A stretch of 64,000 nucleotides of DNA, taken from an uncultured Caulobacteraceae bacterium (GTDB taxonomy: Bacteria > Pseudomonadota > Alphaproteobacteria > Caulobacterales > Caulobacteraceae). Location of the stretch: contig CAKZPF010000004.1 in NCBI GenBank assembly GCA_937138625.1, positions 310,001 through 374,000 on the forward strand, in the 5' to 3' direction. Position numbers and translations under genes: made by a program. The notes under the pieces are model-generated. The model did no database searches. It had not been told where the DNA came from and was given only the letters and a program-made list of their open reading frames with translations. Every line of letters starts with the position of its first letter. The first letter of the stretch is position 1. Shown here one piece after another: positions 1 to 64,000 of this stretch.

Positions 1-614
1 AGCACCGCCACAGTGGCCGCCGAGGTATGCACGCGCCCTTGGGTTTCCGTCTCAGGCACACGCTGCACCCGGTGCACACCACTTTCGAATTTCAGACGCC
101 CATAGACCTGGTCACCGTCAATATTGACGACGGCTTCCTTGACGCCGCCGCGATCGGATTCAGAACTCGAGACCACTTCGAAGCGCCAGCCTTGGGTCGC
201 CGCATAGCGCTGGTACATACGCAACAAATCACCGGCAAACAGAGCAGCCTCATCACCGCCCGTCCCGGCCCGAACCTCCAGGATCACGGGGAACTCATCG
301 GCCTTGTCCTTGGGCAGCAACTGCAGCTCTACGTCGTGCTCAAGCTCAGGCAGTTTGTCTTTTAATTCTTCCAGCTCGGCCTCAGCCAAGCCCCGCATTT
401 CTTTGTCGGTTTCCTCAGCGATCAGGCTTTTCAGCGATGCCACTTCATCACGCGCCGCCCGATAGGCTTCGATGGCACGCACAGTGGGCTCGAGACGCGC
501 GCGGTCTTTGGACAGTTCGACAATTTTGCTGCCGTCCGTTGTCTCGGACATGGCGGATTCCAGATCCTGGAAACGTTTTAGCATTGCATCAAGTTTGTCT
601 TCGGGCAGAGCCAT
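1..614 (-). CDS. prfA: Peptide chain release factor 1, N-terminal part (window-truncated)
   Basis: Translation from the ATG at 614 gives about 204 residues that match the N-terminal coiled-coil (PCRF) domain of bacterial release factor 1. They include the family block [20 protein letters not shown] and, near the truncated end, the stretch [20 protein letters not shown] that leads into the catalytic domain. The GGQ loop that triggers peptidyl-tRNA hydrolysis lies beyond the window. The TQGR spacing fits RF1 (UAA/UAG), not RF2, and there is no sign of the RF2 programmed frameshift. It sits 30 bp downstream of ispG on the same strand, so it is probably cotranscribed with it. prmC, which methylates the GGQ glutamine, often follows in this class but cannot be seen here. 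Confidence 0.95.
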
Positions 615-644
615 TATCAGGTCCTTTGGCGTTTCAAAAATCTG

Positions 645-1781
645 CTAAGCGGGTTCTGAGGTTTTATCAGAGGCGGCTTCAATTTCGGCGGCACGCGCCT
701 CCACCAGCTCAACAATATGATCAATCATCTCGTCATGGGCGCATTTGTGATCCGGCTTGCCCGCGACATAGACCATGCCCGATCCCGCACCGCCACCGGT
801 GAACCCCAGGTCTGTCAGTGCGGCCTCGCCCGGACCATTGACCACACAGCCAATGATCGACAGCGTTATGGGTGTGGCAATATGGGCCAAACGTTCATCA
901 AGGGTTTCGACGGTTTTGATCACCTCAAAGCCCTGGCGGGCGCAGCTGGGGCACGCGATGATGTTCACCCCACGATGACGCAGGTTCAAGGCCTTGAGGA
1001 GGTCAAAGCCAACCTTGACCTCTTCCACAGGATCAGCAGCCAAACTGACGCGAATGGTGTCACCAATGCCAGACCATAACAACATGCCCATCCCAATCGA
1101 GGACTTCACCGTGCCCATGCGCAAGGCGCCCGCTTCGGTGATGCCCAGGTGCAAGGGGGCGTCGGTGGCGTGGGCCAGGCCCTGATAGGCGGCCACCGCC
1201 AAAAACACATCTGAGGCTTTGACGCTGATTTTGTAGTTCAGAAAATCATGGTCATCCAAAATGCGGGCGTGGTCGAGCGCACTTTCCACCATGGCTTCGG
1301 GACAGGGCTCGCCATATTTCTCCAGCAAGTGGTGTTCCAGTGACCCTGCGTTCACGCCAATGCGAATGGCACAGCCGTGATCTTTGGCGGCCTGGATGAC
1401 CTCTTTCACACGGGCGGCCGAGCCAATGTTGCCGGGGTTGATGCGCAGGCACGCGGCCCCGGCCTTGGCGGCTTCGAGCGCGCGCTTATAATGAAAGTGA
1501 ATATCGGCAACGATGGGCACTTGTGCGGCCTTGACGATGGACTTCAACGCTTCGGTCGAAGCCTCGTCCGGGCACGAGACCCGCACCAGATCCGCCCCGG
1601 CGTCTTCCAATGCCTTCACCTGGGCGATGGTGGCCTGGGCGTCTGCCGTCAGGGTGTTGGTCATGGATTGCACAGAAATGGGCGCGTCGCCGCCAACGGC
1701 CACAGACCCCACCTGGATCTTGCGGCTGGGACGGCGGGTGATGGTGCGCCATGGGCGAATATGGTCGGCTGACGATGACAT
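645..1781 (-). CDS. ispG: 4-hydroxy-3-methylbut-2-enyl diphosphate synthase (flavodoxin)
   Basis: IspG (GcpE) is a cytoplasmic [4Fe-4S] enzyme that converts MEcPP to HMBPP in the non-mevalonate isoprenoid pathway. The TIM-barrel N-terminus carries the family start SVQSMTNT. The C-terminal part carries the cluster ligands in ACPSCARQ and [10 protein letters not shown] (about Cys277, Cys280, Cys312 and Glu319 from this start). I chose the ATG at 1781 because AGGA lies six bases upstream; a longer reading to 1802 starts at GTG without a visible site. Its length of 378 residues is normal for the shorter proteobacterial form. It lies between the RodZ-like gene and prfA, a common alphaproteobacterial order. 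Confidence 0.96.
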
Positions 1782-1905
1782 ATCAGTCCTGTACATCACC
1801 ACGAAATTCTTGACCAGAGGGCTTATGCCCCCATCCCGTCCCGCGAACTAAGGTCGGGTTAGGCGTTTTACGGCGCTGAGTATGCCGTTGCGGCAAGCAA
1901 AGCCA

Positions 1906-2808
1906 CTACTCCTCACCCGAAGGGATGGGCTCCATGGCCACGCGCGGTCTGGGCGCGCTGGCGGCATCCACCGTGGCCGGTGCCTCAGCGGCAGGGGTGT
2001 CGTCATTCGATGACGTCGTGCTCGCCGCGTCATCAGCCGCCGCATCTGAGCTCGTCGCCGCCACTACGGCCTCTGGCTCGGGGGTCGGTTTGGCTACGGG
2101 TTTGGGTTCAGGTTTCGGGGCCGGTGTTTTGATCGTCGGCAGACGATCCGAGATATCGCCCGGCGCGCTCAGACTGGCCACCGTCGGCAAATCAGCTGCG
2201 GCGGGCACCATGTTTTGCCCCTCGGGCGCGACCACAGGCTGATCCGGTGCCGGCACAGGTGCGCTGAGCTGGATTGGCTCTGGATCCAAAAGCCGCGGGT
2301 CAACGGGTGACCAGGCCTCGGCGTCATTGACATTTTCGGCCACATCATCCGGCGGGTTCAGGCCGCGCCAGCCCGCAAAGACAATGGCCACCACCAACAG
2401 CCCCAAGGCCAAGGGCGTGCCCTTGGGCCAGTCCATTGGCCGGCGCATTTCACTGACACCGCTGACCACCTTGGGCGGAGCGGTGTCGTCAGGCCCAGTG
2501 ACTTCGGTGCGATAGCGTGCCGCCAGCACCTGGGCATCCAACCCGACCACATCGGCATATGATCGAATAAAGCCCAAGACATAGGTCAAGGCCGGCAATT
2601 GGCTGGTTTTGCCCTCTTCCAAGGCGCGCAGATAATGCAGGCGAATTTTGGTGGCCGCAGCGATGTCCTCAACGCTCAGGTCGGCGCGCACACGCGCGGC
2701 CTTCAGCTCATCCCCCACCGTAGACGGGCGATCGAACTCGGGATCATCGGTCGCCACCAAACGCAGTTTGGGACGAAGACGATCGTGCGGCGATGTGATG
2801 AGGCTCAT
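1906..2808 (-). CDS. RodZ-like helix-turn-helix membrane protein, short form
   Basis: About 300 residues. Residues 30-100 form a Cro/HTH_25-type helix-turn-helix (GDELKAARVRADLSVEDIAA, then YLRALEEGK and LGFIRSYADVVGLD), as in RodZ, which links MreB to the envelope elongasome. A single transmembrane helix follows at about residues 133-150 (LALGLLVVAIVFAGW). The rest is a Pro/Ala/Asp-rich tail without the periplasmic beta domain (DUF4115) that usually ends RodZ. It ends cleanly at a stop, so this looks like a true short form and not a frameshift. The ATG at 2808 gives a better start than the TTG two codons earlier. Its position upstream of ispG supports the RodZ assignment. Confidence 0.8.
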   Translation of the reverse strand: MSLITSPHDRLRPKLRLVATDDPEFDRPSTVGDELKAARVRADLSVEDIAAATKIRLHYLRALEEGKTSQLPALTYVLGFIRSYADVVGLDAQVLAARYRTEVTGPDDTAPPKVVSGVSEMRRPMDWPKGTPLALGLLVVAIVFAGWRGLNPPDDVAENVNDAEAWSPVDPRLLDPEPIQLSAPVPAPDQPVVAPEGQNMVPAAADLPTVASLSAPGDISDRLPTIKTPAPKPEPKPVAKPTPEPEAVVAATSSDAAADDAASTTSSNDDTPAAEAPATVDAASAPRPRVAMEPIPSGEE

Positions 2809-2945
2809 CGGCAATCAAACGGGTTATGTGGTGGGCGTGGGTCATAACGACTCAACGAATACCCACCTAGATAATACCGAAAAATCTAAAAATACACAAA
2901 CAGATGGCGGATTTCGGCAAAAGCTTATGGATTTTTTATGCTAGC

Positions 2946-4232
2946 CTAAGGGGTTGCGGCACAATTCTGGGTGGAAACTTCAGCCAAGCCATAAGCCGCA
3001 TGCAAGGCTTTTACTGCACTTTCAGCTTGGGCCTCATCGACCAACACGCTGATTTTGATCTCTGAGGTCGAGATCGCCTGGACATTGATTTTCTGTGCGG
3101 CCAATGTGGCAAACAAGGTTTGGGCCACCCCCGCGTGTGAGCGCATGCCCACACCAATCACCGAAACCTTGGCCACCCCCTCATCCAGCAGCACCTCGGA
3201 AAAGCCGATGGCCTCTTGCGCGGCTTTAACAGCGTTCATGGCCTTGCGCGCATCCCGCCGCCCCACGCTGAAGGCCAAATCCGCCCGCGCCTGGGCTTCG
3301 GATCGCGCCTGGACAATCATATCAACATTGATGTCCGCCGCCCCCAAGGCATCGAAGATCCGTGCCGCCGTGCCGGGATGATCGGGCAGATGACGCAGAG
3401 TAACTTTGGCCTCGTCCAAACTGTGCGCTACGGCACTGACCAAGCGATGTTCCATGATCTGATCCTCGTTCAAAATCCAGGTGCCGCCTCGGGGCTGGCC
3501 TGGCTCAGAAAAACTCGACAGCACCCGCACCGGCACCTGATGAGCATAGGCAAGCTCGACAGCGCGGGCTGCCAACACCTTGGCACCCATGGCCGCCATT
3601 TCCAGCATCTCGGGATAGCAAACTTGGGCCAAACGCCGGGCCTTGGGCTCGACGCGGGGATCGGTTGTATAGACGCCATCCACATCCGTATAAATATCAC
3701 ACGGAGCGTGCAGGGCCGCGGCCAAAGCCACCGCCGTGGTGTCCGAGCCCCCACGGCCCAGGGTTGTGATGCGCCCGTCGGCCCCCAAGCCCTGAAACCC
3801 CGGCACCACCGCCACCACACCCTGATCAATGGCGGGGCCCAAGGTGTCCGCCTCGACGCCCGTGATGCGGGCATGGCCATGGCCGGTGTCAGTGTGAATG
3901 GGCACTTGCCACCCCAGCCAGGATCGCGAGGCCACCCCCAAATTGCGCAAAACCATGGTCATCAGGCCGGCCGTGACCTGCTCGCCGGATGAGACCACCA
4001 CGTCATACTCATCCTCGCCATCCCCGAGACCCGGTGCCGGCGGCCCCGCCACATCCGTCCAGGTCACATATTGATTGGTCACCCCAGCCATGGCCGAAAC
4101 CACCACCGCCACGGCCTTGCCGGCCTTGACCTCGGCGGCCACCAGCTCGGCCGCGCGACGAATGCGGGTCATATCGGCGACCGATGTGCCGCCGAATTTC
4201 ATCACCAATCGGCTGTGGGGTCTGGGCATCAT
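2946..4232 (-). CDS. lysC: Aspartate kinase
   Basis: This cytoplasmic kinase phosphorylates L-aspartate, the first step toward lysine, threonine and methionine. The kinase domain starts with VMKFGGTSVADM (residues 10-21) and carries VVSAMAGVTN and the phosphate-binding GRGGSDTTAVALAAAL. The last 160 residues form two ACT domains (for example VTLRHLPDHPGTAARIF and VSVIGVGMRSHAGVAQTLF) typical of feedback-inhibited aspartokinases. The length of 428 residues is standard for the monofunctional form. The start has two ATG codons in a row (4232 and 4229). It is divergent from ubiG, with 88 bp between the two starts. Confidence 0.96.
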   Translation of the reverse strand: MMPRPHSRLVMKFGGTSVADMTRIRRAAELVAAEVKAGKAVAVVVSAMAGVTNQYVTWTDVAGPPAPGLGDGEDEYDVVVSSGEQVTAGLMTMVLRNLGVASRSWLGWQVPIHTDTGHGHARITGVEADTLGPAIDQGVVAVVPGFQGLGADGRITTLGRGGSDTTAVALAAALHAPCDIYTDVDGVYTTDPRVEPKARRLAQVCYPEMLEMAAMGAKVLAARAVELAYAHQVPVRVLSSFSEPGQPRGGTWILNEDQIMEHRLVSAVAHSLDEAKVTLRHLPDHPGTAARIFDALGAADINVDMIVQARSEAQARADLAFSVGRRDARKAMNAVKAAQEAIGFSEVLLDEGVAKVSVIGVGMRSHAGVAQTLFATLAAQKINVQAISTSEIKISVLVDEAQAESAVKALHAAYGLAEVSTQNCAATP

Positions 4233-4320
4233 TGGGGACTTGCACTGCGGGGTGTAGGTATCATCATTTGGCTTTACTTTATGCTGGCCACAGGGATCAA
4301 GCCAGGCTATTCATGCGCCC

Positions 4321-5118
4321 ATGACAAAGGCCCAGAACAGCACCGTTGATCCCGCCGATATCGCCCGGTTTTCCGCCATCGCCGATGAGTGGTGGGATCC
4401 CCATGGCAAGTTTAAACCTTTGCACATTTTCAACCCCACGCGCCTGAAGTTTATCCGCGAGGTGGTGTGCGAACATTTTGACCGACCGCTGGATGGGGCC
4501 ACGCCCTTCACAGGGTTGCGGCTTTTGGATGTGGGCTGCGGCGGGGGCTTGTTATCTGAGCCCATGGCGCGCTTGGGGGCCGAAGTCACGGGCATTGATG
4601 CGGCTCAGAAAAACACCCAAGTTGCCCAGGTGCATGCCGAGCAACAAGGCCTAGAGGTCACCTATCGTCACACCACCATCGAAGATCTGGTGGCGAGCCA
4701 AACCGCGCCCTTTGACGTGATTTTGAACATGGAAGTGGTCGAGCATGTCGCCGATCCCGGGTTATTTCTTCAGAGTTGTGCGCGGTTGTTGAAACCTGGC
4801 GGGGTGATGATCATGGCCACGCTGAACCGCACCCCAAAATCTTTTGCCTTGGGCATTGTGGGTGCCGAATATATCCTGCGTTGGTTGCCCCGGGGCACGC
4901 ACGATTGGCGGCAATTCCTGCGTCCGGACGAATTGAAATCCTTGTTGGCCGATACGCCGCTGGTGCTGGACAGCCCGGTGGGCGTCAGTTTCAATCCCCT
5001 GACCTGGAAATGGTCGCTCAGCACAGACACCAGTGTCAACTATATGATGGTGGCGCGGAACCCCGTCGTCGAAACCGCTTCCACAGATGATGAAGCCGTT
5101 GAGCCCGCCACGCTTTAG
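4321..5118 (+). CDS. ubiG: Ubiquinone biosynthesis O-methyltransferase UbiG
   Basis: This SAM-dependent class I methyltransferase performs both O-methylations in ubiquinone synthesis. It carries the family N-terminus [21 protein letters not shown] and [12 protein letters not shown], and the SAM-binding [19 protein letters not shown] (about residues 68-86). It also has the later motifs [13 protein letters not shown] and [20 protein letters not shown]. The length of 265 residues fits. It is divergent from lysC, a common alphaproteobacterial arrangement. Coq7 at 49944 belongs to the same pathway. Confidence 0.96.
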
Positions 5119-5124
5119 TGAGTT

Positions 5125-5541
5125 CTAATTCAAGTGACGGTCGTCAGGGTTCAATACATCTGGCAGGGGCGCGATGGGCACGTCGTCTTTGATCAGCGCC
5201 TTGACCTCATCTTGGCTGGCTTGACCATAGATGGGTTTGGGGGCCGTCAGCCCTTCGTGCATGGCGCGAGCCTCTTTGGCAAAGTTCTCGCCAACATTGG
5301 TGAAGGTCTCTTTGATCGTGTGCTTGGCCTTGGTGATCTGCTCGGCCAGGGCGTGGCGCGCCGCCTCGCGTTGGCGCCCTGTGCTGATGTTTGGTGCCAC
5401 CAGCGCTTTATGAATGGCGCTATCGCCACATAGCGGACAGGTGATCAGACCTTTATCATTTTGGCTTTTGAAATCATCGCTCGATGAAAACCAGCCTTCA
5501 AACGGATGGTCTTGGCCACACAGCAAATCATATTTGATCAT
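5125..5541 (-). CDS. DUF1178 family protein
   Basis: 138 residues. It starts MIKYDLLCGQDHPFEGWFSS and carries a CPLC pair (Cys35, Cys38) that with earlier cysteines looks like a small zinc ribbon. This is the DUF1178 signature of Alpha- and Betaproteobacteria. Function is unknown. Its start overlaps the stop of the amidase gene by four bases (ATGA), so the two are translationally coupled. The order amidase–DUF1178 is conserved in the class, which suggests a shared but unproven role. The C-terminal half is charged and probably helical. Confidence 0.88.
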   Translation of the reverse strand: MIKYDLLCGQDHPFEGWFSSSDDFKSQNDKGLITCPLCGDSAIHKALVAPNISTGRQREAARHALAEQITKAKHTIKETFTNVGENFAKEARAMHEGLTAPKPIYGQASQDEVKALIKDDVPIAPLPDVLNPDDRHLN

Positions 5542-6374
5542 GACCGCAACCCCGTGTCACCAGGCCCGGTGGTGGGGCGCTCATGCTGCAGGTTGGGAAC
5601 TTTTCTGCGCGCGGCGTGGACAGCCGTCATGTCAATGTCAGCGGTGATCACACCCGGTTGATCGTCAGGCTTTTCTGCCAAAACCTCACCCCAGGGGCCA
5701 ATGATCAAACTGTGCCCAAAGGTGCGGCGGCCATCTTGGTGGTGTCCACCTTGCGCCGCAGCGATGACGAAACTGCCGGTTTCAATGGCGCGCGCTCGTG
5801 TCAGCACATGCCAATGGGCCTGGCCCGTGGGCACGGTAAAGGCGGCGGGAACGAAATGGGCAAGGGCCCCGGCATGGGCCAATCGCCAATATTGCTGGGC
5901 AAAGCGCACATCATAACAAATGCTCAGTCCCAACCGTCCCCACGGCGTGTCGACTGTGGCCAAACGATCGCCGGGGGCATAGGTGGCCGACTCGCGATAG
6001 CTTTCCCCCCCATCCAAATCTACATCAAACAGGTGCACTTTGTCGTACTGAGCCGCCAATTGACCCGAGGGTGAAAACACCAGGCTGCGGTTGGCCGCGC
6101 GGCCATCCGCTCCCTGCACCATCACCGAACCCAAATGTAGCCAGATGTTCAAATCCTGCGCCCAGCCGCTGGCGGCCTGCACCACCACATCCTGATCCAT
6201 CGGGCGCAAATTGGCCCTAAGACGGGTGATGTCACGATCCAAAAGATTGCTGCCTTCAGGCGTCGAGACACAGTCAGCGCCCTGGGCGTGGGCTTGGCGC
6301 ACCAGATCCTGTAGAGCCTTGAGGTTATCAGCGGGCACCACCCCCGCACACATTTGCACGCAGGCGACACGCAT
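5538..6374 (-). CDS. Carbon-nitrogen hydrolase, Nit2/omega-amidase type
   Basis: 278 residues of the nitrilase superfamily. The catalytic triad is visible: Glu40 in STPEGSN, Lys112 in YDKVHLFDVD and Cys153 in SICYDVRF. The block CYDVRFAQQYWRLAHAGA and the following FTVPTGQAHWHVLTRARAIE place it in the NIT1/NIT2-like branch. That branch cleaves alpha-ketoglutaramate or deaminated glutathione and so acts as a metabolite-repair enzyme. The substrate cannot be fixed from sequence. The gene grxC lies three bases upstream, which fits a glutathione link, and DUF1178 overlaps its end. Confidence 0.9.
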   Translation of the reverse strand: MRVACVQMCAGVVPADNLKALQDLVRQAHAQGADCVSTPEGSNLLDRDITRLRANLRPMDQDVVVQAASGWAQDLNIWLHLGSVMVQGADGRAANRSLVFSPSGQLAAQYDKVHLFDVDLDGGESYRESATYAPGDRLATVDTPWGRLGLSICYDVRFAQQYWRLAHAGALAHFVPAAFTVPTGQAHWHVLTRARAIETGSFVIAAAQGGHHQDGRRTFGHSLIIGPWGEVLAEKPDDQPGVITADIDMTAVHAARRKVPNLQHERPTTGPGDTGLRS

Positions 6375-6377
6375 GAC

Positions 6378-6635
6378 CTAGTCCGCCAATTTCTCGTCCA
6401 AACGACCGGAATAGTTCAACATCATCATATCGTCGCAACTGCCGATATGCTCGTCACCAATGAAGATCTGCGGATAGGTCCGCCGCCCATGGGATCGGGC
6501 CAACATTTCCTCGCGCTTGATCGGATCTTCCGAGGCCACGATCTCGACGATTTCAGCCCCTTTTTCTTGCAAGACCTCCATCGCCCGCACGCAATAGGGA
6601 CAACCCGGCTTGGTATAGATGGTTACTGGTTTCAT
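6378..6635 (-). CDS. grxC: Glutaredoxin 3
   Basis: 85-residue glutaredoxin with the dithiol active site GCPYCVRA (Cys12, Cys15), the cis-proline motif RTYPQIFIGDEHIGSCDD and the usual C-terminal helix. It reduces protein disulfides and glutathione mixed disulfides in the cytoplasm. The start at 6635 gives MKPVTIYTKPG, the normal N-terminus; an open frame continues 11 codons upstream but adds a non-homologous extension. It lies between comF and the amidase, an arrangement shared by many Alphaproteobacteria. Confidence 0.95.
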   Translation of the reverse strand: MKPVTIYTKPGCPYCVRAMEVLQEKGAEIVEIVASEDPIKREEMLARSHGRRTYPQIFIGDEHIGSCDDMMMLNYSGRLDEKLAD

Positions 6636-6689
6636 GCCCTTTACATGGGCGCAATTGCAGAAAAACACAAGGGTGGCGCTCGCCCCGCC

Positions 6690-7457
6690 TTAGGTTGACG
6701 AAGGCAACACCCGCGCCACCGTCAGCACGCGCACAGATCGGGCACCGGCCTTCAGCAGCGTGGCCGCACAGGCCTCGACGGTGGCCCCCGTGGTCATCAC
6801 ATCATCCACCAGCACCAGGCGCTTGTCATGAATTTTCGAGGTTTGGCGCACAGCAAAGGCCCCTTTGACATTGGCCAGGCGATCGGCGCGGCTTTTGTGA
6901 CCTTGGCTGGCGGTTGGGCGCACACGATACAAGGCACCGCTGATCATGGGCACGCCCCAGGCCCGCCCCAGGCCACGGGCCAGTTCGGCGGCCTGGTTAT
7001 ACCGCCGAGCCCACAACCGGGTGGCATGCAGGGGCACGGGGATCAGCGCGTCGGTGTCCGCCTGCCAATCCTGTCCCACGCGCTGCAATTGCCGTAGAAA
7101 AAACGCCAAACCATCGGCATGACCCCCATGTTTAAAACGCAAAATCATCGCCCGGGCCCCATCGGTATAGGCAAAGGCCGATCGAGCCTGTTGGTACACC
7201 GGGGCCTCGATTGTGCACTTGGCGCACAGGCTTTCGGCATCTAGGGCAAATTCAAACGGGAAACCACAGGCCTGACACCATGGGGCCTCGAGCAAACGCA
7301 GTTGAGACCAGCCCTGAGGCGACAGGTGCCCGGCCTCAGCAACCGGCTGGAGGGTTACCGGGCATGTGGGCGGCACCAGCAGGTCCACAACCTGGCGGGC
7401 CAGGCGCTGGGGCACAGCCGGCAGCTGGGATTTGCTTTTCAGGGCTTGACGGGTCAT
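6690..7457 (-). CDS. comF: ComF family phosphoribosyltransferase-like protein
   Basis: 255 residues. An N-terminal zinc-finger-like part (PPTCPVTLQPV, then CQACGFPFEFALDAESLCAKC) is followed by a type I phosphoribosyltransferase fold with the PRPP loop LVLVDDVMTTGATVEAC. ComF proteins support DNA uptake in competent bacteria and occur widely as single genes elsewhere. The substrate is unknown. The ATG at 7457 is the sensible start; the frame runs open upstream through the divergent methyltransferase but that part has no family resemblance. It is probably the first gene of the comF–grxC–amidase–DUF1178 run. Confidence 0.92.
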   Translation of the reverse strand: MTRQALKSKSQLPAVPQRLARQVVDLLVPPTCPVTLQPVAEAGHLSPQGWSQLRLLEAPWCQACGFPFEFALDAESLCAKCTIEAPVYQQARSAFAYTDGARAMILRFKHGGHADGLAFFLRQLQRVGQDWQADTDALIPVPLHATRLWARRYNQAAELARGLGRAWGVPMISGALYRVRPTASQGHKSRADRLANVKGAFAVRQTSKIHDKRLVLVDDVMTTGATVEACAATLLKAGARSVRVLTVARVLPSST

Positions 7458-7466
7458 ATGCACACA

Positions 7467-8345
7467 ATGAGCGCCCACGCACCCCTTTTCAATATGGATC
7501 GTTACCGCCAGCATTTGCGACGGGCGAGGCGCACCTATGGCCAAGCTGAAACCTTCAAACAGCTTGTGGCTGACGATTTCGCTGAGCGCATTGCTTTGAT
7601 CAATCGCCCGTTCGACCTCGCGCTCGATTTGGGCTGCCGCACCGGCGCGATGGCCCGTGCCCTTGAGGCCTGTCCCGACGCGCAGGCCAAGATCAAAACC
7701 CTGATCCAAGCGGATTGGGTGGCTGATTTTACGCCAGACCAAGACCTGGTTCTGGATCCAGATCATTTTGCCCTGAAAGACGAACAGTTTCATCTGATCC
7801 TGGCGGGCCTGAGCTTGCATGTCATCAATGACTTGCCCGGCGCCTTAATCCAAATTCGTAGGGCTTTGCGACCGGATGGTCTGTTTCTGGGCGCGGTGTA
7901 CGGCCCCAATACTCTACAAGAATGGCGAGACAGCCTGATGACCGCCGAGCTGGAGCTGACGGGCGGGGCGGCGCAACGCTTTGCGCCCCTGATTGATGTG
8001 CGGGATCTGGGCAGCTTGTTGCAAAGGGCTGGCTTAGCCCTGCCGGTGACCGATATCGACACCCATGTGGTGCGCTATGACCACCCCTTGGCGGTGCTGC
8101 AGGATCTGCGGCATCTGGGCGAGACCTTGATGCTCAGCACATCACCAGCACCATTAAAGAAAGCGGTTCTCGTCCGTGCCGTTGAAATATATCAGGACCG
8201 CTATACGGACTCGGATGGGCGGGTACGGGCGACACTGGAAATTGTCACGGCGTCTGGCTGGGCACCCCATGACAGCCAGCAAAAACCATTACGCCCCGGC
8301 GAAGCTGACATCAGCTTGGCCGAGGCGCTGAGAACTCAGAACTGA
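7467..8345 (+). CDS. BioC/NDUFAF5-like SAM-dependent methyltransferase
   Basis: About 292 residues. The N-terminus NMDRYRQHLRRARRTYG matches the NDUFAF5 and BioC-like family, followed by a SAM motif LALDLGCRTGAMARAL and the later block LILAGLSLHVINDLPGALIQIRRALRPDGLFLGAVYG. In mitochondria NDUFAF5 acts in complex I assembly; the bacterial homologues divergent from comF are usually left as methyltransferases of unknown target. Starts at 7458, 7467 and 7494 are all possible. The gene lies back to back with comF, so promoter elements must overlap coding sequence. Confidence 0.85.
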   Translation: MSAHAPLFNMDRYRQHLRRARRTYGQAETFKQLVADDFAERIALINRPFDLALDLGCRTGAMARALEACPDAQAKIKTLIQADWVADFTPDQDLVLDPDHFALKDEQFHLILAGLSLHVINDLPGALIQIRRALRPDGLFLGAVYGPNTLQEWRDSLMTAELELTGGAAQRFAPLIDVRDLGSLLQRAGLALPVTDIDTHVVRYDHPLAVLQDLRHLGETLMLSTSPAPLKKAVLVRAVEIYQDRYTDSDGRVRATLEIVTASGWAPHDSQQKPLRPGEADISLAEALRTQN

Positions 8346-8360
8346 CTGAGAAGAGTGGAA

Positions 8361-8549
8361 TTAGTTAGAAGCCGCTTCCACTTCGTCAGCAATGTTGCTG
8401 AAGGTGTTGGACAGCGCGTTCCCGGTCAGGGTCAGCGACAGAATCAACACGACAGCGATCAAAGCGGCGATCAGGCCATATTCAATGGCGGTGGCACCGT
8501 TTTCGTCTTTGCGGAAAGCTTTCAGAGTTTTGTTCACGAACTTGTGCAT
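8361..8549 (-). CDS. Flp family type IVb pilin
   Basis: 62 residues with the Flp/Fap pilin layout: a short basic leader (MHKFVNKTLKAFRKDENG), then the mature hydrophobic helix ATAIEYGLIAALIAVVLILS. The prepilin peptidase should cut after the Gly before ATAIEYGL, and the Glu at position 5 of the mature part is present. The tad secretion genes that assemble it are not in the window. It lies 12 bp downstream of mutT on the same strand, yet its function is unrelated and it may have its own promoter. Confidence 0.93.
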   Translation of the reverse strand: MHKFVNKTLKAFRKDENGATAIEYGLIAALIAVVLILSLTLTGNALSNTFSNIADEVEAASN

Positions 8550-8561
8550 TGTATTTCCCCT

Positions 8562-8984
8562 TTAGATTTGGTCCTTTAAAGTCGCAACCAGGTGAACATC
8601 TGCCGGGGGCATGTCGTACTCACCAAGTTGTGATGTCCTGACCCATGCAAGGGGCTGGCCAAGTCGTGATTGGGGGGTTTTGTGCCATTTTCGGCACAGA
8701 TACAGCAGAATCACCAGGTTCATGCCATCCGCACTGTGCGAAGAAAAGACACAGGGCGCGAGACAACTTTCCCAAACTGAGACATCCAACTCTTCGTCCA
8801 ATTCACGGATCAAGGCCTGTTCCGGCGTTTCACCAGGGTCGACCTTGCCGCCGGGGAACTCCCACAAGCCGCCCATGGGCTTGTGGTCGGGACGTTTTTG
8901 AATCAAAACGCGGCCATCACGGTCAACGAGGGCGGCGGCGACTACGGTCGTGATCGCGGGGCGGGATTGGGTCTCATCGCTCAT
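8562..8984 (-). CDS. mutT: 8-oxo-dGTP diphosphatase (Nudix hydrolase)
   Basis: 140 residues with a full Nudix box (about residues 42-65): GGKVDPGETPEQALIRELDE followed by ELDV, which has the required G-x5-E-x7-RE-x-x-EE spacing. The preceding VLIQKRPDHKPMGGLWEFPG is characteristic of MutT, which hydrolyses 8-oxo-dGTP to prevent AT-to-CG transversions. It is divergent from secA. A mutT gene near secA is common in Alphaproteobacteria, although the argJ gene often found with it is absent. Confidence 0.92.
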   Translation of the reverse strand: MSDETQSRPAITTVVAAALVDRDGRVLIQKRPDHKPMGGLWEFPGGKVDPGETPEQALIRELDEELDVSVWESCLAPCVFSSHSADGMNLVILLYLCRKWHKTPQSRLGQPLAWVRTSQLGEYDMPPADVHLVATLKDQI

Positions 8985-9119
8985 GACGGCTCCTTAGCAC
9001 ACCCGGACACAATGTCCATTTGCATAGGCCATTGGGAGGGGCGCGACCGTCTGTGACGTTGACAGTTGGCAGGGGCGCTCCTAACTAAACAGATTAAAGC
9101 TCTAACCCGTGGTGACGTT

Positions 9120-11897
9120 ATGTTCTCATTGTTGAAACGCGTGATTGGGTCGTCCAACGACCGCCAGCTGCGCCATTACCAAGGCCGCGTGGGCCAGATC
9201 AATGACCTGGAACGCCAATTCGAAAGCCTGAAAGATGTCGAGCTGCGCGCCAAGACCGAGGACTTTCGTGCTCGTGTGGCCAACGGCGAGTCGCTGGACC
9301 GTCTACTGCCTGAGGCCTTCGCCACCGTGCGCGAAGCCGCCAAACGCACGCTTGGGCAGCGCCATTATGATGTGCAGCTGGTGGGCGGTATGGTTCTGCA
9401 TGATGGGGCGATCGCGGAAATGCGCACCGGTGAGGGGAAAACCCTGGTGGCCACTCTGGCGTCTTATTTGAATGCGCTCGCGGGCAAAGGTGTGCACGTC
9501 ATCACCGTCAATGATTATCTGGCCCAACGGGATGCCGAATGGATGGGCCAGGTGCATCGCTTTTTGGGGCTTGAGGTCGGCTGCATCATCAGTGGCATGC
9601 CGCCCCACGCCCGCAAGGCTGCCTATGCGGCCGACATCACCTATGGGACCAACAACGAATTTGGTTTTGATTATCTGCGGGACAATTTGGTCTATGAGCG
9701 CGCCGAGATGGTGCAACGGGGTCACCACTTCGCCATCGTCGACGAAGTGGACAGCATCCTGATCGACGAAGCCCGCACGCCGCTGATCATCTCAGGCCCC
9801 ACAGATGATCGCTCAGAATTCTACCGCACCATGGATCAACTGATCCTGCAGCTGAGCGACAATCATTTCGAGCTGAACGAAAAAGACCGCCAGGTGATGT
9901 TCACCGAGGAAGGGGCCGAGTTCCTAGAGGATCTGATGCGGGCCGAAGGACTGCTGGAAGGTGATCTCTATGACGCCCACAATGTCTCGACAGTGCACCA
10001 CGCCAACCAGGCGCTGCGGGCCCACAAGATGTTCAACAAGGACAAAGATTATATTGTCAAAGACGGCGAGGTGATGCTGATCGACGAGTTCACCGGCCGC
10101 ATGATGGCGGGACGGCGCCTGTCCGATGGCCTGCACCAAGCCATCGAAGCCAAAGAGCACGTCGACATCAAGCCCGAGAACCAAACGCTGGCCTCGGTGA
10201 CCCTACAGAACTATTTCCGGATGTATGGCAAGCTCAGTGGTATGACCGGCACCGCCGCCACCGAAGCCGCCGAGTTTATGGACATCTATAAAATGGGCGT
10301 GGTGGAAATTCCCACCAACAAACCTATTCAGCGCATCGACCACGAAGACGAAGTCTATCGCACCGAGCGGGAAAAATATAACGCCATGCTCGAACAGATC
10401 AGCGACTGCTATAAACGCCGTCAGCCGATTTTGGTGGGGACGGCCTCGATTGAAAAATCGGAAAGCCTGTCTGAGTTTCTGAAGCAGAAAAACATCCCCC
10501 ACAAAGTGCTGAACGCGCGCTATCACGAACAAGAAGCCCAAATCGTGGCCCAGGCCGGTGTGCCGGGGGCCGTGACCATCGCCACCAATATGGCCGGCCG
10601 CGGAACCGACATTCAGCTGGGTGGTAACCTGGACATGCGCATGGCAACCGAATGCCCACCGGATGCCCCCGATGAGCAAAAAACTGAAATCCGCGAAAAG
10701 CTGCAGCGTGAAATTGAAAATCTGAAGCGCGAAGCGCTGGATGCGGGCGGGCTGTTCGTATTGGGCTCAGAGCGACACGAAAGCCGCCGCATCGACAACC
10801 AGTTGCGGGGCCGTACAGGCCGTCAGGGCGACCCGGGGACCTCGAAATATTACCTCTCGTTCCAAGATGATCTGTTGCGGATTTTCGCCGCTGACCGTCT
10901 GGAGGCCATTGTTGGCCGCTTGGGTCTGGAGGAAGGCGAGGTTATCACCCACAAATGGCTGACCAAAGCCATCGAGACGGCACAAAAACGTGTCGAAGCG
11001 CGCAACTATGACATGCGCAAAAACCTGCTGAAATACGATGACGTCATCAACGACCAGCGCAAAGCCATTTTCGAACAGCGTCAAGACGTGCTGGACAGCG
11101 AGGACCTGAAAGATGTCATCTCGGACTTCCGTTATGAAACCGCCGAGGACATCGTCAGTCGCCACATGCCGCCAAAAACTTTCGCCGAGCAATGGGACAT
11201 CCCGGCGATCACCGCGGAAGCGCACCAGACCTTTGGTTTTGAAATGCCCCTTGCGGACTGGGCCAAAGAAGATGGAGTTGACCAAGAGGACATCCTGAAA
11301 CGGATGATGGAGTTGGCCGATGAGGCCTATGAAAAGCGCGAGGCCCTCATTGGTGAAGAGCGCCTGCGCCATTTGGAGCGGGCCATCATTTTGCAATCCA
11401 TCGATCACAGCTGGCGCGAGCATTTGCTGCAGCTGGATCATTTGCGTTCGGTCGTGGGCCTACGAGGCTATGCGCAGCGGGATCCGCTGAACGAGTATAA
11501 ATCCGAAGCCTTCAGCCTGTTCGAGGCCATGTTGGTGGGCCTGCGCCAACAGGTGACCCGCACCTTGATGACCCTTGAGATCATCACCCAGCCCCCCGAA
11601 GACATGAGCAACGGCATCAATCTGCAGGTCAAATCCGCCCCGAAAAGCACCGAAGGCACGCCCCCAGAAGGGAAAACAGCCCCGGCTGCCGCTACGCCGA
11701 CGCCACCAGCCGCATCAGCGGCTGAAAATGTCGACGAGGATGTCGACGAAGATGATGAGGCTCTGCCCGAAGGCGCGGCCTTGCCGCCCGATGCACGCCT
11801 GCCGGACAGTTGGAAAAAAACCGGCCGCAACGCGCCCTGCCCCTGTGGCTCGGGCCGCAAGTTCAAGCACTGCCACGGCACGCTCACGAACGCTTAA
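9120..11897 (+). CDS. secA: Preprotein translocase ATPase SecA
   Basis: 925-residue motor of the Sec translocase. It shows the N-terminal linker [17 protein letters not shown], the Walker A loop [11 protein letters not shown] (about residues 101-111), [19 protein letters not shown], the preprotein-binding domain, and [19 protein letters not shown] in the second helicase domain. The C-terminus is an acidic, Pro/Ala-rich linker plus the SEC-C zinc motif [14 protein letters not shown] that binds SecB. An in-frame TTG at 9066 would add 18 non-homologous residues, so the ATG at 9120 is chosen. The length is normal. Confidence 0.98.
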
Positions 11898-12002
11898 GAC
11901 GCGGCTTCTGAGTCTGAGGTTCTGGTTGCTGAGCGTGACCAGCTTGGTATGCTGAGTGATGAGTCGCACACGCGGCATCCTGCATAAAGGGGCACGTCAG
12001 GC

Positions 12003-12308
12003 ATGAACACCACCACCGAACCGGAAACCGGCAGCGCGCGACGCTTGATCACGGATTGGATGCACGAAACCTTTCCGCCCGAAAAACTGACAGATCTGAC
12101 CGCAGACACACCCCTAATTGGCGGCAACAGCGTGTTGGATTCGATGAAACTGGTGGAGCTGTGTTTGTACCTTGAGGATCAAGCCAGTGACATGGGCTTT
12201 GAGTTTGACTGGACGTCAGAAACCGCCATGTCAAAGTCCCGCAGTATTTTTCGCACCATCGGCAGCCTCGCAGACGAGTTCCACCGCCAACAGGCCGAGC
12301 CCTCATGA
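12003..12308 (+). CDS. Stand-alone acyl carrier protein-like protein
   Basis: 101 residues, acidic and helical. The sequence LIGGNSVLDSMKLVELCLYL matches the phosphopantetheine-attachment region of carrier proteins, with DSM in place of the usual DSL and Ser47 as the likely modified residue. It is not the housekeeping AcpP, whose sequence is strongly conserved and different. It is the first gene of a four-gene cassette: its stop overlaps the start of the SDR gene (ATGA). A 105-bp gap separates it from secA. It probably carries a small acyl group for the ligase, reductase and transferase that follow. Confidence 0.78.
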   Translation: MNTTTEPETGSARRLITDWMHETFPPEKLTDLTADTPLIGGNSVLDSMKLVELCLYLEDQASDMGFEFDWTSETAMSKSRSIFRTIGSLADEFHRQQAEPS

Positions 12309-12985
12309 TCATCGTCACCGGGGCCAGTCGCGGTTTGGGGGCAGCGATTTGCCAGCGGCTGCACAACTCTGGTCACGAGGTTGTGGGCCTGGCGCGGACC
12401 GCCACCGACGACGGCGACGTCCCGATCCTGAGCTGTGATGTCAGTGACCCCGCGGCCGTCAAAGCCACTGCCAAGACCCTGCGCCAACGCAAGACGCCCA
12501 TCACAGGATTGGTGAACGCCGCGGGCATTGCCTCGATGAATTTGGCGGTCACCACCCCACCCCATGTCAGCCAAAACCTGATCCAGACCAATTTGCTGGG
12601 CACCATTTATTGCTGTCAGCAGATCGCCCCCCTGATGATGCGGGCCAAACACGGCGTGATGATTAATTTTTCCACCATCGCGGTGGCCCTGGGTTTGAAG
12701 GGGGAGTCGGTCTATGCGGCCTCCAAGGCGGGGGTGGAAGGCTTCTCCCGCGCTTTTGCCCGCGAGATGGCGGACTTTAACATTCGGGTCAATTGCATCG
12801 CCCCCGGCCCCATTCAAACGGATCTCCTAAAAGGCATCACCGATCAACAAATTGACGACATTGTCGCCCGTCAGGTGTTGCCGCAGCGTTTTACCCCTGA
12901 TGATGTCTGCGACCTGGTGGAGGTGTTGTTGGACGACAAAGCCGCCAGTCTGTCCGGCCAAGTGCTGCATGTGGGGGGCGTGTAA
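12305..12985 (+). CDS. SDR family oxidoreductase (FabG-like)
   Basis: 226 residues with the classical short-chain dehydrogenase pattern: the cofactor loop VTGASRGLGAAI at the N-terminus, NAAG (LVNAAGIASMN), the catalytic Ser in NFSTIAVALG and the catalytic YAASK, then the family block NIRVNCIAPGPIQTDLL. It resembles 3-oxoacyl-ACP reductases, so a role in reducing a ketoacyl group on the adjacent carrier protein is reasonable but unproven. It overlaps the ACP-like gene by four bases and the ligase gene by one (TAATG), so translation is coupled on both sides. Confidence 0.88.
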   Translation: MIIVTGASRGLGAAICQRLHNSGHEVVGLARTATDDGDVPILSCDVSDPAAVKATAKTLRQRKTPITGLVNAAGIASMNLAVTTPPHVSQNLIQTNLLGTIYCCQQIAPLMMRAKHGVMINFSTIAVALGLKGESVYAASKAGVEGFSRAFAREMADFNIRVNCIAPGPIQTDLLKGITDQQIDDIVARQVLPQRFTPDDVCDLVEVLLDDKAASLSGQVLHVGGV

Positions 12986-14280
12986 TGGGCATCATCTCTA
13001 CGCTCACTGACATTTGGGCTGGCGTTGAAGATCCCTTTTTGTTGTGCGGGGACACGGCCCTGCGCTTTCAAGATATTCTTGATCAGCAGCCCGTGGACCT
13101 GTCGGCCGTCAAGCCTGGTGATGTGGTGGCCTTGATCGGGGATTTCACACCGGATGCCATCCTGACCTTGCTGCGGGTTATCGACCTTGGGGCCGTGGTC
13201 ATGCCCTTGACTGTCGAGACCAGATCGCAGCACGAGTATTTCTTTGAGCAGGGCCTGGTGGATGTGGCTATTGAAGGGGCATCGGTCACGCGTCGCCCCC
13301 ATGACGACAGCCACCCGTTGTTGCAGCAACTGCGCGATCAAAATCATGCCGGATTGATCCTTTATTCCACCGGCACCACGGGGCGGCCCAAGGCCATTTT
13401 GCATGACCTGACTTTGTTTCTGCAGCGCTATGGCACGCCGCGGCCATCCCTGCGTACCCTGAATTTTTTGCTGTTCGATCACATCGGCGGCATCAACACC
13501 CTACTGCACACATTATATAATCGCGGGGTGGTGATCGCGCCCGAAGCCCGCACCGTCGACAGCATTCTGCACACCTGTGCCCAACATGACGTCGAGGTGC
13601 TGCCCACCACGCCCACCTTTTTGCGTATGATGCTGATGAGCGGCCGTTTGCCCGAGGATGTGCCAAACACCCTAAAAATCATCACCTATGGCACCGAGCG
13701 CATGGACCAACCTACCCTCGATGCCCTGTGCGCGGCACTGCCGGAGGTGGATTTTCGCCAGACCTTTGGCATGTCGGAACTGGGGATTGTTCGCGTAAAG
13801 TCCGAAGCCCGCGACAGTCTGTTTATGCGTGTTGGTGGCGAAGGTGTGGAAACCCGTGTGGTTGATGGCGTGCTGGAGATCAAATCCAAGACCCGCATGC
13901 TGGGCTATTTGAATGCGCCCTCGCCGTTTGATGCCGAGGGCTGGTACAACACCGGTGACGTGGTCGAAGAAAAAGACGGCCTTTATAAGGTCGTTGGGCG
14001 CACCAATGATGTCATCAATGTCGGCGGTCTGAAGTTCATGGCCGCGGACGTCGAGCGTGTGGCCTTGCAACACCCAGGCGTTGCCATGGTCAAGGTCACC
14101 GCCAAGACCAATCCCATCACTGGTCAACACGTCGAGATCACCGTCGAGCCCTCGGGTCGCGATGGCTTTGATCTGGGCGCATTCAAACAGCACATGCAAA
14201 CGCATTTGCAAGCACACATGCAACCCAAACGCTATCGAGTGGACAGCATCACCTATGGTCACCGTTTCAAAAAAGCCTGA
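12985..14280 (+). CDS. AMP-dependent acyl ligase (ANL superfamily)
   Basis: 431 residues. The ATP-binding signature LILYSTGTTGRPKA lies at about residues 128-141, with later core motifs TFGMSELG and GWYNTGDVVEEKDG, and the hinge VVGRTNDVINVGGLKFMAADVE. The protein is shorter than typical ligases (about 500 or more) because its N-terminal subdomain is reduced, as in ligases that load carrier proteins. It lacks the C-terminal signature of a CoA ligase with certain substrate. With the adjacent carrier protein it most likely adenylates a carboxylic acid and loads it onto that ACP. Confidence 0.85.
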   Translation: MGIISTLTDIWAGVEDPFLLCGDTALRFQDILDQQPVDLSAVKPGDVVALIGDFTPDAILTLLRVIDLGAVVMPLTVETRSQHEYFFEQGLVDVAIEGASVTRRPHDDSHPLLQQLRDQNHAGLILYSTGTTGRPKAILHDLTLFLQRYGTPRPSLRTLNFLLFDHIGGINTLLHTLYNRGVVIAPEARTVDSILHTCAQHDVEVLPTTPTFLRMMLMSGRLPEDVPNTLKIITYGTERMDQPTLDALCAALPEVDFRQTFGMSELGIVRVKSEARDSLFMRVGGEGVETRVVDGVLEIKSKTRMLGYLNAPSPFDAEGWYNTGDVVEEKDGLYKVVGRTNDVINVGGLKFMAADVERVALQHPGVAMVKVTAKTNPITGQHVEITVEPSGRDGFDLGAFKQHMQTHLQAHMQPKRYRVDSITYGHRFKKA

Positions 14281-15082
14281 CACCAACAGCGCCATCCCCG
14301 CCGCCCGTCATTATCACCTGTTCGGTCGGCGTTATGGTCTGCTGCACAAAGCCTATGATGATGCCTTGTTTGGACAGCCAGTTTTCGAGCTTGTAGAGAT
14401 CAATGACAAGCAAATCGCCGAGGTGGGCACCGTTAATGATTTGGCCGCAGACCTTTCCGGCCTTAGCCTGTGCACCTTCCGCGCGCCCCGGCACCTGCCC
14501 ATGATTCACTTCCTTGAGGATCAAGGCTTTCGTTATGTCGATGACATCCTAAGCGTGGTCTGCAAACGCCAACAGTTCACCCCCCTAAAGACCAAGGCCC
14601 GCGTGCACATCGATACCTGTGTGGGGGAACCGGCAGCCGATTTGGCCCAATCCCTGTTGGATATTGCCGGGCGGGTTCATGACCATTCCACCTTTGTGGC
14701 GGATCATCGCATCCCCCAAGATCTGGCCCGTCAGCGCAACGCCATCCGGGTGCGATCCTATTTCCAAAAACCAGGGCATCAGGTGTTTGTGGCCCGCACC
14801 TGGCCTGACGCGCCGCCTGCGGGCTTTTTCCAATTCCAGATCACGGGCACGCTGGCGGACGGGGTGAACGGGGCTGTCGATCCCGACCAGCAGAATTTTG
14901 TCTTTGGGCCGCTTTTGTACAGTTATGCCTGCCAACACGTGTTCGAGACTTTCCCCGCAGTCACCCGCATCACCTGTGGCCTAGGGGCCAGCAACACCAC
15001 CATTTTGGATGTCTTTCAAAAGCTGAATTTCAAACTCACCGGCCGCGAAACGCACTTTAGAAAATATACCCCAGGCCCATAA
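14255..15082 (+). CDS. GNAT-like N-acyltransferase of the ligase/ACP cassette
   Basis: About 275 residues. The start at 14255 (MVTVSKK) overlaps the ligase gene by 26 bases; a longer frame opens at 14057 but is only the shadow of the ligase. The N-terminal half has weak similarity to WecD/GNAT sugar-amine acyltransferases (RYGLLHKAYDDALFG, LPMIHFLEDQGFRYVDDILSV). The C-terminal half carries features of a second GNAT-like unit (FVARTWPDAPPAGFFQFQI and CGLGASNTTILDVFQKLNFK, in which a terminal LGF-like turn appears). I infer transfer of the acyl group from the ACP to an amino sugar or amine. The family assignment is tentative. Confidence 0.62.
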   Translation: MVTVSKKPDTNSAIPAARHYHLFGRRYGLLHKAYDDALFGQPVFELVEINDKQIAEVGTVNDLAADLSGLSLCTFRAPRHLPMIHFLEDQGFRYVDDILSVVCKRQQFTPLKTKARVHIDTCVGEPAADLAQSLLDIAGRVHDHSTFVADHRIPQDLARQRNAIRVRSYFQKPGHQVFVARTWPDAPPAGFFQFQITGTLADGVNGAVDPDQQNFVFGPLLYSYACQHVFETFPAVTRITCGLGASNTTILDVFQKLNFKLTGRETHFRKYTPGP

Positions 15083-15083
15083 A

Positions 15084-16049
15084 TCAGATATCCAAAACGC
15101 GGCCGATTTTCAGAAATTTATCGCGGCGCTGAGCCTTCAGGCCCTCGGCATCCAAAGCCGATAAGTCCCCCAAGGTCTTGGCCAAGATCTCTCCTGCCAC
15201 GTCCATCACATCATTGGGCGCGGAATGGGCCCCACCTGCCGGCTCGGGAATGATGCCGTCAATCACACCCAACTTGTGTAGATCTTGAGCGGTGATGCGC
15301 ATGGCCTCGGCGGCGTCAGCGGCGCGCGCACTGTCCCGCCACAAAATCGAGGCACAGCCCTCGGGCGAGATGACGGAATAGACCGAATGCTCCAGCATCA
15401 ACACCGAATTGGCCGCGGCGATGGCAATGGCCCCGCCCGATCCGCCTTCGCCCGTGATGATCGAAATCATGGGCACGCCCAGGGTCAGGCAGCGCTCGGT
15501 CGAGCGGGCAATGGCTTCGGCCTGGCCGCGCTCTTCAGCACCCAGGCCCGGATAGGCCCCCGGCGTATCCACGAAACTGATCACAGGCAGAGAGAATCGC
15601 TCGGCCATATCCATCAGGCGAATGGCTTTGCGGTAGCCCTCGGGCCGGGCCATGCCGAAATTGTGCTTTAGGCGTGATGAGGTGTCCGTGCCCTTCTCGT
15701 GGCCCATGATCACCACGCCCTGACCACGGAACTGCCCCAAACCGCCAACAATGGCCTGGTCATCACTAAAGCCCCGATCGCCGCGCAGCTCGACAAAATC
15801 ATCAATCAAGACACGGATATAATCCACCACATGGGGCCGTTCAGGGTGGCGGGCGACCTGGGCCTTTTGCCACGGCGTCAGGCCAGCATAGGCCTTGGCG
15901 CGGGCGTCTTGCACACGTTTGCGCAGATTTTTGATGTCGTCGCCCACCTCGGCGCCCGAGCCTTCGGACAAGGCTTCGAGTTCCTCGATTTTCGCTTCCA
16001 GCTCGGCGATGGGTTTTTCGAAATCCAAATAGGTTTTGTGGGCAGACAT
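15084..16049 (-). CDS. accA: Acetyl-CoA carboxylase carboxyltransferase subunit alpha
   Basis: 321 residues of AccA, which with AccD transfers CO2 from carboxybiotin to acetyl-CoA in fatty acid synthesis. Landmarks: [19 protein letters not shown] at the N-terminus, [42 protein letters not shown], and the oxyanion region [20 protein letters not shown]. The length matches the family (about 318). It follows xerD on the same strand with a 48-bp gap. Convergent with the acyltransferase gene, with one base between their stops. Confidence 0.97.
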
Positions 16050-16097
16050 ACAGATTCCTCCGGCTCAGCGGCGCACTTTACTGGCTGTGGGCCGGGC

Positions 16098-17009
16098 TCA
16101 CAAGCCCGATCCCCCCTCAGATGAAGGATGGTTTGGCGATAAGGGGTGGGAAGCGTAAAGCGTTTCGCGCAAATGCTGACTGCTGAGGTGGGTGTAAATC
16201 TCGGTGGTGGAGATATCGGCATGCCCCAACAAGGTTTGCAAAACCCGCAAATTGGCCCCGCGTTCCAGCATATGGGTGGCGAAACTGTGGCGCAAAGCAT
16301 GGGGATGCACCAGCGCCCTGTCCAACCCCACCTGGTCAGCCAAATCATCCAGCATCTGCCCCACCCGACGGCGGCTGATGGCGCTCGTGCCTTTGCGGCT
16401 GGGAAAAACCCAAGTGGCCTTGGTGGGCACATTGGCCAGGTGCGCCGTCAGCGCCTGTTGGGTTTTCGGACTGATGGGCACCAGACGTTGCCGCCCGCCC
16501 TTGCCGGTGATCTGAATGTGCTCAACGGGCCGGATAAACAGCTGACGCTTTAAACTCAGCAGCTCTGAAACCCGCAGGCCCGAGCCATAGAGCAACATCA
16601 CCATCGCCCGCAACCGACTGCCCTGGGGCGTGTCATCGCACCCTGCCAGCAGACTTTGAATTTGCTCAAGCGTCAGGGTCTGGGGCAAATCTTTGTCGGG
16701 CTTTGGGGCCAAGACCTGACGGCTGGGGTCGTCAGGGATGTGGCCCTCTTCCAGCAGAAACTTATAATACTGCCGCACCGCGGCCCGCCGCCGAGAGACC
16801 GTGGCGGCACTGAGGCCTTGGTCCAAAAGTTGGGAAAAATAGGCCACCAAATCAGCTGAATTGGCCTGATCGAGAGGGCGCTTACGCTGGTTCATAAAGC
16901 CGGACAAATCGTTCAAGTCTCGGCGATAAGCATCAAGGGTGTTGGGACTGACCCCACGCTCGGCGGTTAGCATATCGAAAAACATCTCGCGCTGGTCGGC
17001 GCTGGTCAT
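16098..17009 (-). CDS. xerD: Tyrosine recombinase XerD
   Basis: 303 residues. The N-terminal SAM-like core-binding domain (MLTAERGVSPNTLDAYRRDL) precedes a catalytic domain with all active-site positions: Arg in LYGSGLRVSELLSL, Lys in ITGKGGRQRLVPI, His-x-x-Arg in HPHALRHSFATHML, His in LLGHADISTTE and the Tyr nucleophile in IYTHL. This is the chromosome-dimer resolvase that works with XerC at dif, with FtsK. It lies next to accA, the usual alphaproteobacterial site, so it is the housekeeping enzyme and not a phage integrase. Confidence 0.93.
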   Translation of the reverse strand: MTSADQREMFFDMLTAERGVSPNTLDAYRRDLNDLSGFMNQRKRPLDQANSADLVAYFSQLLDQGLSAATVSRRRAAVRQYYKFLLEEGHIPDDPSRQVLAPKPDKDLPQTLTLEQIQSLLAGCDDTPQGSRLRAMVMLLYGSGLRVSELLSLKRQLFIRPVEHIQITGKGGRQRLVPISPKTQQALTAHLANVPTKATWVFPSRKGTSAISRRRVGQMLDDLADQVGLDRALVHPHALRHSFATHMLERGANLRVLQTLLGHADISTTEIYTHLSSQHLRETLYASHPLSPNHPSSEGGSGL

Positions 17010-17012
17010 GAC

Positions 17013-18518
17013 CTATCGCGCCGCCCACAGATCCGCCAACAGCTGGTCACGCAGCTCCGCCGTCAAGCCCAGCCGCACCAGAGTTTGCATCAGGCGATAA
17101 TGGTGAACCGTGGCCTCGTCACGTGACAGATCCACGCCCCGCAGCACGGCCTCGAGGGTATTGCCGGCGGCCAAGGCCTGCTCGAATTTCAGCATGTCAG
17201 CAGCAGGCAAGGCGGCTGTGGTTTGCCCATCCAGCCGTGCCCACAAACTCTCCGATGCCGGCATACCCAAAGCCACCAAAGTCACAAGGTGTTTGGTGCT
17301 GAGACTCTCGGCCATGGCTACAGCCGCACGTTTGGTGGCGGCCGCATCGGCATTCATCAGTGCCCGCATCAGACGATAGCGTGGGGCCTGCAACTCGCCC
17401 TCAAGGCCTGCCACATACCGCACCTGATCCTGAAGAGCCGTATCCGTGATCAAGGGCACGGCTGCGCGCACGGCCGCAGCGTGGAGCGCCAACACCTGAC
17501 GCGCAATCTCGACATCGCTGTAGGTTTGAAGACGCTTCACCATCGCCTCCAGAGCCAAAGCCACATCGGGGGCCTGCGCCCCCAAGGCCACGCGATGCAT
17601 ATCCACCATCGCCGCCAAGTCACCTGTGGGCGTATGATCCCGCTCAAGACCCGCCGCGACCACGCGCCAAACCTCGGACGCGGGCATGACATGGCGGGCC
17701 TGTTCGACGGCCTTTAGACGCAAATCCCACGGTGCGGCTTCGGTGCGCGCCACCGCCGCCCAGACATGGGGTTGTCGGCTTTGCACCTGGGTCAAATCCC
17801 AACGTCCCCACAAGCGCGCCGCCGCATAATCGAGCGCATAACGCACCGTCAGCGTCGCCCCACCAGTGCCGTCCTTCACCGCTTCTAGGGCGGATAAAAA
17901 GCCCTCGTCTCGCAGGCCTTGCCCCTCCACCAGCGAAAGGGCCATGCCCGCTGACTCGTTTTTTGCCCACACCGCACACACCGCCCGCAGCTTCAGCCAA
18001 TAGGGCAAATCTCGACCGGCCGCCAAACCATTGGCATAGGCACAGGCTGTTTTCAGATCATTTTGCAGCAGAGCCACATCGGCTGCCACCTCCACCAAAT
18101 CTTGATGGTCCCGCGCCGGCACAACCCGCAACAGCTGGCCGAGGTCCTCGATGGCCGAAAGTCGATACAGCGCCTGAGCCCGCAAGCGTTGCAAACGCGC
18201 TGCACGATCCGGATCTGTGGGCGCATCGGTTTTGGCGGTCAACATACGCTGGATCACCGGTGCCCACCGGTTGATCTGTTCCGGGTCTGATGATGCCAGA
18301 TAGGGACGCAGCATCGGGCGCAAGACCTCGGGCGTGCTGTCGCCCCAAACCTGGGGAATGGGGTCTGTGCTACCAGCCTTCAGGGGCTGGACATCGGCGA
18401 TGGGCTGGCTCGAGACCGGTTTGGGCACCAGCGGATCCGCCGCGGCCGTACTGGCCGCCAATACAACCCCCACAAGGGTGCCGATGACATCAGTCTTGGA
18501 AGGTATCGGGCAACGCAT
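17013..18518 (-). CDS. Predicted exported alpha-helical protein of unknown function
   Basis: About 501 residues from the ATG at 18518. A signal peptide is visible (DVIGTLVGVVLAASTAAADP), followed by a Pro-rich linker and a long Ala/Leu/Arg-rich helical region. Helical pairs such as RAARLQRLRAQALYRLSAIE suggest a TPR-like or solenoid fold, but I find no clear repeat. The frame is open 15 codons further upstream (to 18563) without signal-peptide character. It lies three bases upstream of xerD on the same strand, as a protein of this kind does in several Alphaproteobacteria. Function unknown; a periplasmic scaffold is a guess. Confidence 0.75.
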   Translation of the reverse strand: MRCPIPSKTDVIGTLVGVVLAASTAAADPLVPKPVSSQPIADVQPLKAGSTDPIPQVWGDSTPEVLRPMLRPYLASSDPEQINRWAPVIQRMLTAKTDAPTDPDRAARLQRLRAQALYRLSAIEDLGQLLRVVPARDHQDLVEVAADVALLQNDLKTACAYANGLAAGRDLPYWLKLRAVCAVWAKNESAGMALSLVEGQGLRDEGFLSALEAVKDGTGGATLTVRYALDYAAARLWGRWDLTQVQSRQPHVWAAVARTEAAPWDLRLKAVEQARHVMPASEVWRVVAAGLERDHTPTGDLAAMVDMHRVALGAQAPDVALALEAMVKRLQTYSDVEIARQVLALHAAAVRAAVPLITDTALQDQVRYVAGLEGELQAPRYRLMRALMNADAAATKRAAVAMAESLSTKHLVTLVALGMPASESLWARLDGQTTAALPAADMLKFEQALAAGNTLEAVLRGVDLSRDEATVHHYRLMQTLVRLGLTAELRDQLLADLWAAR

Positions 18519-18630
18519 ATCGGACCTCTTCCTGTTCCGGTTGGGCGGTCGCCCCCAAAACAAACAACGCCACGATCACGAGCAGAAAAAGCCCGCCAAT
18601 CCCCCCAGCCAAGATCACAATAGGTTTCAT
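18490..18630 (-). CDS. Small single-pass membrane protein
   Basis: 46 residues. A short N-terminus leads into one hydrophobic helix (PIVILAGGIGGLFLLVIVAL) and an acidic tail EEVRYALPDTFQD. AGGG lies five bases upstream of the ATG at 18630. Its end overlaps the start of the exported protein gene by 29 bases in another frame, which suggests coupled translation. It is divergent from aroK. Too short for a family assignment; kept because start site, composition and position between aroK and the exported protein all make sense. Confidence 0.5.
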   Translation of the reverse strand: MKPIVILAGGIGGLFLLVIVALFVLGATAQPEQEEVRYALPDTFQD

Positions 18631-18724
18631 GGGCCCTACATTAGGCAGCGTCGCGGCCGTCGACAAGTGCGAATTCCGAACATTTCCCTTGTGGGCGGGC
18701 GGGCAAAACCCTAAAACCCCTGCC

Positions 18725-19279
18725 ATGACCAGACCGCCCCGCCACCGCCCGCGCCCGGCACCGAAACTCAGCAAACCTGTGGCCCTGGTGGGCATGATGG
18801 GTGCGGGGAAGTCGGTGATTGGGCGACGTCTGGCCAAACGTTTGGCGGTGCCGTTTTTTGATGCGGATCGTGAAATCGAGACCGCGGCCGGACGCAGTGT
18901 CGCCGACATTTTCACAGATTTTGGCGAGGAGGAATTTCGCCGTGGCGAACGCGCCGTCATCACCCGCCTGGTGCAGGAAGGGCTACATGTTCTGGCCCTT
19001 GGCGGGGGGGCGTTTTTGAATGCCGAAACCCGCGAGCTGCTGCACGCCAAGGCCACAACCGTTTGGCTGAAAGCCGATTTGGACACTTTGGTCGAGCGGG
19101 TCAGCCGCCGCGACACCCGCCCGCTGCTGCACAATCGCGACCCACAGGAGGTTCTGAGCAAACTGATGCATGACCGCGACCCCATTTATGCCCAAGCCGA
19201 TCTCAGCGTCGAGAGCAGTGACGGCCCGCCGGATCGGGTGGTAGAGGCTATACTCAAGCTTTTAAGGACTGTAGGCTAA
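18725..19279 (+). CDS. aroK: Shikimate kinase
   Basis: 184 residues. It phosphorylates shikimate in aromatic amino acid synthesis. The P-loop is VGMMGAGKSVIGRRLAKRL, followed by the shikimate-binding DADREIE, FGEEEFRRGERAVI and GGGAFLN, and the lid region RRDTRPLLHNRDPQEVL. The ATG at 18725 removes a non-homologous 32-residue extension. In most Alphaproteobacteria aroB follows directly; here the next gene, nine bases later, encodes a CNNM/CorC protein instead. Confidence 0.95.
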   Translation: MTRPPRHRPRPAPKLSKPVALVGMMGAGKSVIGRRLAKRLAVPFFDADREIETAAGRSVADIFTDFGEEEFRRGERAVITRLVQEGLHVLALGGGAFLNAETRELLHAKATTVWLKADLDTLVERVSRRDTRPLLHNRDPQEVLSKLMHDRDPIYAQADLSVESSDGPPDRVVEAILKLLRTVG

Positions 19280-19288
19280 GATCCCATC

Positions 19289-20569
19289 ATGACCATGACC
19301 CTGATTTTGGCCGCATTGGCCATTTTGGTTTTGCTGATGCTGTCGGGTTTGTTTTCCGGTACGGAAACCGCCCTGACCGCAGCCTCTCGTGCACGTCTGC
19401 ACCAATTTGAAAAAGATGGTGACCGCGCCGCCGCACGGGTCAACCGGTTGCGCGAACGGCCCGAAGATATGTTGGGCGCCCTGTTGCTGGGCAACAATCT
19501 GGTCAATATTCTGGCGTCATCCTTGGCCACTTTTTTCCTGACCCGCTTGTTTGGTCCCGCAGGCGTTGCCATCGCGGCCGGAGTGATGACGGCGCTGGTG
19601 CTGATCTTCGCCGAGGTCTTGCCAAAAACCTTGGCCTTCACGCGCCCCGAGGCCGCAGCCATGAGATTGTCCTCACTGGCAAAACTTGCGGTTGTGCTGT
19701 TTGCCCCCGCGGTTTGGTTTGTCCAAGGGGTGGTGCGTCGAACCTTGCGCCTGTTTGGTATCGATGTGGACCAGGACCAAAGCTTTCTGGCCGCCCACGA
19801 TGAAATTCGCGGCGCGATCGAGGTCCATCACGAAGAAGGCCTGATGCCCAAGCGGGATCGTGATATGCTGGGCGCGGTTCTGGATCTGACAGATTTGACG
19901 GTTGCCGATGTCATGGTTCACCGCAAAAACATCTCGATGATTGATGCCAGCTTGCCGCCCCCTGAAATTGTGCAACAAGCGCTGGAGGCCGCCCATACCC
20001 GCCTGCCCATGTGGAAGGACGAGCCAGAAAACATCATCGGTATTCTGCACGCCAAGGATCTGCTGCGCGCCTTGAACGAAGCTGGCGGCAAGGCGAATAA
20101 AATTAATATGACCCGGATCATGCGCGAGCCCTGGTTTGTGCCAGAAACCACACGTCTGAAAGATCAGCTGAACGCCTTTTTGAAACGCCAAGCCCACAAC
20201 GCCCTGGTGGTGGATGAATATGGTGGGCTGATGGGCCTGCTGACCCTTGAAGACATTTTGGAAGAAATCGTTGGTGAAATTGACGATGAGCACGACGTGG
20301 CCTCCACAGGCATTCGTCGCCAAAAGGATGGCAGCGTGAATGTGGATGGCGTGGTCAGCATTCGCGACTTGAATCGGGCCATGGATTGGAACCTGCCCGA
20401 TGAGGACGCCGTCACCATCGCGGGCCTGGTGATTCACGAGGCCCAAACCATCCCCGAGCCGGGACAGGTTTTTGTTTTCCATGGCCACCGCTTCCAGATT
20501 CTGCGACGCCGCCGCAACCAAATTACAGGATTGCGAGTTTCAGCCCCTATGGCGTCTGATCGGATTTAA
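19289..20569 (+). CDS. CNNM/CorC-type hemolysin-like membrane protein with CBS domains
   Basis: 426 residues. An N-terminal DUF21 membrane domain (three or four helices, with the family motif [20 protein letters not shown] and [13 protein letters not shown]) precedes a CBS pair ([15 protein letters not shown] to [21 protein letters not shown], and [20 protein letters not shown]). A C-terminal CorC/HlyC domain follows ([19 protein letters not shown]). Such proteins are thought to export magnesium or cobalt. The word hemolysin in the family name is historic. It is nine bases after aroK and its end overlaps bolA on the other strand. Confidence 0.92.
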
Positions 20570-20822
20570 GATTTAACGACAAGGCGTGCACGGGGCCAGC
20601 CAATTCAGTGGCCAGGACCTTGTGCACCGCTTGGTGCCGCGCCACCCGACTGAGCCCCTGAAACCGCGCAGACGTCATGTGAATGGTAAAATGACTTTCG
20701 CCCTCGGGCCGAGCGCCCGCGTGCCCGGCATGGCGGTGGCTGTCGTCAATAATCTCTAGCTCCGCAGGCGCGAAGGCGGCTTCCAGCTTTTTTTTCATGG
20801 TTTCGGCGACGGAATCAGTCAT
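20547..20822 (-). CDS. BolA family protein
   Basis: 91 residues: SVAETMKKKLEAAFAPAELEI, DDSHRHAGHAGARPEGESHF and the conserved turn VARHQAVHKVLATELAGPVHALSL, which include the histidines that bind a [2Fe-2S] cluster with monothiol glutaredoxins. BolA proteins act in iron-sulfur cluster trafficking and envelope stress. The start at 20822 is preferred over an upstream ATG at 20864, which adds a non-homologous extension. It is divergent from the J-domain protein, an arrangement common in Alphaproteobacteria. Confidence 0.92.
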   Translation of the reverse strand: MTDSVAETMKKKLEAAFAPAELEIIDDSHRHAGHAGARPEGESHFTIHMTSARFQGLSRVARHQAVHKVLATELAGPVHALSLNLKSDQTP

Positions 20823-20876
20823 TTTCTGCGGCTCTCTCTTGTGGTGGACACCAATCATCATCATACTTGGCCGGTT

Positions 20877-21521
20877 ATGGATCGACGATCAACGTACAAA
20901 CCAAAATTTATCGACATCCGCGTCAAACCGCCGAAGTCCGACAAAAAAACCAGCCGCCGCGCCCGCGCCGACGAGCAACGCTGTGACCGAGAGGGCTGTG
21001 AAAAGCTCGGCGAGTGCCCGGCCCCAAAAACACCCAATGCTGTCGACAGCAACGATCGCTATTGGTTCTGCCAAGAGCACGCCGCCGAATACAATCGCAC
21101 CTGGAATTTTTTCAAAGACATGAGCCCTGGCCAAATCAGTCAATTCCAAGCGGGCATCATCACCGGCCATTTGCCCACCTGGGATTTCAAAGCCTCGGGC
21201 CAATCTCGGGAATCCGTCACTGCCGCCATGCGCATGGCCCGGGGGCAGTTCAAAGATGTGTTCCAAGCCTTTGGTGACAAAGCCGAGCCCGAACGCCCCC
21301 AGGCGCGTGCCCCCAAACTGGGGCGCTTGATGCGCCAAGCGCTGGCGGACCTTGATCTGACCGAGGAGGCCACGGGCGAACAGATCCGCGTGCGCTATCG
21401 GGAATTGGTGAAAAAGTTCCACCCCGACAACAACGCTGGCGATCGCACCACCGAAGAACGCCTGCAATCCGTTATCAAAGCCTACAAGACCCTGCAAAAT
21501 GGTGGCGTGCTGAAGGATTAG
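20877..21521 (+). CDS. C-terminal J-domain (DnaJ-like) protein
   Basis: 214 residues. The N-terminal part has a cysteine/histidine pattern (CDREGCEKLGECPAPK, then YWFCQEHAAEYN) that may bind zinc, followed by NFFKDMSPGQISQFQ. The last 60 residues form a J domain with the required tripeptide in KKFHPDNN, so it should stimulate a DnaK-type ATPase. The J domain sits at the C-terminus, unlike canonical DnaJ. It precedes cobS in many Alphaproteobacteria, and its partner is not known. Confidence 0.9.
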   Translation: MDRRSTYKPKFIDIRVKPPKSDKKTSRRARADEQRCDREGCEKLGECPAPKTPNAVDSNDRYWFCQEHAAEYNRTWNFFKDMSPGQISQFQAGIITGHLPTWDFKASGQSRESVTAAMRMARGQFKDVFQAFGDKAEPERPQARAPKLGRLMRQALADLDLTEEATGEQIRVRYRELVKKFHPDNNAGDRTTEERLQSVIKAYKTLQNGGVLKD

Positions 21522-21609
21522 GGCTTTGGCCGGTTATCCTGGCCAGCCCGTTGCATCCGGCCCCAGCGCCCGGTAGAACCATAGCCCAGAACAGCTGCGG
21601 AGACCCCCT

Positions 21610-22596
21610 ATGAGCACGCCTGACCCTTTGTTGGAGGCCACCCCCGACACCACCGCCGACACCAAGGCCTTGTTTGGCTTTGATGTGGACTTCGATGTGC
21701 CCGCTTTCAAAGCCGCGCCATCAGAACATGTGCCCAAGCTGGACCCGGATTATATTTTTGACCCCGCCACCACACGGGCGATTTTGGCGGGCTTTGCCTT
21801 CAATCGTCGGGTGATGGTCCAGGGCTATCATGGCACGGGCAAATCCACACACATCGAACAGGTGGCCGCGCGGCTGAACTGGCCGTGCGTACGCATCAAT
21901 TTGGACGCCCACGTCAGCCGCATCGACCTGATCGGCAAGGACGCCATTGTCTTGAAAGACGGCAAACAGGTCACCGAGTTTCGCGAAGGTCTGCTGCCCT
22001 GGGCCCTGCAACGGCCTGTGGCGCTGGTGTTTGACGAATATGACGCGGGCCGTCCTGATGTGATGTTTGTCATCCAACGGGTGTTGGAGGCCGAGGGCCG
22101 CCTGACCCTATTGGATCAAAACCGTGTGCTGCATCCCCATGCTGGCTTCCGTTTGTTTGCCACCGCCAACACCATTGGCCTTGGGGACACCACGGGGCTT
22201 TATCAGGGGGCGCAACAGCTCAACCAAGCGCAGCTTGATCGCTGGTCGCTGGTGGTGGGGCTGAACTATTTGGCGCCCGAGGTCGAACAGCGCATCGTGG
22301 CCTCGAAGGTCAAACAGGGCCTGAAGGGCCAAGACGAGACCATCGCCAATATGGTGCGGGTGGCGGATATGACGCGCAATGCCTTCATGAACGGGGATAT
22401 TTCCACGGTGATGTCACCACGCACCGTCATCACTTGGGCGGAAAACACCGCGATTTTTGGTGATCTCGAGCAAGCCTTCCGGTTGACCTTCTTGAACAAA
22501 TGCGACGAGCTGGAGCGGCCGATCATTGCTGAGTTTTATCAACGCGCCTTTGGCACCGATCTGCCCGAGGCCGCCAAGCGCGTTCACATGGCCTAG
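21610..22596 (+). CDS. cobS: Cobaltochelatase AAA+ subunit CobS
   Basis: 328 residues, AAA+ ATPase of the aerobic cobalt chelatase CobNST, which inserts cobalt into hydrogenobyrinic acid a,c-diamide. It has the Walker A loop [18 protein letters not shown], the Walker B region [23 protein letters not shown], and [20 protein letters not shown] for sensor 1. The length is normal. cobT follows after 11 bases. The large subunit CobN is outside the window, and the adenosyltransferase at 57821 supplies a later step. Confidence 0.95.
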
Positions 22597-22607
22597 GCCG
22601 TTACGCC

Positions 22608-24377
22608 ATGGCCGAAGACGACACCCACACCCCCCTTGAGGAGGCCATCGCCAAAACCGCACGGGCGCTCTCGGAACGCCCGGACCTCGAGGTCAGTTTT
22701 TTGGCGGCGGCCCCCAGCCTGGTGGGCAATCGCCTGTCGCTGCCACCACCGGACAGTGACCCCAGCATTCGGGGCATAGCCGACCGGCTGGCCCTGAAAG
22801 CTGCCCACCATGATGCAGACCTGCACGCCACACGCGTGCCCCGTGGCGGCGAGGCCCAAACCCTGTTTGATACCTTCGAAGCCGTGCGTACCGAAGCCAT
22901 TGGGGCGAGTATGCTGGGGGGCGTCAAAGCCAATTTGCAGGCCCTGGCGGCGCAAGACTGGCTGCGCCGGGCCGAACCCCATGCGCCTGAGGCCTTGATG
23001 CCCTTGCTGCTGCGGGAAGCCGTGGCGGGGATCGCGCCCCCCCAAGGCGCCGAGGCCCAACTGAAGCGCCTGCGTGATGAATTGCCGTCTGTGATCTTTG
23101 ATGATCTTGCCGCCTTGAAACCACTGGTGAACGATCAAGCGGCCTATGGCCAAAAGGTCGCCGAGCTGCTGGTCCACTTCGGTATCGACGAGCAAGAAGA
23201 CGCCGCCACCCCCGAGCCCGACGACAACACCCCAGAAGATCCCACCCCGGACCCAGATGACGACACGGAGGACGAAGAGCAACCGGACACGGAACCGGAC
23301 AGCGGCCAAGACGAGCAACGAACCCCAGAGCCCGCAGACACCGCCAGCCAAGATCCCCACGAAAGCACCGAAGGGCCGCCTGAAGAGGACGACGAGCTCG
23401 CCCCGCCACGGCCCCAACCCGAGTGGCTGAACCTGCCCGGCACGGATGTGACCTATCGCGTGTTCACCTCAGCCCATGACGAAGTGATCGGTGCCGAGCA
23501 CTTGGCCGACGCCGAAGAGCTGCAACGCTTGCGGCAATATCTGGACACCCAAAGCCAAAAACTGGACCCGCTGGTCGCGCGCCTGGCCAATCGCTTGCAG
23601 CGGCGTTTGATCGCCCAGCAACAACAAAGCTGGGTGTTTGATCTTGAAGAGGGCCTGCTGGACACCGCCCGTCTGACGCGGGTGATCACCGACCCCACCG
23701 CCCCCCTGTCGTTCAAACAAGAAAGTGACCAGAAGGCGCGCAACACGGTGGTGACCTTATTGCTGGACAATTCAGGCTCGATGCGAGGACGACCGATGTT
23801 GGTGGCGGCTTTGTGCGCCGATGTGGTGGCCCGCACGCTTGAACGCTGTGGCGTGAAGTGCGAGATTTTGGGCTACACCACCCGCACCTGGAAAGGCGGC
23901 CTATCACGAGAAGATTGGATGGCCGCCGGCAAGCCGCCCCACCCCGGTCGTCTGAACGATCTGCGCCACATTATTTATAAGCGCGCCGACACCCCCTGGC
24001 GGCGAGCGCGGATCAACCTGGGCCTGATGATGCGCGAAGGGGTGTTGAAAGAAAATATCGATGGCGAGGCCCTGGCTTGGGCCGCCACCCGCCTGCTGCG
24101 CCGCGCAGAAGAGCGCCGGATTTTGATGGTGATTTCAGATGGCGCGCCTGTGGACGACAGCACATTGTCCACCAATCCCGGTCATATCCTCGAGTCCCAT
24201 TTGCGCAGTGTAATTGACTACCTCGAGCGTCTTTCGCCTATCGAGCTGGTGGCCATTGGTATTGGTCATGATGTCACGCGCTATTACAGCCGCGCCGTCA
24301 CCATTCCCGACGTCGACAGCCTAGGCGAAACCCTGATGCAGGAACTAGAAGGCGTGTTTATACAGGCGCGCAATTGA
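22608..24377 (+). CDS. cobT: Cobaltochelatase subunit CobT
   Basis: 589 residues. The middle is a very acidic, Pro/Glu-rich linker (about residues 190-270), and the C-terminal third is a von Willebrand A-like domain with the metal-ion-dependent site [19 protein letters not shown]. These features match CobT, which forms a ring complex with CobS. The gene is coupled to cobS. It is the last housekeeping gene before the unrecognised 624-residue protein. Confidence 0.95.
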
Positions 24378-24433
24378 CGACAGTATTTATTTTTTATACA
24401 TAAAAATAAAATTCACATGGAAACAATGCAGAT

Positions 24434-26308
24434 ATGAAGCCTCTTCATCCCATCGATACATCAAACACGTCATTTTCGCATATTGGGTTTGAAACTGTTG
24501 AAGCCACCGGGGAAGGCTTGAGGCCTGATCTTCAAGACCAAAGCAGCGCCACTGCCGATCCAACATATAAGACCCAAGGAGGTGAAGCGCTTTATGACCT
24601 CTATAAGAAGGCCCAACAGGCAAGCTGGTCCGAGTTCTTGGCCTGGAACGGCATTCTGGTGGATGTGCCCAAAAATGTGATTTTGCCAGCTGGCATGACG
24701 ATCTATCTGCAAGATCCCAGCACCTTGCCGATGTCAGATAACGACAGCCCTGATATCTCCCTGTATCTGGATCCAGATGTTGAAATGCCTCGTGATGGGG
24801 GGTTGACAGTTTACACCGAAACTCTGGAACGCAGCCTCGTACACCAACACCTTGAAACCCTGAGATCCACAGGTAAACGCTATGGATTTGATCTCAATCA
24901 CTTCCAGCGTGACAACACAGCCCTCAGCCATGATGGTGTTTTCTTTCAACAGGCCTTCAACGGTCTTGTGGACGTTTTGGGCGAAGACGGGGCCCTTGAA
25001 GTGTTGGCCCATGCCGAAAGCACATATCGGATAGCTGTGATGCAATCCCAAGGCGCCTATTTGCCCAGTGCATTTGAGAAAAGTCTCCAAGCGCAACAAC
25101 AATCCAAAGTCCTGTTCAAACAAGAATATGGCGAGACCTGGGGCCCCATCATGCTGGCATTCGCCAGCCATGCTGTTCCCGGTGGTGGGGGCGGTTGGGA
25201 TCTGGTTATGTTGGGTGGGTTCGGCGCAGCTGCGCCTCGGGCTTTGCCGGGAGGCGCTCGTCCCCAGATGCAGTTCATTGAAATGCGACGGACGTTAAAT
25301 GATGGCCAAACCCTGATCCGCCGCAAGGACCTGCAAACGAATCAAGTGAAATACGCCCTAGAACCCGCCAACACTATTGCCGGCGGCACAATTCCCGTTG
25401 CGCCAGAACGCGTCCGTCAAGAGATCAGAGAAACGCGAATTCCAGAACCTGTTAATATACAAAGCACACAACAGCGCACAGATACACGCTATCGCCAGAC
25501 CTATCCCGTGCCCGCGCCCCATCAACGTGAGGCGATGAGACAACTGGAAGGTGTCACCACGCGCCTTCAGAATACCCAGTCCCAGTGGGAGCTTCAGCTG
25601 CTCAGCCGCATTCAGCTGCACAGACACCGCAGCACCCCAGAATTGTTGGGGGAATTGGAAACCTTGTCGGCCTCATCACCGATTGGCATGAACAACGCTC
25701 GTGCCAATATTGAGGTGATCACAACCATTCTGACCTCAAGGGGGATTGATGCCCATACTCATATCTATGGCATCAACAGTTCAGCGGCCCGTTCGATCCC
25801 CATGACCAGTCAATCGCCACAATGGCTGGAAACCGCAAATGTTCGCTATGAACTGCCGGAAACTACGCGTTTGCCTGGCGCGCGTGATTATCACCGAGAC
25901 TATGACTTTTACACCCGCCGAGAAGACCGCGCCTATAATCAACCCACACGCAGTCAGTACCCAAACCAAATTGTTGTGTCTGAGCATATGCGGTCTGTTG
26001 CCCAATCAGAAGTTAGCCGCATCCTCAATATCCCTCAGGCCCAACGCACGCCCACACAACAGCTAGTGGCCATGTATCACCGCATGCCTGGCGAGCAATT
26101 GGGGGCCCGGCTCGCGGCCTCGGTTACGCCCAATTCATCTGGGCAGTTTACGCCCAAACAAGTGCAGCAAACCCAAGCCGCCAGCCTAATATGGATGAGC
26201 AGGGGGAGAAACCCCCATGGATACATAGAGAATCTCCAGTTTGGTCATCAACGAAACCTCTCGACAGCCAACATCCCCATGACGGTGCCCCGCCTTTTCG
26301 GGCAATAA
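24434..26308 (+). CDS. Unrecognised 624-residue protein with LysM-like N-terminal segment
   Basis: I do not recognise this protein as a whole. Residues 49-93 resemble a degenerate LysM domain (SWSEFLAWNGI and ILPAGMTIYLQD correspond to the LLxxNxL and xxxGxxLxIP strands). There is a Gly-rich segment HAVPGGGGGWDLVMLGGFGAAA near residue 250. The rest is Gln/Arg/Thr-rich and probably extended. There is no signal peptide. A TATACAT box precedes the start, and upstream DNA is AT-rich; the Shine-Dalgarno is weak. It ends at the bidirectional terminator at 26333. It shares the LysM-like element with the 152- and 161-residue proteins, so I place it in the dispersed novel set. Confidence 0.72.
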   Translation: MKPLHPIDTSNTSFSHIGFETVEATGEGLRPDLQDQSSATADPTYKTQGGEALYDLYKKAQQASWSEFLAWNGILVDVPKNVILPAGMTIYLQDPSTLPMSDNDSPDISLYLDPDVEMPRDGGLTVYTETLERSLVHQHLETLRSTGKRYGFDLNHFQRDNTALSHDGVFFQQAFNGLVDVLGEDGALEVLAHAESTYRIAVMQSQGAYLPSAFEKSLQAQQQSKVLFKQEYGETWGPIMLAFASHAVPGGGGGWDLVMLGGFGAAAPRALPGGARPQMQFIEMRRTLNDGQTLIRRKDLQTNQVKYALEPANTIAGGTIPVAPERVRQEIRETRIPEPVNIQSTQQRTDTRYRQTYPVPAPHQREAMRQLEGVTTRLQNTQSQWELQLLSRIQLHRHRSTPELLGELETLSASSPIGMNNARANIEVITTILTSRGIDAHTHIYGINSSAARSIPMTSQSPQWLETANVRYELPETTRLPGARDYHRDYDFYTRREDRAYNQPTRSQYPNQIVVSEHMRSVAQSEVSRILNIPQAQRTPTQQLVAMYHRMPGEQLGARLAASVTPNSSGQFTPKQVQQTQAASLIWMSRGRNPHGYIENLQFGHQRNLSTANIPMTVPRLFGQ

Positions 26309-26332
26309 CCGGGGCAATCACGAGCATCCGAT

Positions 26333-26365
26333 AAAAAAAAGCCCGCGACTGAAGCGGGCTTTTTC
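26333..26365. terminator. Bidirectional intrinsic terminator
   Basis: A six-pair stem GCCCGC/GCGGGC (26341-26346 with 26354-26359) is flanked by eight A on the left and five T on the right. It can therefore terminate both the 624-residue gene and rpmB, which converge here. Confidence 0.85.
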
Positions 26366-26390
26366 AATCTTCGAAATTTGCAAGCAGGGC

Positions 26391-26681
26391 TTAGGCGGCT
26401 TCTTGCTGCTTTTTCGCAATTTGCTTTTTCAGCTTCAGGGCGCGCGGTGACAGATCGGCAGCCTTGGCCCCTGTCAGAAAGGCATCAATCCCGCCCTTAT
26501 AGTCCACAGTGCGCAGCGCGGCACGGCTGACACGCAGACGGAAGGCCTGGCCCAAAGCTTCAGAGCGGAAGGTTGCCGGCAACACAGACGGCAAGAACCG
26601 ACGCTTGGTTTTGCGGTTGGAGTGGGAAACATTGTGCCCCACCATGGGGCCCACACCGGTCAGTTCACATACGCGAGACAT
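26391..26681 (-). CDS. rpmB: 50S ribosomal protein L28
   Basis: 96 residues with the L28 start [20 protein letters not shown] followed by [14 protein letters not shown] and the alphaproteobacterial-type C-terminal extension ([17 protein letters not shown]). It is a component of the large ribosomal subunit. No zinc-type CxxC is present in the N-terminus, so this is the zinc-free form. It is a single gene ending at the shared terminator and divergent from the DUF3108 gene. Confidence 0.97.
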
Positions 26682-26882
26682 ATTCTGTGTTCCTTAGCGT
26701 TCTTTTGAATTCCCCAAGCCGTAAGCCAAAAGCCCAAAGCATGGGAAAATGTTGTCACCTGCTGGACGTCTGTCCAGGAAAAAGGGGCATTTAGCGTTTT
26801 TTTGACCCGGCGTCAAGCATTCAGGCTTCATTCAAGGCTTGTGCGCTATAAGGCCAGTATGATGTTCTTTCTAGGAGGCCAT

Positions 26883-27728
26883 ATGCCAAATTTCCTTCGC
26901 TCTGCCCTGACCGTTGGGGCCGTCGCCATGGCGCTGAGCACCACGCAAGCGACCGCTGATCCCGTCACCGCATTGGAAACGGATCTGCATGCCAAATATT
27001 CGGGCTATCTGGGCCCTTTGAAAGTCATCGATGTGGATTTGAAATCCATTTATGCCCCGCAGACCTATCGCAGCTCTGTGCGCATGAAATCCACGGGATT
27101 TGCGGCTTTGTTCGGAAAGTTCGACACCGCCGCCACGGTCACGGGCTATACGCAACCCAAACTGCGCCCCGTCGAGTTTAATCATACGCATACAGGCAAA
27201 AAAACGCGCTCCACCCAGGTGCGCTGGACAGATGACACCGTGATCGCCACCGCCAATCCCCCGCACGGCAATTTGGGCAACCCGCCCGCCAGCACACAAC
27301 AAAAACTCGAGGCCACAGATACCCTGACCATTTTAGCCGCCCTGACCCGCCCTGGCGTCGACCTCAGTAAGGCCTGTGACGCCACCTATGCGGCCTTTGA
27401 TGGCAAGCAGCGCTATGATCTGACCCTTGAGCCCCTGGGCCCGGTCGAGATCACGCCCAACATCACATCCGCCGTCTCGGGTCCGGGCTACAAATGTTTG
27501 ATGCGCTACAAAGAAGTGGCGGGCTATGACGAAAAGCTCGATCGCGACGAGGCCTTCCGCGCCCCCATCACGGTGTGGATCGCCGAGGTTCCCGGGGCAA
27601 AACACCGCGCCATTGCCCGCTTTGAAGCCGACATGGGGTGGTTTTCGGCGGTGGTGAAGCTGAAACAACTGGATCACCTGCGACCACAGACCTCAGGGGC
27701 GCAGGCGTCTGCCAGCTTGACACGCTAA
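26883..27728 (+). CDS. DUF3108-type exported protein
   Basis: 281 residues. A signal peptide (MPNFLRSALTVGAVAMALST, cleavage likely after ATA-DP) precedes a domain with the DUF3108 pattern: YSGYLGPLKVIDVDLKS and FDGKQRYDLTLEPL with an intervening cysteine, and a final PITVWIAEVPGAKHRAIARFE. These beta-rich periplasmic proteins have no established function. The strong site AGGAGG at 26873-26878 fixes the ATG at 26883; an upstream in-frame ATG at 26802 lacks one. Confidence 0.85.
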   Translation: MPNFLRSALTVGAVAMALSTTQATADPVTALETDLHAKYSGYLGPLKVIDVDLKSIYAPQTYRSSVRMKSTGFAALFGKFDTAATVTGYTQPKLRPVEFNHTHTGKKTRSTQVRWTDDTVIATANPPHGNLGNPPASTQQKLEATDTLTILAALTRPGVDLSKACDATYAAFDGKQRYDLTLEPLGPVEITPNITSAVSGPGYKCLMRYKEVAGYDEKLDRDEAFRAPITVWIAEVPGAKHRAIARFEADMGWFSAVVKLKQLDHLRPQTSGAQASASLTR

Positions 27729-27773
27729 GGCGAAGACGGCACACCGCCACCAAAGACTTTACCGGAGGCCCAG

Positions 27774-28112
27774 ATGACCTACATCGTCACCGATGCCTGC
27801 ATCAAATGCAAATTTATGGACTGCGTCGAGGTGTGTCCTGTCGATTGTTTTTACGTGGGTGAAAACATGCTGGTGATTCATCCCGATGAATGCATCGATT
27901 GTGGCGTATGCGAGCCCGAATGCCCCGTGCTGGCCATCGTGCCCGACACCCAAGACGACAACGGCAAGTGGCTGGAGATCAACACCAAGTACGCCAACAT
28001 CTGGCCCAACATCACCACCAAGGGCACGCCGCCCGCGGATGCTGAAAAGTATGAAAAAGAAACCGGTAAGTACGAAAAATATTTCTCCCCCAAGCCCGGA
28101 GAAGAGGGCTAA
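27774..28112 (+). CDS. fdxA: Seven-iron ferredoxin FdxA
   Basis: 112 residues very similar to Azotobacter-type ferredoxin [21 protein letters not shown] and [20 protein letters not shown] place the [3Fe-4S] and [4Fe-4S] ligands, and [17 protein letters not shown] closes the set. It is a low-potential electron carrier in the cytoplasm. In Alphaproteobacteria it usually sits beside carD, as here. The gene begins 46 bases after the DUF3108 gene, with GGAGG upstream. Confidence 0.96.
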
Positions 28113-28418
28113 ATTTCCAATCTAGGACAAAAGTCGCAATATTAACTGCAGGGGGCTTCACAAGCGCCCGAGAATGTGTTAACAAGACTGTCACGACTGA
28201 CGGTTTTATTTTCGATAATAAATCGTCAAAAGGGGTTCGCAATACAGCCGAGCATTGTGATCCGGACATAAGCGCGAGAATCAGGATAGACTGCCAGATT
28301 GCAGGGTTCCCATATATGCGCACACCGGACCAAGGACTTCGTGTCTCTGATGGCGAAAGGCGACTTCTTCGTCAAGGTGAAAAACACCTAAGGTGTGAAA
28401 CACGTGGGGAGTACATAT
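28113..28418. other. Intergenic region between fdxA and carD
   Basis: 306 bases without a gene I can support. It holds the carD leader, including a short inverted repeat AGGTGAAAAACACCT near 28375-28389 and GGGGA eight bases before the ATG. The AT-rich part at 28190-28230 may carry the carD promoter. One short frame ends near 28390 (MAKGDFFVKVKNT) but is only 13 codons from an ATG and is not called. Confidence 0.6.
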
Positions 28419-28994
28419 ATGACCACTCTGAGCGCGGATAAGCCCGCAACCTCGAAAAAAGACACAACCAAAAAGGCTAGCAAAACCAGCATGACATCCA
28501 AGCATGACTACAAAACCGGTGACTTTGTCGTTTATCCCGCCCATGGCGTTGGCCAGATTGTCGGCATCGAAACCCAATCGGTGGCGGGCATTGACATCGA
28601 GTTGTATGTCATCGCTTTTGAGCAAGAGAAAATGACCCTGCGCGTGCCGACCTCCAAAGCCAAAGCCGCCGGTATGCGGGGCTTGGCCAGCACGGATGTG
28701 ATCAGCTCGGCTTTGAAAACCCTCAAAGGTCGCGCCCGCATCAAACGCGTGATGTGGTCACGCCGCGCCCAAGAATACGAAGCTAAGATCAACTCTGGCA
28801 ATCTGGTGCAAGTGGCCGAAGTGGTGCGCGACCTGCACCGCAATGCCGACCAGCCCGAGCAATCCTATTCCGAGCGTCAGCTGTATGAGACCGCTTTGGA
28901 TCGCATGGCCCGTGAGCTGGCGGCGGCTGAAAATACCGACCGGGATGCGGCCGTGGCCAAACTCTCAAAGACTTTGACCAAAGTGGCCTCCTAA
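28419..28994 (+). CDS. carD: CarD family transcriptional regulator
   Basis: 191 residues. A Lys/Thr-rich N-terminal extension of about 25 residues precedes a CarD/RID domain (YKTGDFVVYPAHGVGQIVGI, then FEQEKMTLRVPTSKAKAAGM) and the helical C-terminal DNA-binding part (RAQEYEAKINSGNLVQVAEV). CarD binds RNA polymerase beta and stabilises open promoter complexes, notably at rRNA promoters. The start at 28419 has GGGGA at good spacing; eight codons upstream are open but unsupported. Its strong terminator follows. Confidence 0.95.
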   Translation: MTTLSADKPATSKKDTTKKASKTSMTSKHDYKTGDFVVYPAHGVGQIVGIETQSVAGIDIELYVIAFEQEKMTLRVPTSKAKAAGMRGLASTDVISSALKTLKGRARIKRVMWSRRAQEYEAKINSGNLVQVAEVVRDLHRNADQPEQSYSERQLYETALDRMARELAAAENTDRDAAVAKLSKTLTKVAS

Positions 28995-29020
28995 AGCATT
29001 TCGGCTCTTGAAGACATTAA

Positions 29021-29052
29021 GCCCCTGCGCCTGGCGCGGGGGCTTTTGTTTT
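29021..29052 (+). terminator. Intrinsic terminator after carD
   Basis: A ten-pair stem GCCCCTGCGC/GCGCGGGGGC (one T-G wobble) with a three-base loop, followed by TTTTGTTTT. It lies 27 bases after the carD stop. Confidence 0.88.
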
Positions 29053-29069
29053 GCAATCCATATCTCGCT

Positions 29070-29891
29070 TCAATCTGCTAGGATCTCGATGGCCTCGGGG
29101 TGGGTGATCTGCATGCTGGGACCGTTTTTATAAAACACCCAGCCGCGCACCCGTACGCGTTTGCCCTCGAGCCGAAGGGGGGCCTGTTTTTTCCCAAACC
29201 GCTTGAGGTCTTTGGTGGCGATGCGCACGCTGAAGTCGGTTTGCCAATCCTCGCCAAAATCCAGGAACACATGTTTACGCGCCCGTTTGGCGGCTTTGAC
29301 TGTGCCCTCAACGATGGTGAAACGGTTGCGGGCCGTTACGGCCTCGGCGGGCTGAATGGCGTAAAAGGGATGCGCCCACAGGCCCTTGTTGTGCTGACGG
29401 GCCGTGGCCTCGGCAGCCCGCATCTCGGCGACCAAAGCGCGGTTATCATCAAAGCTGTAGACGCGCACCGCCCCCGCCCGCAGCAGGGCCGCCTGCACCC
29501 ACAGATCCGGTTGCCCGTTTTTCAAGCGCCAAATGTGCGCCAAGGCCCGGCCATAGCGATCCGTTTGTGCCCCACCATAAAACAGCTGAATTTCATGGCC
29601 CAAAACTATGTCTTCTAGCGCCTTGTGCGCCATAAAGGCGCCCAGCTCGGGCCCACCGGCACCGTTCAGTTCGGGGGCAGACAGGCCCACCAGCCGCACA
29701 TGGCGGCCGCTGGCCATCTCGAGGGTGTCACCATCCACAACGCGCACCACGCGGCCTGTGGGTCCAGGCTCGAGCGATTGCCAGACGGCGCGAGGTTTGG
29801 CGTGTGCGGGGGCGATCATCAGCGCCATCGCCAACACGACCAAAATCAGCCCGAAACACAAAGGGGCACGACGACCAAGCACATACATCAT
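29070..29891 (-). CDS. Thermonuclease (SNase-like) family protein, exported
   Basis: 273 residues. A signal peptide (FGLILVVLAMALMIAPAHAK) is followed by a staphylococcal nuclease OB fold: GRVVRVVDGDTLEM, then VRLVGLSAPEL and GPELGAFMA, and DRYGRALAHIW. These carry Arg, Glu and Arg at positions equivalent to the SNase catalytic residues, so it may be an active secreted nuclease. A second region (KHVFLDFGEDWQTDFSVRI and LRLEGKRVRVRGWVFYKNGP) is another OB-like domain common to this bacterial group. The start could be 29891 or 29888. It is divergent from tRNA-Arg. Confidence 0.9.
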   Translation of the reverse strand: MMYVLGRRAPLCFGLILVVLAMALMIAPAHAKPRAVWQSLEPGPTGRVVRVVDGDTLEMASGRHVRLVGLSAPELNGAGGPELGAFMAHKALEDIVLGHEIQLFYGGAQTDRYGRALAHIWRLKNGQPDLWVQAALLRAGAVRVYSFDDNRALVAEMRAAEATARQHNKGLWAHPFYAIQPAEAVTARNRFTIVEGTVKAAKRARKHVFLDFGEDWQTDFSVRIATKDLKRFGKKQAPLRLEGKRVRVRGWVFYKNGPSMQITHPEAIEILAD

Positions 29892-29940
29892 GTCCCATTC
29901 TAGGCAGAGTTTCAGAAATGATGTAAGCAAAACTTACGGC

Positions 29941-30017
29941 GTTCCCGTAGCTCAACGGGACAGAGCACCGGTTTCCTAAACCGGGGGTTGCGTGTTCGAG
30001 TCACGCCGGGAACGCCA
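29941..30017 (+). tRNA. tRNA-Arg (anticodon CCU)
   Basis: A complete 77-base cloverleaf with encoded CCA. The acceptor stem pairs GTTCCCG with CGGGAAC, the anticodon stem CCGGT with ACCGG around the loop TTCCTAA (anticodon CCT, read as CCU), and the T stem GCGTG with CACGC around TTCGAGT. It decodes AGG. A 21-base near copy of its 3' end recurs at 30091. Confidence 0.96.
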
Positions 30018-30045
30018 GTGACCAGCAGGGACGAGAACACACCGG

Positions 30046-30094
30046 GGCCCCGCCAATGAGCACAGCGAATGAACGCGGGGCAAAAGACCGCGAG
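30046..30094 (+). repeat. 49-bp hairpin repeat, copy 1
   Basis: Matches 30284-30332 at 48 of 49 bases. Each copy begins with GGCCCCGC and contains a distant GCGGGGC, giving a seven-pair stem around a loop of about 20 bases, and ends AAAAGACCGCGAG. It is a candidate for a short palindromic repeat family in this genome. Confidence 0.85.
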
Positions 30095-30111
30095 TCAAGC
30101 CGGGAACGCCA
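30091..30111 (+). repeat. Partial duplication of the tRNA-Arg 3' end
   Basis: Twenty of 21 bases match 29997-30017, covering the T-arm end, the acceptor 3' strand, the discriminator and CCA. The spacing is 94 bases. Such a duplicate is what integration of a mobile element at a tRNA attachment site leaves, but no integrase is present nearby. Confidence 0.7.
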
Positions 30112-30144
30112 CAGCTGGGCCACAGGCCCGGCTGGGGCGTTTTT
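30107..30144 (+). terminator. Intrinsic terminator downstream of tRNA-Arg
   Basis: A 15-pair stem (30107-30121 with 30125-30139, two G-T wobbles) around the loop ACA, followed by TTTTT. It begins at the end of the duplicated tRNA tail and probably ends the tRNA transcript. Confidence 0.85.
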
Positions 30145-30283
30145 GTCAGTGAAAGGGTACGTCGGGGCCCCATAAGACTGACCTTTAGGTCAGCGCAATG
30201 GGGCAGAGATGTCGAGTCACGCCCCTACACCACTGCATAGGAAGGCTTATTTTTAAAACCATTCACGACAAGCGCTCATTCAT

Positions 30284-30332
30284 GGCCCCGCCAATGAGCA
30301 CAGCGAATGGACGCGGGGCAAAAGACCGCGAG
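30284..30332 (+). repeat. 49-bp hairpin repeat, copy 2
   Basis: Second copy of the element at 30046-30094, with one substitution in the loop (GAATGG for GAATGA). It ends eight bases before the stop codon of the metallo-hydrolase gene on the other strand, so it may also help to end that transcript. Confidence 0.85.
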
Positions 30333-30339
30333 GCACCCC

Positions 30340-31209
30340 CTACAGCGCGTCCACTGGCAGCTTCAAAAACACCCGTCCCTTGTCATCTTCCGGGGGCAAT
30401 TGACCGGCGCGGATATTGACCTGGACGGATGGCAACAACAGACGCGGCATCGACAGCGTTTGATCGCGACCTTCACGCATGGCCACAAACTCGTCTTCGG
30501 TGGCATCACCACCCACATGAATGTTGTGCTCACGCTCGGCTTTGATGGTGGTTTGCCAGACATATTCGGCACGGCCTTCTGGCAAATAATCATGACACAA
30601 AAACACGCGCGTCTCGTCTGGCAAGGTCAGCAGCCTCTGGATCGAAGCATAAAGCGTGCGCGCATTCCCGCCCGGAAAATCGCAGCGGGCGGTGCCATAA
30701 TCCGGCATGAACAATGTGTCGCCCACAAACAAAGCATCACCAATTTTATAACTGACGCAAGCGGGCGTGTGGCCAGGGGTGTGGATGACCTCGATCTCGA
30801 GATCCCCGGCGGCAAAGGTCTCGCCGTCCTTCCAAAGGCGATCAAATTCCGCCCCCGTACCGGAGACATCCTCGGCGGCAAAAATCGGCTTGAACACGGT
30901 TTGGACGTCTTGGATATGTTCGCCGATGCCGATGGGGGCACCGGTCATGCGCTTCAGATAGGGCGCCGCAGACAGATGATCGGCATGAGCATGAGTCTCG
31001 AGGATCCAGGCCACCTTCAGCTGATGCTGGTGCACGACCTCGAGTAAGGCATCGGCCGCATGCGTCGAGGTCCGGCCCGAGCTGTGATCATAATCCAGAA
31101 CCGAGTCGATGATCACGGCCTCGGGCGCACCCTCTGACCAGACCACATAGCTGATGGTGTGGGTCTCGTCATGGAAATGGGCGTGAACGCGTGGGGATGC
31201 ACAGGGCAT
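30340..31209 (-). CDS. Persulfide dioxygenase-like MBL-fold hydrolase (Blh type)
   Basis: 289 residues of the metallo-beta-lactamase fold: ETHAHADHLSAAPYL (HxHxDH), HTPGHTPACVSY, GDTLFMPDYGTARCDFPGGN and VFLCHDY supply the metal ligands. The GDTLFMPDYGTAR block identifies the Blh/sulfur-dioxygenase branch, which oxidises glutathione persulfide to sulfite. It is divergent from an ArsR regulator and a TauE-type exporter, the arrangement of the bigR sulfide-detoxification locus of Alphaproteobacteria. Sulfite made here could leave through TauE. Confidence 0.87.
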   Translation of the reverse strand: MPCASPRVHAHFHDETHTISYVVWSEGAPEAVIIDSVLDYDHSSGRTSTHAADALLEVVHQHQLKVAWILETHAHADHLSAAPYLKRMTGAPIGIGEHIQDVQTVFKPIFAAEDVSGTGAEFDRLWKDGETFAAGDLEIEVIHTPGHTPACVSYKIGDALFVGDTLFMPDYGTARCDFPGGNARTLYASIQRLLTLPDETRVFLCHDYLPEGRAEYVWQTTIKAEREHNIHVGGDATEDEFVAMREGRDQTLSMPRLLLPSVQVNIRAGQLPPEDDKGRVFLKLPVDAL

Positions 31210-31378
31210 GGGCGCCTCCTAATTGTTGTGGGTCTACTTCCCCGAACCACAGGCGCGGAAAAGACTTGCTTTCCCAAAAGCCCGAGGCTTATAAGGGATC
31301 ACTAAACTAAAGGGATAGCGAACTTCAGCGTCTCATGAAACCCTAAACTTCACGAACACTCCAGGGACGGGCACCACC

Positions 31379-31687
31379 ATGACATCATCCATTGACACCT
31401 ATGCTGACGAGGCCGCCGACCTTTTGGGCGCGCTGGCACACCCTGGGCGCGTGCGCATCATTCACCTCCTCAGTCATACAGAAGAAGCCAGCGCCGGGGA
31501 GCTGGTGGCGGCTTCGGGATTGTCGCAATCGGCAACTTCCCAACATTTGGCCAAGCTGAAGATCCAGGGCCTGGTGACCATGCGCCGCGAAGGGCAAATG
31601 TTGTATTATCGTCTGGTGGATCACAAGGCGCGAGCGGTGCTGTCCTTGTTGGACGCCTTGTTCGGTGATGGGGCTTACGGCCTCTAG
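31379..31687 (+). CDS. ArsR family transcriptional regulator, cysteine-free
   Basis: 102 residues with a winged helix: LLGALAHPGRVRIIHLLSH and SGLSQSATSQHLAKLKIQGL (recognition helix), then the wing RREGQMLYYRL. Its position, between the divergent persulfide dioxygenase-like gene and the exporter gene, is that of BigR/SqrR, which sense persulfides through two cysteines. This protein contains no cysteine at all, so that mechanism cannot apply. Known ArsR metal sites are not visible either. It starts at the ATG at 31379 and has only 11 bases between its stop and the exporter. Confidence 0.88.
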   Translation: MTSSIDTYADEAADLLGALAHPGRVRIIHLLSHTEEASAGELVAASGLSQSATSQHLAKLKIQGLVTMRREGQMLYYRLVDHKARAVLSLLDALFGDGAYGL

Positions 31688-31698
31688 GCGCATACAGT

Positions 31699-32472
31699 TT
31701 GGATCTCAGTCTCACATTGGGCCTGTTGGCCATTGTATCGGGTTCGGCTGTCGGACTTGTGTTGGGCCTTGTGGGCGGCGGGGGCTCGGTGCTGGCGGTG
31801 CCCTTGTTGTTGTATGTGGTGGGCATGCCGGACACCCACATGGCCATTGGCACCTCGGCAGTCGCTGTGGCCGCCAGCGCCTTTGCCAATCTGATCACGC
31901 ACGCGCGTCGTGGCACTGTGAAATGGCGCATCGCCGCCGTGTTTGCCGCCTGCGGCATGGTGGGGGCCTGGCTGGGCTCAAGCCTGGGCATCCAAACCCA
32001 CGGGCCCCTGTTGTTGCGGTTGTTCGCCGGCATCATGATCGCGGTGGGGATTTTCATGTGGTTACCCCGCAAAAGTGACGGGGATCCCAGCGTGCGGCTG
32101 CACGCCCGAATGGTGCCGCCGTTGGCGGGCACGGGGCTCGGGGTGGGCATGGTGTCTGGTTTTTTTGGCATCGGCGGCGGGTTTTTGATTGTGCCCGGTT
32201 TGCGGTTTTCCTCGGGCATGGCCATGCTGAACGCGGTCGGGTCATCCCTGGTGGGGGTGACGGCTTTTGGTTTGACCACAGCGGCCAATTATACGCGCGC
32301 CCAATTGGTGGACTGGCCCGTGGCGCTGTTGTTCGTGTTGGGTGGATTTTTGGGCGGCCTTGTGGGGGTGCGGGTGGCGCAGCATTTGGCGACCATCAAG
32401 GGCGCCTTGTCCCGAGCGCTCTCGGTGATCATCATCCTGACGGCGGTGGTGATGCTGGTCCAGGGGCGCTGA
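31699..32472 (+). CDS. Sulfite exporter TauE/SafE family protein
   Basis: 257 residues with about eight hydrophobic segments and the duplicated family motif: VGLVLGLVGGGGSVLAVPLL near the N-terminus and MVSGFFGIGGGFLIVPGL in the second half. These proteins are anion permeases proposed to export sulfite, sulfoacetate or related ions. The start is a TTG at 31699, 11 bases after the ArsR gene, and no better ATG is near. The pair should be cotranscribed. It ends directly against the kynureninase-like gene. Confidence 0.88.
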   Translation: MDLSLTLGLLAIVSGSAVGLVLGLVGGGGSVLAVPLLLYVVGMPDTHMAIGTSAVAVAASAFANLITHARRGTVKWRIAAVFAACGMVGAWLGSSLGIQTHGPLLLRLFAGIMIAVGIFMWLPRKSDGDPSVRLHARMVPPLAGTGLGVGMVSGFFGIGGGFLIVPGLRFSSGMAMLNAVGSSLVGVTAFGLTTAANYTRAQLVDWPVALLFVLGGFLGGLVGVRVAQHLATIKGALSRALSVIIILTAVVMLVQGR

Positions 32473-33645
32473 TCACGAACCTGGCTCTATGACCTCTTGG
32501 CAGCGGTAAATCAGCTCATCGACCTCATCAGCGGTATGATACAGCCCGAAGCCAAAGCGCAGGACATCGCCACGCACATCTGTGATCACGCCACCACTTT
32601 CTAGATCCGCTTTCCATTGCGCCGCCTGTGGGTGGCGATAGGCCAGAAATCGCGCCTGGCGATCCGTGTCGGTTATCGGATTGATCAGCTCAGCCTCGCA
32701 CAACGCGCCTGCGCGGCGGCTGGCCACGGCCTCGGCGAAGCGCTGCATCAGGGGCTGGACATGTTGGCTGATGGTGGCGGTGGTCAAGCCTTCGGTGGTC
32801 AACATCCGCTGGATATGATTGAAGCGATAAAGCCCACTGGGATCATAAGTCGAGCCCGCAAACCGCCCAGCCGATTTTGGATAGGCCACCTGATCGCCAA
32901 CAGCATCGGACAGGGTTTCAAACTCGGCGTACCACCCCGTATACAGCGGCCGTTCGTCCCCAGGTGGACAGCTGAGGAAACACACGCCCTCGCCCGCCAT
33001 GGCGTACTTATATCCCCCGGAAAGATAAAACTGTCGATGCGCCGCCTGCCCAGCATCCGATGGCACGGCCATAAAGCCATGATAGCCATCGACCACAATC
33101 AAACCCGTGTCGGTGTGGGCATGGCGATGCAGATCCAGGGCCCCATCAAACACATACCCCGAGTTGAAAAACACGTGGCTGACGAACACCAGGTCAAAGG
33201 CCTGCTGGCTTAGAGCCTCGGTAAAGCGTTCGGCAAAGGTTGCGAAAGGCGCAACCGGAATCACCGTCAGCGCGATGGCACCCTCCTCGGCCAGGCGTTG
33301 GGATTGGCGGCGGAAGCTGTGGAACTCGCCGTCCGTGCACAACACGCGGGCGTTGGGTTTCAGACAGCTCATCAGGCGCATAACAAACTCATGGGTGTTG
33401 GGCGCAAACACCACACTTTGCCGTGGCACCCCCAGTTCACGCTCGAGGTGCATTTGCGCTTCGGGCACGACGGTGGCGGCGATTTTGTCCCACTTGTGGT
33501 CAGCGAACCGGGCGGCATCCTCCCAGGCCTGCGTATGCCCATCAAAACTGGCATCGGGCCACAGGTGATGGGAATGGGCGGCGAAATGCAGACGCCCAGG
33601 GGCCGCTTGCAAACTGCGGCTGAATAGCTTTCGGAAATCGGACAT
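32473..33645 (-). CDS. Kynureninase-like PLP-dependent class V enzyme
   Basis: 390 residues with the class V aminotransferase fold: AAHSHHLWPDASFDGHTQAW, the PLP aspartate in LIVVDGYHGFMAVP, and the Schiff-base lysine in YLSGGYKYAMAGEGVCFL. The gene follows kynA by eight bases, and in that context it most likely cleaves kynurenine or 3-hydroxykynurenine to anthranilate compounds. Similarity to classic KynU is limited, so I give no symbol. The formamidase kynB needed between the two steps is not in the window. Confidence 0.78.
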   Translation of the reverse strand: MSDFRKLFSRSLQAAPGRLHFAAHSHHLWPDASFDGHTQAWEDAARFADHKWDKIAATVVPEAQMHLERELGVPRQSVVFAPNTHEFVMRLMSCLKPNARVLCTDGEFHSFRRQSQRLAEEGAIALTVIPVAPFATFAERFTEALSQQAFDLVFVSHVFFNSGYVFDGALDLHRHAHTDTGLIVVDGYHGFMAVPSDAGQAAHRQFYLSGGYKYAMAGEGVCFLSCPPGDERPLYTGWYAEFETLSDAVGDQVAYPKSAGRFAGSTYDPSGLYRFNHIQRMLTTEGLTTATISQHVQPLMQRFAEAVASRRAGALCEAELINPITDTDRQARFLAYRHPQAAQWKADLESGGVITDVRGDVLRFGFGLYHTADEVDELIYRCQEVIEPGS

Positions 33646-33653
33646 GGAGCCTC

Positions 33654-34469
33654 TTAGAGTTGCGTGCGGATCGACCACAGCTCTGGGAAACAGCGCTTCG
33701 ACAATGTGCCTTGCAAATAGCCAACACCCGCCGAGCCACCCGTGCCCATTTTGTGGCCGATGATCCGCTCGACGGTGGTCAGGTGCTTAAAGCGCCAGGT
33801 GATGAAGGCATCCTCGAGGTCCATCAGTTTCTCACCCAGCTGGTAGTATTCCCAATGTTTTTCAGGATGACGATAGACCTCAAGCCAAACGGCTTCAATG
33901 GCCTCGGAGGGTGTATAGGGCTCTGCCCAATCACGCGAGGCTACCGCTTCAGGGATATCAAAGCCAGCGCGCCTCATCGCCATCAAGGTTTCATCATAGA
34001 CACTGGGCGCGGCCAAAACCGTTTCGAGATGCGCACGCACATCACCCGCATGCGGGGCCAAGTATTTGGGATTTTTTAGGCCCAGACGGTATTCAAGCTC
34101 GCGGAATTGAAAGGACTGAAACCCCGATGACGTTCCCAGCTGATCCCGAAACGTCAAGTAATCCGTGGGGGTCATAGTCGACAGCACATCCCACGCCAGG
34201 GTCATAATGGTTTGAATGCGCGAGACCCTCGACAAGGGCTTGTGGGCCGCACCCGGCGTGTCGGCCTGGATAAAGCTTTGGGCCAATGTGACCTCGTGCA
34301 AAATTTGTTTCATCCACAACTCTGCGGTTTGGTGGATAATCAGAAACAGCATCTCGTCATGGGTATCGGACAGCTGAGTCTGCGCCGAGAGAATTTTGTC
34401 CAGCGACAAATACTCGGCATAGGTCATGCCCGTGTCCTGTGGTGTGTTTTGATCTGTCTTGGCGTCCAT
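33654..34469 (-). CDS. kynA: Tryptophan 2,3-dioxygenase
   Basis: 271 residues. It opens the indole ring of tryptophan to give N-formylkynurenine using a haem. Landmarks: MTYAEYLSLDKILSAQ, the distal-site region FLIIHQTAELWMKQILHE, SFQFRELEYRLGLKN and the haem-ligand block RIIGHKMGTGGSAGVGYL. The ATG at 34469 follows a run of eight T on this strand and a hairpin that contains its ribosome-binding site. A frame extension to 34520 runs through that hairpin and is not real. It heads a two-gene unit with the kynureninase-like gene. Confidence 0.95.
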   Translation of the reverse strand: MDAKTDQNTPQDTGMTYAEYLSLDKILSAQTQLSDTHDEMLFLIIHQTAELWMKQILHEVTLAQSFIQADTPGAAHKPLSRVSRIQTIMTLAWDVLSTMTPTDYLTFRDQLGTSSGFQSFQFRELEYRLGLKNPKYLAPHAGDVRAHLETVLAAPSVYDETLMAMRRAGFDIPEAVASRDWAEPYTPSEAIEAVWLEVYRHPEKHWEYYQLGEKLMDLEDAFITWRFKHLTTVERIIGHKMGTGGSAGVGYLQGTLSKRCFPELWSIRTQL

Positions 34470-34510
34470 AAAAAAAACTCCCTTCGCACCAGTTGTGGGC
34501 CGCGAAGGGA
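34470..34510 (-). promoter_or_regulatory. Terminator-like hairpin covering the kynA ribosome-binding site
   Basis: On the minus strand TCCCTTCGC (34510-34502) pairs perfectly with GCGAAGGGA (34487-34479) around a 14-base loop, then G and eight T run into the kynA ATG. The structure looks like an intrinsic terminator for the upstream 152-residue gene. At the same time GAAGGGAG is the only plausible Shine-Dalgarno for kynA, so the hairpin would hide it in any read-through transcript. Confidence 0.75.
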
Positions 34511-34563
34511 ATGGGGTCAAGGGTTGAGACCTTGCGTCAAATTGTCAATGGCCGAGCCGGAAG

Positions 34564-35022
34564 CTAGGTCTCGCAGCCGCAATCGCCAGGAGAAATCTCT
34601 GTGCCCTGGCGGGCCTCGATTGTACGGAGATAATCGTTAACCTCGTACCTGTCTTGGGCGCTTATGATCACAGGTTTCACGAACTGATCGACCTCGCCAC
34701 CCTTGAAACCTGCAGGCACGGGATTACCACCCGAAAACGAACGCGCCTGCCTAAGGGCGTCATCATAGCCAGCCGGACCACACGGCACATGTAAAAGTTG
34801 GCACTCATAGATGTCTTGGCTGAGCTGAGGGTTGCCCTCTAGGATTTGCTGGGCCGTCACTTGATAACCGCCACCTTTGGAAACAGCCTTGGCGATATTC
34901 TGCAAAGTCCCATCAAAATCTGTGCCGAGATCAGCACATTTCACAGTATAATAGCAGCCAAATTCAGGGTCTGCCACGGTACCGCTTGGCGGACCAGAGA
35001 CGGCAGGGGAAATACTCATCAC
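34564..35022 (-). CDS. Unrecognised LysM-like protein with AGFKGGEV motif and C-terminal CGC
   Basis: 152 residues, no signal peptide. Residues 24-81 resemble LysM with extra cysteines: YYTVKCADL, ILEGNPQLSQD and CQLLHVPCG. The linker carries AGFKGGEVDQFV (104-115), found also in the 59- and (diverged) 73-residue proteins just upstream. The last residues are SPGDCGCET, echoing ACGCA at the end of the 161-residue protein at 41915. It is the last of three minus-strand genes ending at the hairpin before kynA. Function unknown; the paired cysteines could form disulfides or bind a metal. Confidence 0.75.
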   Translation of the reverse strand: MMSISPAVSGPPSGTVADPEFGCYYTVKCADLGTDFDGTLQNIAKAVSKGGGYQVTAQQILEGNPQLSQDIYECQLLHVPCGPAGYDDALRQARSFSGGNPVPAGFKGGEVDQFVKPVIISAQDRYEVNDYLRTIEARQGTEISPGDCGCET

Positions 35023-35063
35023 TCAAACTTTCTTCTGTGGTGAAATTGCTAAGGTCAACAACA

Positions 35064-35285
35064 CTAAATTTTCAGACGCGAGCCATCGGCATTGGGCGTC
35101 ATGACATCGTCCAGGCTTTTAGGGTTGGCCGGTATGTGCGCCTTCTCGGCTGGCTTTTCGGATTTAGCATTATCAGCAGTAGTTTTTACGGCTTTCAACA
35201 GGTCTTGATTGAACAGTTGTTCGGCTTCAGCACCTTTGGACCCGGCGGTATCAACAGGATTACTTACAGATTTAGCGGCACCCAT
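35064..35285 (-). CDS. Unrecognised 73-residue protein (KGAEA motif)
   Basis: 73 residues, polar and Lys/Ala-rich, probably largely disordered. AAGGAGG stands seven bases before the ATG. The first half, VSNPVDTAGSKGAEAEQLFN then QDLLKAVK, aligns with the 59-residue protein upstream (VSN, then AGFKGGEVENLFSKDLIEVIK), so the two are paralogues. It lies 41 bases before the LysM-like gene and 84 bases after the 59-residue gene, probably in one transcript. No function can be suggested from known families. Confidence 0.75.
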   Translation of the reverse strand: MGAAKSVSNPVDTAGSKGAEAEQLFNQDLLKAVKTTADNAKSEKPAEKAHIPANPKSLDDVMTPNADGSRLKI

Positions 35286-35369
35286 AGGAACCTCCTTGTG
35301 TGATTGTGGAGATGGATAAAATTGCGAAAGGGTTACGTGGCCACCCCTAAGAATACGCCACCATTTAGA

Positions 35370-35549
35370 CTATTGCTCAGCCTTCGCTTGCTCGGCTTTG
35401 CTATCGCTGGCTTCAGTTTTCGGCGGAGGGTTATTCTTGATCACCTCGATCAAATCCTTACTAAACAGGTTTTCAACCTCACCACCCTTGAAACCAGCTG
35501 ATCCAGTGCTTTGGGCTTGAGATGTATTGCTTACCGTGCGTGCAGTCAT
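35370..35549 (-). CDS. Unrecognised 59-residue protein (AGFKGGEV motif)
   Basis: 59 residues. The ATG at 35549 has GAGGAGG eight bases upstream and a perfect TATAAT box at 35576-35571 on the same strand. The core AGFKGGEVENLFSKDLIEVI (18-37) is shared in part with the 73- and 152-residue proteins downstream. The tail is Lys/Glu/Ala-rich. The protein is too small for a family assignment. It looks like the first gene of a three-gene unit. Confidence 0.72.
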   Translation of the reverse strand: MTARTVSNTSQAQSTGSAGFKGGEVENLFSKDLIEVIKNNPPPKTEASDSKAEQAKAEQ

Positions 35550-37696
<2,147 letters not shown>

Positions 37697-37711
37697 CCTT
37701 TGGTCTGAGGC

Positions 37712-38074
37712 CTAGGCGCGCACAGTAAATTCGCGCGGGGAACCTTCGCCCTCATCTAACCATGGCCCCCCAAACGCCGGATTATCGGGGTCAAAGGAAT
37801 AGATACAGTCTGTCATTGGCTGGAGTGAAAGCTCGCCCAGCAACGTATTCATGGTGGGCACAATATTGGGATATTTCTGCGCGAAGTAAGCATAGTCTTC
37901 GCGAATGAAGTCGATCATTTCCTTCACCGAGACACGATTATCGCCATCAGTGCTCAGGGTCTTGATCAGACAATGCTCGAAACGGATTTGGTCTCCAATA
38001 GACGCGTTTGGGTCATCACTGGCACCACTGACCGTGGCAATAAAATGGCGTATGTTCTCGTTGACGGTTGACAT
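37712..38074 (-). CDS. Unrecognised 120-residue protein with EF-hand-like loop
   Basis: 120 residues, acidic, no signal peptide. Residues 41-52 (STDGDNRVSVKE) fit the 12-residue EF-hand loop: Asp at positions 3 and 5, hydrophobic at 8, Glu at 12, with Ser at position 1. The loop is flanked by helices HCLIKTL and MIDFIREDYAYFAQ, so it reads as a genuine single EF-hand. It is convergent with thiC (15 bases between stops) and has an AT-rich upstream region with TTTATAT-like boxes. It shares the calcium-loop theme with the other small genes of the set. Confidence 0.72.
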   Translation of the reverse strand: MSTVNENIRHFIATVSGASDDPNASIGDQIRFEHCLIKTLSTDGDNRVSVKEMIDFIREDYAYFAQKYPNIVPTMNTLLGELSLQPMTDCIYSFDPDNPAFGGPWLDEGEGSPREFTVRA

Positions 38075-38227
38075 ATTTATCCCTACTCTTATCCGCGTAC
38101 AGAATGATATAAATTAATTCGCAAATCAACATAAATTCTTCACCTGTGGCATTTTGTCCTTTTGCGACTCCCGCTTGACCCCCGGCCCCCACACACCGTA
38201 TTTCTGGGCTTTAGGGGAGTGCCAAGT

Positions 38228-40009
38228 ATGCTCGAGCAGCTCAAGCGCGATGGGGTCTTTATCAATCGCCTGTTCGCCACCTTAAGACGGGTGATGACTC
38301 TGAAAGCCAAGTCGGATTGGCTGGTGTGCGACGAGCTTGATTTGGCCTGCACCACCTGGCCGGGGCACGTGGCCATGAAATGTGGGGCCGACAGCTGGTC
38401 CTATGCCGATCTGAAAACCTATGCCGATCGCGTGGGCAATTTTGTTTTGGATTTGGGTCTGAAACGCGGGGAAACGGTCGCCCTGTTCATGCCCAACCGG
38501 CCTGAGTATGTCGGCCTGTGGTTCGGTATCGCCAAAGCCGGCGTGCGCACGGCCCTGATCAATTCAAATCTTCAGGGGGCCGCGCTGAAGCACTCGTTGG
38601 ATGTCTCTGGCGCGAAACACCTTTTTGTCGATGCCACCCTTCACGAAGCCCTTGAGACCATTCGTGACGACTTGCCACCGGATCTGACCGTGTGGTCGGC
38701 TTGTGGCGAGATTGAGGGCGCACGCCCACTTGATGCGTATATTCAGTCGTCCTCGGCTGACAATGTGAATGCCAATGTTCGGCTCGGCCTGAAGCAAGGG
38801 GACATCGCACTTTATATCTACACCTCCGGCACCACCGGGCTGCCCAAAGCCGCCAAGGTCACCCATATGAAGGCCCTGACCTATATGCGGGGCTTTGCCG
38901 GGGGCACCGGCGCCCGGCCCGAGGATAACATCTACATCACCCTGCCCCTGTATCATGCCACCGGCGGCTTGTGCGCCTTGGGAGCTGCGCTGTTGACGGG
39001 CGGTACGGCCGTGCTGCGCGAGCGGTTTTCCGCCAGCCAGTTTTGGGCCGATGTCACCAAATACAACATCACCATGTTTGTTTATATCGGCGAGCTTTGT
39101 CGGTATCTGATCAACCAAGACGAACGTCCCGGCGAAGATCGCCACAGTATCCGCCTGGCTTTTGGCAATGGTTTGCGGCCGGATGTGTGGGCCGAGATGG
39201 ACCGACGGTTCAAAATCCCCCGCATCCTTGAGTTCTATGGCTCGACCGAGGGCAATGTCTCGCTTCTTAATCTAGATGGCAAACAGGGGGCTGTGGGGCG
39301 CATTCCCCGTTGGCTCAGCTGGGCCTTCAATGTTGTGATTGTCAAATACAATGCCGAAACGGGGGCCCTGGTGCGTGACGCCCATGGCCACTGCGTGGTT
39401 TGCAAGCCCGGTGAAGTGGGCGAGGCGCTGGGGCGCATTGGCAAAAAACCGCGCGAGGCCTTTGTCGGCTATACCAGCCAACGGGAAAGCCAGCGCAAAA
39501 TCGCCGAGGATGTTCTGCGCAAAGGCGACCGCTGGTTCCGCACAGGCGATTTGATGAAGACCGACAAACACGGCTATTTTTATTTCGTTGACCGCCTGGG
39601 TGATACCTTCCGCTGGAAAGGCGAAAACGTCGCCACCACCGAGGTGGAAGCCGCCCTAGGCCTGCGTGACGATATCGACGAGGCCATCGTTTATGGTGTC
39701 ACGGTCCCCCACACCGAAGGCAAGGCCGGCATGGCCGCCCTGGTGATGCACGACGAGCCCAATTGGGCGGATCTGGCCGCGCATCTTGATCAAAGCTTGC
39801 CGGACTATGCCATCCCCCTGTTCATTCGCCGTCTGCCAGCCCTTGAGACCACCGGCACCTTCAAATATCGCAAAGGGGATTTGGCCAAGGCCGGGTATGA
39901 CCCTGAACGTCTGGGCGCCGAGGTCTGGGTGCGGGATGCCAAGGCGGGCTATACACTGCTGACACCCGAAACCCTTGAGGCCATCCGCACCGGCAGCTTC
40001 CGGGTCTGA
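38228..40009 (+). CDS. Long-chain/very-long-chain acyl-CoA synthetase (FATP family)
   Basis: 593 residues of the ANL superfamily. The ATP loop YIYTSGTTGLPKAAKVTH, the motif FYGSTEGNVSLLNLDG and the block DRLGDTFRWKGENVATTEVE are those of the FATP/VLACS branch, which activates imported long-chain acids. The N-terminus has the family-like sequence RRVMTLKAKSDWLVCDELDL. GGGGAG precedes the ATG at 38228; the frame is open upstream to 38162 without support. With the downstream aldehyde dehydrogenase it may form a fatty-acid or aldehyde use unit. Confidence 0.9.
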   Translation: MLEQLKRDGVFINRLFATLRRVMTLKAKSDWLVCDELDLACTTWPGHVAMKCGADSWSYADLKTYADRVGNFVLDLGLKRGETVALFMPNRPEYVGLWFGIAKAGVRTALINSNLQGAALKHSLDVSGAKHLFVDATLHEALETIRDDLPPDLTVWSACGEIEGARPLDAYIQSSSADNVNANVRLGLKQGDIALYIYTSGTTGLPKAAKVTHMKALTYMRGFAGGTGARPEDNIYITLPLYHATGGLCALGAALLTGGTAVLRERFSASQFWADVTKYNITMFVYIGELCRYLINQDERPGEDRHSIRLAFGNGLRPDVWAEMDRRFKIPRILEFYGSTEGNVSLLNLDGKQGAVGRIPRWLSWAFNVVIVKYNAETGALVRDAHGHCVVCKPGEVGEALGRIGKKPREAFVGYTSQRESQRKIAEDVLRKGDRWFRTGDLMKTDKHGYFYFVDRLGDTFRWKGENVATTEVEAALGLRDDIDEAIVYGVTVPHTEGKAGMAALVMHDEPNWADLAAHLDQSLPDYAIPLFIRRLPALETTGTFKYRKGDLAKAGYDPERLGAEVWVRDAKAGYTLLTPETLEAIRTGSFRV

Positions 40010-40105
40010 CGGGTCCGTCATACGCGCGTGGCCTTGACCCCGCGATCCTGGCGGCGCTAGTCAAGCATCAAGCCCTATGCCCCCCTCGAGCACGCGGAGA
40101 TCCTT

Positions 40106-41527
40106 ATGACCGGCCCCCTGAAAAGTTTCATCAATGGCAAATTTGTCCTGCCCGCAGACCACCAGATCTTTGACACCATCAATCCCGCCATGGGCACAGT
40201 CTCGGGCCAAGTGGCCATGGCCACGCCCGTAAGCGTTGACGAAGCCGTAACGGCCGCCCGCAGCGCCGTGCCTGCAATGGCTGCCAGCACGCCCGAGCAA
40301 CGCCACACCTGGTTGAAAGCCATCGCCGAGGGCTTGGCCGCCCGCGCTGATGACCTGGCCCAGGCCATCACCCTCGAGATGGGCGCGCCCAATTGGCTGG
40401 CGCACAAGGCCCAAGTGCCCGCTGGCATTGCGCATTTGAAAATTGCGGCCTCGGCCTTGAAAACCTATGCCTTTGAACGGCCCCACAATGACGGCATGAT
40501 TGTCGAAGAGCCCATTGGCGTTTGCGGGCTGATCACGCCGTGGAATTGGCCCTTGAACCAGATCACCTGCAAGCTGGCGCCCGCCATCGCCACAGGCTGC
40601 CCCGTGGTGTGGAAACCATCAGAATATGCCGCCCATTCCGCACAGATCCTGGCCGAGGTCATCAGCGCCACCGACCTGCCCCAGGGTGCCTTTAACATGG
40701 TCTATGGTGATGGGCCGGGTGTGGGGGCCGCCATGGCTGCGCACCAGGACATTGACTTGATCTCCTTTACGGGCTCAACGGGTGCGGGTGTGGCCGTGGC
40801 CCAAGCCGCTGCCCCCAGCGTCAAACGCGTGCACCAAGAGCTCGGCGGCAAGTCCCCGTATCTGGTGATGCCCAACGCTGACCTGAAAGCAGCTGTGGTG
40901 GGCTGTGCTCGCAGTCTGTTTTTGAACAGTGGCCAGTCCTGCAACGCACCCACCCGCCTGTTGGTGCCCCACGACAAAATGGACGCCGCCGCTGAAATCG
41001 CTGCTGGCGTGGCGGCCAAAACCGTGCCCGGGCACCCCGACACCGAAGACATGGTTATGGGCCCCGTAGTCAACCAAGCCCAGCGCAACCGCATCCGGCA
41101 GTATATCGAAGCCGGGCAAAAAGAAGGGGCCAAGCTGGTTGCTGGCGGGGCTGAACACCCCAAGGGCTGCCCCGAAGGTGGGTTTTACATTCGTTCCACT
41201 GTGTTCGCCCATGTGCGCAATGACATGACCATCGCTCGGGAGGAAATCTTTGGCCCCGTTTTGTGCATCATCGGCTATGAAACCCTAGAAGAAGCCATCA
41301 CCATCGCCAATGACACACCCTATGGGCTGGCGGCCTATGTCATGGGACCCACACCTGATGCTGCCAAGGCCGTGGCGCGGCGAATCAAAGCGGGCCAAGT
41401 TTTGCTGAACAATGCCCAGCCCGACTTCACGGCACCCTTTGGTGGCTATAAAATGTCCGGCAACGGACGAGAATGGGGTATCGAAGCTTTTCAAGAGTTT
41501 AGCGAAAGCAAAGCGATCATTATTTAA
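40106..41527 (+). CDS. Aldehyde dehydrogenase (NAD(P)-dependent)
   Basis: 473 residues of the ALDH superfamily. Catalytic Glu is in VHQELGGKSPYLV, and the nucleophile Cys in NSGQSCNAPTRL. The nucleotide-site block is CGLITPWNWPLNQITCKLAP, followed by SFTGSTGAGVAVAQAAA, and the C-terminal part has FGGYKMSGNGREWGIEAFQEF. The substrate is not determinable. It starts 96 bases after the acyl-CoA synthetase gene, perhaps in the same unit. GGAGA-like sequence precedes the ATG at 40106. Confidence 0.93.
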   Translation: MTGPLKSFINGKFVLPADHQIFDTINPAMGTVSGQVAMATPVSVDEAVTAARSAVPAMAASTPEQRHTWLKAIAEGLAARADDLAQAITLEMGAPNWLAHKAQVPAGIAHLKIAASALKTYAFERPHNDGMIVEEPIGVCGLITPWNWPLNQITCKLAPAIATGCPVVWKPSEYAAHSAQILAEVISATDLPQGAFNMVYGDGPGVGAAMAAHQDIDLISFTGSTGAGVAVAQAAAPSVKRVHQELGGKSPYLVMPNADLKAAVVGCARSLFLNSGQSCNAPTRLLVPHDKMDAAAEIAAGVAAKTVPGHPDTEDMVMGPVVNQAQRNRIRQYIEAGQKEGAKLVAGGAEHPKGCPEGGFYIRSTVFAHVRNDMTIAREEIFGPVLCIIGYETLEEAITIANDTPYGLAAYVMGPTPDAAKAVARRIKAGQVLLNNAQPDFTAPFGGYKMSGNGREWGIEAFQEFSESKAIII

Positions 41528-41546
41528 CGCTTTCGCATCAGATGAC

Positions 41547-41607
41547 TTGACGGTTCTGATTTTGTGAAGATAGCATTTCACCTGTGCAGAGAAAAAAACA
41601 GCACAGG
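41547..41607 (+). promoter_or_regulatory. Putative promoter and leader hairpin before the 95-residue gene
   Basis: TTGACG (41547-41552) and GATAGC (41569-41574) are 16 bases apart. A perfect seven-pair hairpin CCTGTGC/GCACAGG (41581-41587 with 41601-41607) follows, with an A-rich loop. Its 3' arm overlaps the first bases of the Shine-Dalgarno GGGAGGA. Confidence 0.5.
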
Positions 41608-41618
41608 GAGGAAACACA

Positions 41619-41906
41619 ATGCAAATTCACACCACCAATCCGGGGCCCCATCCCGTCGACAGCACGGGCACGACTGACCCAAAATTCACCCTGCCCAACG
41701 AGACCTTCGAGCCCGTCAAAGGGGGCGGCAGTCCTAACGACCCCCATGTCCGTGCGTATGAGCGCCGCCAAAACCCGATCCCAGCCGAGGCGCGCAACCC
41801 CGCCATCGACCAGGAAATCATCTACGAAAAAATTCACGGCGAGCCGATGTCGCCAGAACAGCAGTTCGATCTGCATTCAAAGCCCAAATCTGATCCAAGC
41901 CCATAG
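41619..41906 (+). CDS. Unrecognised 95-residue Pro-rich protein
   Basis: 95 residues rich in Pro, Glu and charged residues, likely extended (DSTGTTDPKFTLPNETFEPV, then KGGGSPNDPHVRAYERRQ). There is no signal peptide or cysteine. GGGAGGAAACACA precedes the ATG, a strong site. The 161-residue LysM-like gene starts eight bases after its stop, so the two form a pair. I do not recognise it. The KGGG segment is at best a faint echo of the KGGEV motif elsewhere. Confidence 0.7.
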   Translation: MQIHTTNPGPHPVDSTGTTDPKFTLPNETFEPVKGGGSPNDPHVRAYERRQNPIPAEARNPAIDQEIIYEKIHGEPMSPEQQFDLHSKPKSDPSP

Positions 41907-41914
41907 GCGGCCTC

Positions 41915-42400
41915 ATGACCCCCGATATCTTTTATCGTGTCACCTGCGGTGACAGCGTGCAGGACATTTTGCACGCTGCCCGCCAGGAAGGGATCTTTCT
42001 GAGTGAAGATAAGCTGCTGTGGTTCAATCCTCAGCTGGCCCAAGGAACGCCCGATGCCTGTGAGCTGGTGCGCCTTAGCCCACCAGAGGGCGCACCCGCC
42101 TGTCCACGCCCGGCCCATGAAATTGACGACAACACCTATCCCGAACCGTGGAATACCACTGAACCCGCACGTGCCACCGAACCTATATACACCGATCCTG
42201 AAGACCAAAAGCCAAGCAAGTCCAAGGCTAAACCCGTCCAATACCGCCTCAGCGAGGATGATAACAGCCCCCAGTGGCTCGATGGGGCACAAAGCCCTGA
42301 AGAAGAGAAAACAGACCCCCCACCGCCTCAGCCGCCCGCAAGCCCACACCCCGCCGACATGCGCATCCTGAACGATGACGAGGCCTGTGGCTGCGCCTGA
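41915..42400 (+). CDS. Unrecognised LysM-like protein with C-terminal CGC
   Basis: 161 residues. Residues 6-57 match the LysM-like part of the 152-residue protein at 34564: FYRVTCGDSVQDIL, LLWFNPQLAQ and CELVRLSPPEG line up with YYTVKCADL, ILEGNPQLSQ and CQLLHVPCG. The middle is Pro/Asp/Lys-rich and disordered. The protein ends NDDEACGCA, again with a C-terminal Cys-Gly-Cys. No signal peptide. Translationally close to the 95-residue gene. The shared ends and domain make these two a real family; its role is unknown. Confidence 0.75.
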   Translation: MTPDIFYRVTCGDSVQDILHAARQEGIFLSEDKLLWFNPQLAQGTPDACELVRLSPPEGAPACPRPAHEIDDNTYPEPWNTTEPARATEPIYTDPEDQKPSKSKAKPVQYRLSEDDNSPQWLDGAQSPEEEKTDPPPPQPPASPHPADMRILNDDEACGCA

Positions 42401-42464
42401 TCAGGCGGCAGTCAGAGAATCTTAAAGTCATCTCGTTATTCTGCCCGAAGACAAAGGGTGGAAC

Positions 42465-43337
42465 ATGCCGAATGTGTCGTATTGGCTAGAGAGCGCGGCC
42501 TGGTTTCTGGGCTTCATGGGGGTCTTTTGGATCCTCAGTCGGCGCTTTGCGGCTGCTGATCGCGGCCCCCTGCTGCCCAAAGGCGCCATCAGCGCCGATA
42601 TGGCCTATTGGTTTGTCTTTCCCTTGCTGTATGGGCTGATGCAAACGGCCTGGCTGAACCTGGGCCTTGGGGCCCTGTTTGGCGGCGACCAAGACAAAAT
42701 CCTGACCTTTTTCGCCACCGGCGTGCCCGCCTTGCGGGCTTTGCCCTTGTGGCTGCAGGCGCTGTTGGTGCTGCTGATTTCTGATGTGATGCTGTACTGG
42801 TCGCATCGCTGGTTTCACAAGGGCCGGTTGTGGCGTTTCCATGCCATTCACCACGCGCCCAAACAAGTGGATTGGCTGACCTGTGTGCGTTTTCACCCGT
42901 TGAATGTGGCCTTTTACACGACGCTGGTGAACGCCTTGGTGATTATGATGGGCTTTTCACCACAAACTTTGGTGTTTCTGGCCCCCTTCAACATCATTTG
43001 GTCAGCACTGGTTCATGCCAATTTGAATTGGGATTTCGGACCCTTTCGCATGTGGATCGCCAGCCCCGTGTTCCACCGCTGGCATCACAGTGATCAACCC
43101 GAGGCCATTGACAAAAACTTCGCGGCCACCTTCCCTTTTATCGATTGGCTGTTCGGCACCTTATACTTTCCCAAAGGCGAACAGCCCAAAAGCTTTGGCA
43201 CCCCTCATGATCCGGTGCCGGAGAACCTGCTGGGACAAATGGTCTATCCCTTCGCACCCAGCTGGTTTGAAAAACCCAAATCCGCAGCCCCCCACACCGG
43301 CTTATCCCCGGTGATGAAAAAGGAGGTATCATCATGA
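42465..43337 (+). CDS. Sterol desaturase/fatty acid hydroxylase family membrane protein
   Basis: 290 residues with several membrane helices and the di-iron histidine boxes HRWFH (HxxxH), FHAIHHAPK (HxxHH) and VFHRWHHS with a nearby Asn/Asp region. These identify the sterol desaturase/C-5 hydroxylase superfamily; bacterial members hydroxylate carotenoids, alkyl ethers or hopanoids. The substrate is unknown. It starts 64 bases after the LysM-like gene, and its stop overlaps the next gene's ATG (ATGA). Confidence 0.9.
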   Translation: MPNVSYWLESAAWFLGFMGVFWILSRRFAAADRGPLLPKGAISADMAYWFVFPLLYGLMQTAWLNLGLGALFGGDQDKILTFFATGVPALRALPLWLQALLVLLISDVMLYWSHRWFHKGRLWRFHAIHHAPKQVDWLTCVRFHPLNVAFYTTLVNALVIMMGFSPQTLVFLAPFNIIWSALVHANLNWDFGPFRMWIASPVFHRWHHSDQPEAIDKNFAATFPFIDWLFGTLYFPKGEQPKSFGTPHDPVPENLLGQMVYPFAPSWFEKPKSAAPHTGLSPVMKKEVSS

Positions 43338-43645
43338 GCCCTCTGTCCCAACGGCTTGCGGTCAGCGGCATAAAATGCCGTCGCACTCAAAAAAACCAAA
43401 CAACAGAAACCTGGGGTATGGATATGCAAATGCTGTTTCAAACAGCCACCGAGCTGAAAACGGCGGCTTTGGTGCTGATGTCAGAATATGGCTTTGATGC
43501 CTTGGGCCATGTGGACCAAGCCATCGCCGAAAAAACCACCGATGGCGATGCCACAGGCGTGCAGATGTGGAAGCTGATGAAATCCACACTCGAAGACCTG
43601 ATGTTGGGCCGTCTGGAGCTCGAAGGCGAGCCCACCGTTCACTAA
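43334..43645 (+). CDS. DUF6961-like small protein coupled to the hydroxylase
   Basis: 103 residues. AAGGAGG (43319-43325) eight bases before the ATG and the ATGA overlap with the hydroxylase stop fix this start. From about residue 34 the sequence LFQTATELKTAALVLMSEYG and ALGHVDQAIAEK with a terminal W-KLMKSTLEDL resembles the small helical DUF6961 proteins of Sphingomonadales, which have no known role. The first 28 residues are basic and unrelated; internal starts at 43418 or 43424 would give the bare domain. Convergent with the TonB receptor. Confidence 0.72.
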   Translation: MSPLSQRLAVSGIKCRRTQKNQTTETWGMDMQMLFQTATELKTAALVLMSEYGFDALGHVDQAIAEKTTDGDATGVQMWKLMKSTLEDLMLGRLELEGEPTVH

Positions 43646-43649
43646 CAGC

Positions 43650-46193
43650 CTAATTCAAACGCAGCCGAAATGTTGCCCCAATGGTCCGGGGTGCCCCCAA
43701 AAACGCCCCATAGGTAGTGGTATCGCCCGCCGCACTGTAAACATTGGCCGCCGGTGCCAAGGGCACCCCATCATTGCCCTGCAGCGGTGTGGAATACCCC
43801 ACCTGTTTATAGGTTTCATCGAACAGGTTTTCCGCCCACAGCTCGAAGGACCATTGCTCCTCGCTGGGGGTCACCGCCACCCGCGCCGTCCAGACCATAA
43901 ACTCGTCCTGGTATTTGAACGGCAACAGATCCGAGCCGGTGTTATAACCTGATGAATAACGTGTACCCAAAACAAAGCGCGACAACAGATCGCTGTTGGG
44001 CACGGCCCGTTCGTAATCCCCCATCAAAGTCACAATCCACTTGGGCGACAAAGAGACTTGCGAGCCCGGCAGGTTACGCTCGAGTGCGCGGGGGCCCCGG
44101 GCATTGGTACCGATGGAAAAGGCCTGGTCGCCATACTCGGTTTCCGTATAGGCCACACCGCCTTGGAGCTTAAGCCCCTCAATCGGTGTGCGATAAAGAA
44201 AATCCAGCTCGCTGCCCAGCCCCTCAACCTCGGGGATGGCATAGACAATGAAGGAGGTGCCGGTGAAGGTGTTGAGCTGATAATTTTCATAGAGCTGATA
44301 ATAGGCCGTCAGGTTCAGCATCAGCTGCCGGTCAAACCAAAAGGATTTGCTGCCGATTTCATAGCTGTCCACCGTCTCGGCCTCAAAGCTGGTGTCCACG
44401 CTCATCAGACTGGTGAAATCCCGGTCGAGGTTAAACCCACCCGCCTTATAGCCCCGTGCATACGAGACATAGCCCATCACCGTGGGCGTGAAGTCGTACT
44501 GCAGTTTGGCCGTCCCCGACCATTCGTTTTCCGTGCGCGACTGGCTGGCGGCGTCAAACACACTGCGCGCCCAAGGCAAACACGCAAGGCCCGCCAGGGC
44601 CTGCAAGGTGGCGGTGGGGGCGGCACTGGCCGGGTCATTGCCATAGGCAGTTTCAAAGGCCGCGCAGGCGGGGGCCGTGGTGCGATAGACACTTTGGACC
44701 TCTTTTTCATCGCGCGTGAAGCGCAGACCCAATGACCCGGTCAACCGATCTGTAAAGTCATAAGTGTTGTGGGTGAACAGGGCCCATGTGGTGGCGTCTT
44801 GTTCATGCACATCGGTCTGCCCGCCGGTCACCGGGAACAGGGCGGCATTGGTGCCCCCAAGCGCCGTTTCAAAAGCCGTGGTGCTGCCACCACTGGTGGC
44901 CAAAAGACTGAGGAATTCGCCATACACGCTGCCAAAACGATAACTGTCGCGACGCGTGTGGTCTTCGTGCGCCCAATAGGTGCCCACCAGCCAATCCAAT
45001 GGCCCCCGTTGGCCTTGCAAGCGGAACTCTTGCGACAGGGTGCGGTAATCCTGGCCATTGGTGCCATCAGCAGGCCGCCACAGAATGTCAGCAGATGTCA
45101 GATCCGCATCCTGGCCGTTGACCATATCCCAAAACCGCAAGGCGGTGACCGAGGTTAAGGTGCCCCAGCTGTTGTCCCAGTCCACTTGAACTGAGGCGCC
45201 ATAATCCTCGATGTCTTGGGGATTGGGGCGGTTGGCATAAGCAATGCGGGCTTCGGGGTTGGCGGGCATTTGCACACCGCTATCCGCCGCCAAGGCATCG
45301 GTAAAGGGAGCCGTCGCCCCCAACCGCGTGGTGACGCCCAAACAGCAGTCTTCCTCGATTTGTGTAAAATCCGCCCGCACCCGAACCGTCAAATCCTCAC
45401 GGGGTTCGGACAAAATCGTGCCGCGCAGACTGTAAAAATCTTCGTCAGAACTGTCGGTGGGGCGCGTCATCCCGCCTGTGCGCACATCCATGGTGCCCTG
45501 CTGCTGGCGCTTGACGGCATACACCCGATAGGCCGTGTCGTCTGAGTCGGGGAACGGTCCCGTGGCCGAGTACGCCACGCCATAGCCTTCGTGCTCGGTG
45601 GCGGTCAGCTCCACTTCGGTTTCATGGAAAAAGTACGGGTCTTGGGTGATGACCTGGATCACGCCGGCCGAGGTGTTTTTGCCAAACAGCGTGCCCTGCG
45701 GGCCGCGCAAGACCTCGATTCGTTTCAGCTCGCCCAAATCACCAAAGCCCACGCCATTGCGGGGTCGATAAACCCCATCGATCACCACCCCCACCGAAGA
45801 CTCAAGGCCCGAGTTTTCCCCCACCGTGCCAATGCCCCGAATGCGCGCCGTGGTCTTGAAGCTGTCGGTGGTGCTGGTGACCACCAAACCTGGCGCAATC
45901 TGGCTGAGATCCTTAATGTCTCGCACCCCCGCATCGTCAAGCGTTTGGGTGTCATACGTGGCCACCGAAACCGGCACGTCCTGAAGGCGTTGCTCACGCT
46001 TTTGGGCTGTGACCACGATCACGCCCACCTCGCCTGCTGCTTCAGGCAAGGAGGGTGACGATGATGCTGGAGCCTCTTCTGTAGCTGATGGGACCGCGGC
46101 AGCATCACCTTGGAGATCAGAATTGGCGCTGGCCCAAGTTGCCCATGAAAGCGCTACCACCGATACGGTTGCCATAACCCCTGCACGCATCAT
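43650..46193 (-). CDS. TonB-dependent outer-membrane receptor
   Basis: About 847 residues. A signal peptide (GVMATVSVVALSWATWASAN), a TonB-box-like segment (GVIVVTAQKREQRLQDVPVS), then a plug domain (VRDIKDLSQIAPGLVV, IRGIGTVGENSGLESSVGVV, VLRGPQGTLFGKNTSAGVI) and a long 22-strand barrel ending GAFLGAPRTIGATFRLRLN with a terminal Asn in place of the usual Phe. It belongs to the large receptor group expanded in Sphingomonadales and Caulobacterales. The ligand is unknown. GAGGAGAGGG supports an ATG at 46193 or 46190; a TTG at 46208 is less likely. Confidence 0.93.
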   Translation of the reverse strand: MMRAGVMATVSVVALSWATWASANSDLQGDAAAVPSATEEAPASSSPSLPEAAGEVGVIVVTAQKREQRLQDVPVSVATYDTQTLDDAGVRDIKDLSQIAPGLVVTSTTDSFKTTARIRGIGTVGENSGLESSVGVVIDGVYRPRNGVGFGDLGELKRIEVLRGPQGTLFGKNTSAGVIQVITQDPYFFHETEVELTATEHEGYGVAYSATGPFPDSDDTAYRVYAVKRQQQGTMDVRTGGMTRPTDSSDEDFYSLRGTILSEPREDLTVRVRADFTQIEEDCCLGVTTRLGATAPFTDALAADSGVQMPANPEARIAYANRPNPQDIEDYGASVQVDWDNSWGTLTSVTALRFWDMVNGQDADLTSADILWRPADGTNGQDYRTLSQEFRLQGQRGPLDWLVGTYWAHEDHTRRDSYRFGSVYGEFLSLLATSGGSTTAFETALGGTNAALFPVTGGQTDVHEQDATTWALFTHNTYDFTDRLTGSLGLRFTRDEKEVQSVYRTTAPACAAFETAYGNDPASAAPTATLQALAGLACLPWARSVFDAASQSRTENEWSGTAKLQYDFTPTVMGYVSYARGYKAGGFNLDRDFTSLMSVDTSFEAETVDSYEIGSKSFWFDRQLMLNLTAYYQLYENYQLNTFTGTSFIVYAIPEVEGLGSELDFLYRTPIEGLKLQGGVAYTETEYGDQAFSIGTNARGPRALERNLPGSQVSLSPKWIVTLMGDYERAVPNSDLLSRFVLGTRYSSGYNTGSDLLPFKYQDEFMVWTARVAVTPSEEQWSFELWAENLFDETYKQVGYSTPLQGNDGVPLAPAANVYSAAGDTTTYGAFLGAPRTIGATFRLRLN

Positions 46194-46264
46194 CCCTCTC
46201 CTCAACACTCGTAAGAAGTATGAACTATCTCCTAATTGGAGAGTCGTGTCTAGAGATTCGCGCG

Positions 46265-47494
46265 CTAAGCATCTGGGGTCTTCGGGGGCACAGGAGCCTG
46301 CGGCAGGGCCGCATCCACCTTGGCGTTATCGACCCTTTTGGGCTTCATGGCCAAGAAAGCCACGCCCATAATCGCGGACATCATCGAGCCCACCAGGACA
46401 CCCAGTTTGGCCTCGGCGAAATAGAGCTCGGAGTCAAATGCCAAGCCGCCCAGGAATAGGCTCATGGTGAAACCGATACCACACAACCACCCGGCACCCA
46501 AAATTTGGAACCAGCTGGCCCCTTTGGGCTTGTGTGCCAAACCGAGAACAATTGAGAGAAAGGCAAAGAGGAAGATACCCACGGGCTTGCCAATAAACAG
46601 GCCCAACAAAACGCCCATGGTCACCGGCGACAAGAATTGATCAATCGTCAAGCCCGTCAAGGACAGCCCCGCTGCCGACAAGGCGAACAACGGCATGATC
46701 ACCAGGGCCGACCATGGTCGCAGCGCGTGTTCAATCTCGTTCAGGGCACTATCCAATCCAGGCCCCCGCGACCGCGATGGCACCGTCAAGGCCACAGCCA
46801 CACCGGCCACAGAAGCGTGAACACCGGATTCGTGCACAAAGGCCCAAACAATGAAAAAGCCCACAAAATAGACCCAGTTGTCCGCTTTGCGGCCCATGCC
46901 GATCAGCGCCAGAATCCCAAGCGTCAACAACGCCCCAAACAAGGCCCCCCAATGGATGGTTGAGGTGAACAGAGCCGCGATCAAAATCACCGCCCCCAAA
47001 TCATCTACGATCGCCAAAGACAGCAAAAACACTTTCAAACTGGTGGGCGCTTGGCGAGCCACCATGGCAAAAGCCGCCACCGCAAAGGCAATATCGGTCG
47101 CCACGGGCACGGGCCAGCCTTCGGACACGCCACCGGCTTGGCCGTTATAAATCAGATAAACAAGCGCCGGGACCACCATGCCCCCCACAGCCCCAAAAGC
47201 CGGCAGCGCCATTTTTTTGAAACTGGAGAGCTCGCCCGAGACAATCTCGCGTTTGATCTCAAGGCCCACCACCCAAAAGAAGATGGCCATCAGGCCATCC
47301 TTGATCCATTTGGCAATGGACATATCCACCACATACCCCCCCAGCTGAAAGCGGAAAGGGTGATCCAACAAAGCCCGGTACGCATCGGTCAGCGGGCTGT
47401 TCGCCAAGATCAGCGCCGTCAAAGCGGCAACGGCCAACACCAACCCACTGGCGGCATCGGTGCGGAAGACGTCAAGAAAGCGATTTCTAGTCAT
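46265..47494 (-). CDS. nhaA: Na+/H+ antiporter NhaA
   Basis: 409 residues with 11-12 membrane helices. The ion-binding pair is in LAIVDDLGAVILIAALF, and other NhaA blocks are DGLMAIFFWVVGLEIKREIV, GWPVPVATDIAFAVAAFAMV, SGVHASVAGVAVALTVPSRS and GFTMSLFLGGLAF. It is an inner-membrane antiporter that exchanges two H+ for one Na+ for salt and pH homeostasis. The C-terminus is a Pro-rich tail. It is divergent from the 140-residue small gene at 47680. Confidence 0.96.
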   Translation of the reverse strand: MTRNRFLDVFRTDAASGLVLAVAALTALILANSPLTDAYRALLDHPFRFQLGGYVVDMSIAKWIKDGLMAIFFWVVGLEIKREIVSGELSSFKKMALPAFGAVGGMVVPALVYLIYNGQAGGVSEGWPVPVATDIAFAVAAFAMVARQAPTSLKVFLLSLAIVDDLGAVILIAALFTSTIHWGALFGALLTLGILALIGMGRKADNWVYFVGFFIVWAFVHESGVHASVAGVAVALTVPSRSRGPGLDSALNEIEHALRPWSALVIMPLFALSAAGLSLTGLTIDQFLSPVTMGVLLGLFIGKPVGIFLFAFLSIVLGLAHKPKGASWFQILGAGWLCGIGFTMSLFLGGLAFDSELYFAEAKLGVLVGSMMSAIMGVAFLAMKPKRVDNAKVDAALPQAPVPPKTPDA

Positions 47495-47679
47495 GGGCTT
47501 GTAGATAGGTCTCTTTGCCGCGTTTGCCTAGACCTGACGGACCGATTTTGCCATTTTTTCACGTTAAACGCATATAACTTTTCGAACGCCCCTATAACGA
47601 TTTTAAAAATGTCATTGACCCACAAAAAAACCATAGTAAAGTGCCTGTAGGGAACACAATATATAAGAGGAGGATCCCC

Positions 47680-48102
47680 ATGAGCATTCACGCAACCCCA
47701 ATACAGCATGGCACCGAAGCTCGCTTCCAAGCCGACATTGATCACGATGGCACACTGGATCAGGTTAAACTGGTTCATTATGAAGACAAAAATGGCCATC
47801 ATTTTAGTGCCCTGGTCGAGCGCTATGGGAATGGCTCACAGCCTGGTAACGCCGCCATCGCCACCGACACGCGCCCGGGTCAGGCCCTGGGTGAGGGCCC
47901 TGTGCTGACGTTCTCTGGCGCGCTAGAAACCGATGACCTGACACCGGGCTTTTTTGAAGTGAGCTTTGACAATAGCGTCGATGGCGGCTTCGAAGTTCAA
48001 TATACAGATCGTGTGCTTGTTCCCTCGGGCAAAGTAAACGGTCAATGGCGTGAGTCCGACGGTTTCAAGCTGGCAAATCCGCAAGCCGTTGATCTGCGAT
48101 AG
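47680..48102 (+). CDS. Unrecognised 140-residue protein with DxDxDG loop, paralogue A
   Basis: 140 residues, beta-rich, acidic, no signal peptide. AGGAGG (47668-47673) precedes the ATG. Residues 19-27 (DIDHDGTLD) form a calcium loop of the VCBS/FG-GAP type, followed by QVKLVHYEDKNGHHFSALVE. It aligns throughout with the next gene: ERYGNG/QRYGGG, LTFSGALE/LQFSGASLE, VQYTDRV/VTYTDKV. Eight bases separate the pair, which is a tandem duplication. Function unknown; extracellular proteins often use this loop for folding on export. Confidence 0.77.
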   Translation: MSIHATPIQHGTEARFQADIDHDGTLDQVKLVHYEDKNGHHFSALVERYGNGSQPGNAAIATDTRPGQALGEGPVLTFSGALETDDLTPGFFEVSFDNSVDGGFEVQYTDRVLVPSGKVNGQWRESDGFKLANPQAVDLR

Positions 48103-48110
48103 GTGAAATC

Positions 48111-48566
48111 ATGAACACCTTAGCGGAAACCCATTTACCGGACACCCATGGCACCCGAGAAGCCCATGGAAGCCAGGTCAATTTTTGGGCTGACGTCAAC
48201 CAAGATGGTGCCCTCGATCATGTGCGGGCCATTGCCTACGAAACCGGTGACGGCATTGATTTCAGTGTGTTTGTGCAGCGCTATGGCGGCGGGATCGAAG
48301 GTCAACCTGCCCTCGATACGGCTCAATATTATGGTTCGGAAATCAACCCAGATCGCGCCGTGTTGCAATTCTCGGGCGCGTCACTTGAGGCCGGCGACCA
48401 AACACCTGGTCGCTTTCATCTGTATTTTGACGGCCCCCAAGACGGCTTTCGTGTGACCTACACGGATAAGGTGGCCTTGGAAACGCCCATCACAACGGAC
48501 GAGAAAAACTGGCCCGAGCCCGTGACAGAGCGCGATGCCGACCCTGTTCAGGTGCCAACCTTCTGA
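48111..48566 (+). CDS. Unrecognised 151-residue protein with DxNxDG loop, paralogue B
   Basis: 151 residues. It is the diverged tandem copy of the 140-residue protein. The calcium-type loop is DVNQDGALD (residues 28-36), then HVRAIAYETGDGIDFSVFVQ and RYGGG. It has an additional Pro/Glu-rich tail. No cysteine and no signal peptide. The shared pattern of small, AT-flanked genes and a strong terminator at 48621 mark it as part of the dispersed set. Confidence 0.77.
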   Translation: MNTLAETHLPDTHGTREAHGSQVNFWADVNQDGALDHVRAIAYETGDGIDFSVFVQRYGGGIEGQPALDTAQYYGSEINPDRAVLQFSGASLEAGDQTPGRFHLYFDGPQDGFRVTYTDKVALETPITTDEKNWPEPVTERDADPVQVPTF

Positions 48567-48620
48567 GACCACAAGCGTACCTCATAGGCCAACAGGCCAC
48601 CAAGCATACCTCAAACTCAA

Positions 48621-48646
48621 GGACCGTATGGTCCCTGTTTTTTTTT
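48621..48646 (+). terminator. Intrinsic terminator after the 151-residue gene
   Basis: A perfect five-pair stem GGACC/GGTCC around GTAT, extended by weaker pairs, followed by CTG and nine T. It ends the paralogue pair 55 bases after its stop and insulates it from tRNA-Leu. Confidence 0.82.
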
Positions 48647-48679
48647 GCACAAAGCCAATGCATCACATCTGAAAGGAAA

Positions 48680-48766
48680 TGGTGCCCCCGGTCTGACTCG
48701 AACAGACACTCCTTGCGGAACTCGATTTTGAGTCGAGCGCGTCTACCAATTCCGCCACGGGGGCAC
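48680..48766 (-). tRNA. tRNA-Leu (anticodon CAA)
   Basis: An 87-base cloverleaf on the minus strand with a long variable arm. It begins GTGCCCCCGTGGCGGAATTG and ends CCGGGGGCACCA with encoded CCA. The anticodon stem CTCGA/TCGAG encloses CTCAAAA, anticodon CAA, which reads UUG. The GGCGGAATTGGTAGACGC D-arm is typical of tRNA-Leu. Confidence 0.96.
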
Positions 48767-48872
48767 GCGTGCGGCGCATCCTAGTCATTTGCGCCCCGAG
48801 GTCAATCATTGATTTTACATGGCCGCGATTTCTGACTTCGCAACGGGGGGGACACCTGCTAAGCCTGCGCTC

Positions 48873-49460
48873 ATGTTGAAAAAACTCTATCATTGGACTT
48901 TGCGTTTGGCGGAAAGCCCACGGGCCGAGCCGGCGCTCGCCGCTGTTTCATTTGCCGAAAGCTCGTTTTTTCCCATCCCACCGGATGTGATGTTGGCGCC
49001 CATGATGTTGGCCCGTCCCGACAAGGCCTTTCGCTATGCTCTTGTCTGCACAATGGCCTCAGCCATGGGAGGGCTTTTTGGCTATGCCATTGGCTATTTC
49101 TTTTTCACCACCATTGGCGAGGCGATATTTGCCTTCTACGGGCATACCGATGGGCTCGAGACCTTCCGCGAAGCCTATCAGACCTATGGCATCTGGACGA
49201 TTGTGGCCTCGGGGCTCACACCTATCCCTTATAAGCTCATCACCATTGCCTCAGGCGCGGCACAGTTCAACATCTGGATTTTCTTCGTCGCCTCCTTCCT
49301 GACACGAGGCGCGCGGTTTTTCTTCCTAGCCCTTGTGTTGCGGAAATTTGGCGATGAAATGCGCGAGATCCTGGACAAGCGCTTGGGCCTGATCACCGCA
49401 CTGGTCTTTGTGGCCATTGTCTTGGGCTTTCTGAGCTTGAAATATGTTTTGCCTTCATGA
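48873..49460 (+). CDS. YqaA/DedA-like membrane protein (SNARE-associated family)
   Basis: 195 residues with about five membrane segments. The signature is in SFAESSFFPIPPDVMLAPMM (acidic residue and Pro-Pro of the re-entrant loop) and GLTPIPYKLITIASGAAQFN. Relatives are membrane transporters or lipid flippases (the DedA/VTT fold); YqaA is uncharacterised. The ATG at 48873 starts MLKKLYHWTLRL; the upstream extension to 48819 lacks support. Its end overlaps dsbB by four bases, and the trio YqaA–DsbB–Coq7 is conserved in Alphaproteobacteria. Confidence 0.88.
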   Translation: MLKKLYHWTLRLAESPRAEPALAAVSFAESSFFPIPPDVMLAPMMLARPDKAFRYALVCTMASAMGGLFGYAIGYFFFTTIGEAIFAFYGHTDGLETFREAYQTYGIWTIVASGLTPIPYKLITIASGAAQFNIWIFFVASFLTRGARFFFLALVLRKFGDEMREILDKRLGLITALVFVAIVLGFLSLKYVLPS

Positions 49461-49957
49461 TCACGCGGCGCACCATTGGCATCTGGGGCGTGGGCCTCGT
49501 GGCCCTAGGGATGCTGGCGGCGGCCCATAGCTTTGAACGGCTTTTGGGGCTCGATCCTTGCCTGTTGTGTCTGCGCCAGCGCGAGTCCTATTGGGTGGTG
49601 CTGACGTTTGCCGCCTTGGGCATGGTGCTGGCGAAAATCAGGCCCCGGCGGGTGGAAACAGCGCAAGCCTTTGTTGGCCTCGGGCTGGTGCACGGCCTGA
49701 GCATGGCGGGGTTTCATGTGGGCGTGGAACAGGGCTGGTGGCCCGGCCCGGCCGCCTGCAGCGCGGGGGCCGCAAACCTCAGCGGGCTGGATTTGACCAC
49801 GGCCTTGGACGCCCCCGTAAGGGCCCCCAGTTGTGCCGATATCGCCTGGCAATTTTTAGGCCTCAGCATGGCGGCCTGGAACGCAATTGTCCTTGTGGGG
49901 TTGCTTGCCTTTGTGGGCGTCCGGCTTTACGATTTGCACCATCATGACCGCTCCTGA
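49457..49957 (+). CDS. dsbB: Disulfide bond formation protein B
   Basis: 166 residues with four membrane helices. The first redox pair is GLDPCLLCLRQRE and the second pair is PAACSAGAAN with VRAPSCADIAWQFLGLSMAA, the DsbB pattern. It passes electrons from DsbA to ubiquinone at the inner membrane. It overlaps the YqaA gene by four bases and coq7 by 14, so it is translated in a coupled unit with a ubiquinone gene. Confidence 0.93.
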   Translation: MITRRTIGIWGVGLVALGMLAAAHSFERLLGLDPCLLCLRQRESYWVVLTFAALGMVLAKIRPRRVETAQAFVGLGLVHGLSMAGFHVGVEQGWWPGPAACSAGAANLSGLDLTTALDAPVRAPSCADIAWQFLGLSMAAWNAIVLVGLLAFVGVRLYDLHHHDRS

Positions 49958-50534
49958 CCCCACCCCCAAGACCAAACGACCACCGCGCCCCCTGCCCCCC
50001 GGTGCCGAGGGCGTTAAACGCCGCATCGAGGAAATCTTGCGGGTGGACCACGCTGGGGAATATGGCGCTGTACACATCTATCGTGGCCAAAAGGCGGTGT
50101 TTGCCAAAACCGCCCACAAGCGCGAGATCGCTGAACAATTGGACGAGATGAAGGGTCATGAAGAAGAACACCTGGCCCATTTCGACGCTTTGCTCAAAGC
50201 CCGGGGCGCCCGCCCGACCGCGCTTGCGCCATTTTGGCGGTTGGGCGGTTTTATGATGGGCGCGACCACGGCCCTGATGGGAGAAAAAGCAGCCCATGCC
50301 TGCACCGCCGCCGTCGAGACCGTGATCGAGGGCCATTACGCCGACCAGATCGCCGAAATTGAAGACACAGACCCCGAGCTCGCCAAAACCTTGGCGCAAT
50401 TCCGCGAGGATGAACTGCACCACCGCGACATCGCGCTCGAGGGGGGAGCCGAAGACACCCCTGGCTATAAGTTGATTTCAGGCGTCATCGGTGGGATTTG
50501 CAAACTGGCCATCAAAACCAGTGAAAAGATCTAG
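49944..50534 (+). CDS. coq7: Demethoxyubiquinone hydroxylase Coq7
   Basis: 196 residues of the ferritin-like di-iron fold: LRVDHAGEYGAVHIYRGQ with the first Glu, the HEEEHLAHFD motif, VIEGHYADQ and EDELHHRDIALEGGA supply iron ligands. It hydroxylates demethoxyubiquinone at C6 in the inner membrane. The start at 49944 overlaps dsbB. The N-terminus is Pro-rich. Its end overlaps the stop of the HNH gene on the other strand by four bases. UbiG at 4321 acts just after it in the pathway. Confidence 0.94.
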   Translation: MTAPDPTPKTKRPPRPLPPGAEGVKRRIEEILRVDHAGEYGAVHIYRGQKAVFAKTAHKREIAEQLDEMKGHEEEHLAHFDALLKARGARPTALAPFWRLGGFMMGATTALMGEKAAHACTAAVETVIEGHYADQIAEIEDTDPELAKTLAQFREDELHHRDIALEGGAEDTPGYKLISGVIGGICKLAIKTSEKI

Positions 50535-51088
50535 GCCTCGAGCTCGGCATCCCAATAGAGATAATCCTGCCAACTTTCATGTAGATATTGCGGCGGAAAG
50601 CGGCGGCCCTGGGCGCGCAGCTCAAAAACGCTAGGCTGGCGGGGCCAATGCTGAGGACTCATGTGGGCTTCGCGCAGGGATTTGCGGCCCTTTTTCAAAT
50701 TACACGGCGAACAGGCGGTGACGATATTGTCCCAGGTTGTGCGCCCGCCGCGTGCCCGGGGCACCAAATGATCGAACGTTAGATCCTGCGGCGCACCACA
50801 ATATTGGCAGGCAAAGCCATCCCGCAAAAACACATTAAATCGCGTAAAGGCCGGCGCTGGTTTTTGTTTGACGTAATCTTTCAAACAAACGACCGACGGC
50901 AAACGCATGGCAAAGCTGGGGGAGTGGATTTCTTGCTCATATTCCTCGAGGACATGAACACGTTCCAGGAACACCGCCTTGATGGTGTCCTGCCAAGACC
51001 ATAATGACAAAGGAAAATACGAGAGCGGCTGGTAATCCGCATTCAGCACCAGGGCGGGATGAGAGGACAATGTGGCCTCAACTCCCAT
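50531..51088 (-). CDS. HNH endonuclease family protein
   Basis: 185 residues. LVLNADYQPLSYFPLSLWSW is the conserved alphaproteobacterial N-terminus, and the zinc-bearing HNH domain reads CQYCGAPQDLTFDHLVPRAR, GGRTTWDNIVTACSPC, NLKKG (CxxC, DH, N, CxxC). Chromosomal members of this type are common and their DNA substrate is unknown. There are no phage or restriction genes nearby, so it is probably a housekeeping gene. Confidence 0.9.
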   Translation of the reverse strand: MGVEATLSSHPALVLNADYQPLSYFPLSLWSWQDTIKAVFLERVHVLEEYEQEIHSPSFAMRLPSVVCLKDYVKQKPAPAFTRFNVFLRDGFACQYCGAPQDLTFDHLVPRARGGRTTWDNIVTACSPCNLKKGRKSLREAHMSPQHWPRQPSVFELRAQGRRFPPQYLHESWQDYLYWDAELEA

Positions 51089-51197
51089 GCGGAGCCCCCT
51101 GCCTATTCTGGCTGTGGTAAGCGTGTGGCGTACCGAAGAATACCGTGAAGACCTGCTCTCCTTCTGATTCTGACCTTACTCTAGACGATTTGCCGGC

Positions 51198-51905
51198 CTA
51201 TGACGAGACCGGATTGCGCACCGGCTCAGGCGGCACCTGACCGGCACACCGACCCGACAACGCGTCCGCCGCAAACCTGGCGGCAAAGGTGGCCGTTTCA
51301 GGGTCAATGCCATGGGGCAAATTGGGCACCAAACGATATTGCGGACAGCAACCCGCATCCGCCAGCACCGTCGCCGACAACAGCGTCATATCCGCAGGCA
51401 CAACATCATCCACCAAACCATGGGCCAAAAACACGGGCGGGTGTGTTTTGATCTCGGTTTTCAGGGCCTTTGGGTCCGGCAACAGCCCCGACAGCCCAAT
51501 GATCCCTGCCACAGGTTGGGGCAAGCGCAAGCCCACATGCAAGGCCATCATGCACCCTTGCGAAAATCCCAACAGCACCATTTTCGATAGCGGCAGGTTG
51601 TATTTGCGCCCCTCGGCCTCAAGGAAAGCCTGCACATTCGGGGCGGCCAAACGTGCGCCCAGGGCAATTTCATCCGATGACAAGGTTTTCAAATCAAACC
51701 ACTGCCGCCCCTGTGGATATCCCGGCACCGGGTCCGGGGCATGGGGAGCCACGATTGCGGCCTTGGGCAAAATGTCTTGAAAACTGGGGGCCAAACCGAT
51801 CAGGTCATCCCCATCGGCGCCAAAGCCATGCAGCATCACCACCAAGGCCTCGGGCGCGGCACCATTTTGCGGCAACAACCGCGGACCATCAAGCATCGTA
51901 ACCAT
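51198..51905 (-). CDS. Phospholipase/carboxylesterase (alpha/beta hydrolase)
   Basis: 235 residues. LHGFGADGDDLIGLAPSFQ with the oxyanion region, the nucleophile elbow LLGFSQGCMMALHVGLR, Asp in LVDDVVPADM and His in NLPHGIDPE give a complete triad. The family includes carboxylesterase EstB and acyl-protein thioesterases. A natural substrate cannot be named. It starts at 51905 (or 51896) and follows the 396-residue unrecognised gene by 44 bases on the same strand. Confidence 0.9.
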   Translation of the reverse strand: MVTMLDGPRLLPQNGAAPEALVVMLHGFGADGDDLIGLAPSFQDILPKAAIVAPHAPDPVPGYPQGRQWFDLKTLSSDEIALGARLAAPNVQAFLEAEGRKYNLPLSKMVLLGFSQGCMMALHVGLRLPQPVAGIIGLSGLLPDPKALKTEIKTHPPVFLAHGLVDDVVPADMTLLSATVLADAGCCPQYRLVPNLPHGIDPETATFAARFAADALSGRCAGQVPPEPVRNPVSS

Positions 51906-51949
51906 ATGGATTATCTAGCAGGTTATGCCCAAATGGCCAGGGGGCAAAT

Positions 51950-53140
51950 CTATTGTTCCAAAAGAAGGGTGAAGGTTTTCCCCTTCAGCTCGCCGCTGGT
52001 GAATTTCACTGAGCCTATAACGGTCTCTGGCACCCAATTGTCGTTGATGTCCTCCCAATTGGCCTTGTCTACCTTTTCGGCAACCCGGTTCAGCTGCGCC
52101 TCGCGCGCCTTGACTTGTTGTTGCCAGGCTTGCTCGGCCTGCTGGGGCGTGGGGCCTTGAGGGATAACGATCACACGAGGTTGCCCCGGGGAATCGATGA
52201 TCGGCCCGTTGCCATAGGGGTCACCGTAAAAACGGGTATTGGCTTGGGTGTATTCGGCGATCCAAGCCGCCTTATTACTTTTGATCTCCCACAGGGATTG
52301 TTGCGCCAGATAGACATCACGTCGTGTGTACCCGGATTTGGCTTCCCAGCGCTGGTCGCCATAATTGCTGATCAGATAGAGTTTCTTGCCTGAGGTGAAG
52401 GTGAAGACCTTGTCAGGCGTAGCGTCCTGACTGAGCTCTTGGTCCGTGGGGGCCCCAATCACACGGCCCAATTCATGAAACTGGTTGATGTCTCCACGGT
52501 CACTTAGCACGCGCTGTTGAAAAGCCGCAAGGTCCGGTATGTGTTGATATTTCTCAAGATCTTTAAGGCGCTGGTGCTCCAGGCGCGCACGGGCGCTGTC
52601 CAAGCTGCGTTCTGACAGTACCGACACGGTATTGGTCCGCCATTGTGCACTTTCATAGTGATAAACGTCTTGCAGGCCGTCACTACGGTCCTGTGCGCGC
52701 CAATCGTTGTCTTTCAGTTCTTGCACATCTTCGGGCGACATTTGCTCGCGGAAAATGGAGAACGGCGTATCGCGATAGTACAAAATCACATTGGGATTGT
52801 CTTCTTTAATGCCATTTTTATTGAAATCCTCACGGGGGTGACGAATGTGTTCTACAGAACGACCGTCTCCTTCCTGACTGATGACCAGCAGGCGTGTGCC
52901 GGAAGAAAACTCATAAATGCCATCATTGATTTTATCGCGGCTGTAGTCCGTATCGTCTTCAACATTCAACAGCGCCCCGAGATCCCAGGCCTCGTTGACC
53001 ACCCCCCCTTCATTCAACACATGCACCAGAAACTCATCGTAGTTCATTCTTGAACGCACAAAATCTCGGGACTGCGCTTCAGCCAACGAAGAATTGGGGT
53101 TTAATTTGTCACCAAACTGGGTCACGGCATGGGTTTCCAT
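51950..53140 (-). CDS. Unrecognised 396-residue protein with internal repeat
   Basis: 396 residues from the ATG at 53140 (the open frame reaches 53227). No signal peptide. An internal repeat is visible: IYEFSSGTRLLVISQEGDGR (75-94) against VFTFTSGKKLYLISNYGDQR (245-264), each preceded by about 40 similar residues, and a third, shorter echo VKFTSGELKGKTFTLLLEQ ends the protein. Residues 105-113 (DFNKNGIKE) form a DxNxNG calcium-type loop. No family is recognised. It lies between the carboxylesterase and the M2 peptidase genes, in a gap like those of the small genes. Confidence 0.72.
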   Translation of the reverse strand: METHAVTQFGDKLNPNSSLAEAQSRDFVRSRMNYDEFLVHVLNEGGVVNEAWDLGALLNVEDDTDYSRDKINDGIYEFSSGTRLLVISQEGDGRSVEHIRHPREDFNKNGIKEDNPNVILYYRDTPFSIFREQMSPEDVQELKDNDWRAQDRSDGLQDVYHYESAQWRTNTVSVLSERSLDSARARLEHQRLKDLEKYQHIPDLAAFQQRVLSDRGDINQFHELGRVIGAPTDQELSQDATPDKVFTFTSGKKLYLISNYGDQRWEAKSGYTRRDVYLAQQSLWEIKSNKAAWIAEYTQANTRFYGDPYGNGPIIDSPGQPRVIVIPQGPTPQQAEQAWQQQVKAREAQLNRVAEKVDKANWEDINDNWVPETVIGSVKFTSGELKGKTFTLLLEQ

Positions 53141-53354
53141 TGTGGTTTTAGGTGACCATCTCTTAACATAACTGCGTAAATACCAATGCGAACTTATGTG
53201 TACATTTTTTCTGCGCGTTATTGACAATTCACAATAGACTTTTCGTCCGCCGCACCATCAGGTTCGCCCTTGACCTTTTGTTAACAATGCCGTTTGCTGC
53301 TCGCCTCGTGGGGGAAAGCTCACGCTTTTGATATGGGATAAGGACAATCACACT

Positions 53355-55181
53355 ATGAAACACACCAAAGCCTTGTTAACGGTTGCGGTCTCGGTTGTGG
53401 CCCTTGGATTTGGGGCCGCCATGACCAGTAAACCCGCCGAGATGAAAGCCAAGCCCACTGTGGCAGAGGCCCGGGCCTTTTTGGAAGATGCCCAAGAGAA
53501 AATTTCCAAGCAAAGCGAATATGCAGCCCGTGCCTATTGGGTGCAGGCCAATTTCATCACTGAAGATACACAGTGGTTGGCCGCCAAGGCGGGCGCGGAA
53601 TCAACCCAGCTGATGGTGAATTTGGCCAATGACGCCAAGCGCTTTAATGATGTGGACCTGCCCGCCGATCTTGCGCGGCAGATGAAAATTCTGAAAACCG
53701 CCATCACCCTGCCGGCTCCACAAAAGGACGGGGCGGCCGCGGAACTCTCGACCATTGGCTCGCGCATGGAAGGGGTCTATGGCGCGGGAAAATTCACCAT
53801 TGACGGCAAAACCATGGATCTAGGCCAAGCCGAGGAAATTCTGGCCCAGTCGCGTGACCCCAAAATGCTGGAAGCGGTCTGGACAGGTTGGCGCACGGTA
53901 TCACCCGCAATGAAAGACGACTATGCCCGTCAAGTGGAAATCGCCAACGAAGGCGCCCGCGAGCTGGGCTTCAAGGATGTGGGGGATTTGTGGCGCGCGG
54001 GTTATGACATGCCGGCCGAGGATTTCGCCCAAGAGGTGGATCGCCTGTGGATGCAGGTCGAGCCATTTTACAAAGACCTGCATTGCTATGTGCGTGGCCG
54101 CCTGAATGATCAATATGGTGACGGTGTGCAACCCCGTACGGGCCCCATCAAAGCCCACCTGCTGGGCAATATGTGGTCGCAACAGTGGGGCAATGTCTAT
54201 CCGCTGGTGGCCCCCAAAGGGGCCGAGAAAGGCTACAGCCTCGACAATCTGCTGGTGACCAAAAATTACGATGCCATGCAGATGATGAAAACCGGCGAGA
54301 AGTTTTATACCTCGATTGGTCTGGATCCGCTTCCGCAAACCTTCTGGACGCGTTCGCTGATCACCAAGCCCGAAGACCGCGAAGTGGTTTGTCACGCTTC
54401 GGCCTGGAATGTGAACGATGTCGATGATCTGCGCGTGAAAATGTGCACCAAAGTCAACGGTGAGGATTTCTATACCATCCACCACGAACTGGGGCACAAC
54501 TACTATCAGCGGGCCTATAATGAACAGCCTGTGTTGTATCGGGGCGGGGCCAATGATGGCTTCCACGAAGCCATTGGGGACTTCATCGCCTTGTCGGCAC
54601 AAACCCCTGTTTATCTGAACCAAATCGGGCTGCTGAATAAGGTGCCCACGTCGGGCAATGCGGACACGGCTTACCTGTTGCGGTCGGCCTTGGACAAAAT
54701 TGCCTTCTTGCCCTTTGGTCTGCTGATCGACAAATGGCGCTGGCAGGTGTTTTCAGGCGAAGTGACGCCGGCGAATTACAATGACGCCTGGTGGGACCTG
54801 CGCACCCAATACCAAGGAATCGTGCCGCCAAATGCCCGCACCGAAGCCAACTTTGACCCCGGTGCCAAGTACCACATTCCTGGCAATACGCCTTATATGC
54901 GGTATTTCCTGGCGCACATTCTGCAGTTCCAGTTCCACAAAGCCGCCTGTGACATGATCGGCTGGGAAGGCCCCCTGCATCGCTGCTCGATCTATAACAA
55001 CAAAGAGGTTGGCGAGAAGTTCAACGCCATGATGGAAATGGGCATGTCCCAGCCCTGGCCTGATGCGCTGGAGGCCTTTACGGGCACCCGGCAAATGGAC
55101 GCCAGCGCCGTGGCCGAGTACTACGCGCCCCTGACCGCTTGGCTGCAAGAGCAAAACAAAGGCGAACAGTGCGGCTGGTAA
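53355..55181 (+). CDS. M2 family metallopeptidase (peptidyl-dipeptidase A-like)
   Basis: 608 residues. A signal peptide or lipoprotein-like leader (KALLTVAVSVVALGFGAA) precedes an M2 zinc peptidase with HHELGHNYYQRAYN (HExxH) and the third ligand Glu in GFHEAIGDFIALSA. The blocks VQANFITEDTQWLAAKAGAE and WVNDVDDLRVK-like CSIYNNKEVGEKFNAMMEM match bacterial angiotensin-converting-enzyme homologues, which release C-terminal dipeptides in the periplasm. The start at 53355 follows AAGGA at 12 bases; the upstream frame to 53328 has no support. Confidence 0.93.
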   Translation: MKHTKALLTVAVSVVALGFGAAMTSKPAEMKAKPTVAEARAFLEDAQEKISKQSEYAARAYWVQANFITEDTQWLAAKAGAESTQLMVNLANDAKRFNDVDLPADLARQMKILKTAITLPAPQKDGAAAELSTIGSRMEGVYGAGKFTIDGKTMDLGQAEEILAQSRDPKMLEAVWTGWRTVSPAMKDDYARQVEIANEGARELGFKDVGDLWRAGYDMPAEDFAQEVDRLWMQVEPFYKDLHCYVRGRLNDQYGDGVQPRTGPIKAHLLGNMWSQQWGNVYPLVAPKGAEKGYSLDNLLVTKNYDAMQMMKTGEKFYTSIGLDPLPQTFWTRSLITKPEDREVVCHASAWNVNDVDDLRVKMCTKVNGEDFYTIHHELGHNYYQRAYNEQPVLYRGGANDGFHEAIGDFIALSAQTPVYLNQIGLLNKVPTSGNADTAYLLRSALDKIAFLPFGLLIDKWRWQVFSGEVTPANYNDAWWDLRTQYQGIVPPNARTEANFDPGAKYHIPGNTPYMRYFLAHILQFQFHKAACDMIGWEGPLHRCSIYNNKEVGEKFNAMMEMGMSQPWPDALEAFTGTRQMDASAVAEYYAPLTAWLQEQNKGEQCGW

Positions 55182-55206
55182 CTCTTGACTGCTGAACCTG
55201 ACGAGA

Positions 55207-55238
55207 AACGCCGTCCTTCGGGGCGGCGTTTTTTTATC
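55207..55238 (+). terminator. Intrinsic terminator after the M2 peptidase gene
   Basis: A ten-pair stem AACGCCGTCC/GGGCGGCGTT with the stable tetraloop TTCG, followed by TTTTT. It lies 25 bases after the stop of the peptidase gene and separates it from the small gene cluster. Confidence 0.92.
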
Positions 55239-55325
55239 AATCGCATCCTCAAAATGCTCCCCCTTTACAAACCCCAACCGTTGCGATATCGTCATAATCA
55301 CGAAACAAAAGGGAGAAATATCGAA

Positions 55326-55637
55326 ATGAATACCATCACCCCCATGAACACCGTTGCCGCCTCGACCATTCAGCCAGATCCTGGCTTTTCCATTGAAGGC
55401 GAAACCGTTGCGAGCTTCCCGCATTGGCAAGGGGACAAATATGACCGCGCGGTCATCAAGCAAAATGGCAATAGCTTCTCGATCGAGCTTTATAACGACA
55501 GCGGTATTATGAAACTGATGGTCAAAAACCCCGAGGTGCAAACCCTGGGCACCCTCCCCATCAACACCACCATTGACGGCGTTGAAATCAACATCCGCCG
55601 GGAAAATGGGATCTTGAAAGTCGAAACCATCAAATAA
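55326..55637 (+). CDS. Unrecognised 103-residue beta-rich protein
   Basis: 103 residues, likely all-beta: FPHWQGDKYDRAVIKQNGNS then FSIELYNDSGIMKLMVKN and EINIRRENGILKVETIK. No cysteine and no signal peptide. AAAGGGAG lies 12-15 bases before the ATG at 55326. The leader holds CATAAT (55293-55298) and the short palindrome CGATATCG (55284-55291). I do not recognise the fold; its position among the other small genes and after a strong terminator suggests a gene of the same set. Confidence 0.7.
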   Translation: MNTITPMNTVAASTIQPDPGFSIEGETVASFPHWQGDKYDRAVIKQNGNSFSIELYNDSGIMKLMVKNPEVQTLGTLPINTTIDGVEINIRRENGILKVETIK

Positions 55638-55658
55638 AGATCGTCACAAAAAAGCACA

Positions 55659-55687
55659 TTGCCTTCACAATTTCTTTGTGATAGATT
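55659..55687 (+). promoter_or_regulatory. Putative promoter with inverted repeat in the spacer
   Basis: TTGCCT (55659-55664) and TAGATT (55682-55687) are 17 bases apart. The spacer is an inverted repeat, TCACAA-TTTCT-TTGTGA, so a regulator would sit exactly between the boxes. It drives the 97-residue gene, 49 bases downstream. Confidence 0.5.
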
Positions 55688-55735
55688 GCGAAGCGTAATC
55701 AGAATTACATCAAATCGATAAGGAAGGAAATTCAT

Positions 55736-56029
55736 ATGCCCAACAAATCAGTCTCCAATTGCATTATGCCCGGTGCTTCGGGGCATACCGACATCGCCAT
55801 TAAGGAAAAAGCCTTTACTGGTGCTGTGGACAATGCCGAGCAAGGCGCTGGCAACGCAAATCACACCTCTCAGGTTCAAGCTGAGGCTACGGAAGTCAAA
55901 GGTGGCAACACCTTTATGGCCCCGCCTGTTCAACGTGACACCACAGACCAGGGCCGTGATTGCCTTTACAACGACCCTGCCCAAAAGAAAATCATGAAGG
56001 ATCCATCCTTCTACCCCGGTGGCTTTTAA
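55736..56029 (+). CDS. Unrecognised 97-residue protein
   Basis: 97 residues. It starts MPNKSVSNCIMPGASGHTDI and ends DPSFYPGGF. The N-terminus VSN is shared with the 59- and 73-residue proteins but this may be chance. It has two cysteines (residues 9 and 75), is rich in Ala, Thr and Asn, and lacks a signal peptide. AAGGAAGG precedes the ATG at good distance. The terminator at 56059 follows it. Function unknown; codon usage and composition look like neighbouring small genes. Confidence 0.7.
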   Translation: MPNKSVSNCIMPGASGHTDIAIKEKAFTGAVDNAEQGAGNANHTSQVQAEATEVKGGNTFMAPPVQRDTTDQGRDCLYNDPAQKKIMKDPSFYPGGF

Positions 56030-56058
56030 GTCCAAGCCCCGAAAACATCATATAGAAG

Positions 56059-56089
56059 ATGCGGCTTTGGGTAACCAAGGCCGCATTTT
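56059..56089 (+). terminator. Intrinsic terminator after the 97-residue gene
   Basis: A 12-pair stem (56059-56070 with 56075-56086, one wobble) around GTAA, followed by a short TTTT. It ends 30 bases after the stop of the 97-residue gene and lies 30 bases before the next ATG. Confidence 0.78.
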
Positions 56090-56118
56090 CGAAAGTAAAC
56101 ACCACACAGGAGAGCACC

Positions 56119-56427
56119 ATGGTCAATATCACCACCAGCACCCCCCTTGAAACAATGGAAATGCCCTATAATGAAACCTTCCCATTGGCAGGAACACCCA
56201 ATAACGCCATCAATGTAGTGAAGGGCGAGACCCTGTTCCGCAATCTGGAAGAGCCTGCGAACTTCAAACAGGGCATGCGCATAGATCTGGATGGCGATGA
56301 CGTCAAGGACCGCATCTATTACATCAAAAATGAAGAGGGTGATCACGAATACATTGCCCGCAAAGGCGAACGCAGTACCTATTGGGACCCTGGCCAAGGC
56401 GGTGGTCACATCTGGGAACGCCAATAA
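56119..56427 (+). CDS. Unrecognised 102-residue protein with DxDGD motif
   Basis: 102 residues. Residues 56-64 (DLDGDDVKD) form an Asp-rich loop like the calcium loops of the 140- and 151-residue proteins, followed by a strand RIYYIKNEEGDHEYIARK and a Trp-containing tail. No cysteine or signal peptide. GGAGAGCACC stands before the ATG at 56119. It ends before the terminator at 56454. The pattern I-D-L-D-G-D, then hydrophobic strand, suggests a small beta protein stabilised by calcium. Confidence 0.72.
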   Translation: MVNITTSTPLETMEMPYNETFPLAGTPNNAINVVKGETLFRNLEEPANFKQGMRIDLDGDDVKDRIYYIKNEEGDHEYIARKGERSTYWDPGQGGGHIWERQ

Positions 56428-56453
56428 GAGCGATCCGTTCGATATAGACATTA

Positions 56454-56486
56454 AACGCCCTCTGTCATCAGGGGGCGTTTTGTTTT
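56454..56486 (+). terminator. Intrinsic terminator after the 102-residue gene
   Basis: An 11-pair stem AACGCCCTCTG/CAGGGGGCGTT around TCAT (one wobble), followed by TTGTTTT. It closes the small gene group before the Rieske oxygenase gene. Confidence 0.85.
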
Positions 56487-56560
56487 GGCTTGAACGGGGC
56501 GCATCGCCTGCGACGTTTTCACCCTTGCCCTGATGGGTCGGCTGGGCCACAACGGGCCTC

Positions 56561-57601
56561 ATGTTACTCAGCAACCTTTGGTATTTGGCCTGCACGTCAC
56601 GGGACCTACCGCGCGGCAAGATGAAACGCCAAGAGATCTGTGGCGCGCCCGTGGTTTTGGCCCGGGGGTCTGATGGTCATGTCTTTGCCATGCGCGACAT
56701 CTGCCCCCACCGCGCAGCGCCCTTGTCGGCAGGACGATTGATCGAGGACGGCGGTGAAGCCCGCATCGAATGCCCGTATCATGGTTGGACCTTTGGCCCC
56801 GACAGCGCCTGCCGCGAGATCCCGTCTTGTGTTGAAGGGCAAAACATCGAGCCCGGACGCATCAAGGCTGGGCATTATCCTGTTCACGAGCACCAAGGCC
56901 TGATCTGGGTGTATGTGCCTGAAAACCTGCGTCAAGGGGCCGGTCCCGTGGTGCCGCCGCCCCAGTTTGATATGGCCCCTGGCCTGCCCAAATTGGTGCT
57001 GCATGACAGCTTTGCGTGTCATATTGATCACGCCGTGGTCGGCCTGATGGACCCCGCCCATGGGCCCTATGTGCATCAGCAATGGTGGTGGCGGTCACGC
57101 AAACAGCAACTTGTAAAGGAAAAGGCTTTTGGCCCCCGCGAACGGGGCTTTGCCATGGAGCCCCACAGCCCGTCGAAAAACAGCCGCGCTTATGCCATTC
57201 TCGGCGGCAAGCCCGTGACCGAGATCACCTTTCAATTGCCGGGGCTGCGGTGGGAACACATTCGGGTGGGTGACAAAACCGTGCTGGCGCTGACCTGCCT
57301 GACCCCTGTCCATGACCAGCAAACCGACATCACCCAGATTTTTTATTGGGACCTGCCGATCTTGTCTGCAATCAAGCCGCTGCTGGCCAAGGGTGCGCGG
57401 GCCTTCTTGGCGCAGGATGGCGAGATGGTGAACCTGCAGCAACTGGGCCTGAAGCACGATCCCAATTTGATCTGGATTGATGATGCGGATACCCAGGCCA
57501 AATGGTACCACCAATTGAAAAAAGCCTGGGCGGCGTCGGTGGCCAATCAGACCCCCTTTGAAAACCCGGTCAAGCCTGCCACACTGCGCTGGCGATCATA
57601 G
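56561..57601 (+). CDS. Rieske-type aromatic ring-hydroxylating oxygenase
   Basis: 346 residues. The Rieske [2Fe-2S] ligands are in CPHRAAPL (C-x-H) and CPYHGWTF (C-x-x-H), about residues 48-75. The mononuclear iron site is indicated by HIDHAVVGLMDPAHGPYVHQ. This is the alpha-subunit-only type like vanillate or phthalate demethylases and PaO-like enzymes; the substrate is unknown. No ferredoxin reductase gene is adjacent. The HIG1-like gene follows after 15 bases. Confidence 0.91.
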   Translation: MLLSNLWYLACTSRDLPRGKMKRQEICGAPVVLARGSDGHVFAMRDICPHRAAPLSAGRLIEDGGEARIECPYHGWTFGPDSACREIPSCVEGQNIEPGRIKAGHYPVHEHQGLIWVYVPENLRQGAGPVVPPPQFDMAPGLPKLVLHDSFACHIDHAVVGLMDPAHGPYVHQQWWWRSRKQQLVKEKAFGPRERGFAMEPHSPSKNSRAYAILGGKPVTEITFQLPGLRWEHIRVGDKTVLALTCLTPVHDQQTDITQIFYWDLPILSAIKPLLAKGARAFLAQDGEMVNLQQLGLKHDPNLIWIDDADTQAKWYHQLKKAWAASVANQTPFENPVKPATLRWRS

Positions 57602-57616
57602 AAAGGACACTTCACG

Positions 57617-57811
57617 ATGCGTGTCATTGATATCGTTTTGATGGTGGCCATTGCGGCCGTGTTTGTGACGTTGTGCTTCGGGGTGTGGAACATGTTTTCC
57701 ACCGATCCCAAATCGGCGTCACGGTCCAACAAGCTGATGCGCGCGCGGGTGCTGTTGCAGTTTCTGGCGGTGATCATTTTGCTGGCCGGGTTTTATTGGC
57801 TGAAGTCCTAA
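57617..57811 (+). CDS. Twin transmembrane (HIG1-like) small protein
   Basis: 64 residues with two membrane helices: MRVIDIVLMVAIAAVFVTLC and RARVLLQFLAVIILLAGFYW, joined by a short basic loop KSASRSNKLM. This is the HIG_1/twin transmembrane architecture that in Alphaproteobacteria usually precedes the PduO adenosyltransferase gene, as here. Homologues in mitochondria help cytochrome oxidase assemble; the bacterial role is not established. Cotranscribed with the next gene (nine-base gap). Confidence 0.85.
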   Translation: MRVIDIVLMVAIAAVFVTLCFGVWNMFSTDPKSASRSNKLMRARVLLQFLAVIILLAGFYWLKS

Positions 57812-57820
57812 GGTGCGATC

Positions 57821-58408
57821 ATGGTGACACTCAACAAGATCTATACCAAAACCGGTGATGACGGCACTTCGGGCCTGGTGACCGGCGAGCGGAAGCCGAA
57901 ACACCACCCCCGCTTCACGGCTATTGGCAGTGTGGACGAGACCAACGCGGCGCTGGGTCATGCCCGCCTGGCGATCCGCAACGAACCGGAATTTGACACG
58001 CTTGATCCCCTCTTGGCGCGCTTGCAAAATGAGCTGTTTGATTTGGGTGCGGATCTGGCAACCCCCGAGGGCGATAAGCCCTTGCCCTTTGAGGCCCTGC
58101 GCATCACCCCCGATCAAGTAACCCAGCTGGAGCGTGACATCGACACCTTCAACGCCGATCTTGCGCCTCTTGATAGTTTTGTTTTGCCGGCGGGGTCCCC
58201 TGGCTCGACGCATTTGCACATGGCCCGCACCATTGCCCGCCGAGCCGAGCGAGACGTGGCCACCTTGCGTGCCGAGGCCGGCGAACAGGTCTCGGATGCG
58301 GCCTTTATGTATTTGAACCGCCTTTCCGACCTGTTGTTCACTTTGGCGCGTTGGGCCAACGACCGCGGCCAAGCCGACGTCAAATGGGTCCCCGGTCAAA
58401 CACGCTAG
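57821..58408 (+). CDS. PduO-type cob(I)alamin adenosyltransferase
   Basis: 195 residues: YTKTGDDGTSGLVTGERKPK at the N-terminus (ATP site), GSVDETNAALGHARLAI, and the later PAGSPGSTHLHMARTIARRA and LNRLSDLLFTLARWAN. This is the PduO/MMAB family that transfers adenosyl to cob(I)alamin. It complements CobS/CobT elsewhere in the window and suggests aerobic cobalamin synthesis with use of adenosylcobalamin. The etf genes follow after 110 bases, perhaps with their own promoter. Confidence 0.94.
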   Translation: MVTLNKIYTKTGDDGTSGLVTGERKPKHHPRFTAIGSVDETNAALGHARLAIRNEPEFDTLDPLLARLQNELFDLGADLATPEGDKPLPFEALRITPDQVTQLERDIDTFNADLAPLDSFVLPAGSPGSTHLHMARTIARRAERDVATLRAEAGEQVSDAAFMYLNRLSDLLFTLARWANDRGQADVKWVPGQTR

Positions 58409-58517
58409 ACTACACCCCAATACCGCGCGTCTGCCGCTGATTTCATATGTTGGGCATTGACACATGCGCCCACCCTGCTAGCTTCCCGCCACATCTAAAA
58501 AACCGAGGGTGAGATCC

Positions 58518-59267
58518 ATGAAAATCCTGGTGCCTGTGAAGCGGGTGATCGATTACAACGTCAAGGCGCGCGTCAAGCCAGACCATTCAGGCGTTGACCT
58601 GAACAATGTGAAAATGTCCATCAACCCCTTCTGCGAGATCGCCGTCGAAGAGGCCGTGCGCCTGAAAGAAGCTGGCAAAGCCACCGAGGTGGTCGTGGTC
58701 TCGATTGGTGTGCAGCAGACCCAAGAAACCTTGCGCACGGCGCTGGCCATTGGTGCCGATCGCGCCATCCTGCTGCAATCCGATGACGACCTTGAACCCC
58801 TGGCGGTGGCCAAGGTTCTGAAAGCCGTGATCGCCGAGGAAAACCCGGACATGGTCATTATGGGCAAACAGGCCATTGATGGTGACAACAACGCCACCGG
58901 TCAGATGCTGGCGGCCCTGTTGGATTGGCCCCAAGCCACTTTTGCTTCGAAGCTCGAGCTGGTGGATGGCGGTGCCCACGTCACCCGTGAAGTGGACGGC
59001 GGCCTACAAACCGTCAAGGTCAGCCTGCCCGCCATTGTCACCACTGACCTGCGTCTGAACGAGCCTCGCTATGCGAGCTTGCCCAACATTATGAAGGCTC
59101 GCTCCAAGCCCATGGCCACCAAAGCGGTTGGCGAGTATGGCCTGGACCTGGCCCCGCGCCTGAGTGTGAAATCGGTGACCGAGCCGCCAAAACGCACCGC
59201 CGGGGAAATAGTGGAAAGTGCCAGTGAGCTGGTGGAAAAACTGAAAACTGCAGGGGTGCTGTCATGA
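58518..59267 (+). CDS. etfB: Electron transfer flavoprotein subunit beta
   Basis: 249 residues: [60 protein letters not shown] and the signature [23 protein letters not shown]. Together with EtfA it collects electrons from acyl-CoA dehydrogenases and passes them to ETF-ubiquinone oxidoreductase. GAGGGTGAG precedes the ATG at 58518; the ORF opens three codons earlier without reason. It overlaps etfA by four bases. Confidence 0.97.
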
Positions 59268-60190
59268 GCATTTTGCTTGTTGCCGATCACGACAATTCCG
59301 AGCTGAAAGACACCACACTCAAGGCCATGGCCGCCGCCCAAGCGCTGGGTGGGGATGTGGACGTGCTGGTGGCCGGAGAAGGCGCCAGCGCCGTGGCCGA
59401 AGCCGCCGGAAACATCAACGGTGTGCGCAAAGTTCTACACGCAGAAAGCAGCGCCCTTGGCCATGGCATCGCCGAAGCCTTTGAGGCCCTGATCACCCCG
59501 ATGATGGATGGCTATGAGGCGGTGATGTTTGTCGCCAACACCACCGGCAAAAACGCCGCCCCCCGCATTGCCGCCAAGCTGGATGTCACCCCCATTTCCG
59601 ACATCATTGCTGTCGAGGGCCAGAAGACCTTCAAGCGTCCCATTTATGCGGGCAATGCCATTGAGACCATTGAGACCTCGGACAGCAAGCTGGTGATCAC
59701 CGTGCGGCCAACGGCCTTTGAAGCTGTGGCCACCGATGGCAGCGCCAGCGTTGAGACCATCGATGCCCCGGGCGGAGATTACAAAACCGAATTTGTCTCG
59801 GAAGCCATCGAAGACAGCGACCGCCCCGAGCTGACCGCCGCCAAGGTGGTGGTGTCCGGTGGCCGGGCCTTGGGCTCAGAGGAAAATTTCCAGATCATCG
59901 AGAACTTGGCTGATAAGCTGGGGGCCGCCGTTGGGGCCTCGCGTGCGGCGGTGGACGCGGGCTATGCGCCCAATGACTATCAGGTCGGCCAAACCGGTAA
60001 GGTGGTGGCGCCTGAGCTCTATATCGCTATCGGCATTTCTGGCGCCATTCAGCACCTGGCCGGCATGAAAGACAGCAAGATCATCGTCGCCATCAACAAA
60101 GACGGCGAAGCGCCGATCTTCCAGGTGGCCGATTATGGTCTGGTGGCGGATCTGTTCAAGGCCGTGCCGGAGCTTGAAGCCGCGCTTTGA
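59264..60190 (+). CDS. etfA: Electron transfer flavoprotein subunit alpha
   Basis: 308 residues. The C-terminal FAD-binding domain has [40 protein letters not shown] and the signature [20 protein letters not shown] followed by [17 protein letters not shown]. It forms the FAD-bearing half of the ETF heterodimer. Coupled to etfB (ATGA-type overlap). The dehydrogenase gene that follows belongs to the same beta-oxidation-type pathway. Confidence 0.97.
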
Positions 60191-60287
60191 TGGTGCGGCC
60201 TACAGGCTGATTGTGACAGCGTGTGCAGAGGACGGCATTGGCCCCCAAATCCGGGGTCCGATGTGACTAGAAAAAAAGGAAAAGATC

Positions 60288-61169
60288 ATGACCACATCCA
60301 TCAACACTGTTGGTGTCATCGGTGCCGGACAAATGGGCGCGGGCATTGCCCATGTGGCGGCGCTGGCGGGTATGCAGGTGGTGCTGGTGGATCTTGAGAT
60401 GGATCGTGTGGAAGCCGCCATTGCTGGCATTGGCAAGAACATGGACCGGCAGGTGAAAAAGGAAAAAATCAGCGCTGATGACAAAACCGCCGCCCTTGGT
60501 CGTCTGGCTGCCGCCGTGGATCACGCCAGCCTGAAGGACTGCGACCTGGTAATCGAGGCCGCCACGGAAAACGAACAGATCAAAGGTCAGATCTTCAAAT
60601 CCGTTTGCCAACACCTGAAGCCCGAGGCCTTTTTGGCCACCAACACCTCATCCCTGCCCATCACGCGCCTTGCCGCCAACACCGACCGACCGGAAAAGTT
60701 CATTGGCCTGCATTTCATGAACCCGGTGCCGGTGATGAAGCTGATCGAGATCATTCGCGGCATTGCCACCTCGGATGAAACCTATGAGATGGCCGAGGCG
60801 GTCTCGAAGCGCTTGGGCAAAATCACGGCAGTTTCTGAGGATTTCCCCGGCTTTATTGTCAATCGCATCCTGATGCCGATGATCAACGAGGCCGCCTATA
60901 CGTTGCACGAAGGGGTGGCGGACATCGCCAGCATCGACGCCGCCATGAAGCTGGGCACCAATGTGCCCATGGGCCCGTTGGAGCTTGCGGACTTTATTGG
61001 CCTCGATACCTGTCTGTCCATCATGAAAGTTCTGTATGAGGGCATGAGCGACAGCAAATACCGCCCTTGCCCGCTGTTGGTGAAATATGTCGAAGCTGGA
61101 TGGTACGGCCGCAAAACCGGCAAAGGCTTTTATGATTACAGCGGCGAGACCCCAGTCCCCACGCGGTGA
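60288..61169 (+). CDS. hbd: 3-hydroxybutyryl-CoA dehydrogenase
   Basis: 293 residues: the NAD loop [20 protein letters not shown], then catalytic-region blocks [33 protein letters not shown]-like [33 protein letters not shown], the conserved [20 protein letters not shown] and [20 protein letters not shown]. It oxidises 3-hydroxybutyryl-CoA or reduces acetoacetyl-CoA (butyrate or PHB metabolism). It commonly follows etfBA. AAAGGAAAAG precedes the ATG. Confidence 0.95.
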
Positions 61170-61192
61170 TCCCCCTGGCGGGCATCACAGAC

Positions 61193-61240
61193 TTGACAAA
61201 AAGATTTACATTTTTCATGTTCCTTGCAAATGCGCAAGGA
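61193..61240 (+). promoter_or_regulatory. Promoter and ribosome-site hairpin before the 132-residue gene
   Basis: TTGACA (61193-61198) is a perfect -35 box, with CATGTT (61216-61221) 17 bases on. The leader then has CCTTGC/GCAAGG (61222-61227 with 61234-61239), a six-pair hairpin whose 3' arm contains the AAGGA of the Shine-Dalgarno (61236-61240). Confidence 0.6.
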
Positions 61241-61250
61241 AGCAACTGGC

Positions 61251-61649
61251 ATGAACACAGATCCCATCATCGTCCATCAAGAAAGCCGTGGCTGGGGCTT
61301 CCAAGCAATTTGGACCTTCGATCCCGATACAGGCCTGTTGGAAAACTCCACTTTTTTGGGGGCGCTTGTTGAGACTGTGGACATAACCACCGAAGCCCAG
61401 AACACCATGATCGGTGGGCTTCAAATTCCCAACGCCGAGCCCGCCCAGGCGATTGACGTTAGAACGCTGAGCCACTTTGGTGATGCTGTTTATAATCTCA
61501 GAACCACTGATCTGGATGGAGACCAAGAACTGGATCCCGGCGAGGCGGTTTTGGGTGTCCGAGGCCAGCCCAATGGCGATGGCCAAGAGGTGCAAATGCT
61601 GTTCACCAACACCGAAACAGGCTGGAAACTCAGCCATACATCAGACTGA
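61251..61649 (+). CDS. Unrecognised 132-residue protein with complete EF-hand loop
   Basis: 132 residues, no signal peptide. Residues 87-98 (DLDGDQELDPGE) fit a 12-residue EF-hand loop: Asp at 1, 3, 5, hydrophobic at 8, Asp at 9, Glu at 12. Around it are AVYNLRTT and AVLGVRGQPNGDGQEVQML. It is a diverged relative of the next protein: WTFDPDTG/WCFNPETG, then a TxxxIDVRTL/IDLNAL segment and VLGVRG/TAVIRG. A strong -35 box and the hairpin in the leader imply regulation. Function unknown. Confidence 0.75.
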   Translation: MNTDPIIVHQESRGWGFQAIWTFDPDTGLLENSTFLGALVETVDITTEAQNTMIGGLQIPNAEPAQAIDVRTLSHFGDAVYNLRTTDLDGDQELDPGEAVLGVRGQPNGDGQEVQMLFTNTETGWKLSHTSD

Positions 61650-61670
61650 TTGCAAGAAAGGCGACCACAG

Positions 61671-62081
61671 ATGAATATGTTACCCCCCATCAGCTTCGGC
61701 GAAGAGTTCCAATTTCACAACACGGGCGGGCATGGCCTGTTTGGCCGTCAGTTGGATTGGTGTTTCAATCCCGAAACGGGCATGTTTTCAGGGCAAGACA
61801 AGACCGGGGAAACCACACAGAATATCGACCTGAACGCCTTGGTGCAGGATCATTTTGTCAACGACGGTGAAGGGGCATCAAAGCGGCAAGTCATCATGCT
61901 GAATTCAGGCGAGACCGATAATGTCTGCGTCACATGGCATGATGATGGTGACAACATTGTTGAATCTATGGAAGTCACCGCTGTCATTCGGGGGCGCCGC
62001 GACAATCATGGTCATGATTACCAAAACTACCAATATATCAACCATCGTGATGGCGAGTGGATATTCACAAACTTTCTTTAG
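61671..62081 (+). CDS. Unrecognised 136-residue protein, paralogue of the preceding gene
   Basis: 136 residues. It shares WCFNPETG and the order of segments with the upstream protein, and keeps an Asp-rich element DDGDNIVESMEV at the equivalent place, though it is less like a full EF-hand. The C-terminal third is rich in Asn, Tyr and His (NHGHDYQNYQYINHRDGEWI). No signal peptide. AAGAAAGG lies eight or more bases before the ATG. Twenty-one bases separate it from the first paralogue. Confidence 0.74.
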   Translation: MNMLPPISFGEEFQFHNTGGHGLFGRQLDWCFNPETGMFSGQDKTGETTQNIDLNALVQDHFVNDGEGASKRQVIMLNSGETDNVCVTWHDDGDNIVESMEVTAVIRGRRDNHGHDYQNYQYINHRDGEWIFTNFL

Positions 62082-62103
62082 AATAGCCTTGTTCCCATTC
62101 GAA

Positions 62104-62132
62104 AAGACCGCCTTCACGGCGGTCTTTTTTTA
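62104..62132. terminator. Intrinsic terminator between convergent genes
   Basis: A nine-pair stem AAGACCGCC/GGCGGTCTT around TTCAC, followed by TTTTTTT on the plus strand. On the minus strand the tail is weaker (AAAGACC preceded by CTTTTC), so it mainly ends the 136-residue gene. Confidence 0.83.
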
Positions 62133-62153
62133 ACACGCGTTTTTGCTATCAGC

Positions 62154-63992
62154 CTAAGCCCGAGGGGCGTTGTAAACATATTGTTTCAGGATCTCGTTGT
62201 CTTCACCGCTGAAGCCCATGCGCTTCATGCGCATGGCCAAATCCGCATTACCGAACTCAAGACCCGAAGGCCCTAAGGCCCGCGCCATTTTGTCCACCTG
62301 AGACCAATAGATATGCATTTGATTGCGTTCCGCATATACTTGTCGTGCTTGATCTAAGAAAGGAGATACATCTTTCCAGTCTTTGACCGGGGGCAAAGTC
62401 AATCCATCTTGGCCTGCCAGATTTCTCCAAGCATCAAGGTGCGTGTTTAAGTTCAAAACCAATGCCAAAGCCTTGGTACCATCATTGGGTTTGACAGGCT
62501 GTCCGCCCACCACAGGCTGCTGCACTGTAAAGGCCAAATTTGCCCAGCTTACGGTCTTAAGGTCATTAAGTTCCGGCTGTGTCTCTTTCAGCAACTTCAT
62601 CAACTGAAAGCCACCAGCACGCCCTGATTTCAAAATCTGGTTTATGGAAAAGGCCGCTTTTTCAGGATCCATTTTCCAGATCTGCTCGGCTTGAAACGCC
62701 GTCAAGGGCTGCGGAGCGTCGGGGTTATAATCCCCACTTTCGCTGGTGCCAACAATGGGGCCAAGGGTCTTGTCACTGGTCTGATCCCACAGATAGCGCC
62801 CCTTCATCAGCCAAACCCCGTCTTGGGGCACGCGCAGGTGCTGCCCAAAGCCATAAAGGGCCTCATTGATCTCGGCCCAATCGCCAACACCCATGTCCAC
62901 GCCTGGGTTGGCCAAGTCTGTCAGCATGGCCTGATATTTGTCTTTCGGCAGATCACATTTGGCCTGATACAGAAGCTGCTGCATATGTTCGGGGCTTTGT
63001 ACGTACTCCGCGGGCTGCAACAGGGCATACTCCCGCAGCGAGGTGTGAACCGCATCCATAAAGCCCAACACCGCATCCGTGCGGATCACTTCGCTGGCTA
63101 TGCCTTTATACCGATCCTTGATGCGTTGTTCTTGGGCTGGTGTGGCGCTTTCGTGCATGGTGTGCTGTCCGCCCGAGTACCGCACTTCCGCAAAGCTGTA
63201 ATAAGCATGGAACGGATCAAGCGAGTAGGACCGAAAGGCAGGCTCGAGCCAATCCAGCAGTCGTTCAGCCGTTTGGTTTTGCTGGATCCAGCCCGCGGCA
63301 TCTTCACCGCGAAACTGATCATCCGAAGCCCAGTCTTTTATGGCACCCTTCAACCGTCTGGGACTGCCGCCCTGCAACGGATTGCTAGAGGCCACAGCGT
63401 CCATCGCGGTGGACAGCTCGCCATAGGCACGGGCCCGATCCTGTTCAGAACCACCTCCGATTGCTGTGGTGATGTGGGCAACAGCCGCCCCGCGGGGTTG
63501 GTTCAGATAGTCGCCCGCTTGGTCCATAATATCCAGAAGACCATCGGGAATGCCTGGCAATTCAATATAGGCAATATCTTTGAAATTGACATCAGGCTCG
63601 GTGTGGATATTGCCATCAACTTCGGGCTCGATCCCCAGTCCCACCAGCAACGGCTTTAGACCTGCGTTGTCATCGCCGAATAAACGCAAAACCCCGTTCA
63701 GGCCAGGAAAGCGCATATACCAGTTGCCGTTCAAATCCTGATAAATGCGCATGGGCAGGTTGAAGCCCGACTCCATGCTCAGTTCCGGCACCCCCCGAAT
63801 GGTGCCCAACATGCGGGTCAAGGGCTTGAGTGAGGGAAATTTTTTAGAGACCAACTCCAGCGCGTTTTCATCGAGCTGCTTATTGTAAACCTGAAGGTCA
63901 AAACCCAAAAACTCGCCATGGGTATTGAAGCGCATTTTGATGGCCGTATCCAACCCGAGGACCTTAAACGGCAAAGGATGCTTGAGACCCAT
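62154..63992 (-). CDS. Unrecognised protein of at least 612 residues (start may lie outside)
   Basis: At least 612 residues; the frame remains open to the window edge, so the 5' end is uncertain. Gln/Asp/Leu-rich and mostly helical. It has short motifs such as MRIYQDLNGNWYMRFPGLNG and a central GGGSEQDRARAYGELSTAMD, then WIQQNQTAERLLDWLEPAFR. A few small tyrosine/tryptophan clusters occur. I see no membrane helix, no repeat and no family. It converges on the paralogue pair and is the largest member of the novel set in the window. Confidence 0.68.
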   Translation of the reverse strand: MGLKHPLPFKVLGLDTAIKMRFNTHGEFLGFDLQVYNKQLDENALELVSKKFPSLKPLTRMLGTIRGVPELSMESGFNLPMRIYQDLNGNWYMRFPGLNGVLRLFGDDNAGLKPLLVGLGIEPEVDGNIHTEPDVNFKDIAYIELPGIPDGLLDIMDQAGDYLNQPRGAAVAHITTAIGGGSEQDRARAYGELSTAMDAVASSNPLQGGSPRRLKGAIKDWASDDQFRGEDAAGWIQQNQTAERLLDWLEPAFRSYSLDPFHAYYSFAEVRYSGGQHTMHESATPAQEQRIKDRYKGIASEVIRTDAVLGFMDAVHTSLREYALLQPAEYVQSPEHMQQLLYQAKCDLPKDKYQAMLTDLANPGVDMGVGDWAEINEALYGFGQHLRVPQDGVWLMKGRYLWDQTSDKTLGPIVGTSESGDYNPDAPQPLTAFQAEQIWKMDPEKAAFSINQILKSGRAGGFQLMKLLKETQPELNDLKTVSWANLAFTVQQPVVGGQPVKPNDGTKALALVLNLNTHLDAWRNLAGQDGLTLPPVKDWKDVSPFLDQARQVYAERNQMHIYWSQVDKMARALGPSGLEFGNADLAMRMKRMGFSGEDNEILKQYVYNAPRA

Positions 63993-64000
63993 GCGCCCCA

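Follow-up and report, generated by a model that had tools for sequence, protein, structure and literature searches.

As outlined in Table 1, the gene P3 lies on the minus strand of the window (the whole 64-kb stretch of DNA that was analysed), where it is the third ORF of a run P1-P2-P3. A sequence-only reading of this DNA had listed a protein of 152 residues here without stating the strand. The ORF is real and lies on the minus strand at 34564-35022, with the listed 152 aa beginning at the GTG at 35022; the start codon, however, is likely the ATG at 35019, resulting in a protein of 151 aa (MSISPAVSGPPSGTVADPEFGCYYTVKCADLGTDFDGTLQNIAKAVSKGGGYQVTAQQILEGNPQLSQDIYECQLLHVPCGPAGYDDALRQARSFSGGNPVPAGFKGGEVDQFVKPVIISAQDRYEVNDYLRTIEARQGTEISPGDCGCET) which ends in ...PGDCGCET. 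Its LysM-like domain contains the cysteines C22, C28, C73 and C80 and carries a 7-residue insert after strand 1. The second protein, P4, which is encoded on the plus strand, ends in ...DDEACGCA.

Table 1 Features of P3, P4 and their surroundings, and large LysM-led proteins of the same genome. Positions refer to the window; those with a prefix refer to contigs C4 and C9.
Feature	Position	Strand	Description or basis
P3, gene of the finding	34564..35019	(-)	151 aa from the likely ATG start at 35019; homologous to P4
LysM-like domain of P3, residues 22-80	34780..34956	(-)	profile, hhalign, predicted structure
P3 residues 103-118, AGFKGGEVDQFVKPVI	34666..34713	(-)	motif common to P1 and P2
Cys-Gly-Cys codons, P3 C-terminus	34573..34581	(-)	sequence
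P2, 73-aa ORF	35064..35285	(-)	upstream of P3, 44-base gap; strong ribosome-binding site
P1, 59-aa ORF	35370..35549	(-)	first of the run P1-P2-P3; strong ribosome-binding site
95-aa acidic orphan ORF	41619..41906	(+)	8 bases upstream of P4
P4, twin of P3	41915..42400	(+)	161 aa; Pro- and acid-rich linker
LysM-like domain of P4, residues 5-57, cysteines C11 and C49	41927..42085	(+)	profile, hhalign, predicted structure
Cys-Gly-Cys codons, P4 C-terminus	42386..42394	(+)	sequence
Large LysM-led protein	C4:372154-375202	(-)	3' part = window 62154-63992
Large LysM-led protein	C9:139173-141081		PF01476
Large LysM-led protein	C9:97989-99657		PF01476

The two small proteins encoded ahead of P3 are paralogues of each other (z 10.1). 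Furthermore, both share with the middle of P3 (residues 103-118) the motif AG-[FS]-KG-[GA]-E-[VA], referred to below as GFKGGEV-type. A profile built from P1, P2 and P3 returned only these three places of the genome at E < 0.05, and 200 genomes of the order yielded no further match. From their spacing, the 95-aa acidic orphan and P4 are perhaps on one transcript. The flanking genes, as read from their translations, include tryptophan dioxygenase, kynureninase, thiC, acyl-CoA synthetase and aldehyde dehydrogenase, and the neighbours of P3 and P4 look like housekeeping or metabolic genes; no metal-related gene was found among the flanking genes read. Adjoining thiC, a 120-aa acidic orphan (window 37712-38074, minus strand) shows one EF-hand-like loop with a Pfam match below the cut-off. 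Rfam, promoter and terminator scans near the P3 and P4 genes yielded nothing usable.

The sequence-only reading had paired P3 with the gene at 41915, and the comparison of the two proteins bears this out: they are matched by BLASTP with E = 2e-5, and their local alignment reaches z = 7.4 against shuffles. The columns common to both include Y-x-V-x-C-x-D, N-P-Q-L-x-Q and C-x-L-[LV], so that all three framework motifs previously pointed out are present, as is the shared C-terminal Cys-Gly-Cys, which is followed by ET in P3 and by A in P4. The identity amounts to about 28-34%, and the linkers of the two proteins align poorly with each other. Judged by their sequences, P3 and P4 are homologous, i.e. 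a pair of paralogues known solely from one genome.

Neither protein gave a match in Pfam, NCBIfam, PHROGs or PADLOC, the curated Pfam model PF01476 included, and the single PDB sequence match (microviridin, E 0.18) was read as chance. Because curated libraries recognise neither P3 nor P4, an in-genome LysM profile was made; the six LysM domains behind it had been located by PF01476 and belong to proteins of this genome other than P3 and P4. Among the 1491 window ORFs this profile ranked P3 first (10.8 bits) and P4 second (about 6 bits), while the best of 1000 shuffles each scored 4.5 and 3.3, respectively; the E-values across all window ORFs are modest (0.027 for P3, 0.78 for P4). A 122-aa orphan (window 56059-56427, plus strand) with a short LysM-like start, NVVKGETLF, came third in this ranking and was not significant (E 1.5). 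The alignment of the twins was compared with the in-genome LysM set by hhalign, giving 76% probability and a score of 28 over P3 residues 23-79, and 200 column-shuffled controls reached at most 3% probability and a score of 15.5. Pairwise alignments gave z 6.8 for P4 against the LysM at C4:374851 and z 5.0 for P3 against the LysM at C1:21860.

Structure prediction pointed in the same direction. For the N-terminal 62 residues of P4, AlphaFold2 gave a model with a pLDDT of 75 and the order strand-helix-helix-strand (E6-8 H15-24 H31-37 E51-53). LysM domains dominated the Foldseek matches of this model, with 3zqd ranking highest (probability 1.00, E 0.05); the Z values from VIA-align went up to 6.9. 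The full-length model of P3 is weak, with a pLDDT of 43 overall and 50-62 within the domain, and its better-predicted part shows the same order as P4 at low confidence. For the whole P3 model Foldseek returned nothing significant; in a second structural look its top two matches were the LysM of YkuD (Z 4.2) and that of a Volvox chitinase (Z 3.6). The LysM call of the sequence-only reading is thereby upheld by the in-genome profile, by hhalign with its controls and by the predicted structures, in which the P4 domain mostly matches LysM structures and the top rows of the low-confidence P3 model are LysM. Overall, the LysM fold of P4 is well supported, and that of P3 is very probable.

The LysM fold spans about 45-50 residues. 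With the LysM domains of PF01476 (e.g. YkuD of B. subtilis or algal and plant chitinases), which are the best structural matches of both models, P3 and P4 share the strand-helix-helix-strand order, the Y-x-V-x-x-G/A-D start and N-P in helix 2. In contrast to them, P3 and P4 add conserved cysteines and the CGC tail, P3 has its insert, and neither protein has a known partner domain. As the pair escapes Pfam, it is LysM-like by fold and profile, beyond the reach of the curated model, and is best regarded as a lineage-restricted form of a familiar domain. In LysM domains generally, the ligand groove is lined in part by the loop that follows strand 1. Since the 7-residue insert of P3 sits in this loop, its sequence makes glycan binding by P3 doubtful.

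Both proteins are rich in cysteine, with six residues in P3 (4.0%) and five in P4 (3.1%) compared with a mean of 0.92% for 58 window genes; the other signal-less orphan proteins of the window are mostly cysteine-free. One pair, C28/C73 in P3 and C11/C49 in P4, is conserved and flanks the two LysM strands, whereas the fifth cysteine of P4, C63, has no confidently aligned counterpart in P3. In the models the residue numbers of predicted strand partners sum to about 59 in P4 and about 100 in P3; the corresponding sums for the cysteines are 60 for C11 and C49, 101 for C28 and C73, and 102 for the extra pair C22 and C80 of P3. By this arithmetic on low- to medium-confidence models, as opposed to measured distances, the cysteine pairs appear close to the cross-strand register needed for disulfides. 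No hydrophobic N-terminal stretch or obvious Sec signal was found in P3 or P4. If the cysteine pairs are disulfides, the proteins would nevertheless work outside the cytoplasm.

In order to place the Cys-Gly-Cys ends, the own genome was searched for TGY-GGN-TGY followed by a stop within nine bases in any frame, which gave 27 places with TAA or TAG and 119 with TGA. Of the open frames read upstream of these places, 14 span at least some 60 codons when measured from the preceding stop; among these 14 only P3 and P4 had a gene-like codon-position composition. Genome-wide, no other believable CGC-ended gene was found among the places listed, which comprise all but about 19 of the 119 TGA-type ones. 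One half of what the sequence-only reading had named as its refutation therefore did occur, in that no further CGC-ended relatives came up among these places. As the twins are the sole CGC-ended genes among the places listed, the tail and the N-terminal domain that they have in common occur together.

As for the role of this tail, lipidation had been suggested and is unlikely. There is neither a lipobox nor an obvious signal peptide, and because the cysteines of P3 sit at positions -5 and -3, whereas those of P4 are at -4 and -2, P3 is unfit for a C-terminal CaaX-type prenylation site. CGC may instead have a cross-linking, redox or metal role. The sulfhydryl oxidase Erv2 uses a C-terminal CGC as a shuttle disulfide, which passes electrons to or from the active site of an enzyme. 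The likeness of P3 and P4 to it, a Cys-Gly-Cys close to the C-terminus, rests on three residues, and unlike Erv2 they have no recognised sulfhydryl oxidase domain.

Tentatively, we read P3 and P4 as exported LysM modules which are stapled by a cystine and whose variable tail bears a CGC for redox chemistry or cross-linking. The conserved cysteine pair (C28/C73, C11/C49) would face across the two LysM strands and form the cystine, which would in turn imply an oxidising site outside the cytoplasm, reached without the usual signal peptide. The partner on which the LysM domain docks could be a protein or a glycan containing GlcNAc; for P3 the glycan option is weakened because its insert lies in the loop that usually helps to bind glycans. 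The CGC of the tail could then act as a redox-active or cross-linking disulfide, tying the protein to itself or to its partner. Deriving the function from the anatomy in this way is guesswork. An export route for signal-less proteins was not identified when VipB, the phage sheath and a PrtD-type exporter were sought. For the type I secretion ATPase (PrtD-type), the strongest matches lay below the cut-off and were read as MsbA-type or other ABC exporters.

The wider LysM inventory of the genome bears on a different and rather unlikely explanation, in which P3 and P4 would be stand-alone adaptors acting in trans, with the LysM domains of large orphans acting in cis, to load signal-less cargo for export; P1 and P2, which carry the GFKGGEV-type motif of P3, would be cargo or partners. 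PF01476 locates seven LysM places in the genome, three of them near the N-terminus of large proteins without another confident domain (Table 1), so that stand-alone and N-terminal LysM do occur side by side. The analogy comes from type VI secretion (T6SS), in which LysM, be it a separate protein or a fused domain, forms the link between VgrG and the effector (PMC10673891), and the likeness to those proteins lies in this combination of small stand-alone and N-terminal-side LysM within one genome; the motif common to P1, P2 and P3 likewise speaks for adaptors. Against them, the genome has no match to T6SS VipB and none to the contractile sheath (Phage_sheath_1), no vgrG was seen within the 64-kb window, hence none as a neighbour, and the P3 and P4 genes are far from the large LysM genes. 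P3 and P4 furthermore differ from the T6SS LysM proteins in having a CGC tail.

No relatives of the large LysM-led orphans were found in plasmids or viral contigs. The protein at C4:372154-375202, which extends beyond the window, is an orphan of 1013 aa whose sole known domain is a LysM on the N-terminal side (Pfam E 9e-8). Within the window, a cysteine-free orphan of 624 aa (24434-26308, plus strand) has a LysM-like segment near its N-terminus; the segment aligns with the LysM at C9:139173-141081 (z 11.7) without any alignment beyond it and scores weakly with the generic in-genome LysM profile. An identical LysM sequence (AARYGVSVETLLELNPSLSSGYGD) was found at the very ends of two contigs (C1:21860-21943, C7:91276-91347), an arrangement that would result if the assembly had been interrupted by a repeated gene. 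Other orphans carry Asp-rich loops: two related 150-aa orphans stand in tandem at 47641-48566 (plus strand, z 26.8) with loops such as ADIDHDGTLDQV and no convincing Pfam match. At 61224-62081 (plus strand) related orphans (61224 versus 61650, z 9.5) follow one another, which are signal-less and show Asp loops resembling EF-hands; their run extends past the window (L101 4858-8362) and has no confident Pfam match.

We consider it similarly improbable that P3 and P4 are cytoplasmic metal or redox proteins, whose cysteines, those of CGC included, bind zinc or copper and whose LysM-like domain is a protein-protein module. The clustered cysteines with CGC and the lack of an obvious signal peptide would suit such proteins, and LysM proteins of the cytoplasm are known, with Kbp of E. 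coli among the fold matches. However, the conserved pair stands in the cross-strand register that is typical of structural cystines, and the flanking genes read offer no metal-related neighbour.

The assembly comprises 2.02 Mb in 10 contigs, is 98.8% complete and alone represents its genus in the collection; what is said here of the whole genome draws on pattern and profile searches together with selected stretches. No convincing relative of P3 was found among about 150 genomes of the order, where the matches beyond its own genome were both weak and partial (best E 0.02), and neither P3 nor P4 has relatives in genome_contigs, viral_contigs, plasmids or phages; for this reason their conservation is judged on two sequences only. 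With no relatives anywhere searched, the pair might be lineage-restricted duplicates with little selected function, retained by chance beside many orphan genes, to which we again give a low probability. In line with this, the GC content at third codon positions is lower in most orphan genes here (0.47-0.62) than it is in housekeeping genes (0.65-0.73). Yet the cysteine positions, NPQL and the CGC ends were kept despite the low identity of the twins, and this suggests selection on P3 and P4.

The sequence-only reading had also mentioned that LysM domains serve as connectors in contractile-tail baseplates; such a role of P3 and P4, be it in a contractile tail or in an injection baseplate, is hardly credible, for although the LysM fold is shared with such connectors (phage gpX, R-pyocin, eCIS baseplate), some of which match the P4 model (6j0n_b, Z 5.9) as all other LysM kinds do, the genome has neither Phage_sheath_1 nor VipB, no phage or PHROG relatives were found, no tail genes lie near P3 and P4, their neighbours look metabolic, and nothing connects the pair with an injection machine or with the tail of a phage.

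Taken furthest, the reading as stapled, exported modules would describe a lineage, so far represented by one species, with non-Sec export or surface assembly for its many orphans, in which LysM docks both in trans (P3, P4) and in cis (large proteins) and the CGC tails of the stand-alone modules form or exchange disulfides with partners; we regard this extension as very improbable. P3 and P4 themselves show that LysM can diverge enough to escape curated models, and in this genome the domain recurs both as small stand-alone proteins and near the N-terminus of large orphans. Should the cysteine staple and the CGC tail not be extracellular, P3 and P4 would be a lineage-specific pair built on a common domain. 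If both work extracellularly, this would suggest that an export route has gone unrecognised and that LysM modules can be tethered covalently.
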